From positions 1 to 58,211 of the forward strand of contig JAUZRQ010000055.1 of NCBI GenBank assembly GCA_030950365.1: a stretch of 58,211 nt of DNA, given 5' to 3'. The position numbers and the translations under genes were made by a program. The notes below the pieces were generated by a model that was not told the origin of the DNA, made no database searches, and was given only the letters and a program-made list of their open reading frames with translations. This document shows positions 1-58,211 of this stretch, piece after piece. Origin of the DNA: Candidatus Zhuqueibacterota bacterium (GTDB lineage Bacteria; Zhuqueibacterota; Zhuqueibacteria; Zhuqueibacterales; Geothermadaptataceae). The stretch's first letter is position 1. The number at the start of each line of letters is the position of its first letter.

Positions 1-119
1 CGTAACCATACAGCATTTACGGTTATTTATTGGAATCCAGTTTTCATCGCTTCCCTGTCGGAGGCGGGAAGATAAAACAAGCTATTAACCCAGATTAAAA
101 GAACAAAATCCGCATTCAC

Positions 120-265
120 CCGTCATTGCGAGGATCCGCCAGCCGGCGGAGGCGAAGCAATCTCCTTGAGCACGGCACGGAGATCGCCATCCGCCAGTAG
201 TCGGACACGTCCGCCAGTAGTCGGACAGGCGCCTCAGCCAGTGGGCTGAGGCTCGCGATGACGGC
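120..265. repeat. Solitary REP-like palindrome with nested small palindromes
   Basis: The outer arms are CGTCATTGCGAGG on the left and CTCGCGATGACG on the right. Inside lie smaller perfect or near-perfect palindromes: ATCCGCCAGCCGGCGGA (about 134-150), two copies of GTCCGCCAGTAGTCGGAC-type units (about 188-227), and GCCTCAGCC/GGCTGAGGC (about 231-252). The same outer module, with different internal units, forms the centre of the three ~246-bp elements at 5751, 50175 and 50552. Here it occurs without their terminal inverted repeats, so the module can exist on its own. Confidence 0.8.
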
Positions 266-418
266 TCCAATTTCATCATCTTGATGGGTCTGAAAAGATA
301 CAATTAATTTTTGTTTTGCAAACCACGATCGTCTGCTGAATCACGAATTCCTTACTGCTCTGGCAAAATGGTGTATTTGACCCAGCCCTTAATCCCCTCC
401 CGGGAGGGGACTTTTAAA

Positions 419-433
419 AGCCCACCGCGGGCT
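419..433 (-). terminator. Possible terminator after pyrD
   Basis: On the minus strand AGCCC-gcggt-GGGCT is followed by TTTAAAAG, 49 bases after the pyrD stop. The stem is only five base pairs, so this is a weak candidate. The 393-410 palindrome just beyond could assist. Confidence 0.3.
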
Positions 434-481
434 CTGCGCCTCTGCGAGAAATTTTTAATCTTCCCCCAAAGAGAACCCAAA

Positions 482-1393
482 TTACGCTTTCATAGCTCCG
501 ATGAGTTCATCGATACTTTCCAGGCCTCGTTCCTGCAAAAATCTTTCGAGGCGCTCGGCGATGTGTACGCCGGTGCGGGGATCGATGAAATTGGCCGTGC
601 CCACCTGCACTGCCGTGGCGCCGGCCAGAAAAAACTCCACTGCATCTTCCCAAGTGGTGATGCCGCCGATGCCGATGATCGGAATCGCCATCGCCTGGCG
701 CGCCTGAAACACCTTCGCCAGCGCAATCGGTTTGATGGCCGGGCCGGAATAGCCACCGATCACAGTATTGATCCTCGGGCGAAACGTGGCCATATCAATG
801 GCCATGCCCTGCACGGTGTTGATCAGCGACACGGCATCCGCGCCGCCCTGCTCGGCCGCACGCGCAATGACGCGGATATCGGTGATGTTGGGCGTCAACT
901 TGGTGATCAGCAAGCGCCGGGTGAGGTCGCGGATGCGCCGGGTCAGCCGCTCGGTGATGGCTGGATTCTGGCTGAACTCCAGCCCGCCCTCGGACACATT
1001 AGGACAGGAGTAATTCAGCTCGTAACCCGCGATCCCCTCTTCGGATTCCAGCCGCTCCACCACCTGCACGAATTCGTCCTCGGTTTTGCCCGCCACATTG
1101 ACGATGACCCGCGTGCGCAGCTTCTGCAAAAAAGGCAGCTTTTCGGCAATGAACCGTTCGAGGCCTACATTGGCCAGGCCAATGGAATTGAGCATGCCGG
1201 CTGGCAGTTCGGCAATGCGCGGCTGCGGATTGCCGATGCGCACTTCCGGGGTAATGGATTTGGTCACGATCGCCCCTAACTGGTTGACATCCACCAGCTC
1301 GCTGGCCTCCTGGCCATAGCCGAAGGTGCCCGACGCCACAAACACGGGATTTTGAAATTCCACTCCGGCGATGGTGATACTCAGTGCGGCCAT
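482..1393 (-). CDS. pyrD: Dihydroorotate dehydrogenase B, catalytic subunit
   Basis: FMN enzyme of de novo pyrimidine synthesis that oxidises dihydroorotate to orotate in the cytoplasm, passing electrons to PyrK and then NAD+. At 303 residues it has the usual class 1B length. Visible family features are the N-terminal FVASGTFGYG, the catalytic-loop NYSCPNVSEGG, whose Cys near residue 129 is the class 1B base (class 2 uses Ser), and a C-terminal FMN phosphate-binding IIGIGGI and ATAVQVGTA. The ATG has GGAG nine bases upstream and overlaps the end of pyrK by 13 bp, so the two are translationally coupled. It is the last gene of the operon. Confidence 0.97.
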   Translation of the reverse strand: MAALSITIAGVEFQNPVFVASGTFGYGQEASELVDVNQLGAIVTKSITPEVRIGNPQPRIAELPAGMLNSIGLANVGLERFIAEKLPFLQKLRTRVIVNVAGKTEDEFVQVVERLESEEGIAGYELNYSCPNVSEGGLEFSQNPAITERLTRRIRDLTRRLLITKLTPNITDIRVIARAAEQGGADAVSLINTVQGMAIDMATFRPRINTVIGGYSGPAIKPIALAKVFQARQAMAIPIIGIGGITTWEDAVEFFLAGATAVQVGTANFIDPRTGVHIAERLERFLQERGLESIDELIGAMKA

Positions 1394-2193
1394 TCCATCT
1401 CCACTTCGTGAATATCAAACACCGGGCCGTCGATGCAGGACAGCTTGTACGCCTGTCCCGCGCGGTTGGCGGGATTGGGCATAGGGCAGCCCATGCAGAT
1501 GCCGAAACCGCAACCCATCATAGTTTCCACTGAAATCTGAGTCGGCAGGTTGAATTGGCGGCCAAGCTGCATCACGGCTTTCAGCATCGGCTCGGGACCA
1601 CAGGCAAAAATCTGGATACGATCGGATTCGCGCGCCAGCTCTGGCAGCCGCGGCTTCAGCATCTCGGTCACCCGCCCGTGGAAGCCCTCGCTACCATCGT
1701 CGGTGCTGATGAACACCTCATCGGCCAGCTCGGCGAACTGATGCATGCCCCACAATTCATCGCGCGTGCGCGCGCCGAGATACACGGACACGGTAACCTC
1801 GTGCTGGCGCAGCACCTCGGCCAGAAACGGAAACGGCGCCACGCCAATGCCGCCGGCCACGATAATCGCCTGCTGCAGCCGGTGCGAAAGGCCAAAACCG
1901 TTGCCGAGCGGCCCGATGATGCTGCGGCGTTCGCCGGGCTGCAATTCCGCCAACAGCCGCGTGCCCGTTCCGACCACTTTAAAAAAAATCTCAAACCAAC
2001 CTTCGTTGGCATTGCGCCGGCAAACGGAAAAAGGCTTCCGCAAGAACGGCGGGAAGCCTTCTCGCGTGAGCACGTTGACAAACTGTCCCGGCTGCGCGCT
2101 GGCGGCAATGGTTTCATGCCGAAACCGCACCACATGCAGCACCGGGCCAACCTTCTCGCTCCGAATGACCTCACACGAGTCGATGATAGGCAT
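1381..2193 (-). CDS. pyrK: Dihydroorotate dehydrogenase B, electron transfer subunit
   Basis: FAD and [2Fe-2S] subunit that connects PyrD to NAD+. The N-terminal half is a ferredoxin-reductase-like FAD domain (PGQFVNVLTREGFPPFLRKP includes the flavin-binding RKP), followed by an NAD-binding part (IIVAGGIGVAPFPFLAEVL). Near residues 226-251 are the cluster ligands in CGFGICMGC and a later Cys in YKLSCIDGP. Length 270 fits the family. The gene lies immediately upstream of pyrD, giving the standard B-type enzyme pair and arguing for an NAD-linked rather than quinone- or fumarate-linked enzyme. Confidence 0.96.
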   Translation of the reverse strand: MPIIDSCEVIRSEKVGPVLHVVRFRHETIAASAQPGQFVNVLTREGFPPFLRKPFSVCRRNANEGWFEIFFKVVGTGTRLLAELQPGERRSIIGPLGNGFGLSHRLQQAIIVAGGIGVAPFPFLAEVLRQHEVTVSVYLGARTRDELWGMHQFAELADEVFISTDDGSEGFHGRVTEMLKPRLPELARESDRIQIFACGPEPMLKAVMQLGRQFNLPTQISVETMMGCGFGICMGCPMPNPANRAGQAYKLSCIDGPVFDIHEVEMEWPH

Positions 2194-2219
2194 AAAAATG
2201 CGCGTCCCTTTGCAATCCG

Positions 2220-4334
2220 TCAGTCGTCGATGATTTTTTTCTTGCGTTTCGTGCTATCCGTGCGCGATGATTTGGCTGCCGGCTTCTCGACAGCCTGGCC
2301 TTTTACTGGCTTTTTCTTCAAGCCGACGAGTTCCATCTCGTCATCCAGCAGCTTGCGCCGCTGATCGGCCGACGGCGCAGCCATGGATTCACCAGTGGGC
2401 AGCTCGTCATCGATTTCACTGGCAAACTCTTTTTTCCGTACTTTCGGTTCGGCGGCCGAATCGGCTTTCGCCACGCCGGCCGTTGTCTGCTTCGCCGAAT
2501 CAGCGGCTGCAGCCAATTCGCGCTGCTTTTGTTCGTATATGTAAATCTTGCGCCGAATCTTGCGCACCAGCGGCGATTTGGGAAAATCATCGGCGAGCTT
2601 TTTATAGCTTTCATAGGCCAATTGATTCTTATTAAGCCTGTGCTCATAAATCCAGCCCATCAGATACAGTGCCTTTGCCCGCCAGTCTTTGTCTTTGCTG
2701 TTTTTCAAAATCCACTCCAGATGCCGCAGCGCCAGGTCCGTGCTGCCGCGGTCGAACAAAATCTGCTCGGCCATCTGATAATGCTGCTCTTCGGGGTGGA
2801 CGGTTTCATCCCTGACCTTCAGACCGAGCAGACGCGCGGCTTGCCGTCCCTGCGGCGTGTCCGGATATTTATAGGCCAGCACCTGCAACAGGCTGTCGCG
2901 CAGGGTGATTTCCGGCATCTTCTGCTCAAAAATGTAGGCCAGCGAATAAAACGCCAGTGCACGAATCTGCGGATCGTCGGTCATGACCAGAATATCCATA
3001 TACTGGTTCATGGCCGAGTCCACTTTATCGAACTGGAACAGGAACACCTCGGCCAGTTCTACCTTCTTGCGCGCCACCACGCGGTTCAGGCTATCAATTC
3101 GCGCCTGGATCTGCTTTGGCGTTAGTTTAGGCTTGCGCGGTTTTGGGCGCTTGTTTTTGGTCACCGTTTCGGCCCGGTCGTCCGGCTTCTGGTCATCCGT
3201 TTTTTGCGGATGGTCCTTGAGCGATTTGTACCGTTTTTCCAGGGCGGCAATTTGAGTTTTCGTGCGCTTGATGTCATTTTTGATGCGCATCAGCCGCTTG
3301 ACCAGATCGCTCTTTTGCACCGCTTTTTTGGCATATTCGCTGCGACTATCCTGCAGCCGGGCTTTTTGATAGTACTCGCCCGCCGCCTTGTAATTGCGTT
3401 CCACGGTTTCCTGATATTCGCCCAACGCCAGATAAGCCCCGGCCGCCGCCGGCGTGCGCGGATGCTCCTCGGTGATGGTTTTGTACCATTCCAGCGCTTC
3501 CTGGACGTTGCCGCGTTTCATCATCGCATTGGCCATTTCCAATTTGGCCAGTCCCACCTGCCGGTTGTTGAAATATACCTCGATGATATTGGAGAAAATG
3601 CGAATCGCTTCGCCGTACTTCTCCGCCCGCAGCAACGACCGGCCGTAATCTAGCTCGGCCTGAAATTTCTTTTCCAGATCGTCGGTGTTCCTGGCCGCCA
3701 GGCGGTAGCTCTCCGATGACGCCTCGAATTCCTTGACCTCATTGAAGCACTCGCCGAGCCGCAAATAGGTGCGGTATTTCAAATCCTTATCTTTAATTTT
3801 TTTAACAGCGATTTTAAATGCATCCACGGCTTCGCGCCATTTTTCCTGTAAATAGTAGCATTCCCCGAGCCAGTATTGCGCTTCGCGCCGGAGCCCTTTG
3901 TTGCGGCTGTTCTCGATGATATCACGCAAATCCATTTCCGCCTGGGAAAAGTCACGCAGTTTCACGCGGGTTTTGGCCAGCCACAGACGCGCCTCCGGAG
4001 CATACTCGCTATTGGGAAAAATCTGTAACAGTTCCTCGAATTTGCGCTGCGCCTTGCGATAGTCTTCCACATAAAAAAAGCTCTGTCCCAGAATCATTAG
4101 CGAATCGTCGATGTATTTGCTATCGGGATAGAGCTGCAATACCTTACTGGCCTGCTTGATGGTCTTGTCGAATTTCTGTTTTTCCACCGAAGAGGGTTTG
4201 TCGCCGCGGCGTTTTTTGTGCTCTTCCAGCGCCTCTTTGAAATACTTTTTGGTATTGTAAAACGTATTGTAATAGGCGCATCCATTGAGCACCCAGAGAC
4301 CGAGAACCAACCACAGAATGGTGGATCGTTTCAT
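2220..4334 (-). CDS. TPR-repeat lipoprotein, PorW/SprE- or BamD-like
   Basis: A predicted outer-membrane or periplasmic lipoprotein of 704 residues. The N-terminus MKRSTILWLVLGLWVLNGC ends in a lipobox whose Cys19 would be lipidated, followed by AYYNTFYNTKKYFKEA, resembling the start of Bacteroidota PorW/SprE-type proteins. Tetratricopeptide helices fill about residues 50-340 and 425-600, separated by a charged coiled-coil-like stretch (about 345-420, rich in Lys/Arg/Glu). The tail is basic and low-complexity. Its ATG overlaps the sirtuin stop by four bases. The role is probably scaffolding in envelope assembly or secretion; the exact function cannot be read from sequence. Confidence 0.8.
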   Translation of the reverse strand: MKRSTILWLVLGLWVLNGCAYYNTFYNTKKYFKEALEEHKKRRGDKPSSVEKQKFDKTIKQASKVLQLYPDSKYIDDSLMILGQSFFYVEDYRKAQRKFEELLQIFPNSEYAPEARLWLAKTRVKLRDFSQAEMDLRDIIENSRNKGLRREAQYWLGECYYLQEKWREAVDAFKIAVKKIKDKDLKYRTYLRLGECFNEVKEFEASSESYRLAARNTDDLEKKFQAELDYGRSLLRAEKYGEAIRIFSNIIEVYFNNRQVGLAKLEMANAMMKRGNVQEALEWYKTITEEHPRTPAAAGAYLALGEYQETVERNYKAAGEYYQKARLQDSRSEYAKKAVQKSDLVKRLMRIKNDIKRTKTQIAALEKRYKSLKDHPQKTDDQKPDDRAETVTKNKRPKPRKPKLTPKQIQARIDSLNRVVARKKVELAEVFLFQFDKVDSAMNQYMDILVMTDDPQIRALAFYSLAYIFEQKMPEITLRDSLLQVLAYKYPDTPQGRQAARLLGLKVRDETVHPEEQHYQMAEQILFDRGSTDLALRHLEWILKNSKDKDWRAKALYLMGWIYEHRLNKNQLAYESYKKLADDFPKSPLVRKIRRKIYIYEQKQRELAAAADSAKQTTAGVAKADSAAEPKVRKKEFASEIDDELPTGESMAAPSADQRRKLLDDEMELVGLKKKPVKGQAVEKPAAKSSRTDSTKRKKKIIDD

Positions 4335-5077
4335 GACGCTTTCACCGCTTTCAATTTGGCTACTATTTCCTGCAGCGTATGGGCCGCCGATTCGCGAATG
4401 CTGAGATCCATTCGCGAGGAAATGGGTGTTTTTTCCGGATTGATTTCAACCACTTTAGCGCCGCGCTGTCTGGCCATATCCGGCAGACCTGCGGCCGGAT
4501 AGACCAACGCCGATGTGCCAATGCTGAAGAATATATCGCACTGGTCAACGGCATCCCAGGCCCGGTTGAGCGCCTCCGCCGGCAGCGCTTCGCCGAACCA
4601 CACCACGCCCGGCCGGAACAGACCGCCGCACTCACAACGCGGCAACGCTGTTTCCGGTTCCGGCTGCCCGGAGCGGTCCACTTCACGGCCACACTCGACG
4701 CAGCGGTCGATGAAGATGTTGCCGTGCAATTCGATCACCGTTTTGCTACCGCTGCGCTGATGCAGCCCATCCACGTTTTGGGTGATCAGAACAAAGTTGG
4801 GCACCAGCCGTTCCATTTCCGCCAGAGCGTCATGGCCTGGGTTCGGCTCGGCTTTTCGGATGATATCGCGGCGGAAACGGTACCACTCCCACACCAGCGT
4901 GGGATCCCGCCGGAACGCCTCGGGCGTGGCCAGGTCCTCGGCGCGGTACTGCTTCCACAAACCGTCTGCGCCGCGAAAGGTGGGGATACCGCTCTCCGCC
5001 GAGATGCCGCTGCCGGTCAACACGGCAACATATCGGGCTTTGGCCAGCAGAGAAATGAGTTGATCAAGCGTGATCAT
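4331..5077 (-). CDS. cobB: NAD-dependent protein deacylase, sirtuin
   Basis: Removes acyl groups from lysines using NAD+. The 248-residue protein has the NAD motif TGSGISAESGIPTFRG, the TQNVDGLHQRSG motif, the catalytic His in IELHGN, and a zinc ribbon with CVEC and RCECGG. The YRFR within WEWYRFRRD matches the Tyr-x-x-Arg pair typical of class III sirtuins that prefer succinyl or malonyl lysine, so desuccinylase activity is likely (inference from the known family). The gene overlaps both neighbours and so sits in one operon with the TPR lipoprotein and the DUF1992 gene. Confidence 0.93.
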   Translation of the reverse strand: MITLDQLISLLAKARYVAVLTGSGISAESGIPTFRGADGLWKQYRAEDLATPEAFRRDPTLVWEWYRFRRDIIRKAEPNPGHDALAEMERLVPNFVLITQNVDGLHQRSGSKTVIELHGNIFIDRCVECGREVDRSGQPEPETALPRCECGGLFRPGVVWFGEALPAEALNRAWDAVDQCDIFFSIGTSALVYPAAGLPDMARQRGAKVVEINPEKTPISSRMDLSIRESAAHTLQEIVAKLKAVKAS

Positions 5078-5714
5078 CGTTTTCCACCAGAGGCATCAGT
5101 TCCTCGAACAGCCTGTGCCGGATGCGCTTTTCGAACGCCCTGCTGGTGATCTCCGGCAAATTCAGACTGCACTGATGGCTCAATTCATATTGAATTTTCG
5201 CCGATTCGGCGCGTTCTTCTTCACTCTTCAATTCGGCCAGCACATGCACAAACGCCCGCGCCGCCTGCTGATGCAAGGCACGGTACTGCCGGTGTTTGAG
5301 CAAGAAGTGATGTTTCGAACCTTCTTTTCTACGATCGGATTCCAGTTCATAAAAACTCTGCACCGCCGGATGCGTCACCGCGAAGCCAAATTGCTCGAGT
5401 CGTTGCCGGGCCGCATTGCGGTCGGAAGGTAACAATCCGCGCATCTGCCTGCGGAACAGCTCCAGCCGTTGCAGCCGGATGTTCATCTGCCGTTCAGCAT
5501 TTTCCAGCCGCCCTTCCAGTTCTTTGCGCACGGCCAGCACCGGCGGCAAATAGCCGCTGCGTTTCAGAATGTGTAGGGCCACCCGGTCTTCGCGCCGCAT
5601 GAACCGCGGATCTTCCAGCTCGATGGGTTTGCCGGCGCCGGGTAGGTTGTCGAATTCGCCACGCGCCAGGGCTTCCTGAATTTTTTGCTCGGCAATTTGC
5701 TCGAAAATGAACAT
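5064..5714 (-). CDS. DUF1992 (DnaJC28-like) protein
   Basis: The N-terminal 70 residues carry the DUF1992 signature: an amphipathic start (FEQIAEQKIQEALARGEFD), then NLPGAGKPI and a basic helix containing LKRSGYLPP. This domain occurs in short bacterial proteins and in eukaryotic DNAJC28; its biochemical role is unknown to me. The rest of the 216 residues is mostly charged helix. It is the first gene of the operon running to pyrD and overlaps the sirtuin by 14 bp. No clear Shine-Dalgarno precedes the ATG. A mobile-looking element lies 36 bp upstream and may have displaced or supplied its promoter. Confidence 0.8.
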   Translation of the reverse strand: MFIFEQIAEQKIQEALARGEFDNLPGAGKPIELEDPRFMRREDRVALHILKRSGYLPPVLAVRKELEGRLENAERQMNIRLQRLELFRRQMRGLLPSDRNAARQRLEQFGFAVTHPAVQSFYELESDRRKEGSKHHFLLKHRQYRALHQQAARAFVHVLAELKSEEERAESAKIQYELSHQCSLNLPEITSRAFEKRIRHRLFEELMPLVENDDHA

Positions 5715-5750
5715 GCGCTAAAATTGCATTGAGTTCAATTTAATGATATT

Positions 5751-5996
5751 CGCTTACGCACTTAAATCAGCTTTTTTCAGGGCTTACTATCTGGCAATTC
5801 ATCATTGCGAGGATCCGCCAGCCGGCGGAGACGACGCAATCTTCATCTTTCAAGCAAGGAGATCGCCATCCGCCAATTGGCGGATTCGCTCGCGATGACG
5901 GGTTGCCTTACGTCTTAAAAGTGTTCTAAAATAAGGATAACGATTCGGTTATAAAGCAATTGCAGTGTAAAATTCTGATTAAAATGCATAAGCGAG
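5751..5996. mobile_element. MITE-like element copy 1 with 10-bp target duplication
   Basis: 246 bp, non-coding. The left end CGCTTACGCACTTAAATC is the inverted repeat of the right end GATTAAAATGCATAAGCG (followed by AG). It is flanked on both sides by TAATGATATT (5741-5750 and 5997-6006), a perfect 10-bp direct repeat as expected for a transposition target duplication. The centre is the REP-like palindrome with nested ATCCGCCAGCCGGCGGA and CATCCGCCAATTGGCGGA units. Two more copies lie at 50175 and 50552. No transposase is present in the window, so the family that mobilises it is not known. Confidence 0.85.
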
Positions 5997-6201
5997 TAAT
6001 GATATTTGATTCGCAATTTTTCAAACACCGCCAGAATTCAAAAACGCATTCCCTCACTGAAGCGCCGGAATCGCAGCGGCCGCTTTTCGACCTTCCCGGA
6101 AAGTTTGCATCTGCGTTCATCCGTGGTTCCTCAAAAATCAGTGCCAACTCCTGCCACCCGGGGGCTCATCCGGGCCGGTCTCAGCGATCCGCTTTGCTGT
6201 T

Positions 6202-8490
6202 TTATCTCAGCCGCCGTAGCGCATCCAGCCGTTGCTGCGCCTTTTTCTTATATGCCAGGGCTTGCGTATGGTTCGGATTTAATTTCAGGGCCTTGTCCCA
6301 CTCGCGGATGGCATCGCTGTAGCGCTCGGCCGTGTAGTAGCTGATGCCCTGATTGAAATATTGCTCCACAAGCTTGTTCAGCTCCCGCTGGCAATCTTCG
6401 AGCCGTGATTGGATATAGGTGTTGCTGGAATCGCGTTCAAGCAGTTGCGTGAACAGCTCCATGGCCTCCAGATACTGGCCGGCGCGGTATTTCTGTTCCG
6501 CCTGCTGCAGGTGCTCCTCGAAACTGCTCTGCGAATAGGCTTCCCGCAGCATCTTGCGCGCCGCCCGGTGCTGGCTGTCCATGGTCAGCACGGCCTCGAA
6601 GGCATCGATTGCGCGCGCCCAGTCACGGGCCTCAAAATAGCGCATGCCTTCACGGTACTTGGCCTCGATCCGCTCCTTGCCCTCTTTCTCGATGCGCGCC
6701 AGATATCGGCGGGCCTCCCGCCGCGATGGATCAATGCGCAGCGCATTCCGAAACGCCCGCCGGGCCTGTTCCAGACTGCCTTTACGGAAGGCGGTTTTGC
6801 CCTCGCGGATGTAGCCGTCCACGTAGCGCTTCAAGACGGGTTTCAGCTTTCGCAGAGCCTTTTGGGCCTCCTGGTGAAAAGGATCGATTTCGAGAACCTT
6901 TTCATACAGGCTGTATGCGGCTACATAATCTTTCTGACCGACCATGTCCTCGGCTTCTGTCATCAGGCTATCGCAAATTTGCACGCGCCTGTCCCGTTCG
7001 CGGCGCGCTTTTTCAAGATACTCCCGCGCCTCCTCATTGTCGCGGTTGTAATTGAGCGCCTCGGCAAACGAGGCGATGGCCATGTCGTAATTTTTCTGGC
7101 TGTAATATCCCAGTCCGCGCAGAAACAGTTCTTCGGACTGTTTGGCAAAATAGTTTTCGACCCGCTGCATGTATTCGCGCGCTTTGTCATGATCCTTGCG
7201 CACGGCCAGCACGGCCTGAAACGCCCGCCGCGCCTGCTCATATCGCTGCTCCTCAAATGCCTGTACCCCGCGCTGGTAAAGCTGATTAATGTAAATATCC
7301 ACCATTGGCCGGATAAACTTTAATCGCCGTCGGGCTTTTTTGTAGTCCGGGTCGAGCTCGAGTATTTTCAAATAATTCATGGTGGCGCTGATGTACCAGC
7401 GCTTGTTCTCGAACTTCTGGGCCTCGCGCAACAGTTGCAGAATTTGCTCATGCCGAATGCGCACCTTTTCTTCAAGCCAGCTTTTCAGCCGCAGGGTGGT
7501 GGAATCGTTTTTCTGGTATGAGAGATAATAGTTCACCTCGGCAAGCGCTTTTTCGAACAGGCCATTGCGAGCATAGCGGATGCTGCGCTGTTTGTGCCGC
7601 AACGCACGCTCCTTCGGCGATCGCCCCAGGCGCAGAGTGAAATCCACAAAAATCTTCTGGTTGTTAAAATCGTAGGCAATGTCGATGCTCTGCTGCGCTG
7701 CCAGAAAACCGACTCCGGCCAGCAGTTTCTTCATTTCAAAATCACGGATGCCGGCATAGAAACTGACTTTGTTTTCAATAGGAATGGCAAAGCCGGTCTG
7801 AAAGGTCTCATCCTGACCGCCGGCGCGCACGGCAATGCTCAGGATCGGCCCGAGGTGGCTCACCTGATAAAACGCGCTGGCATCCACAAAACTCTTCAAA
7901 CGCCGGTCTCCAACCGGGATATCGTGCCAGGCCAGCGACAGCCCGTACCGCCGAAACGGCAGCGGATGATTGAACAGCGTAAACTCCGGATAGGCATGCG
8001 TTCGCACCGCTTCACCATCAGCCAGATAGATCAGCCCCACGGACAAGCTCAAAAACGAATGGCTTTCGAGCTCGTTGTAATGCAGCGAAGCGCCGGTGAA
8101 CAGGCTGCCTGTCCACTGGCGTGCAAACCCGAAGGAACCGCGACGCAGCCGGGTGTGCATCTGAACCGAGGTATCTGGCATGGATTTCAAATAGTTCATT
8201 TCAAATTCAGAGAGCGCCAGTCCGACGTTGCCGACGCCAGGCAGGTATTCGGAAATGCCAATGAAATTGAAACGAAACGCGCTGTTGGATGTGATTAGAA
8301 ACTGCATGTCACGCAGATAGCCGAGGTTGGCAGGATTGTTCAGCAGCGCCAGCGGCGACTGGATGGCCGAAAAATTGGAATGGCCCAGGATGTTCGCCCG
8401 CGCCCCCGGCGTGTTGGTGTGCATCAGGTTCTGTGGCAACGCCGCGATCGGAAAAAGGCAAAAAGACAGTGCAAGAAATCTCTTAATCAC
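6202..8490 (-). CDS. PorV/PorQ-like barrel fused to TPR array
   Basis: A secreted 762-residue protein. A GTG start gives a signal peptide (about residues 1-20, ending near ALPQ). Residues about 25-300 alternate short hydrophobic strands and glycine/aromatic turns (GVGNVGLALSEFEMNYL, GLSLAWHDIPVG) as in PorV/PorQ/FadL-type outer-membrane barrels. Residues about 310-760 are TPRs with recurring KNYDMAIASFAEALNYN-type units. PorV-like proteins are known as cell-surface attachment partners in type IX secretion of Bacteroidota, but no other type IX gene is in the window, so a role there is only inference. The barrel-TPR fusion suggests a periplasm-facing scaffold anchored in the outer membrane. Confidence 0.75.
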   Translation of the reverse strand: MIKRFLALSFCLFPIAALPQNLMHTNTPGARANILGHSNFSAIQSPLALLNNPANLGYLRDMQFLITSNSAFRFNFIGISEYLPGVGNVGLALSEFEMNYLKSMPDTSVQMHTRLRRGSFGFARQWTGSLFTGASLHYNELESHSFLSLSVGLIYLADGEAVRTHAYPEFTLFNHPLPFRRYGLSLAWHDIPVGDRRLKSFVDASAFYQVSHLGPILSIAVRAGGQDETFQTGFAIPIENKVSFYAGIRDFEMKKLLAGVGFLAAQQSIDIAYDFNNQKIFVDFTLRLGRSPKERALRHKQRSIRYARNGLFEKALAEVNYYLSYQKNDSTTLRLKSWLEEKVRIRHEQILQLLREAQKFENKRWYISATMNYLKILELDPDYKKARRRLKFIRPMVDIYINQLYQRGVQAFEEQRYEQARRAFQAVLAVRKDHDKAREYMQRVENYFAKQSEELFLRGLGYYSQKNYDMAIASFAEALNYNRDNEEAREYLEKARRERDRRVQICDSLMTEAEDMVGQKDYVAAYSLYEKVLEIDPFHQEAQKALRKLKPVLKRYVDGYIREGKTAFRKGSLEQARRAFRNALRIDPSRREARRYLARIEKEGKERIEAKYREGMRYFEARDWARAIDAFEAVLTMDSQHRAARKMLREAYSQSSFEEHLQQAEQKYRAGQYLEAMELFTQLLERDSSNTYIQSRLEDCQRELNKLVEQYFNQGISYYTAERYSDAIREWDKALKLNPNHTQALAYKKKAQQRLDALRRLR

Positions 8491-8681
8491 GATGGTATGG
8501 AACAGGTTACGATTGATTTAACCTTCATTTGCGTTATTTACACACGGGGGCAATCGGATTGCCCATTGCGCCGATAAACAATCGGCATCCTATACAGCAT
8601 GGCCGGACGTATTGGTTCTTATAAGATAAAATTTCCCGGGCAAAAAACAAGGCCAAAGCAGACGACCGCGACAAAGCCGCG

Positions 8682-10169
8682 TCACATAATCACTTCCCGG
8701 TCGTAGTCAATCTCACAGATTTCGATGGGGCGACTGCGGCCTTTGACGATGATCGGTTGGAGACGGTTGGTTGGATATTTGCCGTTGAGGGATTCCAGCG
8801 CGCCCAGCGAAGCGATGATCTGGCCGGCTTTGGCGATGGAGCACAGCCGCGCCGCGATGTTCACAACATCGCCGATAACCGTGTAATCCATGCGGTGACG
8901 CGAGCCCATGTTGCCAAGCACGGCGTCACCATGATTGATGCCGATGCCGACTTCTAGAATGACTTCACCCGCAGACTGCCGCCGGCGGTTCAAATCGCGA
9001 ATGCTGCGCTGAATCTGAATGGCAGCGGCCACGGCATTTTCAAGCATGTTTTTGGACGGAAAAATCGCCATGATCTGATCGCCCATGAACTTGTCAACCA
9101 CGCCGCCGTACCGCTCGATGATCTCAGTTTGCAGGTGGAAATAAATGTTGATCAGTCGGACGATTTGCTCCGGCTCCAGCCGTTCGGCGATGGTGGTAAA
9201 GTTGCGCACATCGGAGAACAAAATGGTGACCTGATGGCGCTCGCCTTCCGCGGGCCGCAGCCGCGAGCCGCCGCGCTCTTTGATCATCTGCACCGTGAGC
9301 TTGGAAACGAACTTTTGCATCTGCAATTTTTCGCGCAGGTGCATCACCATGTTGTTGAACTCTCGCGCCAGTTGGCCAAGCTCGTCTTTGCTCTGCAAAT
9401 TCACTTCAACATCCAGGTTGCCCATGCCCACCTCGCGCGCGGCATTCACCAGCGCGGTGATCTGGTTGACCATGCGCTCGGCCAGGAAATAGATGCCCCA
9501 CACCGAAATGATGATGATCAATCCCGCCGTGGTCAGGATCAGATTGCGCGTTTCATTCACCGGGCCCTGGATGGCCTGTTTGGAAAATCCCACTCCCACC
9601 ACGCCAATGGTGATGCGCCGGTTTTCGCCTTCCTTCAGCACCTGCACCGGCTGGAAATACTCAATAAACGCCTTGTTCTCACCCCGGGCCGGTTTGTTTA
9701 ACGCCAGAAGTTTTCTGAACTTACCTTGATCGAGTTGCAAAACCTGGCGCAGGGTATCGGGTTTGATGATGATGTCGCCGCTGATATCGATCGTGAAGGC
9801 GTATTCCAGTCCGGAAACGCGCGTGCGCATCAGCTTTTCCAGCTCTTCCTGCACGGTGCGGTCAGGATCGCACTCCTGATTGGTGACCTTGCACAGAAGA
9901 ATATCTTTCACGTTCTGGCTCATCTGCTCGGCCACGACACGGCCGGTTTCCGAAACCTGCCGGATCAGAATGTTCTTCTGCCGAATCAGCACCGGCACGC
10001 TGAATACCGTGATGACCACGATCACGATGAGCGCAATGATGATGCTAAGCTTGAGCTTGATTTCCAGCGACTGAAAAAGGTCGGTCATCCCGAGCAGGAA
10101 GGATTTGAACTTCCAGTAGGCGCTACGAGCTTTGTACCGGATTCGTGCTAGTAATTGATGAGCATTCAT
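8682..10169 (-). CDS. Membrane class III adenylate/guanylate cyclase
   Basis: Predicted to make cAMP (less likely cGMP) in response to an envelope signal. Domains in order: transmembrane helix near 39-61, an extracytoplasmic sensor of about 150 residues, a second helix (GLIIIISVWGIYFLAE), a HAMP linker, and a C-terminal CHD cyclase domain. The two metal-binding aspartates are in LFSDVRNFT and in KFMGDQIMAIF; MDYTVIGDVVNIAARL supplies the base- and transition-state-binding part. The chosen ATG begins MNAHQLLARIRY; an in-frame TTG at 10226 would add 19 residues without a better ribosome site. The following gene, on the same strand, encodes the barrel-TPR protein. Confidence 0.88.
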   Translation of the reverse strand: MNAHQLLARIRYKARSAYWKFKSFLLGMTDLFQSLEIKLKLSIIIALIVIVVITVFSVPVLIRQKNILIRQVSETGRVVAEQMSQNVKDILLCKVTNQECDPDRTVQEELEKLMRTRVSGLEYAFTIDISGDIIIKPDTLRQVLQLDQGKFRKLLALNKPARGENKAFIEYFQPVQVLKEGENRRITIGVVGVGFSKQAIQGPVNETRNLILTTAGLIIIISVWGIYFLAERMVNQITALVNAAREVGMGNLDVEVNLQSKDELGQLAREFNNMVMHLREKLQMQKFVSKLTVQMIKERGGSRLRPAEGERHQVTILFSDVRNFTTIAERLEPEQIVRLINIYFHLQTEIIERYGGVVDKFMGDQIMAIFPSKNMLENAVAAAIQIQRSIRDLNRRRQSAGEVILEVGIGINHGDAVLGNMGSRHRMDYTVIGDVVNIAARLCSIAKAGQIIASLGALESLNGKYPTNRLQPIIVKGRSRPIEICEIDYDREVIM

Positions 10170-10326
10170 ACGATTCCATGAGGACGATTCGTTGCGAGCG
10201 ATGCGATCAGACGATATGACACGCAAGACAGTACCGCAAACGCCCGGCGAGAGCGCCGATCAAGCGACGGTCGGAATGGCGCTCCTTGAATGACTAAAAC
10301 GGTACGCTACCGTGCTGTATCGCGAT

Positions 10327-10596
10327 CTACTGCACCTCGACGGGCGAAACGTCTTCGATTTGGATGTCCTGGATTTCCAGCTTGGGTGGCTCCTGAACTT
10401 TTTGCAAATACCAGATCAGAAAGAAGATACCGATGGCGAGGATCAACCAGCGCCGCACCGGTTTTTTCTCGGGTTTCGGCGATTTGAGCAGGCGGCGAAA
10501 TTTGATGCGGTGCTTTTCGTCGGTTTCTTCCGCCTCGGGATCATAATAATAGGGTTTGAATCTAAATCGCCGTATATGATGCTGCGGCATAAACAT
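10327..10596 (-). CDS. Small bitopic membrane protein
   Basis: About 89 residues with a basic cytoplasmic N-terminus (HHIRRFRFKPYYYDP), an acidic patch EAEETDEKHR, one transmembrane helix (WLILAIGIFFLIWYL) and a short acidic C-terminal tail outside. I chose the ATG at 10596 because GGGGTGA lies eight bases upstream; another ATG six bases on is possible. I do not recognise the family. The gene precedes the cyclase on the same strand, so an accessory role is possible but unsupported. Confidence 0.6.
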   Translation of the reverse strand: MFMPQHHIRRFRFKPYYYDPEAEETDEKHRIKFRRLLKSPKPEKKPVRRWLILAIGIFFLIWYLQKVQEPPKLEIQDIQIEDVSPVEVQ

Positions 10597-11492
10597 ACAA
10601 GCATCACCCCGCATTCTGTCACTTTGCCGTAGATCGGTATTTGATCTCAATTCTAATTGAACAAATTAATTAACTGAGCGTAAAGAGTCAAGGGATTTTT
10701 CTTTTTAGCATTTTATTGATTTTACGAGAGTTATTTATTTTTTAATGCAATGAATAGCGGTGCCAGGCCAACTCTCCTAAAGACACCGGGCCGGCAGAGA
10801 AAATATTCTCTAATTTTCTGAAACGTCAATCATGGTATCGATCTCACAATAACCAATTCTATGCGCATTTTCAAACAGGTTAGAAATTGCGTAGCGGTGA
10901 AAAGTTTGTAGAAACGCTGCATTCGGACACGACGAACCGTGTAGCGGTGACATGTCCTCAAAGCGGTCTGCAGGCCGAATCTGTTGTTACATACCATGCC
11001 TACGGCGTTGAAGATGTGAAAAAACGGCCAGCTACTACAAACATTTCACGCCTACGGCGTTCTGCAGTTTAAAATGCGTCTCATCGATGGCCTCAAAATC
11101 GGACAGCTTTTCTTGCTGAAAAAACAGGCCGTCCCAAATGCAGCTTTGCCATTTTTGTGCCCCACACATCTTCCATGGGCCGCATTTCTCAGATTTTGCA
11201 ATGAACGGTTTCAAGAGGTTTTTATAAACCCTTCGTGGCTTTGTGGCCTGGTGTGGCAAGCAAGATATAATTTGGATGATATCCATTCAGGGCATTTTTT
11301 AAACACCTATTGCCAACTTGACCTTCCGGCTTTTTCGCGGCTCCCACTGGGGCGCCACTGAAAGCCCGGAATGCCAAAGAGCTGCACAGCCATTTCATGA
11401 TTTTGTATGGAGTCATGCCCCTCCCCAAAAATCGATTGACTTTTTTGAAAATATGCCTAAGTTTTCCCGCGAACACAACACGAGGAGGTTCT
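10597..11492. other. Long intergenic region with short diverged repeats
   Basis: No gene is supported. The region is A+T-rich near 10660-10760. At 10888-11065 it has short related pieces: GTAGCGGTGA twice (10893, 10940) and GCCTACGGCGTT twice (10999, 11049), which look like decayed copies of a small dispersed repeat. At 11322-11375 lies an inverted repeat shared with 42674-42725. The mazG ribosome site GAGGAGG is at the right end. Confidence 0.5.
11322..11375. repeat. Dispersed hairpin repeat, copy A
   Basis: CTTCCGGCTTTTTCGCGGCTCCCA, interrupted by a short loop, then GCGCCACTGAAAGCCCGGAAT. The left and right halves are complementary and match the cleaner copy at 42674-42725. It is likely a REP-type palindrome; no protein is encoded. 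Confidence 0.55.
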
Positions 11493-12272
11493 ATGACGAC
11501 CGGAGACCGTTTCGAAAAACTTGTAAAAATTATGCGAGAGCTGCGCGGAGAAAACGGCTGTCCCTGGGACAGGGAACAGACGCACAAAAGCCTGCGCCAG
11601 TATCTGCTGGAAGAAGCCTTCGAAGTACTCGAATGCCTGGATGAGGACAACCTGGATGAGTTGCCGGCCGAGCTGGGCGATTTGCTGCTGCAAATCGTGT
11701 TTCATGCGCAGATTGGCCATGAAAACAACACATTTACCATCGATGATGTGCTGGACAACATCATTCGCAAGCTGATCGACCGGCATCCGCACGTGTTTGG
11801 CGAGGAATACGTGGAAACCGCCGAAGAACAATCGAAGCTGTGGGAGCGCATCAAGCGCAAAGAGGGCAAGGAATCGATCCTGGGCGGGGTGCCCAAAGCG
11901 CTTTCGGCGCTGTTGCGCGCCTACCGCCTGCAACAAAAAGCCGCCGCGGTCGGCTTCGACTGGCCGGACATCGGGCCAGTGTGGGACAAAGTGCACGAGG
12001 AGATGCAGGAACTGCAAGAAGCCGTGAAATCCGGCAATCAAAGCGAGATCGAAAAAGAGTACGGCGACCTGTTGTTTGCCATGGTCAATCTCGGCCGGTT
12101 TCTGAATGTCAATCCCGAAGATGCGCTTCGGCAGTCCATCGAAAAATTCATATACCGCTTCCAGAAAATTGAGAAGCACTACCGCCAGCAGGGCCGGGAT
12201 TTGCGGGAGGTACCGCTGGAAGAAATGGATGAAATCTGGGAAGCCGCCAAGAATGAACGAGAAAACCGCTGA
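11493..12272 (+). CDS. mazG: Nucleoside triphosphate pyrophosphohydrolase MazG
   Basis: House-cleaning enzyme that hydrolyses NTPs and dNTPs to monophosphates. The 259-residue protein has the two tandem MazG all-alpha domains: the first with EEAFEVLECL and ELGDLLLQIVFHA, the second with EEMQELQEAV and EYGDLLFAMVNL, each giving the Mg-binding ExxE...ExxD pattern. The start MTTGDRFEKL is fixed by GAGGAGG seven bases upstream; the longer frame to 11397 has no ribosome site and no family similarity. It stands alone between non-coding stretches. Confidence 0.95.
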   Translation: MTTGDRFEKLVKIMRELRGENGCPWDREQTHKSLRQYLLEEAFEVLECLDEDNLDELPAELGDLLLQIVFHAQIGHENNTFTIDDVLDNIIRKLIDRHPHVFGEEYVETAEEQSKLWERIKRKEGKESILGGVPKALSALLRAYRLQQKAAAVGFDWPDIGPVWDKVHEEMQELQEAVKSGNQSEIEKEYGDLLFAMVNLGRFLNVNPEDALRQSIEKFIYRFQKIEKHYRQQGRDLREVPLEEMDEIWEAAKNERENR

Positions 12273-12565
12273 GGACGCCGCAACGACAGAGCGTTATCCG
12301 CGTTCAATCCGTGGCTTAAACATTGGCGGTCGGTGACGCACAGAATGCCTCAAAAACACACGGTCTGAGACCGTGTGAGATCCGGGATTCATCACCTCAT
12401 TTCGCAGTGATAAAACCATTTCCTCCTTCTCAAGTTAAACTTGGGAAGGAGGAAGCTTACTAAATCTCATGGCCGGCCCGTTCCGTGGCAAGAGATTCTG
12501 GTATCCACTAAATGGCAGAACCAGAATGCCAGAGCCATTTCTCAAAACCGCAACGCCAGCCCCGC
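12273..12565. repeat. Three consecutive hairpins between mazG and the HIT gene
   Basis: This converging intergenic region holds three separate palindromes: a perfect 21-bp CACACGGTCT-g-AGACCGTGTG at 12357-12377; TTCCTCCTTCTCAAGTT paired with AACTTGGGAAGGAGGAA at 12420-12454 (one mismatch); and ATTCTGGT/ACCAGAAT at 12495-12527. None has a T-run typical of intrinsic terminators, though they may stop or protect the converging transcripts. They look like dispersed REP units. Confidence 0.65.
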
Positions 12566-13078
12566 TCAGGGCTTCATCCTCTCAAACACCCCATGCAATT
12601 TCCGGTAGGTTGCATTCAGCGCCTCCGGGATGACCCGCGTATCGCCGATCACCGGCATGAAATTGGTATCGGCATCCCAACGCGGCACGATGTGAAAATG
12701 CAAGTGGTCATCCACTCCCGCGCCCGCCACCTTGCCAAGATTCAGACCGATATTGAATCCATCCGGGGTCATGGCCTCGGTTAATACCTGCAGGGTTTGC
12801 TGCAGCATGGCCATGATCTCCTGATTCTCCGCCGGCGTAAGCTCGGTTAAATCGCCGGTATGCCGATACGGCACCACCATCAGGTGGCCGTTGTTGTACG
12901 GATACCGGTTCATGATCACGAAGCAGGTCTCCCCGCGGGTGAGAATCAAATTCTTCTCATCGTTGTCGGGGGACTGCTGGACGCGGGAACAGAAGATGCA
13001 GCCCGACTCTTTTTCGCCCAGAATATATTCAAGGCGCCAGGGCGCCCACAGCACCTGGCGCGTCGATCCTTTTTTCAT
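12566..13078 (-). CDS. HIT-family nucleotide hydrolase/phosphorylase
   Basis: A histidine-triad enzyme acting on dinucleoside polyphosphates or nucleotidyl adducts. Visible are LWAPWRLEYI, a zinc-type CIFCSR pair near residue 30, the HIT helix NNGHLMVVPYRHTGDL and the catalytic triad HLHFHIVPRW near residue 125. This pattern is closest to the Fhit/Ap4A-phosphorylase-like subgroup with the APWR start. At 170 residues it is of normal length. The gene starts five bases after the EF-G stop, so it is probably co-transcribed and translationally coupled. Confidence 0.93.
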   Translation of the reverse strand: MKKGSTRQVLWAPWRLEYILGEKESGCIFCSRVQQSPDNDEKNLILTRGETCFVIMNRYPYNNGHLMVVPYRHTGDLTELTPAENQEIMAMLQQTLQVLTEAMTPDGFNIGLNLGKVAGAGVDDHLHFHIVPRWDADTNFMPVIGDTRVIPEALNATYRKLHGVFERMKP

Positions 13079-13083
13079 GTCGA

Positions 13084-15168
13084 TCAGGAGCCCTGTTCTC
13101 TCGCCTTGTTGTACTCTTCGACCAGCTTCTCCTGAATCTCACGCGGAACCTCTTCATAGTGCGAGAATTTCCGGCGGTGGATGCCGCGTCCCTGGGTGAG
13201 CGAGCGCAGCTTGGTGGAGTACTTATACAGCTCCGCCAGCGGCACCTTGGCCTTGATCACCTGGAACTGGCCTTCGGTGCTGGTGCCCACAATCTTACCG
13301 CGCCGGCTGGAAATATCGCCCATGACGTCGCCCATGTACTCTTCCGGTACCACCACTTCCACATCGTAAATCGGTTCGAGAATCACCGGGTTGGCATCCT
13401 TAAACAGTTTTTTGAAGCCCATTGAAGCGGCGATTTTGAAGGCCATATCTGAGGAGTCCACGCTGTGGTAGCTGCCGTCGTACAGGGTGACTTTCACATC
13501 CACCACCGGATAGCCGGCGATTACGCCTTCGGCCATGGCCTCGCGAATGCCCTTTTCCACCGCCGGGATATATTTGCTCGGCACCACGCCGCCAACGATC
13601 TGATCCACGAACTCGAATTCCGAACCGCGCGGCAACGGTTCCAGCCGCAGGAACACATCGCCGTACTGACCGCGGCCACCGGACTGTTTCTTGTACTTGC
13701 TCTGTCCTTCCGCCCTGCCGCGGATGGTTTCGCGGTACGGTATCTTTGGCTCGACCATTTCCACCTGAACGTTGTACTTTTCCTGCAGCCGCTTTACCAC
13801 GATGTCCAGATGCAGCTCGCCCTGCCCGGCGATGATGGTCTGATGCAGCTCCGGATCGAACGCCACGCTGAGCGATGGGTCCTCTTCGTGGATGGCCGAC
13901 AGCCCGGCGCCGATTTTATCTTCATCGCCCTTGGATTTCGGTTCCAGCGCCACGCGGATGACCGGATCGGGGAACTTGATTTCCGGCAGCACGATGGGAT
14001 TGCTCTTTTCGCACAGGGTGTCGCCGGTGTGCGTGTTCTTTAATTTCACCACCGCGCCCAGATCGCCGGCCGGCAGCTTGCCCACTTCCGAACGCTGCTT
14101 GCCATTCAGAACATAAATCTGGCCGACCTTTTCCGTGGCATTGCGCGTGGCGTTGAAATACTCATTGCCGGATTGGAACGTGCCACTGAACACGCGGAAC
14201 AAACTCATTTCACCGAGGTGCATTTCGGACATGGTTTTGAAAATCTGCACCGACAGCGGCGCATCGCTCTTTGCCGGGAAACGCACTTCTTCATCGCTGC
14301 CGGGTTTGACGCCCACCACCTCGCCGATGAAACTCGGAGCGGGCGCATAGTTTACGATGAAATCCAACAATTGCGTCACGCCGGCTGCCCTGGCCGCGGC
14401 TCCACACAGAATTGGGAAGATTTCTTTTTTGGCGATGCCCATACGCAGACCGTCCTGCAGCTCTTCGGTGGTCAATTCCCCGGCTTCAAAGAATTTCTCG
14501 ATCAGCTCGTCATCGCATTCGGCCACCGATTCGATCAGGGCCTCGCGGGCGCTGTTGGCGCGGTCCTGCCAGTCGCCGGGGATATCGCCCAGTGTGGTCT
14601 TGCCTTTGTCATCCACGGTCACCAATTTCATCGAAATCAGATCGATGAACTGATTGAACGCCTCGCCCGGATTGACCGCCAGATGCACCGGCACCGCCTT
14701 TTTGCCAAACGATTCCTGGATGGAATTGACGGCCTTGTCGAAATCGGCATGCTCTTTATCAAGCCGGTTGACGAAGAAAATGCGCGCCACGTTGTTCTGA
14801 TCGGCGATTTTGTACACGGTTTCGGTGCCCACTTCGATGCCGGCCACGGCATTGACCAGCACAACAGCGGTGTCGATCACGCGCATGGCGCCGTACACTT
14901 CGCCGATAAAATCCGGATATCCCGGCGGATCCACGATATTGATTTTATGATCGTTCCATAAACAGTGCATCAGTGAGGTGGAAATGGAAAATTTGCGCTC
15001 TATTTCATCGGGATGGTAGTCCGAGACCGTGGAACCGTCATCGATGGTGCCCATGCGGTTGGTGACGCCAGTGGTGAACAGCATGGCCTCGGCCAGGGTG
15101 GTTTTGCCGACGGTTGCGTGGGAGATCAGGCCAATGTTTCGAATCTTTTCGGTTGGATACTCTTTCAC
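13084..15168 (-). CDS. Elongation factor G-like GTPase (EF-G-2 type)
   Basis: A translational GTPase of about 694 residues with all five EF-G domains (GTPase, beta-barrel, two ferredoxin-like, and the QSGGRGQYGDV/HSVDSSDMAFKIAA region of domains IV-V). It differs from canonical EF-G: the P-loop is SHATVGKTTL, the G3 motif is DPPGYPDF with Tyr in place of the catalytic His, and G4 is NRLDKE. These belong to the second, EF-G-like subfamily, so a canonical fusA is expected elsewhere. The GTG start (MKEYPTEKIRN) is chosen because AAGGGAGG lies eight bases upstream; an upstream TTG overlaps that site. Exact role (ribosome rescue, recycling or stress) is not settled by sequence. Confidence 0.9.
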   Translation of the reverse strand: MKEYPTEKIRNIGLISHATVGKTTLAEAMLFTTGVTNRMGTIDDGSTVSDYHPDEIERKFSISTSLMHCLWNDHKINIVDPPGYPDFIGEVYGAMRVIDTAVVLVNAVAGIEVGTETVYKIADQNNVARIFFVNRLDKEHADFDKAVNSIQESFGKKAVPVHLAVNPGEAFNQFIDLISMKLVTVDDKGKTTLGDIPGDWQDRANSAREALIESVAECDDELIEKFFEAGELTTEELQDGLRMGIAKKEIFPILCGAAARAAGVTQLLDFIVNYAPAPSFIGEVVGVKPGSDEEVRFPAKSDAPLSVQIFKTMSEMHLGEMSLFRVFSGTFQSGNEYFNATRNATEKVGQIYVLNGKQRSEVGKLPAGDLGAVVKLKNTHTGDTLCEKSNPIVLPEIKFPDPVIRVALEPKSKGDEDKIGAGLSAIHEEDPSLSVAFDPELHQTIIAGQGELHLDIVVKRLQEKYNVQVEMVEPKIPYRETIRGRAEGQSKYKKQSGGRGQYGDVFLRLEPLPRGSEFEFVDQIVGGVVPSKYIPAVEKGIREAMAEGVIAGYPVVDVKVTLYDGSYHSVDSSDMAFKIAASMGFKKLFKDANPVILEPIYDVEVVVPEEYMGDVMGDISSRRGKIVGTSTEGQFQVIKAKVPLAELYKYSTKLRSLTQGRGIHRRKFSHYEEVPREIQEKLVEEYNKAREQGS

Positions 15169-15250
15169 GGTGAGCCTCCCTTTGATTGAAGAGTTCAAAT
15201 TCCTTTAATGAACTTTGGTCTCCAAATGGCTTCCGTCATTCGGATTGAGT

Positions 15251-17092
15251 CTATTTTTCCATATACTTCACCACCAGCAAAGTCACATCATCCAGAATTT
15301 TGCCGAAGCTGGTAAATTCTTTCAAGGCTTCGATGATGCCTTTTTTGATCTTTGCCGGGGTCTGGGGGCGCAGCTCCTGTACCACCGAAATCAAGCGTTC
15401 CTTGCCAAACATCTCCTCATGCTCGTTCTCCGCCTCCGTGATGCCATCCGAATAGGCGACCAGCACATCTCCGGGTTCGAACGCCACCCGGAAATCGTCA
15501 TACTCCGCATCGCGCAAAAAGCCGAGAATGATCCCTGTAGATTCCAACTGCTCCACAGTGCCGTTGCGCCGCACCAGAATGGCGGCATTATGGCCGGCAT
15601 TGCAATATTCGATTTGATTTTCCTTCGGATGAATGACGGCGTGAAAAAACGTCGCAAAGTTGCCATCGGACGCCGATTCGCAAAAATGTCGGTTGACCAG
15701 CGATACCAGCCGGCTGGCCGCCAGGCCGCGTCGGATTTCCGCGCGGTAAATCGTGTGCAACGAGGCCATCAACAGCGCCCCGGGCACGCCCTTGCCGGAC
15801 ACATCGGCTACGGCGACGGCGATCTTGCCGTCCGCCAGTTTCACCGCATCGTACAGGTCGCCGCCCACCTGCCGGCTGGGTCGGCTATAAGCCGAAAGCA
15901 CGATCCGACCCGCACGCGGCATTTTATGCGGCAGCAGCGCGAGCTGAATCTTTCGGGCCACCAGTAGGTCTTTCTCCAGCTCGCGCTTCTCCACCACCAT
16001 CTGGTATAGCCGCGCATTTTGAATGGCGATGGCCGCGGAGCCGGCAAACGCTTCCAACAGTTCAGCCTGGTGTGGCGTGAACGCGTTCAGTTTGTGGCTC
16101 TCCAGATTGAACACGCCCAGAATTTTGCGGCCGGATTTGATCGGCACGGCCAGCTCGCTGCGCGTTTTGGGATCGGCTTCTATATAGCGCGAATCCTTGC
16201 TGACATCCGGCACGATAATCGGCTGCCCCTTTTGCGCCACCCAGCCGCTCAGGCCCTGACCGATTTTCATGCGCAGCATCTTGCGCGCTTCCGCCGAGTA
16301 ACCGCGGGCGATTTCGTACTCGATCTCTCGCGTCTTATGATTCAAAAGAAAAATGGCCGCGCTATCGTAAGGCACGACCAATTTCAATGAATCGATGATA
16401 TTTTCCAGCACCCGCTCCAGCCGCAGCGATGAACTAATGCGTTGTGCAAGTTTGAGCAGAATATCCCGCTCGAGCACCTCCTGCCGATGTTGAACTTCCT
16501 GGATTTCATTGAGGGCGAGCCGTCTGGCAATGCGAGCCAACTGATAGATACGTTCATCGTCTAAAGCGTTTGGATGGTTAAAATACTCCGGGCTGATCAA
16601 CAAAAACAGTGCAGTTAGATGCCGCTTGTGGATCACCGGCAGGGCAAACAGCGCTTCATCTGGCTGAAAATGAAATCCCGACTCGTTCAGCAACCGGATG
16701 AACGCGTCCCGGTCATCTTCCTGGAATTGAAGAATCCGGCCATCGTGGCGTATGAGGGCACGCATAAAAGACTGTTCGCTCGAGAGCAAAATCGGCTGCA
16801 CATGTTCATCTGCAATGGGAGGATACAGCTTCAGAGAATACTGGTGATCCGAAAGCACATTAGCCAAAAAAAAGAGAGCTTTTTTAGCTCCCAACACATG
16901 ATAAAAATCATGACAGAACTGCAGAAAAAGGCTTCTTCTCGAGCGAATAAACGCATACTTCTGCAGGATCGCGTCTAACGCAGGATGGCTTCGTGCACCA
17001 TATTTTCGTTTCACAGGCAAAAATTCAACGTCGCTCAAGTCAATGGATGAGTTAATCGTGGAATGATTGTGCAGCGCCCTCAGCGGTCCCAT
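15251..17092 (-). CDS. GAF-domain PP2C/SpoIIE phosphatase (RsbU-like)
   Basis: A cytoplasmic serine phosphatase expected to dephosphorylate STAS antagonists in a partner-switching pathway. About 613 residues: an N-terminal region without a clear family, a GAF sensor at about 210-370 (KIGQGLSGWVAQKGQPIIVP, FAGSAAIAIQNARLY), a linking helix with QLALLP, then the SpoIIE domain with metal ligands in VGGDLYDA, VADVSGKG and LVAYSDGITEA, and DDVTLLVV at the end. The gene follows its likely substrate, the STAS protein, overlapping it by about 40 bp. The start is uncertain: ATG 17092 is used; GTG or TTG codons just downstream are possible. Confidence 0.88.
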   Translation of the reverse strand: MGPLRALHNHSTINSSIDLSDVEFLPVKRKYGARSHPALDAILQKYAFIRSRRSLFLQFCHDFYHVLGAKKALFFLANVLSDHQYSLKLYPPIADEHVQPILLSSEQSFMRALIRHDGRILQFQEDDRDAFIRLLNESGFHFQPDEALFALPVIHKRHLTALFLLISPEYFNHPNALDDERIYQLARIARRLALNEIQEVQHRQEVLERDILLKLAQRISSSLRLERVLENIIDSLKLVVPYDSAAIFLLNHKTREIEYEIARGYSAEARKMLRMKIGQGLSGWVAQKGQPIIVPDVSKDSRYIEADPKTRSELAVPIKSGRKILGVFNLESHKLNAFTPHQAELLEAFAGSAAIAIQNARLYQMVVEKRELEKDLLVARKIQLALLPHKMPRAGRIVLSAYSRPSRQVGGDLYDAVKLADGKIAVAVADVSGKGVPGALLMASLHTIYRAEIRRGLAASRLVSLVNRHFCESASDGNFATFFHAVIHPKENQIEYCNAGHNAAILVRRNGTVEQLESTGIILGFLRDAEYDDFRVAFEPGDVLVAYSDGITEAENEHEEMFGKERLISVVQELRPQTPAKIKKGIIEALKEFTSFGKILDDVTLLVVKYMEK

Positions 17093-17396
17093 AAATCTCA
17101 AAAATGGTGTTGAGTTTCGTGGATACCAGAACACCTTCCATGGTTTCGTTGACGGCCGCCAATTTCATTTCGCCACCGCGGTTCTTAATGGAGCTCAAGG
17201 CCGAAATCAAAATCCCCAGGCCCGAACTGTTCATCCGGGAAACGCCTTCCATATCAAACACGAATTTACGAACGCCTTCATCCAACAAGCGGTACACTTC
17301 ATTTTTGATCTCGTCCGAAGCCGGCGGACCACCCAACAATTTGCCACTCAAACTGATGATGGCAACGTCGTTCACCATGCGAGTCTTGATTTTCAT
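17052..17396 (-). CDS. STAS-domain anti-sigma factor antagonist
   Basis: A 114-residue STAS protein of the SpoIIAA/RsbV type. MEGVSRMNSSGLGILISAL holds the serine pair near residues 57-58 where the family is phosphorylated by an anti-sigma kinase; the following phosphatase would reverse this. No anti-sigma kinase or alternative sigma gene is next to it, so the target is elsewhere. GGAGGGAAGG directly before the ATG fixes the start. A sigma70 promoter lies about 80 bases upstream. Confidence 0.94.
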   Translation of the reverse strand: MKIKTRMVNDVAIISLSGKLLGGPPASDEIKNEVYRLLDEGVRKFVFDMEGVSRMNSSGLGILISALSSIKNRGGEMKLAAVNETMEGVLVSTKLNTIFEIYGTAEGAAQSFHD

Positions 17397-17480
17397 CCTT
17401 CCCTCCTACTTTACGAAAACTTACAATCAAACCGCTCCAGATAGTTAACCGATCCTGGCTTTTAAATTTTAAGATTCAAT

Positions 17481-17509
17481 ATATTAGCGCAAAAGTGATT
17501 AAAAGTCAA
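17481..17509 (-). promoter_or_regulatory. Sigma70-type promoter for STAS/RsbU operon
   Basis: On the minus strand TTGACT (17504-17509), a 17-bp spacer and TAATAT (17481-17486) match the housekeeping consensus at 5/6 and 4/6. Transcription would start near 17474, leaving a leader of about 78 bases before the STAS ATG. Confidence 0.7.
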
Positions 17510-17857
17510 GCAAAATCCTTTTCAATTCAATGTCAACGAAATTTCATTCAAAGAGGTTTCATCTTTTTGTCGATACGGAATGTTTGCAGAAAAAAACCGG
17601 TATGTTGCCAACAGAACACACATCAAACAGACAATACAGTAATTCACACACAGCCGAAGCCGAACCATTTCGCTATTTCCGCTATTTTGAATACTTTCAA
17701 GTTAAGGTTATTAGCACTAAGCCACCGTGAATCCTTACCTTGCCAAATGATCAAAAATCAGAATCCATAAAATTTTTTATAGACATCAAAATGGTTTCAA
17801 ATTCCAAAAATCGTTAATCTGTTTTAAAAGTTTTCGGCAAATTTAGGTTATTTTAAC

Positions 17858-17886
17858 TTGACAACAGGCGGCATTTTTTATATATT
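17858..17886 (+). promoter_or_regulatory. Sigma70-type promoter for rpsT
   Basis: TTGACA (17858-17863), a 17-bp spacer and TATATT (17881-17886): a near-consensus housekeeping promoter about 53 bases upstream of the predicted transcript's start codon, as expected for a ribosomal protein gene. Confidence 0.85.
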
Positions 17887-17945
17887 TAGGGCGCTTTATA
17901 AAGGCAACTCATTTGAATGAGCAAACTAAGGATTTCAAACTTCAG

Positions 17946-18200
17946 ATGGCACATCATAAATCAGCGATTCGACGGATTCGGAAAAGCGAACAGCAGCGCC
18001 TGCGGAACAAGCATTACAAATCGATGATGCGTACAATGATTAAAAAGGTGTTGGCGCTATCAGAGAAGGAAGCCGCAGAAAAACAATTGCGTGAAACGGT
18101 AAGCGTTCTGGATAAGCTGGCCGCAAAAGGGATCATTCATCGGAACAAGGCCGCAAACCAGAAAGCGCGTTTGACAAAATATGTGAATAAGTTGGCATAG
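17946..18200 (+). CDS. rpsT: 30S ribosomal protein S20
   Basis: Small basic 16S rRNA-binding protein of the 30S subunit. The 84-residue sequence begins MAHHKSAIRRIRKSEQQRL, the family's hallmark start, and continues as a basic helical bundle ending KANQKARLTKYVNKLA-like. An in-frame ATG 33 bases upstream is rejected because the family never carries that extension. The gene is monocistronic, with a near-consensus promoter upstream and strong hairpins downstream. Confidence 0.97.
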   Translation: MAHHKSAIRRIRKSEQQRLRNKHYKSMMRTMIKKVLALSEKEAAEKQLRETVSVLDKLAAKGIIHRNKAANQKARLTKYVNKLA

Positions 18201-18238
18201 CTGGCCGATAATCGTTGTTAGAGAGATTGAATAAAACG

Positions 18239-18301
18239 AAACCGGGTGCGATGGTCTCATTCGGTAACTCCCCCTAATCCCGAAGAACCTTCACCCGGTT
18301 T
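18239..18301 (+). other. Long-range hairpin in rpsT 3' region
   Basis: AAACCGGGTG (18239-18248) pairs perfectly with CACCCGGTTT (18292-18301), enclosing about 43 bases that could form smaller stems. It is probably part of the rpsT 3' untranslated region ahead of the main terminator. Confidence 0.5.
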
Positions 18302-18315
18302 CCTTATTTATTATG

Positions 18316-18351
18316 AAAAAGCCGGTGTAATCATGATTACACCGGCTTTTT
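18316..18351. terminator. Bidirectional terminator between rpsT and guaB
   Basis: A perfect 36-bp palindrome: AAAAAGCCGGTGTAATCA and its exact complement, with T-runs on both strands. It lies between convergent genes and should terminate rpsT rightward and guaB leftward. Confidence 0.95.
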
Positions 18352-18372
18352 TTGTTTGTCTTCTTTCGAAAC

Positions 18373-19866
<1,494 letters not shown>

Positions 19867-21414
19867 CTATTCAATCAGATCACGGACCAGCGGATAAATC
19901 CGGTCCTCCCACAGTAAATTTCTGGCTGTTTGAATATCGTCCGCCAGAAATCGATCCTTTTGCATGTAAGCAATCCGCTTTCGCACAAATTCCAGCACCC
20001 GTTGCCCCACCGGTCCGGGCTTTAGCGGCTTGCGGAGGTCCAGACTCTGGCAGGCGCAGATCAGCTCGATGCCCAGCACTGTGGCCAGGTTGTTTAAAAC
20101 TTTATGTGTTTTTACCGCCGCCTGCGCTCCCATCGAGACGTAATCTTCTTTGTTGGCTGAGGTAGGAATGGAATCCACACTGGCGGGATGCGCCAGCACT
20201 TTGTTCTCGCTCACCAGGCTGGCGGCGGTCACCTGAGTGATCATGAAGCCGGAATTGAGGCCGCTTTGGGCGATCAGGAACGCCGGCAAATCGCTGAGAT
20301 TGCTGTCCATCATCAGCGCGATGCGGCGCTCGCTGATGTTGGACAGTTGCGCCGCCAGAATGGCCAAAAAATCCAGGGTCGTGGCGATGGGATGGCCGTG
20401 AAAATTGCCGCCGGAAAGAATGTCGCCCTGCTCGATGAAAATGAGCGGATTGTCCGTGGCGGCATTCATTTCCGTGGTCAGCATGGTTTTCAGATGATTC
20501 AGATGATCAATCACGGCGCCGTGCACCTGCGGCATGCAACGGATGCAGTACGGATCCTGTACGCGGCTGCAGGTCAGATGCGATTCCCGGATGGGGCTGT
20601 TTTCCAGCACGCGGCGCAGCCGCCGCGCCGCCTCGATTTGTCCCGAATAGCCGCGCGCCCGCTGGATGCGCTCGTCGAACGCCACCGGTGTGCCCAGTAC
20701 GGCTTCCGTTGTGAGTCCTCCAATGAGATCGGCGTTGCGCTCGAGCTGGCGCGCTTTGGCCCAATTGATTGCCCCCAGTCCCAGCATGAAATGCGTGCCA
20801 TTAAGCAGCGCCAGTCCTTCCTTGGCCTTGAGCCGGAGCGGCTGCACGCCCGTACGTTTCATGGCCTCCTCGCCCGAAACGGTCTTGCCGTCGATAGTGG
20901 CCCTTCCTCTGCCGATCAGCACCAGTGCGAGATGCGCCAGTGGCGCGAGGTCGCCGGACGCTCCTACCGATCCCTTCTCGGGAATGACCGGCAAAACGTT
21001 GCGGTTCAACAACGCCAATAGCGCGTCCACCACTTCTTCGCGCACGCCGGAAAAGCCTTTGATCAGCGTATTGATTTTGAACAGCAGGATGGCTCGTACC
21101 GCCTCAGGGGGAATGGGATCGCCCACCCCGCAGGCATGGCTCAACACCAGGTTTTCCTGCAGCTCATCAAGATGAGCTGATGAAATCTGCACATCGGAGA
21201 GCTTGCCGAAGCCGGTGTTGATGCCGTAAATGGGCCTGCCGTCGGCCAGTTGCTGCTCCACCACCGCCCGTGCCTGCCGCACCCGCTCTCGCGCCTCATC
21301 GGAAATGACCACAGGAGTCTGGTCATAAATGACCTTCAACGCTTTATCGAAATCGAGGTTTTCTCCGCTTAAAACGATGGTTTCGGACATGGTTGACGAA
21401 CTCATTTCCTGCAT
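19867..21414 (-). CDS. hutH: Histidine ammonia-lyase
   Basis: Deaminates histidine to urocanate. The 515-residue sequence has INTGFGKL, the MIO cofactor-forming Ala-Ser-Gly in [14 protein letters not shown], and the active-site [14 protein letters not shown], all matching histidine rather than phenylalanine ammonia-lyases. ATG 21414 ([12 protein letters not shown]) is supported by GGGGAC upstream and by the promoter position, which makes a start at 21438 impossible if the promoter is right. No other hut gene is adjacent, so the rest of the pathway lies elsewhere or the enzyme works alone. Confidence 0.94.
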
Positions 21415-21436
21415 TTTGTGTCCCCAAAATTTTTGC

Positions 21437-21465
21437 ATAATAAAAAGATTTTGTCAAAGAAGCAA
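21437..21465 (-). promoter_or_regulatory. Sigma70-type promoter for hutH-guaB
   Basis: Minus strand TTGCTT (21460-21465), a 17-bp spacer and TATTAT (21437-21442). The predicted transcript start near 21430 leaves a short leader before the hutH ATG. It lies downstream of the cytoskeleton operon's terminator, separating the two units. Confidence 0.6.
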
Positions 21466-21527
21466 CTTTTTTAGCTGAGCTTTTTCTAATCGGCAGGATA
21501 AGCCTCCAAACGACCCGAAAAAATAAA

Positions 21528-21562
21528 AAGCCATCTGCCCGAATCAACCGGACAGATGGCTT
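21528..21562 (-). terminator. Intrinsic terminator of the FtsZ/pseudo-HPt operon
   Basis: On the minus strand AGCCATCTG pairs with CAGATGGCT around a loop that itself has CCGG/TCGGG pairing, followed by TTTTTATTTTTT. It lies 25 bases after the stop of the 399-residue HPt-like gene and marks the end of that operon. Confidence 0.92.
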
Positions 21563-21586
21563 GCAGTTCTCCAATCCTGCCGTGCA

Positions 21587-22786
21587 TTAATACATGCCAA
21601 AGACCTTTTTCAATCGGACGATGAACGGTAACCGCGGCGGTTCGCTCATTTCGATATCATCGCCCTCGTAGCCATTATTGAGCCAGTCCTGCTCGCTGTC
21701 CACCTTGTTCATAGCTTTGTTTTCGATTTCCTCCAGCATGTTCCGATATTCAGCAATGGCAGTGACAGGGATCCTTTTCTTTTGTAGCAGTTCGCGAACC
21801 ACTTGGCTGCCTTCGCGAATGGCTGCAATCACTTCCAGTCGCACCCAGTCGTTTTCCAGATAATCCATGGCCACACGGGTCAGCGGCTGCACAATTTCCC
21901 GAAAAAATTTAAATTGTTCTTCAAAACTGATTGCTTCCAGCTCTTGAAGACCGGCCTTGATGTCATCGATGGCCTCGTCCAATTCAATGCCAGTTTCGGC
22001 ACGGCCGATGCTGTCCTCGAGATTATCCAGGATGCCATGCAAGCGAGCCTGGTCCGCCTGATTCAGGTCATCGGCAAGATACCGATATTCGCCTTCGAGA
22101 AAAGCCTCCACATGGTCGGCCTCTACCGCCGGGCTTTCTTCTTCCGACGCCAGATTGTCCACCTCATTTGCCACCGCCTCCTCGTCCAGCGCCGGATCGG
22201 AGCTGTTTTCGGACGGGGCCAGGATTTTGGGCTCTTGTGGCAGCGCGGTGAACTCATGAATTTCGAACAGACTCTCGCCGTTTTTGTGCGGCATCACCTT
22301 GTTCCGGATCGGTTCGCTCAGCACATCATCGTTTTCACCGTCTTCGCCCGGCATCAAATCATCGATACGGTAATCCATATCGATGCGCGCCCGATCGATC
22401 AAATCCTGCGTGGCCAGCGGATCGGTCAGCTCGACCACCTCTTTCAAAGCCTCTAAGGCTTTCATCAGCTTCGGCCGAACTTCTTCGATGGTCTCGCTGC
22501 CTTTTTGCGCACAGTAGCGTGCAGCCACAAACATCGTTTCGGCAATGGCTTCCACGCCTTCATAACCATGGATCATTCCTAAATCCATGATTTGCATGCA
22601 ATTGTTCAAAATGGTTTTGATGTTGTCATCGAAATGGCCGTTCTGGTCAATCGACGACAATGCCAGCTCGAGTTGCTCGATTTTGCTGTTGACCTGTTCC
22701 AAATAGAACTCATCGAGCTTGACGTCGTCCTGATGTTCCTGTCTATCTGGAATGGCGTACGATTGCATAAGGGTATCCTTAAGCAT
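21587..22786 (-). CDS. Pseudo-HPt domain protein (399 aa)
   Basis: Unrecognised as a whole. Residues about 25-125 form a four-helix HPt/CheA-P1-like domain, but the segment that normally reads HSLKGSAGMLGF is MQIMDLGMIHGY, so the phospho-accepting His is Met. The same MIHGYxxVExxA motif recurs in the 876-residue neighbour, showing common descent. The middle (about 150-225) is acidic linker; about 228-375 is a second helical domain. It is last in the row, 74 bp after FtsZ, with AGGAG upstream of the ATG, and is followed by a terminator. A phosphorylation-independent adaptor, comparable to the degenerate HPt of FimL, is the likeliest role. Confidence 0.75.
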   Translation of the reverse strand: MLKDTLMQSYAIPDRQEHQDDVKLDEFYLEQVNSKIEQLELALSSIDQNGHFDDNIKTILNNCMQIMDLGMIHGYEGVEAIAETMFVAARYCAQKGSETIEEVRPKLMKALEALKEVVELTDPLATQDLIDRARIDMDYRIDDLMPGEDGENDDVLSEPIRNKVMPHKNGESLFEIHEFTALPQEPKILAPSENSSDPALDEEAVANEVDNLASEEESPAVEADHVEAFLEGEYRYLADDLNQADQARLHGILDNLEDSIGRAETGIELDEAIDDIKAGLQELEAISFEEQFKFFREIVQPLTRVAMDYLENDWVRLEVIAAIREGSQVVRELLQKKRIPVTAIAEYRNMLEEIENKAMNKVDSEQDWLNNGYEGDDIEMSEPPRLPFIVRLKKVFGMY

Positions 22787-22860
22787 TGAGTTTTCTCCTG
22801 ATTCAATACAGACCCCATCTTCCTGATACGGCAGCGTAGCCCTTGCGGGCTCAAATCCCG

Positions 22861-24621
22861 TTAATTCTGCAACTCTTCGCGATCGTCGCTAAGCAGGTGC
22901 TTCACATAGTTGACCACTTCCCCGACTTTTCCCTTTTTATCAATGGGATCGTCTCCATCCACCGCGATCGACGACGCGTCCGCATCCGGCTGTGTCGATG
23001 ATTCGGCTCCGTCCTGAAGCAGCGATTCCGCCGAAGGTTCCTCATCGGTCTGCCCAAGAAGATGTTTGATTTGGTCGATGATTTTACGTGCTTCTTTCAG
23101 CGCATCTTGATCTTCATAAATCAACCCTTGAAATACCACCACCCCATCTTTTAGCAGTTCAATCATGTCCTGCGTCAGCTTAACCTCGTCATGAAGCAGC
23201 GCATGGACAAGCGCTTCTACGGCCTCTGCTAAATAAGATATATGGTTAAAGGCGAACAATTGCGCAGAATTGTTTAACGCCGTGGCCGCATTTTTGATAT
23301 CGCGTAATGCCCGGGAGTTGTCGCCGTGCTCGTGCAACTGATTGACCGCCTCGTCCAGAATCTTCATATCGGGCTCGGTCTCTTCCTCGAAAATCTTATT
23401 AAACACGGGCCGGTCCACGCTGCTTTCATCGGACGTTCGGGATTTGGCTTCGAAGGGATCGGCCAGGGCCGTATCCGAGGAAACGAAATCTTGCTGGCTT
23501 TCTGGTTCAGCGGCCGAGCTTTCATACGCACCGGCAGCAGAGCCGTGATCCGCCGTGGCGGAATGGCCGAAACTCTGACGCGTCACACCCTGCTGTCCGT
23601 CCTCTCGCAGCCCTGTGACAATCAGCATCACCCGAATCGTTTTTTCGAGGGACGGATCCATCCGCGTGCCCCAGATCACTTTCGCGGCCGGGTCCAGCTT
23701 TTCGGCCACGACCTTCATGATCACGCGCGCATCCTTGAGGCTCATGTCGTTGCCACCGGCGATATGAATCAGAGCGGACTTGGCGCCGGTGATATCCACA
23801 TCCAGCAGCGGATTTTGCAGCGCCATTTCCACCGCTTCGATGGCCTTGTTCTCGGAGCTGCTTTCGCCGAGACCGATCATCGCCGTGCCGCCGTTTTGCA
23901 TGACCGCCCGAATATCGGCAAAATCGAGGTTCACCAGGCCCTTTTCCGTGACCAGCTCGGAGATGCCTTTGACTGCGTTTGCCAGAATTTCATCGGCCAC
24001 CTTAAACGCCTGGTTCAGCGGCAAATCCGGTGCGATTTCCAGCAGCCGGTCATTCTGCACCACGATCACCGTATCGGAGTGCGCGCGCAGCTTTTCCAGG
24101 CCTTCACGCGCATTTTCCCAGCGCATGACCCCTTCTTCAGTGAAGGGTAACGTCACCACGGCGATCGTCAGTGCACCGAGATTGCGGGCGATTTCCGCCA
24201 CCACCGGAGCACTGCCCGTACCGGTGCCGCCGCCGAGACCGCAGGTCACGAATACCAGGTCGGATTCCTTTAAATGTTCCTCGATTTCGGTCTGGCTTTC
24301 GCGCGCCGATTTTTCACCGATTTCTGGATTGGAGCCGGCGCCGAGCCCGTTGGTAATCTCCCGGCCGATCAGAATCTTTTCGTCGGCATCGGCATACAGC
24401 AAATCCTGTGCATCGGTATTAACAGCCACGGCCACCACGCCGGAGACCCCGACTTCCAGCAGACGGGTCAGGGTGTTATTGCCGGCACCGCCGCAGCCAA
24501 CCACTTTAATGCGCGTGCGGTGCGAACTCAGCAGGCTTTCGATCTCTTTATCTTTTTCCGTCAGCTTCCGCGTTGATTTGGATTTGCGTTCCTGAGTCGC
24601 GCTGTTGATCAAGGATTCCAT
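22861..24621 (-). CDS. Archaeal-type FtsZ with C-terminal pseudo-HPt domain
   Basis: A tubulin-superfamily GTPase of 586 residues. The core (about 36-338) carries IKVVGCGGAGNNTLTRL, NTDAQDLLYADADEKILIG, the signature CGLGGGTGTGSAPVVAEIA (127-145) and the T7 loop NLDFADI (231-237) with both catalytic Asp. CGLGGGTGTGSAP and the GCGGAGNNT start are the archaeal FtsZ forms; bacterial FtsZ has GMGGGTGTGAAP and GVGGGGGN. The usual C-terminal peptide for FtsA/ZipA is absent. After an acidic linker (340-415), residues about 416-522 resemble an HPt domain: TALNNSAQLFAF replaces HSLKGSAGMLGF, so the His is Thr. Probably a second, specialised FtsZ rather than the divisome one. Domain assignment of the tail is inference. 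Confidence 0.9.
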   Translation of the reverse strand: MESLINSATQERKSKSTRKLTEKDKEIESLLSSHRTRIKVVGCGGAGNNTLTRLLEVGVSGVVAVAVNTDAQDLLYADADEKILIGREITNGLGAGSNPEIGEKSARESQTEIEEHLKESDLVFVTCGLGGGTGTGSAPVVAEIARNLGALTIAVVTLPFTEEGVMRWENAREGLEKLRAHSDTVIVVQNDRLLEIAPDLPLNQAFKVADEILANAVKGISELVTEKGLVNLDFADIRAVMQNGGTAMIGLGESSSENKAIEAVEMALQNPLLDVDITGAKSALIHIAGGNDMSLKDARVIMKVVAEKLDPAAKVIWGTRMDPSLEKTIRVMLIVTGLREDGQQGVTRQSFGHSATADHGSAAGAYESSAAEPESQQDFVSSDTALADPFEAKSRTSDESSVDRPVFNKIFEEETEPDMKILDEAVNQLHEHGDNSRALRDIKNAATALNNSAQLFAFNHISYLAEAVEALVHALLHDEVKLTQDMIELLKDGVVVFQGLIYEDQDALKEARKIIDQIKHLLGQTDEEPSAESLLQDGAESSTQPDADASSIAVDGDDPIDKKGKVGEVVNYVKHLLSDDREELQN

Positions 24622-24728
24622 TCCTTTCCAGTCTCCTGAAATGTTTGTTGCATTTTCCCTGCTTGACTCTTACCCTATTCAGTTCATTGTGGCCATGCAG
24701 TCTGTGAGCCGCTGCAGGCACAGCCAGA

Positions 24729-27359
24729 TCAATCTTCCAACCCCAGCAAATCCGAATCGTCGTTCATCAAGAAATCCAGATTCTCTATGGAGTTGGTAAA
24801 AGACGTATTTTGGGATTCCGCATGTCGAGCCGCCCGTGCACTCTCTTTTCCGCTGAGCTTGAGCTGGCCCTGGCGTGGCTTCACCGTCGCATCTTGCCCG
24901 GCCGCTGGTTTCATTACCGCCGGTCTGGTAACCAAATTGGAGGCTACTTTCTGCATGTCAGTTATGCAACGCAATATTTCTTTTTCAACCTCTTGAAAAC
25001 GAGAAGCCTCTATATCCTGATTATCGGCAATCTCGCTCAAAAAGGTTAAACCTTTTGCCACATGCACCAACACAACACTTTCTACCATAAGGGAACGCTG
25101 CAGCACAAGACTGGCCAGTTCTTCCACATAGCCAGGCAGTCGGGCCAGTAAATCCAGGCCGAGTTTCTGCGCCAGGCCCTTAAGCGAGTAACAAGTCAAT
25201 TCCAAATTCTCCCAGGCCAGCCGGTCCTGCGGACTTTTCTCGAGCTGCGCCAGGGCTTCAGAGGCCACGCGGAAATACAATTTTGCTTCGCGGCGAAACT
25301 CCCGAATCGCCGAATCGACGGTGGCGGTTTCAGACGCTTCGTCAAAGCTGGCCAGCTTCTGCAGATAATCTTGCAGGGTTGCGCCTTTCACGCTTTGCTG
25401 CGTCGTCGTTTCCTGCTTGCTCGATTCGGCACGATGGCCGGCTACCTCTTGAATCAATTGGATCAATTCGGGATCATCCTCGCCCGGCAGCGGCAAATCC
25501 TCCTCGGGTGACGGCGCTGCACCTTGCCAATCGGCCGCATCGCCTTCATGATCCTGCCCGGCTTTCGCCAATGGTTCCGGCTCAAGGCGATCTTCCTGCA
25601 TTTCAAACTTATCGAAGGTTTCGATCGCCGGCATGTCTTCCGCCTGCCCGTCGATGTTTTCTGTTGGTTGGTCTTGCAAATCGGATGGACCCGATCTGCG
25701 GCCAAACGCTTCGGACAGGTCTGCTTTGGTAAGCGGTTCCTGCGCGGAATGGCCTTCCTCCGCCGCTGGTGTTTCTGTCGTGGTATCCGCATCGGCTTGT
25801 GCCGCATTCTGTTGCGATGGCGTTGCTGCCGGTGATTCCTGTTCAGCCGGCCGCTGCTGTTCGACGATCCGGGCCAGGTCCACCGAAGGTTCACCAGCGA
25901 CAGTGTATTCAAAGGCAAACGGCGTCAGCATGGCTTTATTGAGGGCCTGCACGAATTCGCGCACGGTCTGATCCAACTCCGGTTCATCCTGCATGCGCAT
26001 CGCCGCATCGATTTTGACCGGGAAATCCTGCAACAAATGCACCAGCGACTCGGTGATCGGCTTGCGCTCGCGCCTCAGGCGATCGATCAGCGCCTGCCCT
26101 TTGCGTGCCATGTCTTCCACTTCCTGATAGCCATGAATCATGGCAGATTCGCGGATATCCAGCAGAGCCCGCCGCAACTGTTTGAGCGCTTTCTGCGGAA
26201 ACCGGCCGGCCTGGCACTGTGCGGCGGCCAGGCGCACGGTATCGACAAGTGATTGAATTTCCCGCGCGAATAAGCTGGCCAGCCCTTCGGGCTCGGCGAT
26301 GGGAAGGGCAGGTTCCGGTGCGGTTGGCTCCGCTTGCGCCTCCAACGCCGATACCGGTTCCTGCTCATCCGTTTGGCGCTCTTCCGACTTCCCGGGAGGC
26401 GCCAGTAAATCCTCGGCCAGGCTTTCGGATGGAAAATCCTGCTGCAGTTCCAACCGCATAGACGGCTTCTCGGCCTTTTCTTCGTCTCTGGCCTCCGCAG
26501 GTTGCGTCCGCTGTTCTTTGTCCGGTGCTGGCATCTCGGCTTCGTTAGACCACGGTGACGAGGTAAGGCTTTCCGCATCAATCGGTGCTAGTTCATCGGC
26601 TATATCGGGATCAGCCGTCTCGCTCTCCGTCGGCTCGGGAATTGGAGAAAATCCGTCTTTGCCGTTTTGGTCTTCGAATGCATTGAACACCAGCTCATCC
26701 GCAGCTTCAAGACTGGTTTGATCCGCCGACGATGGTTGTTTTTCTTCGATGATCACCGAACTTAGATTCGACTCTGCGCCCTGAACCGCTTCCGCCTCTT
26801 GCGAGTCTTCAGACGACAGGGCTGCCTTTTTCTGGGGGTCATCCTCATCAAGCAACTCGGGCATATCATCGAAGGTTTCCACCACCGACTCGTTAAGTTC
26901 CATGATTTTGGCATCGGTAAGCGGGGCCGCCTCTGCCAGGGTTTGATCCAAATGCATCAGCCCGAGCAGCCGCTTCTTTTCCACAGGATCATGCAGCACG
27001 TCGATGAGTACCTCGACGAAATCATGCGCCAGTCCTTCGATAATCTGCTTCATTTCATCCGGAGCCAGGCCCGGCTGATACAGATGATGCAAACTTTCGT
27101 CGAGGGTGTGATGGAAGTCCTGAAAACGGGTAAGAATTTGCAAGGCAGCGAGGTCTTGCTCCGGTTGCGAACTATCCACCAGACGCTGCATCACCTGGCC
27201 GATGAGCAGATAATCGTCTTCAGAGATGTCCGCGGCGATATGATCCATATCCTGGAGCTGTGTGCTCAGACAGAGGAAAAAATAACTACGTGGATTGAAA
27301 AATCGTCGAATCAGTTCTTTTCGAAAGTCCTGAAACGATTGTGATTGGCTTTTCGGCAT
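24729..27359 (-). CDS. Large acidic protein with two pseudo-HPt domains
   Basis: 876 residues, soluble, unrecognised as a whole. Residues 1-170 are helical. Low-complexity acidic and Pro/Glu/Ala-rich linkers fill about 175-365 and 480-680. An HPt-like domain at about 365-470 has DIRESAMIHGYQEVEDMA where an active one has HSLKGSAGMLGFEELAELA. A second at about 685-800 has LTCYSLKGLAQKLGLDLLA, an almost canonical HPt core with Tyr in place of His. The acidic C-terminus (NLDFLMNDDSDLLGLED) could be a docking peptide. GAGGG precedes the ATG. It sits directly upstream of FtsZ and shares its domain type, suggesting heterotypic association. FimV/FimL or CheA-P1 scaffolds are the nearest analogy. Confidence 0.75.
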   Translation of the reverse strand: MPKSQSQSFQDFRKELIRRFFNPRSYFFLCLSTQLQDMDHIAADISEDDYLLIGQVMQRLVDSSQPEQDLAALQILTRFQDFHHTLDESLHHLYQPGLAPDEMKQIIEGLAHDFVEVLIDVLHDPVEKKRLLGLMHLDQTLAEAAPLTDAKIMELNESVVETFDDMPELLDEDDPQKKAALSSEDSQEAEAVQGAESNLSSVIIEEKQPSSADQTSLEAADELVFNAFEDQNGKDGFSPIPEPTESETADPDIADELAPIDAESLTSSPWSNEAEMPAPDKEQRTQPAEARDEEKAEKPSMRLELQQDFPSESLAEDLLAPPGKSEERQTDEQEPVSALEAQAEPTAPEPALPIAEPEGLASLFAREIQSLVDTVRLAAAQCQAGRFPQKALKQLRRALLDIRESAMIHGYQEVEDMARKGQALIDRLRRERKPITESLVHLLQDFPVKIDAAMRMQDEPELDQTVREFVQALNKAMLTPFAFEYTVAGEPSVDLARIVEQQRPAEQESPAATPSQQNAAQADADTTTETPAAEEGHSAQEPLTKADLSEAFGRRSGPSDLQDQPTENIDGQAEDMPAIETFDKFEMQEDRLEPEPLAKAGQDHEGDAADWQGAAPSPEEDLPLPGEDDPELIQLIQEVAGHRAESSKQETTTQQSVKGATLQDYLQKLASFDEASETATVDSAIREFRREAKLYFRVASEALAQLEKSPQDRLAWENLELTCYSLKGLAQKLGLDLLARLPGYVEELASLVLQRSLMVESVVLVHVAKGLTFLSEIADNQDIEASRFQEVEKEILRCITDMQKVASNLVTRPAVMKPAAGQDATVKPRQGQLKLSGKESARAARHAESQNTSFTNSIENLDFLMNDDSDLLGLED

Positions 27360-27412
27360 GATTGCCCTCGTGATGTCAACCTTAGTTGTGTGCAGCCGAA
27401 AAAACAGCGAAA

Positions 27413-27456
27413 GGGCCCGGCTTACATGTACGCACAGCCTCTTTGCCGCCGGGCCC
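27413..27456 (-). terminator. Hairpin between transglycosylase and pseudo-HPt genes
   Basis: Minus strand GGGCCCGGC pairs with GCCGGGCCC across a 26-base loop, then CTTTCGCTGTTTTTT. The U-run is interrupted, so it may be a leaky terminator or an mRNA-processing hairpin that lowers expression of the cytoskeletal genes relative to the first four. Confidence 0.5.
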
Positions 27457-27479
27457 CGATTGCAGACGGTATGGCGACA

Positions 27480-28175
27480 TTAATTGGTGTATTCCTGATA
27501 GAGCTTCAAAATGGCGGGCACGTAACCGCGGGTTTCTTCCCACAACACACGGTCATCCTTACCTTTTTGCAGCCAGAGCGCCGCGCGGCGTTCGCCTCCG
27601 TTGTAGGCCGCCAATCCGCCTTCGATATTATACATGCTAATCAAGGTGCTCAAATAGCGACATCCAAGGCGAATATTGTACACAGGATCGAACAGCACGT
27701 CCTCGGCGCTGGTCCATGGGATGCCTTCAGATTCTGCCAGAAACATGCCCGTCGCCGGCATGATCTGCATCAGGCCCATGGCTCCGGCCCGGGACACGAT
27801 TTTCGGATTCCAGGTAAACGCCGACTCGTGCGTAATCGTGGCGCAGATCAAATCCACATCCAGATTGGAATACTTCACGCTCATCTCGTAAATCTCATTC
27901 GCAATGTTATATTTCATCTCCGCCGGCATCGACTTGTTGTACCGATCAATAAGCGCAATGACTTTCTGAATGTAATATTGCCGCACGCTATCTACGTTTA
28001 AGGCGGCTTTCAATTCGATCAGTGCGCTTTCGATTTCACTCAGACGTTGAGTGGCTTTGTCCAGCGTAAAAAATTTGAATGAAAAACTCACCAGGGTCAG
28101 GGATGTAATCACAATAAAGGTCACGAGAATGACCATTTTTCCAAAACGGCCACGCTCCTTTACCGCTTTTTTCAT
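27480..28175 (-). CDS. Membrane-anchored SLT-type lytic transglycosylase
   Basis: Cleaves peptidoglycan glycan strands in the periplasm. About 231 residues: an N-terminal uncleaved signal anchor (MVILVTFIVITSLTLVSFSF), a coiled segment (about 45-90), and an SLT domain with catalytic Glu in THESAFTWNPKIVS, the GAMGLMQIMPATG motif, RLGCRYL and LAAYNGGE. The start (MKKAVKERGRF) follows GGAGGAG by six bases. Its position between a CheY-like gene and the pseudo-HPt/FtsZ genes, with 21-bp spacing upstream, ties cell-wall remodelling to the system. Confidence 0.92.
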   Translation of the reverse strand: MKKAVKERGRFGKMVILVTFIVITSLTLVSFSFKFFTLDKATQRLSEIESALIELKAALNVDSVRQYYIQKVIALIDRYNKSMPAEMKYNIANEIYEMSVKYSNLDVDLICATITHESAFTWNPKIVSRAGAMGLMQIMPATGMFLAESEGIPWTSAEDVLFDPVYNIRLGCRYLSTLISMYNIEGGLAAYNGGERRAALWLQKGKDDRVLWEETRGYVPAILKLYQEYTN

Positions 28176-28196
28176 ACCATGCTCCTCCATGGGGTC

Positions 28197-28592
28197 TTAA
28201 TTCGTGACTGACTCCACCTGTGTGGGAATATCGGTCGCTTGTGGGGTGTTGTTCAGGGTCTTCAGCAGATCGTCGAGATCGATGGGTTTGCTAAACACCT
28301 TTTCAACCCCAATTTCCTCAGCCTTTTGCATCAGCTCGGGATTGGAATAGGCCGTCACCAGCAGAAAGCGCATGGGCTTGCCGCGCTGTCTTACCGCCTG
28401 GCACACTTCCAGCCCATTCAAATCGGGCAGGCAATAATCACACAGAACCACCTGAACCTCTTCCTGGTTCAGCAGTTCCAGCCCCTGATTGCCGGACGAG
28501 GTGCCGATCACCTCAAATCCTTCGTATTCCAGCAGTTTTTCCAGTCCAAGCAGGGTGTTTTCATCGTCCTCAATGAGCAAAACTCGTTTCAC
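28197..28592 (-). CDS. Single-domain response regulator (CheY-like)
   Basis: 131 residues, one receiver domain. Acidic pocket Glu8-Asp9-Asp10, phospho-acceptor Asp52 (LCDYCLPDLNG), Thr in LLVTAY and Lys in VFSKPI are all present, so it should be phosphorylated. There is no output domain; a 20-residue tail follows. As in CheY, it should act by binding a partner. The nearby HPt-like domains lack His and cannot donate phosphate, but could be docking targets. It is 18 bp after parA. Confidence 0.93.
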   Translation of the reverse strand: MKRVLLIEDDENTLLGLEKLLEYEGFEVIGTSSGNQGLELLNQEEVQVVLCDYCLPDLNGLEVCQAVRQRGKPMRFLLVTAYSNPELMQKAEEIGVEKVFSKPIDLDDLLKTLNNTPQATDIPTQVESVTN

Positions 28593-28610
28593 CGTGCCGC
28601 TCCTTCGCGC

Positions 28611-29441
28611 TTATGCCGCCACCGATTCGGATTTATCCGATGCTTCCTGATTGTCGTCATCCTCTTTGTCGCCCACGCTGTTATCCTGCGCCAGAATCTC
28701 CCTGGCAAGGTTGAGATAACTTTGTGCCCCTTTGCTGTTTTTATCGATCAAAATCGCCGGCTTGCCATAGTACGGCACCTCGGCCAGACGAATGTTCCGT
28801 GGAATCATGGTTTCGAACACCAGGCCCTGCAGGGTATAGCGCACTTTGTTGATCACGCGCTTGGCGAGATTGTTACGCATGTCCACCATGGTCAGCAAAA
28901 AGCCCCGGTAACGCAACCGCGGATTCAGTTCGTTTTTGAGGGTGCGCGTCATTTTCAAAAACCGGCCCAGCGCTTTTAATGCATAATACTCGCACTGGAT
29001 CGGCACGATCAGCGAATCGGCCGCGATGAGTGCGTTGTAAGTCAAATTGCCCAGCGATGGCGGACAATCGATGATGATGAAATCGTACAGATCACGCACG
29101 CTGTCCAACGCTTCCTTCAATTTGGTTTCCATCGCCGCGCCCATCAGGCTGCGCTTGTCGATCTCATCCGACCAGACATTGGACGGAATGAAATGAAACA
29201 GTTCGATTTCGGTCGGATGGATGCAATCTTTGGCAGGCGTGCCTTTGGTGAAGATTTCCAGCACTCCCGCTCGGATGTCGTAACGGCCATAGCCGAAACT
29301 GGTGGCCACGCTCCCCTGCGGGTCCACATCCACCAGCAACGTTTTGTATCCCAGGGTGGCAAAACTGGCGCCCAGATTCACTGACGTGGTGGTTTTTCCC
29401 ACACCGCCTTTTTGACTCGCTATTGCAATGATCTCGGCCAT
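28611..29441 (-). CDS. ParA/Soj-family ATPase
   Basis: A 276-residue deviant Walker ATPase that dimerises with ATP and positions cargo on the nucleoid or at poles. Visible: KGGVGKTTTSVNLG (deviant Walker A with signature Lys), LLVDVDPQGS (A'), DFIIIDCPPSLG (Walker B), and the Soj-like C-terminal RGFLLTMVD and PRNIRLAEVP. The final 30 residues are acidic. No ParB or parS is adjacent, so a plasmid or chromosome partition role is unlikely; an orphan ParA that places protein complexes (as ParC, PpfA or PomZ do) fits better. It has 15-18 bp gaps to both neighbours. Confidence 0.93.
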   Translation of the reverse strand: MAEIIAIASQKGGVGKTTTSVNLGASFATLGYKTLLVDVDPQGSVATSFGYGRYDIRAGVLEIFTKGTPAKDCIHPTEIELFHFIPSNVWSDEIDKRSLMGAAMETKLKEALDSVRDLYDFIIIDCPPSLGNLTYNALIAADSLIVPIQCEYYALKALGRFLKMTRTLKNELNPRLRYRGFLLTMVDMRNNLAKRVINKVRYTLQGLVFETMIPRNIRLAEVPYYGKPAILIDKNSKGAQSYLNLAREILAQDNSVGDKEDDDNQEASDKSESVAA

Positions 29442-29456
29442 AGATGCGTGCTCCTT

Positions 29457-30134
29457 TCAGTCGATCATCGTGGCGTTCAGCAACGATTGCCAGCGCCGGC
29501 GGATGGTTCGCTTTTTTGCTTGCTGATTGGGAGCAATGTGGTAATAGGCCTTTTCCCAATCCAGAATGTTATAAAGCGCGTTTTCACCCTCCAGATTGCC
29601 ACACTCGGCATGAACAATTTCACCTTTCTGCAAATACACGGTGCCCTTGTTCAGTCCTTTTTTGAATGTCATTTGATTCGTGCGCCGCGTCTGGCAATTA
29701 AACGCGATGATATCGCGAATGTGTTCGTTGACCAGAATGCCCTGCATTTCCTGCGGGGTGATTTCCAGCGCTTCGAATACCAGCTTTCTTAAATATCGTA
29801 ATTCAAACGGTTTTTCTATATAAAAAGATGAACCCAAATTTTCGATTTCCTCTTCCACCTGATCAGAACCGTAGGCCGTCATGATGATGACCTTGGTGTC
29901 CGGCCAGCGGGCATTCACTTCTTTCAGCAGGCCGATGCCATCAAGCCCCGGCATGCGGATGTCTGACACGATCAGATCGACTTTTTCTTTTTTGAGAACC
30001 TGCACGGCGGCGTCGCCGCTATTGACGTACTTCACGTCCAGAAATTGCTCATTCCGCTGCAAGAATCGCGAGATGCTCCAGGTCAGGTCCTCTTCGTCAT
30101 CCACGATGAGCACATGTTTTCTATTGGCTCGCAT
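29457..30134 (-). CDS. Response regulator with C-terminal DUF4388 (PATAN) domain
   Basis: 225 residues. Receiver domain 1-120 with Asp pair VDDEED, acceptor Asp in IVSDIRMPGLDG, Thr-Ala in IIMTAYG and Lys in YIEKPF. The C-terminal about 100 residues match DUF4388: GILVNEHIRDIIAF, then NKGTVYLQKGEIVHAECG and GENALYNILDWEKAYYHI. That domain is common in regulators of gliding and polarity in delta-proteobacteria and cyanobacteria. AAGGAG seven bases before the ATG, and a sigma54 promoter 35-60 bases further up. It is the first gene of the operon. Confidence 0.9.
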   Translation of the reverse strand: MRANRKHVLIVDDEEDLTWSISRFLQRNEQFLDVKYVNSGDAAVQVLKKEKVDLIVSDIRMPGLDGIGLLKEVNARWPDTKVIIMTAYGSDQVEEEIENLGSSFYIEKPFELRYLRKLVFEALEITPQEMQGILVNEHIRDIIAFNCQTRRTNQMTFKKGLNKGTVYLQKGEIVHAECGNLEGENALYNILDWEKAYYHIAPNQQAKKRTIRRRWQSLLNATMID

Positions 30135-30178
30135 GCATTCTCCTTCTGGTTTGGATCTCAGGCCTGCGCTTTCGACTC

Positions 30179-30195
30179 AGCAAAGCATGTGCCAT
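30179..30195 (-). promoter_or_regulatory. Sigma54 (-24/-12) promoter of the FtsZ/ParA operon
   Basis: Minus strand ATGGCACATGCTTTGCT: TGGCAC, five bases, TTGCT, with exactly ten bases between the invariant GG (-24) and GC (-12). Expected start near 30168, giving a leader of about 34 bases before the response regulator ATG. The gene immediately upstream encodes an NtrC-type activator with the sigma54-contacting loop. Match and spacing are seen; use in the cell is inference. Confidence 0.8.
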
Positions 30196-30426
30196 TCGTG
30201 GAAATTTGGACAACAAATCATCAAATCGGAGGGGATTTTAGTTGATTTGTAATTTCAGTACAAACAAGAAACTAGCTCACTCCCCCCTCTATGAATTTTC
30301 TGTCACAAAATCTGGTATAATTCCATCCAATGGGCAGGGCGAATGATAATGTTTCAGGCCCCCCTGAGTGGACAATTTTTGACCAGTTTGCAAAAACTCC
30401 CCCTGTTTTTGCCGCAAAATCCGGCA

Positions 30427-31809
30427 TCAGCCGGGAATCTGATACAGCTTCATTTTTTCGCGCAAGGTCGAACGCGAAATGCCCAGTTCGCGGGCCGTGC
30501 GCGACTTGTTGCCGCCGCAGCGCTTGAGGGTCGCCTGGATGTGCCGCTTTTCCATCTCAGCCAGAGAAATCGGCGCGCCGTTGCCGGCCGGAATGTCTTC
30601 CGGCACCGACACCGTCACCACCTGATTTTCCTGCGCCCGCAGCTCGCCAGGCAGATGCTCCGGCCGCAGTAGCGTGTCCTGACAGAGGATGGCCGCGCGC
30701 TCCATCACGTTCTTCAGTTCGCGCACGTTGCCAGGCCATTGGTATTTCAATAACAATTCCCTGGCGCTATCGGAAATGCCCTGAATGTTTTTGTTGAATT
30801 CGCGGTTGTTGCGCTCCAGAAAGATGTGCGCCAGCGGGATAATGTCTTCCTTGCGTTCGCGCAGAGGCGGCAGTTTGATGACCATCACCTTCAGCCGGTA
30901 GAGAAGGTCCTCGCGAAATTCGCCGTTTTTTACCAGCTCTTCCAGATTCTGGTTGCTGGCGGCGATCACGCGCACATCGATCTGGATGTCGGCCGTGCCG
31001 CCAATCCGTCGGAAGGTCTGGGTTTCCAGAATCCGTAGCAGCTTTGGCTGCAGCGAAAGCCGCATGCTGGAAATTTCATCCAGGAAAATGGAGCCGAGAT
31101 TGGCCATCTCGAACATGCCTTTTTTCAAGTTTTTGGCATCGGTGAAAGCGCCTTTTTCGTGACCAAACAGCTCCGACTCCAGCAGGTTCTCCGGAATCGC
31201 CGCACAGTTGATTTTGATCAGCGGTTTGTCAGCGCGCGCGCTCCAGTTATGGATGGCATTGGCCACCAGCTCTTTGCCCGTGCCGCTCTCGCCTTCAATC
31301 AGCACCGGCGTGCGCGGCGTTTCCGCCACGATTTTGATCAGCTTTTTGACTTCCTGCATCACCTGACTTTCGCCGTACATCTCGTTATCAGGGAACTGCC
31401 CCTTCTGCATGCGCCGGTAGCGGGACACCTCCCGTTTCAGGGTCTGGGTTTCCAGCGCTTTGTTTACCACCAGCTTGACTTCATCTAGCTCGAATGGCTT
31501 CATCAGATAGTCATACGCGCCCATTTTCATGGCTTCCACCGCGGGCTGCGCATTGGTGATCGCGGTGATCATGATGACCAGGATATCCGGATCGATCTCT
31601 TTGATTTTGGTCAGCACTTCCAGACCGCTCGCATCGGGCAGCTTAAGATCAAGCAACACCAGATCGATGAGATCGCGCCGCAGAATCTTCTCCGCATCCC
31701 GAGCCGAAAATGCCGTTTGCACGTTGTAATCCACCTTACGAAACACGTCGGCCAGGGTCTCACACAGATCCACATTGTCCTCTACAATCAAAAGATTGGC
31801 CTTGGACAT
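30427..31809 (-). CDS. NtrC-family sigma54-dependent response regulator
   Basis: 460 residues: receiver (1-120, acceptor Asp in LVLLDLKLPDASG), AAA+ domain (about 140-375) with Walker A GESGTGKE, the sigma54-contacting loop GAFTDA (variant of GAFTGA), Walker B GSIFLDEIS, and the arginine-finger region REDLLYRLKV, then a Fis-type HTH (RCGGNKSRTARELGISRSTL). It is the direct partner of the kinase upstream, whose stop overlaps this region, and is the obvious activator of the promoter at 30179. ATG 31809 is preferred over GTG 31815 for spacing to GGAG. Confidence 0.96.
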   Translation of the reverse strand: MSKANLLIVEDNVDLCETLADVFRKVDYNVQTAFSARDAEKILRRDLIDLVLLDLKLPDASGLEVLTKIKEIDPDILVIMITAITNAQPAVEAMKMGAYDYLMKPFELDEVKLVVNKALETQTLKREVSRYRRMQKGQFPDNEMYGESQVMQEVKKLIKIVAETPRTPVLIEGESGTGKELVANAIHNWSARADKPLIKINCAAIPENLLESELFGHEKGAFTDAKNLKKGMFEMANLGSIFLDEISSMRLSLQPKLLRILETQTFRRIGGTADIQIDVRVIAASNQNLEELVKNGEFREDLLYRLKVMVIKLPPLRERKEDIIPLAHIFLERNNREFNKNIQGISDSARELLLKYQWPGNVRELKNVMERAAILCQDTLLRPEHLPGELRAQENQVVTVSVPEDIPAGNGAPISLAEMEKRHIQATLKRCGGNKSRTARELGISRSTLREKMKLYQIPG

Positions 31810-31814
31810 GGGCA

Positions 31815-33788
31815 CTACTCCTCTGTTGGCAACAGTAACCGAAAAGTTGTTCCTTTTCCTAACACGCTATCCACCTGGATGTCGCCCCGATGCTCTTCGA
31901 TAATGCGGTACACGATCGAAAGCCCCAGCCCTGATCCCTGGGATTTGGTGGTAAAAAACGGATCAAAGATTTTTTGCAAATGTTCGCGCGAGATGCCGGT
32001 ACCGGTGTCGCTGATGCGTACATCGGCGTACAGCATGCTGCGCGTTGGTACGGGAAAGCGTCGGCCCCGGCGATCCACGCGCTGGATGGTTTCGTGGGTC
32101 TGTTTGGCTTCGAGCCGCAGTTCACCGCCTTCCGGCATGGCATCGATGGCGTTGATGAACAGGTTAATCAGCACCTGCTGGATCTGATGGAAATCCACGA
32201 AAATCAGCGGCAGGTCCGGCTCGTAGCTCTCGTGAAAGGTAATGTGGTTCTTTTCCATGCGCTGCTTGAGCAGGGCCGTCACCTCGTGAACAATTTCGTG
32301 CAAGCGGTAAAATTTGCGCACCGGCGGTCGCGGCCGTGCGTAGGAGAAAAACGCTCGCAGCAGTTCGTCCATACGGTTAACCTGGCGGATAATGCGCGCC
32401 AGATATTCGCGCTTGGGATCGCCCTGCTCGATCTCCTCTTCGAGGGTCTGCGCCACGGTTTTGATGCCGGCCAGCGGATTGCGAATTTCATGCGCAATGC
32501 CCGATGCCAGCACGCCCAGCGAGGCCAATCGATCCATTCGGATGACCTCGGCCTGCATCTGCTTGATCTGCGAAATGTCGCGAAATGCAATGATGGTGCC
32601 GACGCGCCGGTTGCGATTGTCAATTCGCGGCGTGACCGTGAAGCCGATGTGGATTTTGCGATTGTTTTTCGTGGTCAGGTCGATCTCACGGTTCATCAGG
32701 CTTTGCTCGGTACCGTTGAGAATGGGCAGCAGTTTCTCGAAATCCTCTTTACCCAGGATATCCTCGAGCTGTTTGCCGACCACTTCATCCTCTTTATAAC
32801 CGAGAATTTCTTCGGCGCTTGAGTTAAACGATGTAATTTTCATGTTCAGGTCCAGGGTCATCAGGCCCGAACCGATGCTCTGGATGATGCTCTCGTTGAA
32901 GTTTTTCAGGTCGTGGACCTGTTGCTCGAGCTTCTTTTGCTGGGTCACATCACGGGCTATGGCTACCGCACCCGACACGCGCCCCTCCTCGAAAATCGGA
33001 TTCATGTTGGTGGAGAGATAGCGCACCTTATTGGCTTTGGTCACCACACGCATCTCAAAAATTCGAGACCGGCCGGTCATGGTCTTTTGAAAATTCTGCC
33101 ATGCCATTTCCTGATCTTCGGGCAACACCAAACTGCGGAAATCCTTGCCGATCCAGCGATCGCGGATATAGCCGGTTAACCCCATCAGGCGGCGGTTGAT
33201 GAACAGGAATTTGCCCTGGGAATTCAATATGAAAATCAGGTCTGTGGCATTTTCGATGAGATCCTGGTATTTGTACTCCGTTTGACGAATCTTGCGCTCC
33301 AGCTCCTTGTTGCGCTTTTTCAGCTCATCTAAAATAAACACGTTGTCGATCACGTTGATGAGCTCTTTGCTTCCAAACGGCTTAACCAGAAACGCGCTCA
33401 ATCCCAGCTCGAACAGCTCCTGCCGGTTGACCTGATTTTCCATTTTTGCCGTGAGCATGATGATCGGCGTTTCTCTGACTGGCCGGTACTGGATGTTGTT
33501 GGCCAGCTCTTTGAGCACGTCGTAGCCGCTCATGATCGGCATCATCAGATCCAGCAGCACCAAATTCGGGCGTTTTTCCAGCATGATCTTCAGGCACTCG
33601 CGCCCGTTGCGCGCCGAAAGAAATTGATAACCTGAGGCTGTAATAATTTTGCGTCCGATTTCCAGCATGTCCTCGTCATCATCCACCAGCAGCACGACCC
33701 TGGAACTGCGCTCTTTGCGTAACTTGGCGATTTCCTCGGGCGGTAGTTGTTCGCGGCTATCGGTAATGTATAGCGGTCCTTTCAACAC
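31815..33788 (-). CDS. Cytoplasmic REC-PAS-PAS histidine kinase (NtrB-like)
   Basis: 657 residues without membrane helices. Order: receiver (about 30-150, Asp in LVLLDLMMPIMSG), coiled linker, PAS (about 170-285), PAS (about 300-410), HisKA with phospho-His in GIAHEIRNPLAGI, and HATPase with NLFINAIDAMP and SDTGTGIS, ending in the G2 box SGLGLSIVYRI. Its HEIRNPL core is the NtrB/AtoS class that pairs with NtrC activators. The N-terminal receiver lets an upstream kinase modulate it. GTG start; stop lies six bases before the activator's ATG. Confidence 0.94.
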   Translation of the reverse strand: MLKGPLYITDSREQLPPEEIAKLRKERSSRVVLLVDDDEDMLEIGRKIITASGYQFLSARNGRECLKIMLEKRPNLVLLDLMMPIMSGYDVLKELANNIQYRPVRETPIIMLTAKMENQVNRQELFELGLSAFLVKPFGSKELINVIDNVFILDELKKRNKELERKIRQTEYKYQDLIENATDLIFILNSQGKFLFINRRLMGLTGYIRDRWIGKDFRSLVLPEDQEMAWQNFQKTMTGRSRIFEMRVVTKANKVRYLSTNMNPIFEEGRVSGAVAIARDVTQQKKLEQQVHDLKNFNESIIQSIGSGLMTLDLNMKITSFNSSAEEILGYKEDEVVGKQLEDILGKEDFEKLLPILNGTEQSLMNREIDLTTKNNRKIHIGFTVTPRIDNRNRRVGTIIAFRDISQIKQMQAEVIRMDRLASLGVLASGIAHEIRNPLAGIKTVAQTLEEEIEQGDPKREYLARIIRQVNRMDELLRAFFSYARPRPPVRKFYRLHEIVHEVTALLKQRMEKNHITFHESYEPDLPLIFVDFHQIQQVLINLFINAIDAMPEGGELRLEAKQTHETIQRVDRRGRRFPVPTRSMLYADVRISDTGTGISREHLQKIFDPFFTTKSQGSGLGLSIVYRIIEEHRGDIQVDSVLGKGTTFRLLLPTEE

Positions 33789-34014
33789 CTCTTAACCTGT
33801 CTGTTGTGATTGATGGATAATCAGGAGAGACTCAGCACCACACAAAAACCCACCACACCACCGATTGTTGATTCTTCAGCCAAAGACGAAACAAAGCCCT
33901 TCGCCAAAGGTGCGCGTGCTATGAGGAGAGAAGGGTTGGAATTGTGTATGATCGATATCGGCCGTAACTCGGCTATCGCTCGTAGCCATTCATGCTTTGC
34001 CGGCACCAACCGGT

Positions 34015-35514
34015 TCAATGCGCAATCATATTGACTTCAATCCTGGCGTCCTTTCCGTTTTCCGGCAACGGTTCGTATTTGGGCAAAGTGAAACTGAAAA
34101 TCGAGCCCTTGCCTTTTTCGCTTTTTGCCGTGATTTTGCCGCCATGCAGCTCAACAATTTCTTTCACCAGCGACAGTCCCAAACCGGTGCCGCGCACATC
34201 ACGAATTTCATCATGATCGGCCGCGCGGTAAAATTTATCGAAAATCCGCGGCAGGTCTTCTTCCGAAATGCCATAGCCGGTATCTTCGACTTCCACCAGC
34301 ACATCCTCCTCTAACGCGCGCAACCGAATTTCCACGGAGGCGTTTTCAGGACTATATTTGACTGCATTACTGAACAGGTTCAATACCACCTGCTCAATCA
34401 TATCCCGATCGGCGTACACCAACGGCAGGTTCGGAGAAGCTTTGACCGACACAGCAATTTTCTTCTTTTCCGCCAGGTAAAGATTTACATCCAGTACCTT
34501 ATCGACAACTTCACGCAGCTGCACTGGCGCCTTGTTCACCTGGCTTTTGCCCGCCTCAATCTTGGAAATGTCTAGAAACTTGTTAATCAAATCGCTCAAC
34601 CGGTTCGACTCTTTGAGAATGATCGACGCGTATTCCTCGGCCTGATCGCGCGTTAAGCTGCTATCCAGAAGTAGCTCGCTAAACCCGGAAATCGACGTCA
34701 GCGGTGAACGCAGCTCGTGCGCCACCATCGACACCAGCTCGGTTTTCATGCGGTCGATTTCCTTTTCGCGCGTGATATCGCGCAAAATGCTGACCACGCC
34801 TATCAACTCGCCGTTTTCACCGAACACTTTGGCGGCGCGCACCTGCAAAAAAATATCCTTCCAGTTGTCCGGATTCTTCAGCTTCAGCTCGATGGCCTCG
34901 CTGGTATTGGCATTGCCTTCCACCACCTGATTTAGCAGGTCCAGCAGGCTCTGATTATGAATGACCTGCTCAATGGGCTTGTTCATGGCGGATTTTTCAG
35001 ACACGCCGAACCACTTTTCGGCCACGTTGTTGATCACCAGCACGCGCAGCTCGGGATCGGTGACCACCACGCCATCCACGATATTGCGGATGATGGTTTG
35101 GGTTTTGTTGCGCTCGTTGATGATGCGGTTCAAATTCATCTCATTGAGCCGGCGCAACTCAGTGGTCATGTAATTGAAAATTTTGGCCAAACGCCCAATT
35201 TCATCGTTCGATTTGACATCGATGGTGACGGCAAAATTGCCGCGCGCGATCTCGGTGGCCAGCCGGGTGAAGCGCGCAATCGGCCGGCTGATCTTTTTCG
35301 ACAAATAATATGTGCCTAGCATGGCCATCAGAATGGCGCACACCAGGATCACCCAGAACGCTATGGACAGATTTTCCTGGATCGATTCCCCTTGCTGGGT
35401 GATCTCGCTGAGAAAATAAAGCCAGGTGATCACCAGGGGAATCACCGTCACCACCAGGGTGATGAAAAATAAACGACGAAACAGGGTTCGTCTTTTGAAA
35501 AATAAAAAATCCAT
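34015..35514 (-). CDS. Membrane sensor histidine kinase, HAMP-PAS
   Basis: 499 residues. Two transmembrane helices (about 14-36 and 48-70) with almost no periplasmic loop, so the signal is likely intramembrane or cytoplasmic. HAMP follows (KKISRPIARFTRLATEIARG), then PAS (about 140-255), HisKA with MVAHELRSPLTSI, and HATPase (NLFSNAVKYSPE, DTGYGIS, GTGLGLSLV). Its architecture resembles WalK/VicK/PhoR kinases. GGGGAG precedes the ATG. It lies 226 bp upstream of the NtrB-like kinase gene, with no own regulator except the neighbouring REC-GGDEF protein. Confidence 0.94.
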   Translation of the reverse strand: MDFLFFKRRTLFRRLFFITLVVTVIPLVITWLYFLSEITQQGESIQENLSIAFWVILVCAILMAMLGTYYLSKKISRPIARFTRLATEIARGNFAVTIDVKSNDEIGRLAKIFNYMTTELRRLNEMNLNRIINERNKTQTIIRNIVDGVVVTDPELRVLVINNVAEKWFGVSEKSAMNKPIEQVIHNQSLLDLLNQVVEGNANTSEAIELKLKNPDNWKDIFLQVRAAKVFGENGELIGVVSILRDITREKEIDRMKTELVSMVAHELRSPLTSISGFSELLLDSSLTRDQAEEYASIILKESNRLSDLINKFLDISKIEAGKSQVNKAPVQLREVVDKVLDVNLYLAEKKKIAVSVKASPNLPLVYADRDMIEQVVLNLFSNAVKYSPENASVEIRLRALEEDVLVEVEDTGYGISEEDLPRIFDKFYRAADHDEIRDVRGTGLGLSLVKEIVELHGGKITAKSEKGKGSIFSFTLPKYEPLPENGKDARIEVNMIAH

Positions 35515-35758
35515 GCGCTCCCCTATTCAATCATGAATAAATTCACCTGCGTCCTAGCACACCAACGCCCGACCTGAATACACGGTATCAGGCTCTCACC
35601 GTGCAGACCTGCCAATTATCCGCACGGGCCCCTTGCGCAGGTTGGATCATCACTCGGTTGTGCCAATTTTTTTCGAATCACAGCCAGGCTTCAGCATAGG
35701 CCGAAATCTGTTTCCCCGGATCGGCCGGCCAAAACGCCCGTTCACCTGCGCGTACGAA

Positions 35759-36727
35759 TTAAACGTTTTCGCCCACGAACTCTTCCACCACCACCTGATT
35801 GCGTCCGCGTTCTTTGGCCAGATACAGCCGCTGGTCGGCGATGTGCATCAGGGTTTCATAATCGGTCGCGTCTTCCGGAAACGAGGCCACGCCCATACTC
35901 ACCGTGACCTTGCCATTGGGCTGGGTTTCCTCGTTCGGAAACGGATAGGCATCGATCAAATTGCGGATCTTTTCCGCCACAATCGCTGCCGACTGCCGGT
36001 TGGTCTCCAGCAGCACCAGGCAAAATTCCTCGCCGCCGTAACGCGCCGCCAGATCGATCTTGCGGATATTTTCTTTAAACAAACGGGCGATCATCTTCAG
36101 CAACTCATCCCCGGCCTGGTGCCCATGTGTATCGTTGTAATGTTTGAAATGGTCGATATCAATCATCACAATCGATACGTTCAACCGATGCCGGCGGGCG
36201 CGCTCAAGCTCCCGTTTCAAAAATTCTTTTAGATACCGGTGATTGTACAACCCGGTCAGGCCATCGGTGATGGCCAATTGGCGCAACCGCTCTTTGGCAA
36301 TTTCCAGCTCAGCGATTTTCTCCGCCAGTTGATCATGCAGTGATTTGATGCGCAGCAACGATTTGACGCGCGTCAAGAGTTCAAGCTTGTTAAACGGCTT
36401 GCTGATAAAGTCATCCGCGCCGGCCTCCTGCCCCTTAATCTTGTCCTCGATGTCGTTCAGGGCCGTGACCATGATGACCGGGATGTATTGCGTGGCTTCG
36501 TCCGATTTGATGCGCTTGCACACTTCGAAGCCATTGAGTTTGGGCATCATCACATCCAGGAGCACCAGGTCCGGCTTGGCCTCGCGGACGAGGGCAAGGG
36601 CCTCCTCCCCATCCCTTGCCGGGATGACCTGATATCCCACAGTTTTGAGATAGGTGGTTAAAAGTTGTACATTCGCGGGAACATCGTCAACCACTAAAAT
36701 GCGTCCGCTGCTGTTTGATACTTGCAA
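35759..36727 (-). CDS. REC-GGDEF diguanylate cyclase (PleD-like)
   Basis: 322 residues: receiver (about 9-130, Asp in LVLLDVMMPKLNG, Lys in FISKPF), a coiled linker, and GGDEF domain (about 155-315) with active-site RYGGEEFCLVL. RKID five residues before GGEEF is an intact allosteric I-site (RxxD), so product inhibition by c-di-GMP is expected. The start is TTG (MQVSNSSGRI) with GAGGG seven bases upstream. It lies 244 bp upstream of the membrane kinase on the same strand, which may phosphorylate it. Confidence 0.95.
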   Translation of the reverse strand: MQVSNSSGRILVVDDVPANVQLLTTYLKTVGYQVIPARDGEEALALVREAKPDLVLLDVMMPKLNGFEVCKRIKSDEATQYIPVIMVTALNDIEDKIKGQEAGADDFISKPFNKLELLTRVKSLLRIKSLHDQLAEKIAELEIAKERLRQLAITDGLTGLYNHRYLKEFLKRELERARRHRLNVSIVMIDIDHFKHYNDTHGHQAGDELLKMIARLFKENIRKIDLAARYGGEEFCLVLLETNRQSAAIVAEKIRNLIDAYPFPNEETQPNGKVTVSMGVASFPEDATDYETLMHIADQRLYLAKERGRNQVVVEEFVGENV

Positions 36728-36767
36728 AGCTGTCCCTCAACGATGTTGTTTTTAGAGCCTAAACGAC

Positions 36768-38222
36768 TTAATTTTCTAAATTTGTGAAGTAGTTGATATC
36801 GAGTTGCTTTACGGCCCGGACCTCATCCAGCCTGGCGACGGGCGTGGAGTGGGGGGCTTCTTTGAGCAAGTCTGGATTTTCCTGTGCCTCGAGCAAGATT
36901 TGTGCCACGGCGTCGGCAAAGGCATCCAGCGTCTCTTTCGATTCGGTCTCCGTCGGCTCAATCATCATAGCTTCGCGGACGATGAGAGGGAAGTATATCG
37001 TCGGCGCATGCATGCCGTAATCCAGCAGGCGTTTGGCTAAATCCAGGGTTCTCAGCCCGTATTCGCGCAATTTCTCGCCCGTGGCCACGAATTCATGCAT
37101 GCATTTACCCGGATACGGCAGGCGAAAATGCTTTTCGAGTTTCGTACGCAGATAGTTGGCATTGATAATGGCGTTCTCGCTCACGCGGCGCAATCCTTCG
37201 CTTCCATGCATGCGAATGTAAGTATAAGCCCGCACCAACACGCTGAAATTGCCCCAAAAGGAGCTGATTTTACCGATGGACTTCGGCCGGTCCCAGTTCA
37301 GCCGGTAGGCATCCTCTTGCTTTTCCACCACCGGCACAGGCAGCATGTCCTGCAAGCGATCACTCACGGCTACCGGGCCAGCGCCCGGCCCACCGCCGCC
37401 ATGCGGTGTACTAAAAGTTTTATGCAAATTGATGTGCACCACATCGAAACCCATGTCTCCCGGACGAGCAATACCCAGCAGGGCATTCAGGTTAGCGCCG
37501 TCCATGTACGCCAGGGCACCAATATCATGCAATGCTGCGGTGATTTCCAGAATATGTTCCTCAAACAGCCCCAGGGTGTTTGGATTGGTGAGCATCAAGG
37601 CGGCCACATCGTCGTTCAAATGCTCTTTGAATTTGGCCAGATCGACGCAGCCATTGGCATCACTGGGAATTTGAATGGCCTCATAGCCGGCCAGAGTGAC
37701 GCTGGCCGGGTTGGTGCCATGCGCCGAATCCGGAATGAGCACATATTTGCGCGGATTGCCCTGCAGCTCGTGATATTTGCGGATCATCATCAGGCCAGTC
37801 AGCTCGCCATGCGCGCCGGCTGCCGGCTGCAGACTGACATCCACCATGCCGGTGATCTCTTTCAGCAGTTCCTGCAATTCGTACATCAACTCCAGCGCGC
37901 CCTGCACCATTTCCACCGGCTGCAGCGGATGCAACTCACGAAAGCCGGACAGGCGCGCCTGATCTTCATTGATCACCGGATTGTATTTCATCGTGCAGGA
38001 CCCGAGCGGATAAAACCCCTTGACGATGTGATGATTTTTCACCGACAACCGTACAAAATGGCGTGCCACATCGAGCTCGCTCAACTCGGGTAATCGCGCG
38101 TCTTGTTTGCGTTGAAATTTTTCGGGGATCAGTTCATCAATCGTCTTTTCCGGGACATCCAGAGAAGGCAAATAGTGGGATTTTCTTCCGGGAACGCTTT
38201 TTTCAAAAATCAGCTTTTCCAA
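36768..38222 (-). CDS. gcvPB: Glycine dehydrogenase (decarboxylating), subunit 2
   Basis: PLP-binding half of the split P-protein of the glycine cleavage system. 484 residues with the PLP-lysine motif [17 protein letters not shown] and the N-terminal [12 protein letters not shown] diagnostic of the B subunit. The start is TTG 38222, with AAGGACAGG upstream; the frame extends to another TTG at 38258 that the family does not use. gcvPA, gcvT and gcvH are not in the window, which is unusual since gcvPA normally lies immediately upstream. Confidence 0.94.
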
Positions 38223-38748
38223 TGTCCTGTCCTTTTTACCATAACAGTCATCAAACAATCATTCGCACGCAGGCTGACCAATCAAAAGTGGCCGAAAATC
38301 GACCAAAAAGTTACAATAGTTGCACCAGATAATCAAGAAAATTTTATAGCTTTCTTGTTAACATTGATTAACATTTTCTCTAAAGCATTTTCATCGCTTT
38401 TGTGGCCGAATTTCGATTACATGGCTGGCTATGCACTTCCGGCTATTGCCGCAATGCCGAATGGGCCATGCTCCTCAAAATCGCATCCAACCGCTCGTTT
38501 TCCTGCTCCGCCTTTAGCAAAGCAATGCCGCCGGGGCCTGTCTGCACACGACCGGCAGTAGCTGTGTCTCTCAAGCCTCCAGGTAGGATTGGCTCAGCGG
38601 TCCTATCAGCGCTGCGATTGTCTGCACCGATTCCGGTTCATCAACAAATAACCGCGCATGGCGGAAAATTCCGATCGCTATTTTAATGAAAACATTAGCA
38701 ACCGAGTGGCCCGAATGCGGACGCTCGCATGTACCATTTCGGGGCAAA
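38223..38748. other. Intergenic region between gcvPB and HDAC-like gene
   Basis: Non-coding as far as I can see. A piece near 38434-38462 (CACTTCCGGCTATTGCCGC, then AATGCCGAAT) resembles a decayed copy of the 11322/42674 hairpin repeat. Around 38310-38400 it is A+T-rich and could hold the gcvPB promoter, but no clear -35/-10 pair stands out. Confidence 0.4.
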
Positions 38749-39636
38749 TTAGCGAAAAAATTGGTAGGCTTCCCAGCATGTAGTGACGTGGATATCCACC
38801 GTATGGCGAGTGTCGTAGGCATATCCCCCTCCCAGCGTCACCACCAGGGCCGCTTTTTGCTGGCGCGCAAATTCATACACACGCAGATCACGCTGACGCA
38901 GCCCCTCTTTGGTGAGCGCCAGGCTACCCAGTTGGTCCTGATAAAACGGATCCGCGCCGGCCTGATATAGAATCAATGTCGCTGAAAATTTTTTGCGGAT
39001 TTTCTCGAAGGCGCGATCCAGCAATTCCAGATATTCCTCGTCCTGGGTTCCGGCAGGCAAATGCAGATCCAGATCGCTGGATTCCTTGACCGGATAGATG
39101 TCTTTCTGGTGCATCGAAAAAGTAAATACGCGGCGTTCGCCCTGAAAAATTTTTGCTGTACCATTGCCCTGGTGCAGATCGAGGTCCACCACCAGCACCC
39201 GGCCTTTGGCTTTCTTTTTTAAGTATTTTTGCGCCGCCACCGCCAGATCGTTGATGTAACAAAATCCCTCCGCTTTTGCAGCAAAAGCATGATGAAAGCC
39301 GCCACCGATGTGCACGGCATAACCGCGCTGCATCGCCAGCTCAGTCGCTAAAATGGTGCCGCCCGCCGCCAGCTTGAACAGCGTAATAATTTCCCGGGTC
39401 AGCGGAAGCTCGGAAAACATCGTGCGTTGCGTCCACTTCAATTGTTCGATGTCTTCCAGATATGCCGGCGTGTGGACCAGCAGCAAGTCTTCCCGCGACG
39501 CTTCCTGCGGCTCATAGAATTCAGAATCGGCCACTCCCCGTTTCTTCAATTCCTTATAAACTCGCAGGTACTTCTCAACCGGAAAAACGTGTTCTCCAAA
39601 TTCGGCAAAATAGCGATCGGAATAAACGAATGGCAT
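38749..39636 (-). CDS. Histone deacetylase-superfamily hydrolase
   Basis: Zinc amidohydrolase of the HDAC/AcuC/AphA superfamily, 295 residues. Active-site signatures: GGFHHAFA (two histidines), VDLDLHQGNG (Asp and His zinc ligands), QAGADPFYQD (second Asp) and LGGGYA near the end. Bacterial members deacetylate acetyl-CoA synthetase, acetoin-pathway proteins or polyamines; which one applies here is open. ATG 39636 (MPFVYSDRYF) follows GGAG by ten bases. About 110 bases upstream is the terminator of a structured RNA, so expression may be attenuated. Confidence 0.9.
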   Translation of the reverse strand: MPFVYSDRYFAEFGEHVFPVEKYLRVYKELKKRGVADSEFYEPQEASREDLLLVHTPAYLEDIEQLKWTQRTMFSELPLTREIITLFKLAAGGTILATELAMQRGYAVHIGGGFHHAFAAKAEGFCYINDLAVAAQKYLKKKAKGRVLVVDLDLHQGNGTAKIFQGERRVFTFSMHQKDIYPVKESSDLDLHLPAGTQDEEYLELLDRAFEKIRKKFSATLILYQAGADPFYQDQLGSLALTKEGLRQRDLRVYEFARQQKAALVVTLGGGYAYDTRHTVDIHVTTCWEAYQFFR

Positions 39637-39745
39637 GCCAGAGCTTCTCCAGAAAATCCAACGAGTTATTGCGATCATTAAGGATGAATGGAATTCAGAG
39701 TGGATGTAATATAATCGATTTGTGGGGCAGTTTCAAAGGAAATAA

Positions 39746-39790
39746 AAAAAGAAGCCATCCCACGCCGACTTGAGATGGCTTCTTCGGGAT
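39746..39790 (-). terminator. Intrinsic terminator upstream of HDAC-like gene
   Basis: Minus strand GAAGAAGCCATC pairs with GATGGCTTC around a 14-base loop and is followed by TTTTTTTATTTCC. This is a textbook Rho-independent terminator located in front of, not behind, a same-strand gene, as in riboswitches or attenuators, or at the end of a small RNA. Confidence 0.9.
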
Positions 39791-40012
39791 TGGGGATCTT
39801 CGCCTGGTCCCCAGGGCTACGCAGGTGAAAGGACTGGCCGAATTCCCGGGGATAGAATCCTGCCAGCCGGTTAGCAGGGGAGACAGTTGAGGTAATGCGG
39901 ATCGAACCATGGGCAACTGGGGATGGGTTCGATCCAGATTATCTCAGGGGATTTTCACGCAATCGCCGAATAGGCGAATGTCCATCATTAGGCCGTCACG
40001 CATCGGCCTAAA
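39746..40012 (-). ncRNA. Structured leader or small RNA, class not identified
   Basis: Minus-strand RNA of roughly 265 bases ending in the terminator above. It contains successive stems: TTAGGCCG/CGGCCTAA (39989-40012), ATCGCC/GGCGAT-type (39962-39978), a long stem GGATCGAACC/GGTTCGATCC (about 39900-39935), CTGGC/GCCAG (about 39834-39866) and GGGGA/TCCCC (39793-39813). The part at 39806-39850 partly resembles the 3' consensus of the c-di-AMP (ydaO) riboswitch, but the 5' half of that class is missing, so I do not assign it. It lies between a response regulator gene and the HDAC-like gene. Confidence 0.6.
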
Positions 40013-40057
40013 GCGCGAAGCACCGCACGCGATGCGCCGCGCCTTCATGTATAGGCA

Positions 40058-40579
40058 TCAATTAAATTTGCGAAGCTGCTTTGCAGCCAGGTCGTACCAG
40101 TCCCGCTGGCGACCTCGACCTCTCCTTTCCTGGTTGTTAAATTTAGCTGCAAAGCAGAGATTTTCAACAACTACCAGCAACTCGCCGATCGAAAACGATT
40201 TTGGCAAGAAAAGCTGGATGCCGGCCTCGTGTAGCTTTTTTAATTTGTGGTGCGGCAGCGTCACTGCTGAAATCACAATCACCGGCAGATTTCGAGTCTT
40301 CTTGAACTGAGGCCGGTTGCGCAGCGCTTCAACGATTTCGCGCCCGCTCAGATCCGGAAGCATATAATCCAGCACCAGGCAATCAAACGTACGCTGTGCC
40401 AGTGCTTCCAGAGCCTTTTCGCCGCAGCTCACCACCTCGACATCGAGGTTGCGCTTTTTGGCATAAATTTGAAAAAGCTCCAAATAATCTGGGCTGTCGT
40501 CCACCAGAAGAATTTTAAATTTTCTCTCACAGGAGAGCTTGCGCTCTGTTGGTCGGTCGTGCAGCGCTATGATTCCCAT
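40058..40579 (-). CDS. Single-domain response regulator
   Basis: About 173 residues. The receiver (about 22-150) has DDSPDYLELF acidic pocket, acceptor Asp in LVLDYMLPDLSG, Ser in VIVISAVT and Lys in LPKSFS. A short N-terminal leader and a basic tail (QERRGRGRQRDWYDL) flank it; there is no output domain. ATG 40579 is chosen; the frame is open for a further 68 residues without receiver homology or ribosome site. No kinase is adjacent. Confidence 0.85.
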   Translation of the reverse strand: MGIIALHDRPTERKLSCERKFKILLVDDSPDYLELFQIYAKKRNLDVEVVSCGEKALEALAQRTFDCLVLDYMLPDLSGREIVEALRNRPQFKKTRNLPVIVISAVTLPHHKLKKLHEAGIQLFLPKSFSIGELLVVVENLCFAAKFNNQERRGRGRQRDWYDLAAKQLRKFN

Positions 40580-41442
40580 AGGTTGTAGATGCCTTTCCCT
40601 GATGCGTTCGTTCCAACTTACAGCAAGCAGTGTACCAAAACCAATCGAAAAGCCAGTGTTCTCCTTTTTAGATCGTTTTAACCTTTTAATTTTTAATGCA
40701 TTAAAATTTGCAAAAAATTTTGAAATCGAACCACCCTCACAGTTCGGAAGAATAATTTTGATACTCACCAACAGGCGTGACAATAGCCCAAAAACCAGCT
40801 AACCCATTGACTACACAGAAGTTATTTCCTGTGTATAATAAATGTGACAATTGACGAGCAAAGATAACATATTTTTTGTAAAAATGGGAATGAAATTCTG
40901 TTAACAAAATCCCTGAAACCTCAAAGGTGCCAGCGGTTTCTTTGACAGCGCCACAGCCCCTGCATCGGATCGCGGTTTTTTACTGAAAGAGCATGCCGAT
41001 GAACATCCGTGCCCGGTCCGCGTCCTTGCGTGGCCTGGAGAAATCAACCCTTATTTATTAAAGCTGTGGCTTTTCCAAAAACCGCTTTCAAATATCGGCC
41101 TGGCTCCGGGCCGTCGATGCTCTTCAAAGCGTCATCGGCCATATTCCTTATGCGAAAAAGCAGTATCGCAAATAGTATTTTCAAAAAAAACATAAAATAT
41201 CTGAAATAAAGTTTGCTTTTTACAATTTAATACCGTATACTGTTTTTGTTAAGCAATTGTACACGGGTTAATGCCTTTTTGAATTGGGTGAAATCATCAT
41301 AACGATTATTCTGACATGACCAAAGGCTCGCGGAGAATGGTACATTGCCACCATTTGAAGCGATTTTTTTTTACCCAAATCAAAAGCAATAACCAGAGTT
41401 GTACGTAATACCTATTTTTTATTAGTAGAAGGATCAGTTCAA
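40580..41442. other. Long A+T-rich intergenic region upstream of cold-shock gene
   Basis: No gene is supported. It contains the csp promoter at 41213-41241 and its long leader. Between 40800 and 41200 I see nothing recognisable apart from A+T-rich stretches and a few short imperfect inverted repeats. Confidence 0.5.
41213..41241 (+). promoter_or_regulatory. Sigma70-type promoter with long csp leader
   Basis: TTGCTT (41213-41218), a 17-bp spacer and TATACT (41236-41241). Start near 41248 leaves an untranslated leader of about 195 bases before the cold-shock ATG, a length like the cspA leader that acts as an RNA thermosensor. That the leader does so here is inference. Confidence 0.6.
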
Positions 41443-41643
41443 ATGGAAACTGGAATTGTCAAGTGGTTCAACAGCTCAAAGGGCTACGGCTTTATCACCC
41501 GCGAACAGGGCGACGACGTCTTTGTTCATTACAATGCCATCGAAGGCGAAGGTTTCAAGACTCTTGAAGAAGGCGATCGCGTGCAGTTTGAAGTTGCACA
41601 GGGGCCCAAGGGGCTGCAGGCAACCAACGTCTCCAAAATATAA
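41443..41643 (+). CDS. Cold-shock domain protein
   Basis: 66-residue single-strand nucleic-acid-binding OB-fold. RNP1 (KGYGFI) and RNP2 (DVFVHY) are both intact, and the start [18 protein letters not shown] is typical of CspA-family proteins. AAGGA precedes the ATG. It acts as an RNA chaperone; whether it is cold-induced or constitutive cannot be told, though the long leader hints at post-transcriptional control. Monocistronic with a terminator 20 bases after the stop. Confidence 0.97.
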
Positions 41644-41663
41644 GTGACGAACTGCGAAACACA

Positions 41664-41692
41664 AAACCCCGGCCATTCGGTCGGGGTTTTTT
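41664..41692. terminator. Bidirectional terminator between csp and queE
   Basis: AAACCCCG (41664) pairs with CGGGGTTT (41682-41689), followed by TTTTATTTT rightward; leftward the same stem is followed by TTTTGTG. It lies between convergent genes. Confidence 0.92.
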
Positions 41693-41714
41693 ATTTTCTG
41701 CCCACCTGAAGCGT

Positions 41715-42410
41715 TCACACGCCTTTGCGATCCGGCCCCCAGATGATTTTGTGCAGTTGGGTCTGCAATCGGGCTCGTAAGCCGGACTGCAAAAGCCACT
41801 CCGCCAGTTTTTCATATTCCAGCTCTCCCCACACCGGCGAAAACAGCAGCTGCGGCCCATGCTGCAAATCATGCTTTCGAATTACCTCCACCGCCCAGTC
41901 GAAATCGGCCCGATCGCGAACCACGAACTTTACCTGATCTTTGGCTTCGAGATAGCGCAGGTTTGGCCAGTGGTTTTTCTCCGCCTCGCCGCTTCCCGGA
42001 CACTTGATGTCCATAATTTTCACCACGCGCCGATCCAGCACTGAAATATCCCGATGACCGCCGGTTTCGATTAGCACTGTGTAGCCTCTGTCCAGCAGGA
42101 GAGTGGCGAATTCGGGCAGGGCTTTTTGCAGCAAAGGCTCTCCGCCGGTGAGCTCCACCAGCGTGCACGGCCATTGCCGGATATGTTCCAGGATTTCATC
42201 GAAGCGCCATTTACGCCCGCCATAAAACGCATACTCGGTATCGCACCAGGTGCAGCGCAGATCGCAGCCCGTGGTGCGGATAAAAATGCATGGCAACCCG
42301 GCATAGGTGGATTCCCCCTGAATGGAATAAAAAATTTCGGTGAGTCGGAGATAGCTTTGCTTCCCCTCTACCGGCTTTTTCGCGACTTGCTGTTTTGACA
42401 TTTGCTGCAC
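41715..42410 (-). CDS. queE: 7-carboxy-7-deazaguanine synthase (radical SAM)
   Basis: Converts carboxy-tetrahydropterin to 7-carboxy-7-deazaguanine in queuosine synthesis. About 231 residues. Signatures: FYSIQGESTYAG, the radical-SAM cluster CDLRCTWCDT (CX3CX2C), VELTGGEPLLQ and IETGGHRDI. GTG 42410 is favoured since GGAG lies seven bases upstream; an ATG nine bases on is possible. Other queuosine genes are not adjacent. Confidence 0.94.
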   Translation of the reverse strand: MQQMSKQQVAKKPVEGKQSYLRLTEIFYSIQGESTYAGLPCIFIRTTGCDLRCTWCDTEYAFYGGRKWRFDEILEHIRQWPCTLVELTGGEPLLQKALPEFATLLLDRGYTVLIETGGHRDISVLDRRVVKIMDIKCPGSGEAEKNHWPNLRYLEAKDQVKFVVRDRADFDWAVEVIRKHDLQHGPQLLFSPVWGELEYEKLAEWLLQSGLRARLQTQLHKIIWGPDRKGV

Positions 42411-42840
42411 AGCCAACTCCTGACATGTTTATCTCATCAGCCGGAAATGTCCTCCGGCCTGAATGTCGGTGAATTTAACTCCTAAAGTTAACTCACGGAT
42501 CGGGAAAATTCAAATGGATTCGGGGCGAGGATGAAAGCCGATGAGCGAGAATTCATGCGTTAATGATGAGGTAAGGTGTCTACCTCGCTCATCTGTTCGT
42601 TTCTATTCATTGAAACTTGCCAGAAACTGCACCATTCACCCTGTCATTCCATGAGGAGCATCCGGCTATAAGCTTCCGGCTTTCAGCGGCTCCCATTTAC
42701 CCGCCGCTGAAAGCCGGAATACCCAATAAGGGCTTGTAGCTGAATAGATGTAGTCGGGCATGATTTGGAAAAGGTATTTGCGGTAGCTGAATATTACTCT
42801 CGATGCATTTCAATGCGTGTCCTCTCTGCTCGCTTCTTCG
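42411..42840. other. Intergenic region with hairpin repeat
   Basis: Non-coding. Holds the hairpin repeat at 42674-42725. GAATAGATGTAGTCGGGCA (about 42742) resembles GAATGGCATCGGGCACGATT at 44226, suggesting a second small dispersed repeat. Confidence 0.4.
42674..42725. repeat. Dispersed hairpin repeat, copy B
   Basis: CTTCCGGCTTTCAGCGGC and GCCGCTGAAAGCCGGAA form a near-perfect stem around CTCCCATTTACCC. The same arrangement, more diverged, occurs at 11322-11375, including the loop word CTCCCA. Confidence 0.75.
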
Positions 42841-44157
42841 CTATTCTGATCTACGAAATAAATGCCCGTATTTCAACTCCATCCCTTCCCCCCACGGTCG
42901 GTAGGTATTACAAAATTCGATGCGCTCGCCCAGCGGCGGATGCGATGACCGCCACAGCTTGTACAACCAGCCCGGACGCGGATTGGCCAGATTCTCCTGC
43001 TGCAGTTTCACAAACGCCATGGCGGCGGCGTAATTGTTTTGTGTAATCTCCAATCCGAACCGGTCGGCTTCGTGCTCCTGATACCGCGAAAAGCCCATCA
43101 AAATGGGCGAAAACACCAGCATGAACACGTTGAAAATCAAAATGAGCAGCGGCAGCGAGGCGATGTCGGCCAGGTTGCTGAAGCCAAATTTGTGCTGAAA
43201 TCGCCGGATCAGCCCGCCAGTCAGGCGGTAGGCCAGATAAAGTGCCACCAGAATGAATGCCGAAAAGAAAAACACGCTCTTCCACACATGGCCGAGCACA
43301 TAATGTCCCATTTCGTGTCCCATCACGAACAGCAACTCGTCCTCGTTCAGCTTCTCGATGATCGTATCCCAAAGCACGATACGCTTGGTGCCCATGAAGC
43401 CGGTGACGTAGGCGTTCACCGCCCTGGTATCCACACTTTTGTTGACTTCATACACACGACTGCCTTCGATGCCGGCTTTCTCGGCCAGGGCCAGGATTTT
43501 GGTCTCGAGCTGCTTGTTTTTCATCGGGCCGAAATCGTTGAACAGCGGCGCGATCCAGATCGGCGAAATCATCACGACAAAAAAGATCACCGGGATGGCG
43601 GCCAAACTGGTGTACAGCCACCAGCGGCGTGGACTTTTCTTCAGCAACAGGTACGGAATCCACAAAAATAGCGAGCCGGTGATGATGCCGACCAGCAGTG
43701 CCTTCAAGCTATCACCAAACCACTTGTTGAATGTCTGATTAGACAGGCCATAGGCATGCTGGCGCACGTAACCCTGATAATACGATAGCGGCCAGTCGAT
43801 GATGTAATTGAAAATCATGTAGATGGCAAAGTACGCCGCCAGAATGAAAAACCATTTCTTGCCGATGCGCGTCACCCAGTCACGGATGAGAGCAGACAGG
43901 CCGGTGAACAGGAAAAAGGCTGGCACCAGAAGTCCCCATAACACATTGATCACCCACAGCACATTGCCGCTGCGGTAGTAGCGCATGGCCTTCTCGCTCG
44001 GCTCGGGCACAGCCACCGGCCCCTGGGGTGAGGTCGCCAGAGTGTCCTGCTGCATTTCCATCGCCTGCATCGCTTTTGTCCTTTCCGGCGATTCTTGCGC
44101 CCACACAAATGCAACGCCAAACAATAGCAACAAAATAATCAAAGCGATATGTTTCAT
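42841..44157 (-). CDS. M48 (Ste24/HtpX-like) membrane metalloprotease
   Basis: Zinc protease of the CAAX-protease-1/M48 family, 438 residues. A signal peptide (MKHIALIILLLLFGVAFVWA) starts at ATG 44157, placed directly after GGAGGGAGCC. Several membrane helices follow (about 70-230), then the catalytic HEMGHYVLGH near residue 279, further helices and the third ligand in EHEADRFGL. The C-terminal SSHPPLGERI is also typical of the family. It is probably a quality-control protease of the inner membrane. The next gene upstream encodes a secreted M28 peptidase. Confidence 0.93.
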   Translation of the reverse strand: MKHIALIILLLLFGVAFVWAQESPERTKAMQAMEMQQDTLATSPQGPVAVPEPSEKAMRYYRSGNVLWVINVLWGLLVPAFFLFTGLSALIRDWVTRIGKKWFFILAAYFAIYMIFNYIIDWPLSYYQGYVRQHAYGLSNQTFNKWFGDSLKALLVGIITGSLFLWIPYLLLKKSPRRWWLYTSLAAIPVIFFVVMISPIWIAPLFNDFGPMKNKQLETKILALAEKAGIEGSRVYEVNKSVDTRAVNAYVTGFMGTKRIVLWDTIIEKLNEDELLFVMGHEMGHYVLGHVWKSVFFFSAFILVALYLAYRLTGGLIRRFQHKFGFSNLADIASLPLLILIFNVFMLVFSPILMGFSRYQEHEADRFGLEITQNNYAAAMAFVKLQQENLANPRPGWLYKLWRSSHPPLGERIEFCNTYRPWGEGMELKYGHLFRRSE

Positions 44158-44279
44158 GGCTCCCTCCGCAAAATAAATACAGAAAACCGATGGGGGGTAT
44201 TTCAATTCTCCAATAGAGATTTGTTGAATGGCATCGGGCACGATTTAAAAAACTTTGTGCACTTTGTGGTTTAGCAATC

Positions 44280-45677
44280 TCACCGCACCGGCCGCGGAAA
44301 CACCGGCAGACTCTCATGCCCTTTGGCATCCACCGACTGCACGGCGAAAAAGAAGTTATCTTTGGAATATGGCAGCGTCACCGTGGTGTCGCTGACAAAA
44401 AACTTGCGCTGCCAGACCGGGCTTGTGGTTTCGCGTATGAGCACGTAATAGCCGGCCGGTTTGCCCTGTTCCGGCGGCGACCAACGCAGGGTCGTGAAGT
44501 TGGTCAACCGGCTGACGACGATACCAACGTCCCGCGGCTGTCCTGGCGCCAGCGCCAGATTGGCCAGAGTGGCCAGATTCACGCGCGCCACCTGCGCAGC
44601 ATAGCCGAAGTCCACAAACTCCGGCAAATCACCGTATTGCACGCCGTTTTCGGTGCGCACATCCTGATGCTGATGCCGGTAATCTTCGTTCATTTCAGTG
44701 ATGCGCACGGCGGCAAAGCCGAGCTGGCTGAACGGTGTGTGGTCGCCGCCGCGCAGGAAACGGTCGCGGCGGTAGATCATCACCACGGTCATCTGGTCCA
44801 CATAGCGCTCGCCGACCTCTTTGATGTAGCGGGCGAACTGCCGCGCCGGATAGTCATTTTCGCCGCCCACAGACCGGCGGATGCGCGCCTGCCGCTCGGT
44901 CTCATTTTCTGGCACGCCTTCGCTGAACACACGCACGCGCAGGTTGTCTTTCAGATTGGTGCCGCTGGATATCGTGTTGCCCACCACATCGTTGGTGATC
45001 ATGGCCACCACATTCCAGCCTTCGTCTTTGGCGCGCTGCGCCAGATGTTTGGAGCCGTACAGCCCCTGTTCTTCCCCGGCCACCGCCGCGAAAATGATCG
45101 TCGCCGGAAACGCTCGCTGGCTCATCACCCGGGCCAGCTCCATCACCACGGCCGTGCCGGAGGCATCGTCGTTGGCGCCCGGCGCAAAACTGGTGGAATC
45201 CAGCGGGTTGGATGCGCGGGAGTCATAATGCCCGCTGATGATGAACACGCGGTTATCGACAGGATCGGTGCCCTGCAAAATCGCCAGCACGTTTTTCATG
45301 GTTACGGCGCGCGTGACGCGCCGGCCGTCTGGCTGAACCGCAAACGGGGCTAATTCCACCCTGAGACGGCCGCCGGAGGCCCTGGCATAGCGTTCGAATT
45401 CGGCTTTGATCCACCGCCGCGCCGCGCCAATGCCTTTTTTCGCATCGGTCGTGTTGCTCATTGAATGCCGGGTATGAAAACTCACCAACTTCCGAATGAG
45501 ACGCTCAATGGAATCGGCAGAGACTTCCTGTGCCATTTTAGCAATTTCTGGATCGCGCTTTTGAATGATAGTCTGCGCAGCCCCTTTTTGGGTGAAGGCC
45601 CAGCCAGCAAGGAAAGATAGAATCGTAACGGCACGAATGATTTGCGAAAACCCGGTTTTCCAGGATGGCAACAACAT
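44280..45677 (-). CDS. Secreted M28 metallopeptidase with FnIII-like tail
   Basis: Zn-dependent aminopeptidase/carboxypeptidase family M28, 465 residues. N-terminal signal segment (about 12-35), then catalytic domain with SGHYDSRAS, GANDDASGTAVVMELAR and the Glu pair in AGEEQGLYGS, and the last His region near RGGDHTPFSQLGF. The C-terminal about 85 residues (SRLTNFTTLRWSPPEQGKPA) form a fibronectin-III-like module. AAGGAGG precedes the ATG. Likely scavenges extracellular peptides. Confidence 0.92.
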   Translation of the reverse strand: MLLPSWKTGFSQIIRAVTILSFLAGWAFTQKGAAQTIIQKRDPEIAKMAQEVSADSIERLIRKLVSFHTRHSMSNTTDAKKGIGAARRWIKAEFERYARASGGRLRVELAPFAVQPDGRRVTRAVTMKNVLAILQGTDPVDNRVFIISGHYDSRASNPLDSTSFAPGANDDASGTAVVMELARVMSQRAFPATIIFAAVAGEEQGLYGSKHLAQRAKDEGWNVVAMITNDVVGNTISSGTNLKDNLRVRVFSEGVPENETERQARIRRSVGGENDYPARQFARYIKEVGERYVDQMTVVMIYRRDRFLRGGDHTPFSQLGFAAVRITEMNEDYRHQHQDVRTENGVQYGDLPEFVDFGYAAQVARVNLATLANLALAPGQPRDVGIVVSRLTNFTTLRWSPPEQGKPAGYYVLIRETTSPVWQRKFFVSDTTVTLPYSKDNFFFAVQSVDAKGHESLPVFPRPVR

Positions 45678-46066
45678 ACAAATCCTCCTTTTGAAAACAA
45701 AATGTTATGCCTGTCGAATTGTAACGATTCAGCTATTTTCGTTTGATGAAATCTTGCATGTCATCAAGAGCAGCCTCCAGACGGAAGCGACTGCCACTCT
45801 CTTAACATTCGCTGGCGATGACAGGTCAACTTTTTCTAAACTGAAAATGGTTTCACAGCCACTCTTGATTGTTTGCAACGCTCTATAAGAACACGGATAT
45901 GGAAATGCTCTGGCTGAAAACCAATATAGAAACAGGGTTTAGGTTAATGGCAGGAACGCTGATTCGCAAGATAAATCGAACTACTGTACGGTGGGATTGG
46001 CGGAAGGTTTGCGAGAAAGCACACCTGAACGCGAATCAATCGCTAATCTTGTATGGCAAAATGGCT
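45678..46066. other. Intergenic region, possible decayed REP
   Basis: No gene. Near 45759-45822 GTCATCAAGAGCAGCCTCC, GGAAGCGACTGCC and ATTCGCTGGCGATGACAGG together echo the outer arms and order of the REP-like module at 120-265, but with heavy divergence. Confidence 0.35.
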
Positions 46067-46675
46067 TCACTCGGTACCATAATCGAAAACCTCTTTCAGG
46101 TCCACTTCCAGACCGGCCACCGTGTGCGAGGCCAACCGACCCGTTTTTTCAAGGCGGTTGTTGAGCTTCAATTCATTCCCCTGCAGGACGTACTGTTCGA
46201 TCCATTGTTCCTTTGGGTGAACAATCCAGTATTCCCGAACACCATGCTCCCCGTAAATGGCCTTCTTTAGCCCGAAGTCGTATTGCTCGCTTGCCGGCGA
46301 CAGGATTTCAATGATCCAATCCGGGGCGCCTTGTACGCAGGCATGTTGGATAATCGCCTTTCTGTCTTTCAGGATGACCAGAATATCGGGTTGAACCACA
46401 TTGATTTCGCTGAGGACCACATCGCACGGGGCGTGCAGGACGATCCCCACCGGTTGCTTCTGGAAAAATGTGCGAATGATAAACTCAAGATTCCCCGAGA
46501 CAATCTGGTGCATGGTATTGGGAGCCGCGACCCTAATCAATTCCCCTTTCAGAATTTCATAACGCTCCCCGGTATCCGGCAGGGCCAGATAGTCCTGATA
46601 GGTGAACGGTCTGGCCGCCGCTTTGTACCTGGCAATGATATCCTGAATTCGATTTTTAGCAGTGCTGGCACTCAT
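46067..46675 (-). CDS. Uma2-family endonuclease-like protein, copy 1
   Basis: 202 residues of the Uma2/DUF820 PD-(D/E)XK fold. Conserved elements: RPFTYQDYLALPD, YEILKGELI, the active-site DVVLSEINVVQPDILVI and DWIIEILSPAS, and EYWIVHPKEQWIEQY. The start (MSASTAKNRIQD) follows GGAGAAGGG. Biological role is unclear; such genes are often multicopy in cyanobacteria and FCB bacteria. It is a tandem paralogue of the next gene. Confidence 0.88.
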   Translation of the reverse strand: MSASTAKNRIQDIIARYKAAARPFTYQDYLALPDTGERYEILKGELIRVAAPNTMHQIVSGNLEFIIRTFFQKQPVGIVLHAPCDVVLSEINVVQPDILVILKDRKAIIQHACVQGAPDWIIEILSPASEQYDFGLKKAIYGEHGVREYWIVHPKEQWIEQYVLQGNELKLNNRLEKTGRLASHTVAGLEVDLKEVFDYGTE

Positions 46676-46703
46676 AAGCCCTTCTCCATCACAAAAATTG
46701 AGT

Positions 46704-47312
46704 TTATTTGACCTCCACAGGAAAAACATCCTGCCATGTTAATGTGAATCCGGGCAGGCAATCGGCGTTGAGTTGCCCGGTGCGTTCAAGCATTGCCGTG
46801 GTCTCAAAGCCAGCGTCCTTCAATACGCACTTTTCGATCCACTGCTCGTTCGGATGCACGATCCAGTATTCCTTCACGCCAAATTCTGCATAAATTTCCT
46901 TTTTGGTCTGCCGATCGTATGTTTCCGTGCTCGGGGAAAGGATTTCGATCACCCAGTCGGGGGCGCCCTGGATGTTCGCCTCTTTAATGATGGATTGTCT
47001 CTCATTGCGGATAATCACAATATCCGGCTGCAGAACATTGACCTCACTCAACACCACATCCACCGGCGCATGCAGCAATTGATCTATGGGATGGCCTTCA
47101 AGAAAACGGCCAATAGCAAATATTAATTTTAAGCTAATGCGCTGATGCACGGTTTCCGGCGCTGGCGACATGATCAATTCCCCCCGCAGAATTTGATAAC
47201 GATGACCGTTGTCGGGCAGGAGAAGATAATCGGCGTAGGTGAAAGCACGGGAAGGTGTTTTGTACGAGGCAGCCATATCCTGTACGCGGTTTCCCCTCTG
47301 CTTCGCGCTCAT
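46704..47312 (-). CDS. Uma2-family endonuclease-like protein, copy 2
   Basis: 202 residues, clearly a duplicate of copy 1: RAFTYADYLLLPD, YQILRGELI, DVVLSEVNVLQPDIVII, DWVIEILSPST and EYWIVHPNEQWIEK align without gaps. The two are separated by 28 bp and are probably co-transcribed. Catalytic acidic residues are preserved in both copies, so neither looks decayed. Confidence 0.88.
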   Translation of the reverse strand: MSAKQRGNRVQDMAASYKTPSRAFTYADYLLLPDNGHRYQILRGELIMSPAPETVHQRISLKLIFAIGRFLEGHPIDQLLHAPVDVVLSEVNVLQPDIVIIRNERQSIIKEANIQGAPDWVIEILSPSTETYDRQTKKEIYAEFGVKEYWIVHPNEQWIEKCVLKDAGFETTAMLERTGQLNADCLPGFTLTWQDVFPVEVK

Positions 47313-47386
47313 GGCCTGAACACCCTGTTAAACTTGCCTGGCTTTTCGAAGGCAATATAGCCCATTTTGCCACCAATTTCAACAAT

Positions 47387-48277
47387 TTACCGTTTTGCGG
47401 CGAAAAAGGCCTCCAGCCGCTGATTGACTTTTTCCGGCACGTCCTGCTGCACCCAGTGCGTGGCTTCCTCGATCAGTTCCACCTGTCCGTCGTCGCACAG
47501 TTCGATGCTGGGCTGGACCATTTCCTGGCCCAAAAAGCGGTCCTGCGTTCCCCAAATGAGCAAGGTCGGGACCGGCACGCGGATGCTATCTCGGCTGGGC
47601 CGCGGCTTGCGGCGCAGGGCGGCGCGATACCAGTTGATCATGGCCGTGGCCGCTCCCGGCTGCGACCAGGCCTGCACATATTGCTGTATGTCCGCTTCTG
47701 TAAACGTGCCCGGCAGGCTGGTTTTGAGCAGGGCTTTGCGGGCCATTTCCCAGTTGTTTTTGCGCATGCGCCATTCAGGCAACCAGGGCAATTGAAAGAA
47801 GAACACATAGCGACTGCGACGGCGCTGTTTGGGATTGCGGCGCAAATGCCGCCGCATGACGGCAGGATGCGGCACATTGAGAATCGCCAGCTTGTGCAGC
47901 CGTTCCGGATGCTGCATGCCCAACCACCAGGCGACCACCCCGCCCCAGTCGTGCCCGACCACAAACGCCTTTTCTCGGCCGAAGTGGTCCATCAGGCCGA
48001 TCACATCCGCCGCCAGCACATCCAGCCGGTATGCTGAAAGCCCGCGCGGTTTGTCACTCAAATGGTACCCCCGCTGATCCGGCGCCAGCACGTGAAAGCC
48101 TCTTTCCGCGAAATAGCGGATCTGATGACGCCAGCTATACCAGAACTCCGGATAACCGTGCAGAAAAATCACCAGCGGTCCATGCTCCGGGCCGGCATGG
48201 ATGCCGTGCAGCCGAACGCCATTGGTCTGGATAAACGTTTCTTTGACCGAAACGCCGATGTCTGAAAACCGGGACAT
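47387..48277 (-). CDS. Alpha/beta hydrolase, epoxide-hydrolase-like
   Basis: 296 residues with the oxyanion motif LHGYPEFWYSWRH, the nucleophile elbow VVGHDWGGVVAWW (Asp nucleophile as in epoxide hydrolases and haloalkane dehalogenases), acid residue in WGTQDRFLG and His in ATHWVQQDVPEKVN. HGYPE and two cap tyrosines point to an epoxide hydrolase; substrate unknown. The ATG (MSRFSDIGVS) follows GAGG. Lies 29 bp after the OsmC gene on the same strand. Confidence 0.88.
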   Translation of the reverse strand: MSRFSDIGVSVKETFIQTNGVRLHGIHAGPEHGPLVIFLHGYPEFWYSWRHQIRYFAERGFHVLAPDQRGYHLSDKPRGLSAYRLDVLAADVIGLMDHFGREKAFVVGHDWGGVVAWWLGMQHPERLHKLAILNVPHPAVMRRHLRRNPKQRRRSRYVFFFQLPWLPEWRMRKNNWEMARKALLKTSLPGTFTEADIQQYVQAWSQPGAATAMINWYRAALRRKPRPSRDSIRVPVPTLLIWGTQDRFLGQEMVQPSIELCDDGQVELIEEATHWVQQDVPEKVNQRLEAFFAAKR

Positions 48278-48306
48278 TTGCAAGCCTCACTTTGCTCGGA
48301 CGACGA

Positions 48307-48780
48307 TTATTCGGTTTCGAAGTGCAGCTCAGAGGTCATTTCGATGGAGCAATGAATCGAGCGGTAAACCGGGCAAAAGTCGGCGTGGAACGCATGCACT
48401 CGCTCAGCAACCTCACGCTGGCCGGGTTCGATCTTTAGATGGTACGTGACATGAATCCGGCGGATGACCAGCACCTTGCCCTCGGTTTCAATTTCGCCAA
48501 CCGCTTCGGACGTCAACCGGCCTTCGCCGGCCGGAATCCCGCGCGCTTCCAGCGCGCCACCCAGCGTGCCGGTCATTCAACCGGCCGTTGCCGCGACGAT
48601 ATAATCCAAAGTAGTAGCATGCGGCGGGAAAGCATCGGCGGAAACGCCGTAGTGCTCGGCAATCCCGGAATGCACACCAAACATCACGGGCTCCGGTTCC
48701 GCAGGCAGATAAGCCCGCCTCACCGGCCCCTTCACGCGCTCGATTCGAATCCTGGATGTATAAACCCCTTCATCCGCCAT
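48307..48780 (-). CDS. OsmC-family peroxiredoxin with in-frame UGA (predicted Sec)
   Basis: Thiol-dependent hydroperoxide reductase family. Read through one TGA (48577-48579, codon 68) the frame gives 157 residues: MADEGVYTSRIRIERVKG..., HATTLDYIVAATAG-U-MTGTLGGALEARG..., and FCPVYRSIHC near the end. The UGA falls exactly where OsmC proteins have their peroxidatic Cys, and the second Cys is in FCPVY. A hairpin with a GGA loop follows 19 bases later. OsmC-like selenoproteins are known. CAGGAGAG before the ATG fixes the start. The alternative is a pseudogene or read error (TGC or TGT to TGA). Confidence 0.75.
48541..48557 (-). promoter_or_regulatory. Candidate bacterial SECIS hairpin
   Basis: In the mRNA GCGCGCT-GGA-AGCGCGC forms a perfect 7-bp stem with a G-starting loop; the loop begins 26 bases after the UGA. 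Distance and the G at the loop start agree with bacterial SECIS rules (loop roughly 16-37 bases downstream). Confidence 0.6.
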
Positions 48781-48857
48781 GATTCTCTCCTGAAATTCTA
48801 TAATCGCAACAAAAGGCCGTATTGGTTTATTCAATGATAGCACATGCAGGAGGCTTT

Positions 48858-50048
48858 TTACTCCTGCAATTCCTCAGCGAGGCCTTCGGCAAGCCGCTGT
48901 ATCGCCACCGGAATTTGATCATCGGCCAGGTTGCTGAAATTCAGCCGGATGGTGTTTTGATAGCCGCCCTTCACCGCAAACGCGCCCCCGGGAATGTAGG
49001 CCATCTTTTTCGCAATCACACGCCGGAACATGCGCATGCTGTCGATCCCCTCAGGCAGCGTGAGCCAGATGAACAGCCCGCCCTGCGGATCGGTCCAGCG
49101 TACGCCCAGCCGAGCCAGATGCGTTCGAAGCTCCCGAATACAGATTTCCTTGCGCCGTCGGTTCACCGAATTCAGGCGATCGAGGTGCGGCTCCAGATGG
49201 CCCTGATCCAGAAACTCGAACACGATGCGCTGCCAGAGCTGGGACGATTCCAGGTCCAGCGATTCCCGCAGCACGGTGATGCGATCGCCGAGCTCGCCCG
49301 GCGCGACGATCCAGCCGAGGCGTGCAGCCGGCGCCAGCATTTTGCTGAATGAGCCGATGTAAAAAACCGTCCCGGAACGGTCCAGCGCTTTCATGCCGAG
49401 CACGTGCTGGCCACTAAACCGCAGCGGCGAATAAGGATCATCTTCGACAATCGGCACGGCGTATTTTTCTGCCAGTGAGATAATCGCGCGGCGCTTCTCC
49501 ACGCTGATGCTGACGCCCAGCGGATTGTGGAAATTCGGAATGAGGATGGCCATCCTGGGCCTGGGCTCGCGCTGAAAGGCTCGCTCCAGCGCATCCACAT
49601 CCACGCCGGTTTGCAAATCGGTCGGCACGGTTTTCACCTGCAGCCGGCGGCCCACCGTCACCTGCTGCACTCCGGTGAAGGTCACCGCTTCAATCACGGC
49701 CGGATCGCCGGGGTCACAAAAAAGTCGCGACAGGATGGCCAGGCCCTGCTGCGCCCCGTTGGTGATGTGAATTTGCCCGGCCGTACAATCCACCCCCTGC
49801 TTTTGCATGTAATTGGCGATCCATTCCCGCAATGGCGGATACGGCGGACCGTATTGCAGGGCCCGCGCGCCATCCCGCGTCAACACCCGGTCGGCGCAAT
49901 CTCGCAATGCATCGACCGGCAGGCATTCGCTTGCAGGCAATCCTCCGGCCATGGAAATCATGTCGGGATCCACCGCATATTTCATCAAATCGCGCATCAC
50001 GCTGCGCTGAAGCTGACGAGCAGTTTGGGATATACTGAACTCTGCCAT
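48858..50048 (-). CDS. PLP-dependent aminotransferase, class I (LysN/2-aminoadipate-like)
   Basis: 396 residues. Starts with ISMAGGLPASECLPVD, contains YGPPYPPLREWIANYM, the N-F-H-NPLG motif (NFHNPLGVS), VEDDPYSPLRF and the PLP lysine in YIGSFSKMLAPAARLGW. This arrangement matches fold-type I aminotransferases of the LysN/ARO8 group that act on 2-aminoadipate, aromatic or branched-chain amino acids. Substrate cannot be fixed. No MocR DNA-binding domain is attached. GAGGA precedes the ATG. Confidence 0.92.
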   Translation of the reverse strand: MAEFSISQTARQLQRSVMRDLMKYAVDPDMISMAGGLPASECLPVDALRDCADRVLTRDGARALQYGPPYPPLREWIANYMQKQGVDCTAGQIHITNGAQQGLAILSRLFCDPGDPAVIEAVTFTGVQQVTVGRRLQVKTVPTDLQTGVDVDALERAFQREPRPRMAILIPNFHNPLGVSISVEKRRAIISLAEKYAVPIVEDDPYSPLRFSGQHVLGMKALDRSGTVFYIGSFSKMLAPAARLGWIVAPGELGDRITVLRESLDLESSQLWQRIVFEFLDQGHLEPHLDRLNSVNRRRKEICIRELRTHLARLGVRWTDPQGGLFIWLTLPEGIDSMRMFRRVIAKKMAYIPGGAFAVKGGYQNTIRLNFSNLADDQIPVAIQRLAEGLAEELQE

Positions 50049-50174
50049 GAATCGTGTTCCTCACCCTTATCGTCGTTCGTCTATCCTGAGTTCGGTCTGC
50101 CTTTGCATCTTCATAACATACGTAAATTTTGCCAGATCACCAACCTTTTGCTGCCGGATTGCAAAAATTTTATT

Positions 50175-50424
50175 CGCTTATGCACTTAAATCAGCTTTTT
50201 CAGGGTTTACTATCTGGCAATTCGTCATGGTGAGGATCCGCCGGCCGGCGGAGACGACGCAATCTCCATCTTTCAAGCAAGGAGATCGCCATCCACCAAT
50301 TGGCGGATTCGCTCGTGATGACGGGTTGCTTTACGTCTTAAAATTAAAAGTGTTCTAGAGCAAGGCTAACGATTTGATTATAAAGCAATTGCAGTGTAAA
50401 ACTTTGATTAAAAGCATAAGCGAG
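50175..50424. mobile_element. MITE-like element copy 2
   Basis: 250 bp. Ends CGCTTATGCACTTAAATC and GATTAAAAGCATAAGCG plus AG. Same central REP-like palindrome as copy 1, with a CCGGCCGG variant in its first small palindrome and CACCAATTGG in the second. Same orientation as copies 1 and 3. Confidence 0.85.
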
Positions 50425-50437
50425 TTATTTTATTGGT

Positions 50438-50510
50438 ACTGGGGTCTGGTAGCTCGTTGGGCTCGTATCCGCCAGCCGGCGGACGCAGGTTCAAATCCTG
50501 CCCCCGCTAC
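50438..50510 (+). pseudogene. Broken initiator tRNA (tRNA-fMet) remnant
   Basis: The 3' part GCAGGTTCAAATCCTGC followed by CCCCGCTAC is a perfect T-arm and 3' acceptor of the initiator type. CTGGTAGCTCGTTGGGCTCG matches the D-arm and 5' anticodon stem of tRNA-fMet. The remnant lacks about eight bases of the 5' D-arm, reads CGT where the CAT anticodon should be, and has the small palindrome TCCGCCAGCCGGCGGA (50468-50483) in place of the 3' anticodon arm. It cannot fold as a normal tRNA. Similarity is from memory of known sequences. Confidence 0.75.
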
Positions 50511-50514
50511 TACT

Positions 50515-50543
50515 AAAAAGGGAGCAAAAATGCTCCCTTTTTT
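50515..50543 (+). terminator. Intrinsic terminator after the tRNA remnant
   Basis: AAAAAGGGAGCA-aaaa-TGCTCCCTTTTTT, a strong stem with T-run directly behind the tRNA 3' end. It was presumably the terminator of the original tRNA gene. Confidence 0.9.
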
Positions 50544-50551
50544 ATTTTATT

Positions 50552-50796
50552 CGCTTATGCACTTAAATCAGCTTTTTCAGGGCTTACTATCTGGCAATTC
50601 GTCATTGCGAGGATCCGCCAGCCGGCGGAGACGACGCAATCTCCATCTTTCAAGCAAGGAGATCGCCATCCGCCAATTGGCGGATTCGCTCGCGATGACG
50701 GGTTGCCTTACGTCTTAAAAGTGTTCTAAAACAAGGATAACGATTCGATTATAAAGCAATTGCCGTGCAAAATTCTGATTAAAATGCATAAGCGAG
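50552..50796. mobile_element. MITE-like element copy 3
   Basis: 245 bp. Ends CGCTTATGCACTTAAATC and GATTAAAATGCATAAGCG plus AG. Almost identical in sequence to copy 1, differing at scattered positions, and closer to copy 1 than to its neighbour copy 2. Confidence 0.85.
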
Positions 50797-50883
50797 AAAT
50801 TTTATGAGCGAGCGACAACCATATTGGCCATATTGATTATGCTCGTTTAAATCACACAATCTCCTAAAACATTCATTTTTCAC

Positions 50884-50912
50884 TTGACAACCCCTAATTT
50901 TTTCATTATTCT
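50884..50912 (+). promoter_or_regulatory. Sigma70-type promoter for TonB-domain lipoprotein
   Basis: TTGACA (50884-50889), a 17-bp spacer and TATTCT (50907-50912). The adjoining dyad ACTATAAAATTAGT (50913-50926) would overlap the transcription start and could be an operator, possibly for the BlaI-type repressor encoded downstream; it is not the classic TACA/TGTA operator, so this is speculative. Confidence 0.55.
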
Positions 50913-50947
50913 ACTATAAAATTAGTCAAACACTACCGGAGGTCGCC

Positions 50948-51763
50948 ATGCGTCGTCCAATCGTTTTTCACTTGACATTGGCCGGCCTGTTGGCCATTTT
51001 TGGATGGATGGGATTCAGTGGCTGCCAGGAACCACCTCAGTCAGGCAATCCCGTGACGCCGGAGCACCAAAAAGTCGTTCTGGGCAAGGGCGAGGTTTTT
51101 GTCGCTTACGATGAACCGCCTACGCCCATTGGTGGTTTTGAGGCCATTCACAAAAACTTGCGGTATCCTGCGAGTGCCAGAGCTGCCGGCCTGCAGGGCC
51201 GCGTTATCCTGAACGTGCTGATCAATAAAAACGGCGAAGTTGAGATGGTCAAGGTGCTAAAGTCCACCGGGCACGAGGAGATGGATCAGGCAGCCATCGA
51301 AGCCGTCAAGAAAACCGCATGGAGTCCGGCCAGGCAAAAAGGCAGTCCGGTGAAGGTCTGGGTGGGGATACCGGTTATTTTCAAGCTGAAAGATGGGCAG
51401 CCGGTTCAAGGTCGTGAAATCCGAAAAGAGCTCGATCCCAACCGGTATCAACCGCCCTATCCCAATAATAAAATGCCCTATTACGACCGCTTGCGGCCCA
51501 TCTTGCAAAAAAAGGGCGAACTTGAAGGCAAAGTGCCCTTGAAACTGCTGTTTTCCGAGGATGGCGAGATCATGGAGGCCGAAATCGATGAATCGTCGCG
51601 CTCACATCCGGCGCTGGAAGAAGCGGCACTGGAATTAGTGAAACAGATTCCCTGGCTACCTGCGCGCAAAAATCAGCAGCCCGTGGCCAGCGAGGTCAGC
51701 ATGACGGTGCATTTCGACAGGAAGGCCTATTCCTTTTCGTTGAAGGGAAAGCCCATTGAATGA
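50948..51763 (+). CDS. Lipoprotein with two TonB C-terminal-like domains
   Basis: 271 residues. Signal peptide ending in a lipobox (GFSGC, Cys near 26). A first TonB_C-like domain (about 60-155) includes RYPASARAAGLQGRVILNVL and VEMVKVLKSTGHEEMDQAAI, a second, more diverged one (about 180-260) includes LEGKVPLKLLFSEDG. It shares VFVAYDEPPTPIGG and VKVWVGIPVIF almost exactly with the M56 protein encoded 1.5 kb downstream, so the two domains were duplicated recently. No transmembrane TonB anchor; an energy-transducing role is doubtful. Confidence 0.8.
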   Translation: MRRPIVFHLTLAGLLAIFGWMGFSGCQEPPQSGNPVTPEHQKVVLGKGEVFVAYDEPPTPIGGFEAIHKNLRYPASARAAGLQGRVILNVLINKNGEVEMVKVLKSTGHEEMDQAAIEAVKKTAWSPARQKGSPVKVWVGIPVIFKLKDGQPVQGREIRKELDPNRYQPPYPNNKMPYYDRLRPILQKKGELEGKVPLKLLFSEDGEIMEAEIDESSRSHPALEEAALELVKQIPWLPARKNQQPVASEVSMTVHFDRKAYSFSLKGKPIE

Positions 51764-51798
51764 AATCGATTGACCATCGCAGCGAAGGCTCACGGGGC

Positions 51799-51830
51799 AC
51801 GGCCGTTCTCGAGTTTCGAGGACGGCCTTC
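51799..51830 (+). terminator. Hairpin after the TonB-domain lipoprotein gene
   Basis: GGCCGTTCTCGA-GTT-TCGAGGACGGCC forms a stem with one mismatch about 36 bases after the stop, followed by TTCC rather than a long T-run. A possible terminator separating this gene from blaI. Confidence 0.5.
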
Positions 51831-52037
51831 CATATTCTGATGATGATCGTGTAGGGCATTCAAGCCTGACCACGAAAGGAGAGCCGACCCATTTCAGTAA
51901 AGATCAACCGAGAATCCTTTTGCACCCATTTTGCTGACTATCATTGGCAGCACGAGAGCGCTCCATCGATCCGGTTTTCACAGGAACAATTCATTTGAGC
52001 GAGTATTTACCCCAAATCCATCAACCGAGGGAGAAGC

Positions 52038-52421
52038 ATGGCAAAGAAACGAAAACTGAACGAGGCCGAGTGGGAAATCATGGAAGGGGTATGGCATTTC
52101 GACCGGCCCGTAACGGTGCGTGAGGTGCATGAGGTTCTGTATCCGCAAAAGCAAAAAGCCTACACCACGGTACAGACCATCATGAACATCCTGACGGACA
52201 AGGGATTTCTCCAGCGCGAAAAGCGCGGCAAAGTCAATTTTTACACTCCTACTCTTTCCCGTCAAGACGCCGCTCGCATGGAGACGCAAAACCTGGTTTC
52301 GCGGCTGTTTCAGGGCTCGTTCGGTGCGCTGGCCAACTACCTCATCAACTCCGGCCAGCTCACCGAAAAGGATTTGCAGGACATCAAAGCGCTGTTGGAT
52401 AAAAAAGATCGCGATGCCTAA
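52038..52421 (+). CDS. BlaI/MecI-family repressor
   Basis: 127 residues. The winged helix is clear: LNEAEWEIMEGVWHF, VTVREVHEVL, then AYTTVQTIMNILTDKGFLQREKRGK (recognition and wing). The C-terminal dimerisation part follows. The family is inactivated by cleavage by an M56 metalloprotease, which is the next gene 15 bp on. GAGGGAGAAGC precedes the ATG. Target genes are unknown; the TonB-domain lipoprotein upstream is a candidate. Confidence 0.95.
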   Translation: MAKKRKLNEAEWEIMEGVWHFDRPVTVREVHEVLYPQKQKAYTTVQTIMNILTDKGFLQREKRGKVNFYTPTLSRQDAARMETQNLVSRLFQGSFGALANYLINSGQLTEKDLQDIKALLDKKDRDA

Positions 52422-52436
52422 ACGCGGAGGTGGGCC

Positions 52437-54131
52437 ATGCAAGCCCTGCTCAATCTTGCCGAAGCCTGGTGGCCTGTGTATGCCATCCATTTCGTGGAAA
52501 TTTCGCTGTTCATTGCGCTGGTCTGGCTGATCGATCGGCGGATGGCGCCCAGCACCCGCCTGCGATACGGTCTGTGGACTCTGGCGCTGGTGAAACTCTA
52601 TCTGCCACCCGTATTTTCGTTCCATCGCATTTCCCCGGCCGTCGAAACGCTGGATGCGCCCATTCTGCAGGCGGTGCCGGTGCTAACGTGGCCAGATGAC
52701 ATGCTCGCCGTACAGCTCAGCAGAGGCGTTTCGCTGCCGCTGCTCCTGTTCGGCCTGTGGCTCCTGCTTGCGGCGGTTATGCTGGCATTGATCGTGTTCC
52801 AAAACCTCCGCATCCGCCGGACGCTGAAGTCGGCCACGCGCATGGAGCGTTTGCCCACCCCGGATCTGTTGCCGGAATGCCCGCCAAGACGCTGTGAACT
52901 GTGGCTCAGTCCGAACCTATCTTCACCGCTGGTGTTTGGTCTTGTGCGCCCTCGGGTGTATCTTCCCGCAGGATTTCTTAACTGGCCGGCCGAGCAGCGG
53001 CGCAGTGTGCTGGCCCACGAGCTGGCGCATCTGCACTTCCGCGATACCTGGTTTCTGCTGCTGCAAATCATGGCGTTGGTGCTGTTTGCGGCCAATCCGC
53101 TGGTGTGGCTGGTGCACCGAAGGCTGCTGCAAATCCGCGAGCTGCGCTGCGATGAATGGGCCATTTCGCGCACCGGCATCGAGCCGCGCACCTATGGCCG
53201 CATTCTGCTATCGGTGCTTCAGGAGCAGGTCCAGCCGGCCGCGGCACGGATGGTTGGCGCCTATTTTGCTGAAAGCCGAAAAACCTTGCTGCAACGCTTT
53301 TCGCATCTGCTGCATCTGGAAAAGCGCCTGCCGCGCAGTCGCGCCGTGCACCGGGTGGTTTTTGTCGGCCTCGGCGCCGTCATGGTGCTGTTTTCGTGGC
53401 GGTGCCAGGGTCTGAAGGCCCCCTTTCCCCCAACCACAAGCTCCCCGGCTGATTTGCAGCCAGTGTGGGATTATGATGTGCCGCCGCGGCCCAAGAACGA
53501 TCTGCCCGGCATGCTGAAACAATTCCGGGAGTCGTTTGCTCAACTCAAGACCCGACTTAAAGGCAATCTTCTCTTCGATCTGACCATTAACGAACGCGGA
53601 AAAACCGTTGCCGCGCAGTTGCGTCAACCGGAACCGATGCCCGATGATCTAAGCGATTTAGTGGCCACGGCGCATCGGTTGCTCCTGGCTGTTGAGTGGG
53701 AACCGGCACGAATCGGCAATCGCCCGGTGCCAGCGCGCATTCAGATACCGATCTCGTTTGAGGTTAGTGGCACGCGTCCCACAGCTCCCCCACCCGCTCC
53801 GGATGCGTCTTCGCGTAAAGCACCAGTATTCGTGGCCTATGACGAGCCCCCAACCCCCATCGGCGGTCTTGAGGCCATTCAAAGCAAACTCATGCAAATC
53901 ATCCAGCCGGATTGGCTGCAGGCAGGATATAGAGGACGGGCGATCGTCAACGTGCTCGTGGATGTGGATGGTTCGGTTCGCAAAACGCGAATTCTGCGTT
54001 CCACCGGCACCGACCGCCTGGATCGGGCGGCCGTGGAAGCAGTGAGCTCGGTGAAGTGGCAACCGGCAAGGCAGCGAAACCGGCCGGTCAAAGTGTGGGT
54101 GGGTATTCCGGTCATCTTTCGAACAAAATAA
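52437..54131 (+). CDS. M56 (BlaR1-like) sensor protease with TonB C-terminal domain
   Basis: 564 residues. N-terminal membrane helices (about 15-45, 90-115), cytoplasmic M56 zinc protease with HELAHLHFRDTW (zinc HExxH), third ligand in LRCDEWAI, further helix near 300, then a periplasmic part. Instead of a penicillin-binding sensor it has a proline-rich linker and a TonB_C-like domain ending VKVWVGIPVIF. It should sense a signal through that domain and cleave the BlaI-type repressor. GGAGG precedes the ATG. This M56-TonB fusion is recurrent in FCB bacteria; the ligand is unknown. Confidence 0.92.
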   Translation: MQALLNLAEAWWPVYAIHFVEISLFIALVWLIDRRMAPSTRLRYGLWTLALVKLYLPPVFSFHRISPAVETLDAPILQAVPVLTWPDDMLAVQLSRGVSLPLLLFGLWLLLAAVMLALIVFQNLRIRRTLKSATRMERLPTPDLLPECPPRRCELWLSPNLSSPLVFGLVRPRVYLPAGFLNWPAEQRRSVLAHELAHLHFRDTWFLLLQIMALVLFAANPLVWLVHRRLLQIRELRCDEWAISRTGIEPRTYGRILLSVLQEQVQPAAARMVGAYFAESRKTLLQRFSHLLHLEKRLPRSRAVHRVVFVGLGAVMVLFSWRCQGLKAPFPPTTSSPADLQPVWDYDVPPRPKNDLPGMLKQFRESFAQLKTRLKGNLLFDLTINERGKTVAAQLRQPEPMPDDLSDLVATAHRLLLAVEWEPARIGNRPVPARIQIPISFEVSGTRPTAPPPAPDASSRKAPVFVAYDEPPTPIGGLEAIQSKLMQIIQPDWLQAGYRGRAIVNVLVDVDGSVRKTRILRSTGTDRLDRAAVEAVSSVKWQPARQRNRPVKVWVGIPVIFRTK

Positions 54132-55090
54132 CCGCCCTGAATTGCGGATAGTTTCACCGAACGGAGTCCGTTGCCTACCGGAAAAGCCAGACAGCTATAT
54201 CCATCCGGCGATACAACCATCCCCACACGAAATGAAGTGCGCCGAAACGAATGCGTGAATGGAACCGGGCAGGCCCCGGAAGCGAAATATCTGGCGAAAA
54301 ATCGATGTTGAGCACCATCCGGTTGTCACTTCTCGAACGATCCAATGGCACCGTGATTGCTTTCGAAATTCCTCACGATCCCTGCTGGCAATGCAAGCAG
54401 AAAACCATGCTGTAACGGCGAAGTCCCTGTAAGGACTGTCGAACTTCCTTTTCATGTTCTAAAAACACCCTGTCCGGTTTTCGCTTCAGAAACTTCAGCA
54501 TCTTTTTCCATCCTTTTTGCCTTTCATTCGGATGGCGGAGCTCACACCTACCCAACGAAATTGGGATAGCCAATTTTGAAACTGAAAAACCGCCTGCATA
54601 TCCAACCAGAACTCCGGGCACCCTGCTCGAGGCTTCTATGCCTATTGTTCATCAAAATGGTTCCCCTTAGAAATCGATGTCTAGGGCGTGTTTCTGTCAG
54701 CGCTGAACCGGGTTTTCTTCACAAAAGCAGTTGTTTCCACGATTCATTTTGGTTATTTTTTCTTGATTTGTGCAAATGGTGTCCAGGCGATGTGTCCTGC
54801 GTCATTGGCTCCATGCAGTTGTGATCTCGGCCGGCGGATCAGTATCACGGACCGGCAAACACCTCAAGACCATTTCCAAAGAATTTGCGTGAACGGTGTT
54901 TCTGCGGTAATGGCAACGGATGGCACTCTTACGCATAGACGCGAGCAACGTGCGGATGCAAATAGGCCGAATAGTACGTTTTCGTCATCCCTGAAGCCAC
55001 GTTATTTCGAATGTTTAGGAGAGCCGGGAAAGATTCTATTGGACGAATGCATTTCCGGCTTTTCAAATCTACGAACCCATTGTCCTTTCG
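54132..55090. other. Long intergenic region between blaR1-like and ClC genes
   Basis: Mostly unrecognised. Apart from the small reading frame at 54373-54501 no coding potential is convincing. A weak stem AACGGAGTCCGTT (about 54159-54171) follows the M56 gene. A longer rightward frame over 54688-55281 overlaps the ClC gene in another frame and has no protein character. Confidence 0.4.
54373..54501 (-). CDS. Possible small protein of 42 residues
   Basis: MLKFLKRKPDRVFLEHEKEV... ends FCLHCQQGS. AAGGA lies nine bases before the ATG. It is basic, helical and has a CxxC pair. No family is recognised and there is no partner gene on this strand. It might be the 3' remnant of a decayed gene. Confidence 0.25.
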   Translation of the reverse strand: MLKFLKRKPDRVFLEHEKEVRQSLQGLRRYSMVFCLHCQQGS

Positions 55091-57190
55091 ATGTCCATGA
55101 ACATTGCGCGGATACAAAAGCTGCTACGCATGCTTCAAAGCTGGCAGATGCGGTTTCACCGAATCGTTTCACGGCTCGGGCTGCCGGACTACACCCTGTT
55201 CACGATTTTTTCCATCATCATCGGAGCGGCGGCGGGGCTGGCCGCGGTGTTTTTTCACGAAACCATCGATTTTTTCACTGAGATCTTTTTCGGCCGCGGT
55301 CTCGGCTATCTGTCCTTCATCGGCCCGGCGGCGATCGTGCTCATTCCCACCCTTGGCATGCTGCTACAAAGCGGCATGATCATGCTCGCGCCAAACGTGG
55401 CCAAACACCGCGGCGTACTGGAGGTGATTAAAGCGGTGGCCATCCGTGGCGGCTATATTTCCTTTCGCACCACGCTGTTTCATTTTCTTGCTCCGGCCAT
55501 CTGCATTGGCTCCGGCGGCACGGTCGGACCCGAAGGACCGGCGGCGCAGCTTGGCGGCGGCGTGGCCAGCAAAGTAAGCCGCTTTTTCGGCCTAACGGAC
55601 TCGCGCCGGCGCATGTTCACCGCCGCCGGTTCGGGAGCGGCTATCGCCGCGGTGTTCAATACCCCCCTCGGCGGCGTGTTCTTTGCCCTGGAAATCATCC
55701 TCCTGAACGATTTTCAAACGCCCACCTTTTCCGCCCTGATCCTGGCCTCGGTCACGGCCAGCGCCATTTCGCGGATTTTTCTGGGCAATCAGCCGGCTTT
55801 CCATTTTTCCACCGTATCCATCGGGCCATACAACCAGCTCTATCTTTACGCGCTGCTGGGCATCGGCGCTGGCGCAATTTCACTGCTGTACATCAAATAC
55901 TCGGAAAAACTCAATAAAGTGCTGCACAATTACCTGTTGCACCGAATCCCGCAATGGCTGGTCATGACCCTGGTGGGGCTCTTACTGGGGGTGGCCGGCT
56001 ATCACTATCGCGAAATCTTTGGCATCGGCTATGAGGCCATCAATCACATCCTCGCCGACGGGATTCCCTGGCAAACGATAGCTGTGCTGTTTCTGCTCAA
56101 GCTGATTTTCGTGCCGCTGATTCTCGAATCGGGCGGATTCGGCGGGGTGTTCGCACCGTCGCTCTTTCTCGGTGCGTGCTATGGCTACCTGTTCTCCTAC
56201 GGGCTCAATCACTTTTTCAACCTCGAATTGCACACCACCACCTACACCCTCGTGGGCATGGGCGCCATGCTCGGCGGCATCAACAGCATCCCGATTTCCG
56301 CCATTTTGATCATTTTTGAAATGAGCCGCGAATATGCGTTTATCCTGCCGCTAATGCTGGGCGTGGTCACCAGCACGACTGTCGTGCAGCTCATCATCAA
56401 AGATTCCATTCACAGCAAGCATTTAAAACAGGAAGGCTACCGCATTTCCCATGGACGTGAAATCCACGTGCTGCGTTCGCTGCGAGTGAAGGACGTCATG
56501 CGAAAGGACGTGGCGATGATCCCGGAAGACATGCCGCTATCGCAACTCCTGCGGCATTTGATCGAGAGCCCGCACAACACCTTTTACACGGTGGATAAAC
56601 ATGGCAGGTTGCGAGGCACCATCAGCATGACCGAGCTCCGGCCGCTGATTTCCGAGTACGACTACCTGCGCGAAATGATCATCGCGCGCGATATCGCCAA
56701 TGATCATGTGATCACCGTGCGTGAGGACGACGACCTCGATTATGTGCTCAATCTGTTCGGCTATGAAAACGTCGATGAATTCCCGGTGACTGCCGCTGTT
56801 GAGCCCGGGAAAGTGGTGGGAACGGTCTGGCGACAGGATGTGCTCAACGCGTACAATCAGGCCAGCATCAAATACGACATTACAGACGGGCTGGCGCGCA
56901 GTCTGCGCACGCTGGAGAAAACGCATGAAGTCAAAGTGGCCGAAGGCTATGCCATCGTCGAGCGGCCGGTGCCGGACCGGTTTGTGGGCAAATCCATCAA
57001 AGAGCTGCGCCTGCGTAACCGCTACGGCCTGGAAGTGCTGATGATTCGTCCAGCCATGCCGCCATTCGCCAGCGAGGAGCCCGATATGATCATCGCCACG
57101 CCGGACTATGTGATTCAGGAGGGCGATACGCTGGTGTTGTTTGGTCCCGAGGATAAAATTGCCAGAACGGCGAAATGGTGCAAGGAATAA
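55091..57190 (+). CDS. ClC-family chloride channel/antiporter with CBS and RCK_C domains
   Basis: 699 residues. The ClC core (about 35-440) has GSGGTVGPEGPAAQLG with the gating Glu, GSGAAIAAVFNTPLGGVFFALEI with the internal proton Glu, and GGFGGVFAPSLFLGA. Two CBS domains follow (about 465-600: VKDVMRKDVAMIPED and ANDHVITVREDDDLD). The last 75 residues (VGKSIKELRLRNRYGLEVL, IQEGDTLVLFGPEDKI) are a TrkA_C/RCK_C domain that often binds nucleotides such as c-di-AMP or c-di-NMPs. Probably a regulated Cl-/H+ exchanger. The start has only a weak ribosome site; ATG at 55097 is an alternative. Confidence 0.93.
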   Translation: MSMNIARIQKLLRMLQSWQMRFHRIVSRLGLPDYTLFTIFSIIIGAAAGLAAVFFHETIDFFTEIFFGRGLGYLSFIGPAAIVLIPTLGMLLQSGMIMLAPNVAKHRGVLEVIKAVAIRGGYISFRTTLFHFLAPAICIGSGGTVGPEGPAAQLGGGVASKVSRFFGLTDSRRRMFTAAGSGAAIAAVFNTPLGGVFFALEIILLNDFQTPTFSALILASVTASAISRIFLGNQPAFHFSTVSIGPYNQLYLYALLGIGAGAISLLYIKYSEKLNKVLHNYLLHRIPQWLVMTLVGLLLGVAGYHYREIFGIGYEAINHILADGIPWQTIAVLFLLKLIFVPLILESGGFGGVFAPSLFLGACYGYLFSYGLNHFFNLELHTTTYTLVGMGAMLGGINSIPISAILIIFEMSREYAFILPLMLGVVTSTTVVQLIIKDSIHSKHLKQEGYRISHGREIHVLRSLRVKDVMRKDVAMIPEDMPLSQLLRHLIESPHNTFYTVDKHGRLRGTISMTELRPLISEYDYLREMIIARDIANDHVITVREDDDLDYVLNLFGYENVDEFPVTAAVEPGKVVGTVWRQDVLNAYNQASIKYDITDGLARSLRTLEKTHEVKVAEGYAIVERPVPDRFVGKSIKELRLRNRYGLEVLMIRPAMPPFASEEPDMIIATPDYVIQEGDTLVLFGPEDKIARTAKWCKE

Positions 57191-57512
57191 TTGTGGCATT
57201 GGCCGCTCCCCCCTCACCGGTTGCTAACATGCCCTCCTTTGCCCTGTGCGATTTTCCCATGTGCGCTGTCCATCGTCGCATCAATGCGACACACAAAAAA
57301 TCAAAGGCAACTTATTTATTTTCAAAAGCTAATCCATGGCTTTCCCTAATTGCGCGTGTTGGATCTTTGCGACAGTTCACGGTTAAAAAGGCATGCCCAC
57401 CAAGATGTAACTCTACCTAAAACAGTAGGTTGCGAATTAATTGAAAAAGTGGTACAAAAATTGCAAATAGTTTAAATGTACCTGTTCTTTGAAAGGCCGC
57501 CTCAGGCGACGG
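57191..57512. other. Convergent intergenic region with sigma54-like site
   Basis: No gene. On the plus strand GTGGTACAAAAATTGCA (57449-57465) has the -24 GG and -12 GC at the right ten-base spacing but faces the 3' end of the CARDB gene. The inverted repeat GCCGCCTCAGGCGAC lies shortly after. A small RNA or chance match. Confidence 0.35.
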
Positions 57513-58211
57513 TCATGAAGCAAGCTTCACCGGCGTCCAACACATCGCGCCATTGGACACACAGCTCGTGCCCGGCACAGAAGGCCACAAACCGCCGCTA
57601 CTGCCTATGATATAGGCCACAAACTCCTGATCCTCATACGTATTATCAACATAAAACCGATTATAAAAATAACCGCCATCAGCATCGCCAACATTCTCAA
57701 CCTGATACTGATACACCTGCTGCTGGCCTTTACAAACCGTGCCGCTATTCCACGCCGCGCCATACTTCTTGATGCGAAAATCCGGGCACTTATTGATGGT
57801 AAAATCCTGCGAGCGGGCATTGTTGCCCTCATCTTCTTCAGATACATCGCCGTTCACATCCGCAGTCACCATAATCGTCCGCGTCCCGGACATACACGCA
57901 TACGGATTGGACGAACAGTCCACCGAGCAGGTCACTGTGCGGCTCGGATTCTGACCATTGATGGCGGTCATAACCCCGGTGGACACGCCAGAGCAAATGG
58001 TGCTCCCGTTCACCTGAAACCGCGTCTGCGTCACCCCAACATCCGAATAGCCAATATTTTTCACCGTCGCCGTAATCGTATAGCCAGCATTGGCGCAATA
58101 ATTATCAATGCTGATGCTGTCCACCACCAAATCCGGGCCCAGACAATACCAGGTATCAGCCGTTGAAAAATCCCCGCACCCCAAAGTATTATCACAGGTC
58201 GCAACCCTGAT
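57513..58211 (-). CDS. Secreted CARDB-domain protein, 5' part beyond window
   Basis: Partial: the frame is open through the right edge, so the N-terminus lies outside. About 232 residues are visible. Two CARDB-type beta-sandwich repeats: GPDLVVDSISIDN...ATVKNIGYSDVG and CPDFRIKKYGAAW...YQVENVGDADGG. Many cysteines (CSGVS, CSVDCSSNPYACMSG) suggest disulphides and extracellular location. The protein ends shortly after CWTPVKLAS without a sorting domain. CARDB modules mediate adhesion on large surface proteins. Confidence 0.82.
   Translation of the reverse strand: MRVATCDNTLGCGDFSTADTWYCLGPDLVVDSISIDNYCANAGYTITATVKNIGYSDVGVTQTRFQVNGSTICSGVSTGVMTAINGQNPSRTVTCSVDCSSNPYACMSGTRTIMVTADVNGDVSEEDEGNNARSQDFTINKCPDFRIKKYGAAWNSGTVCKGQQQVYQYQVENVGDADGGYFYNRFYVDNTYEDQEFVAYIIGSSGGLWPSVPGTSCVSNGAMCWTPVKLAS

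Follow-up and report, generated by a model that had tools for sequence, protein, structure and literature searches.

Within the window, as the whole analysed stretch of 58,211 nucleotides from a Candidatus Zhuqueibacterota genome is called here, a gene for an OsmC-like protein lies on the minus strand and runs from 48780 to 48307 (Table 1). It begins with an ATG at 48780-48778 and ends with a TAA at 48309-48307. When its single in-frame TGA, codon 68, is read as a residue, the product is 157 amino acids long. Standard ORF calling gives two pieces, 48843-48577 and 48576-48307 (88 and 89 aa). An earlier note on this DNA, which did not give the strand, had described a frame interrupted only by one TGA and had predicted that automatic annotation would split the gene, and both statements are correct. 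The adjoining ORFs look, by eye, like an alpha/beta-hydrolase and an aminotransferase. By-eye inspection found no other single-TGA frame in the window with comparable support. At 46067-47312, also on the minus strand, a pair of neighbouring ORFs, each about 200 aa long and alike in sequence, look by eye like a tandem duplication of Uma2-type endonuclease-fold proteins.

Table 1. Features of the OsmC-like gene and its surroundings (positions in the window)
Feature	Position	Strand	Evidence
OsmC-like gene, predicted selenoprotein	48307..48780	minus	157 codons + TAA; translation with TGA=U, PF02566 44.3 bits, AlphaFold2 pLDDT 94.4
In-frame UGA (predicted Sec68) at the peroxidatic Cys position	48577..48579	minus	homologous codon is TGA in 84/84 family members
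Predicted bacterial SECIS hairpin (stem of 7 bp; loop of 3 nt, GGA, 48550-48548)	48541..48557	minus	MFE -12.9 kcal/mol, pairing kept, excess folding over shuffles
Cys136 (TGC), putative resolving Cys	48373..48375	minus	invariant in 84/84 members
Arg21, possible counterpart of the catalytic Arg in Ohr/OsmC	48718..48720	minus	invariant in a 20-member alignment; correspondence inferred
Asp59, possible stand-in for the catalytic Glu in Ohr/OsmC	48604..48606	minus	invariant in a 20-member alignment; aligns with a Glu of T. thermophilus OsmC (1ukk)
Shine-Dalgarno-like CAGGAGAG upstream of the ATG	48785..48792	minus	read directly in the sequence

The protein matches the Pfam OsmC family (PF02566) with an E-value of 2.5e-11, and its bit score is well over the gathering cut-off of 27.5. 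The AlphaFold2 model, built from the 20-member alignment, adopts the OsmC/Ohr/YhfA fold. In structure comparisons it was closest to 2onf (Z 15.1); 1ml8, which we take to be E. coli YhfA, gave Z 14.2 over 129 residues, and E. coli OsmC 1nye scored 12.9. The uncharacterised OsmC-like proteins 2onf and 2egt are among the nearest folds. Both redox residues of the OsmC superfamily are present and invariant, the N-terminal one as predicted Sec68 and the C-terminal one as Cys136. More specific models fit poorly: TIGR03562 (OsmC), with a cut-off of 85.8, gives 22.1 bits, and Ohr (TIGR03561) and SACOL1771 (TIGR03563) score lower still or give no match, with neither cut-off reached. The model NF041052 (OsmC_like_Se) does not match the window protein, and the relatives score 12-20 bits against its cut-off of 95.

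TGA occupies the equivalent of codon 68 in all 84 members examined (the window gene, 3 from the same phylum and 80 from other phyla), with the 83 nearest relatives examined sharing 44-72% identity with the window protein. Within its own phylum a clear homologue was found in 4 of 82 genomes, including the window genome, and all four have TGA; the three same-phylum homologues are 60%, 55% and 44% identical. The other relatives are the best 80 of 283 that turned up when bacterial and archaeal genomes were scanned; TGA and Cys136 were each present in 80/80. The scan was not biased towards TGA because one of its two patterns had Cys at that position and the other left the site untouched. Judged by record title, these relatives belong to Chloroflexota, Acidobacteriota, Actinomycetota, Myxococcota, Gemmatimonadota, Thermodesulfobacteriota, Nitrospirota and others, mostly as metagenome bins, and the members together span about ten phyla. 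The motif U-[LM]-T-G-T is found in nearly all of them.

Of 400 Chloroflexota genomes searched with a profile, 38 gave the gene, with TGA at the codon in 35. The remaining three have TGC (L148, encoding Cys), TGG (L147) and a split gene (G220). The TGG copy, which encodes Trp, lacks a normal start and its hairpin is altered. The G220 homologue (contig C29, 5477-8059) is in two parts about 2.2 kb apart, with the break between profile residues 63 and 78, and seems to have suffered an insertion right at the Sec/SECIS region. A second, divergent Chloroflexota clade (L150-L153) has a U-M-Y-G-T motif at approximately 39-45% identity, with TGA and a hairpin of its own. The earlier note had placed the TGA at the catalytic Cys and stated that the resolving Cys is kept, which the family bears out. 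As for the Cys/Sec exchange that it proposed to look for, homologues from many phyla have Sec at this codon and one Cys form was found.

In the tree the window copy is placed apart from those of its own phylum, with the nearby branches under the starred support level, and horizontal transfer of the window gene is plausible on this pattern. A plasmid search with the protein gave no match. Across the neighbourhoods of the 84 loci there is no conserved partner, and the commonest neighbour cluster occurs in 6 loci.

Downstream of the UGA lies the hairpin GCGCGCU-GGA-AGCGCGC (48557-48541), with 7 pairs and a loop that starts with G, 26 nt from the UGA. The earlier note's description of a perfect hairpin with a G-starting loop at SECIS distance is thus accurate. 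Published constraints on bacterial SECIS elements are a loop of 3-9 nt, a stem of 4-16 bp, a distance from the UGA of 16-37 nt, a G within the first two loop positions and an MFE of at most -7.5 (PMC13188914), and the window hairpin lies within all of these limits. In most members the sequence 3' of the UGA reads GGCGCGCU-GGA-RGCGCGY, and all 7 pairs are kept in 86 of the 111 Sec-form sequences. Rfam searches of the whole window and of the hairpin at permissive thresholds returned nothing relevant, which is expected because bacterial SECIS elements are variable.

Third codon positions are nearly fixed within the hairpin and free around it, frozen only in codons +7 to +12. At these wobble sites Ala is GCG in 71/83 sequences (codon +8), Leu is CTG in 71/84 (+9) and Ala is GCG in 73/83 (+11). 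Folding was also compared with synonymous shuffles that used each gene's own codon usage. Among 44 genes the mean z was -1.48 and -1.69 in the windows at +12 and +21 nt, and about -0.4 to 0.1 in almost all other windows of the gene. Over 83 genes the excess folding averaged z -1.72. Because the sequences are related, these values show one trend repeated consistently across the family and do not count as independent tests. Taken by itself, the window gene is matched in folding by 4% of its shuffles. Judged by these silent sites, the hairpin is under selection.

In marine Dehalococcoidia/SAR202-type copies (L060, L066, L071-L073, L075, L076, L079, L084, L085, L092) the downstream sequence is GGYGCCCTTGAGGCSCGC and the folding register is shifted. 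The predicted SECIS is remodelled in these copies while the protein stayed almost the same. The single Cys form, L148, was considered as proof that the hairpin tracks Sec and was rejected as too weak: 5 of 7 pairs are still possible in it, and some Sec forms (marine Dehalococcoidia, L150-L152) likewise retain only 4-5 pairs in this register and fold in a shifted one.

The window genome (G000) is 95% complete, in 136 contigs. It contains a tRNA-Sec with anticodon UCA (contig C6, 84828; 68.8 bits), selB on the same contig (76758; 324 bits) and selD on contig C136 (L015 893-1816; 380 bits). Hence the selC, selB and selD that the earlier note proposed to look for were found, and selA has no match in the assembly. 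The identical selA search found a match in 66 of 82 genomes of the same phylum, 63 of them over the cut-off and the sister species (G001) among them. In the sister genome selA is directly preceded by serB and followed by groEL (gene names assigned by eye). The serB and groEL of that locus are both absent from the window assembly, where serB gives only a partial match of 25% identity. A contig missing from the assembly is a far more likely cause than true loss of groEL, so the absence of selA together with serB and groEL points to an assembly gap. Among 20 carriers outside the phylum, selA scored over the cut-off in 18; the two without a match are both MAGs.

The selD of the window genome has an in-frame TGA of its own near the N-terminus (...SCAG-U-ASKIGPGDL...), as do those of G001, G034 and G064, and probably encodes a selenoprotein too. 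Another side observation concerns tRNA-Sec, of which there is a second copy (L002 1500-1590, that is, contig C111 3021-3111 of the window genome, and L001 1508-1598; 98% identical). The copy extends from about position 8 to just beyond the 3' end, and its 5' acceptor strand is replaced. It looks like a displaced selC copy of the type that integrating elements can leave; no integrase was evident by eye within 3 kb around either.

The UGA at codon 68 is almost certainly read as selenocysteine, and the gene would then be a working selenoprotein gene. SelB carrying Sec-tRNA-Sec would bind the hairpin past the UGA, and selenocysteine would be inserted at codon 68 to give a 157-aa protein of the OsmC/Ohr fold. 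The recognition of a SECIS by SelB differs between species. Sec insertion, the SECIS, the fold and the conservation of Sec68 and Cys136 are the parts of this reading supported at the level of sequence.

The role of the protein is probably that of a peroxidase, by analogy with characterised relatives. Ohr/OsmC proteins reduce organic hydroperoxides by means of a peroxidatic and a resolving Cys and are recycled by lipoylated proteins (PMC4069020), and catalysis is assisted by two residues close to the Cys, Arg and Glu (PMC5962072). The window protein resembles the Ohr/OsmC peroxidases (TIGR03561, TIGR03562) in its fold, its two-residue redox centre and a conserved Arg. It differs from them in having Sec in place of Cys and Asp where Glu aligns. 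Arg21 may be comparable to Arg19 of XfOhr (PMC5962072). In the proposed mechanism Sec68 would take the place of the peroxidatic Cys, and its selenolate would attack an organic (lipid-type) hydroperoxide to form a selenenic acid. Cys136 would resolve this to an intramolecular selenenylsulfide, which a lipoylated protein or another dithiol could reduce. Hydroperoxide as substrate, the nature of the reductant and any catalytic part played by Arg21 and Asp59 are inferred.

Alternatively, the selenoprotein may have a function other than that of a peroxidase, as an OsmC protein of YhfA-like type that acts in redox chemistry or thiol binding, a less likely reading that nevertheless has several observations on its side. 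The nearest folds include 1ml8, 2onf and 2egt, and the Ohr, OsmC and SACOL1771 subfamily models score far under their cut-offs, the family being distant from every characterised OsmC subfamily. The 84 loci share no conserved neighbours from which a role might be guessed. OsmC members of the YhfA type are not classed as thiol peroxidases (PMC4069020), and because 1ml8 is among the nearest folds a peroxidase role is held with less confidence than Sec insertion. Similarity to 1ml8 is confined to the fold: identity is 12%, it has no Sec, and its subfamily stands apart from the thiol peroxidases (PMC4069020). Against this alternative, the combination of Sec, a conserved resolving Cys and candidate Arg and acid partners is what a selenol peroxidase needs, and a peroxidase is the reading retained here.

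Far less probable are the two readings in which codon 68 is not selenocysteine. A change from TGC or TGT to TGA takes one base and the window comes from a draft genome, so a Cys codon misread in sequencing, or hit by a recent nonsense mutation, could in principle underlie a pseudogene; the TGA in 84 of 84 homologues already refutes this, and the open frame on both sides, the wobble-level selection on the hairpin and the Sec machinery in the genome are also against it. Decoding of the UGA as another residue such as Trp, through a reassigned code or tRNA suppression, could draw on the TGG of one homologue (L147) but is just as improbable, as that copy has the defects of a decaying gene, the other non-TGA copy (L148) encodes Cys, the codon stands where OsmC has its catalytic Cys, there are both a SECIS hairpin and a tRNA-Sec(UCA), and most of the roughly ten phyla use the standard code.

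OsmC-like selenoproteins as such have been known since 2005, a point that the earlier note does not make; they were then reported in the Sargasso Sea selenoproteome (COG1765/PF02566; 3 Sec and 10 Cys forms; PMC1088965). The GOS set later included 5 Sec and 161 Cys forms (PMC2398784). Sec OsmC-like proteins also appear in reviews of 2022 and 2026, and the published motif is always UxxT. Among the published sequences are MBR72571.1, MCS5647933.1 and AACY01145085. Like the Sargasso Sea proteins, the window gene belongs to the OsmC family, has Sec in place of the catalytic Cys and carries a bacterial-type SECIS 3' of that codon. As far as the published description allows a comparison, its U[LM]TGT is strictly not UxxT. 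Cys forms outnumber Sec forms in the published family, whereas here there is one clear Cys form among the 38 carriers in 400 Chloroflexota genomes. NF041052 ("OsmC-related (seleno)protein") is likewise a curated model of OsmC-type proteins with selenoproteins, from which the present family is separated by the low scores given above. A search of the available literature found nothing on the NF041052 model, nor on Sec-OsmC from soil or Chloroflexi.

The kind of protein is therefore already known, and by the motif description and the NF041052 scores the genes described here probably form a separate, unnamed subfamily that mainly uses Sec. We lean slightly towards a fuller claim, that this is an undescribed OsmC subfamily which is almost exclusively Sec-containing, occurs in about ten phyla (mainly Chloroflexota and Acidobacteriota), is missed or split by annotation, and is distinct from both the published OsmC-like selenoproteins and NF041052.

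Sec-containing OsmC proteins had earlier come from a handful of marine metagenome reads, and genes of this kind now extend to many phyla, with genomes numbering from dozens to hundreds. A widespread gene for a putative antioxidant enzyme is cut in half by standard ORF calling, and current annotation covers this branch poorly. Its SECIS is under strong selection and Cys versions are very rare, which makes the family a good model for studying why some proteins stay with Sec.
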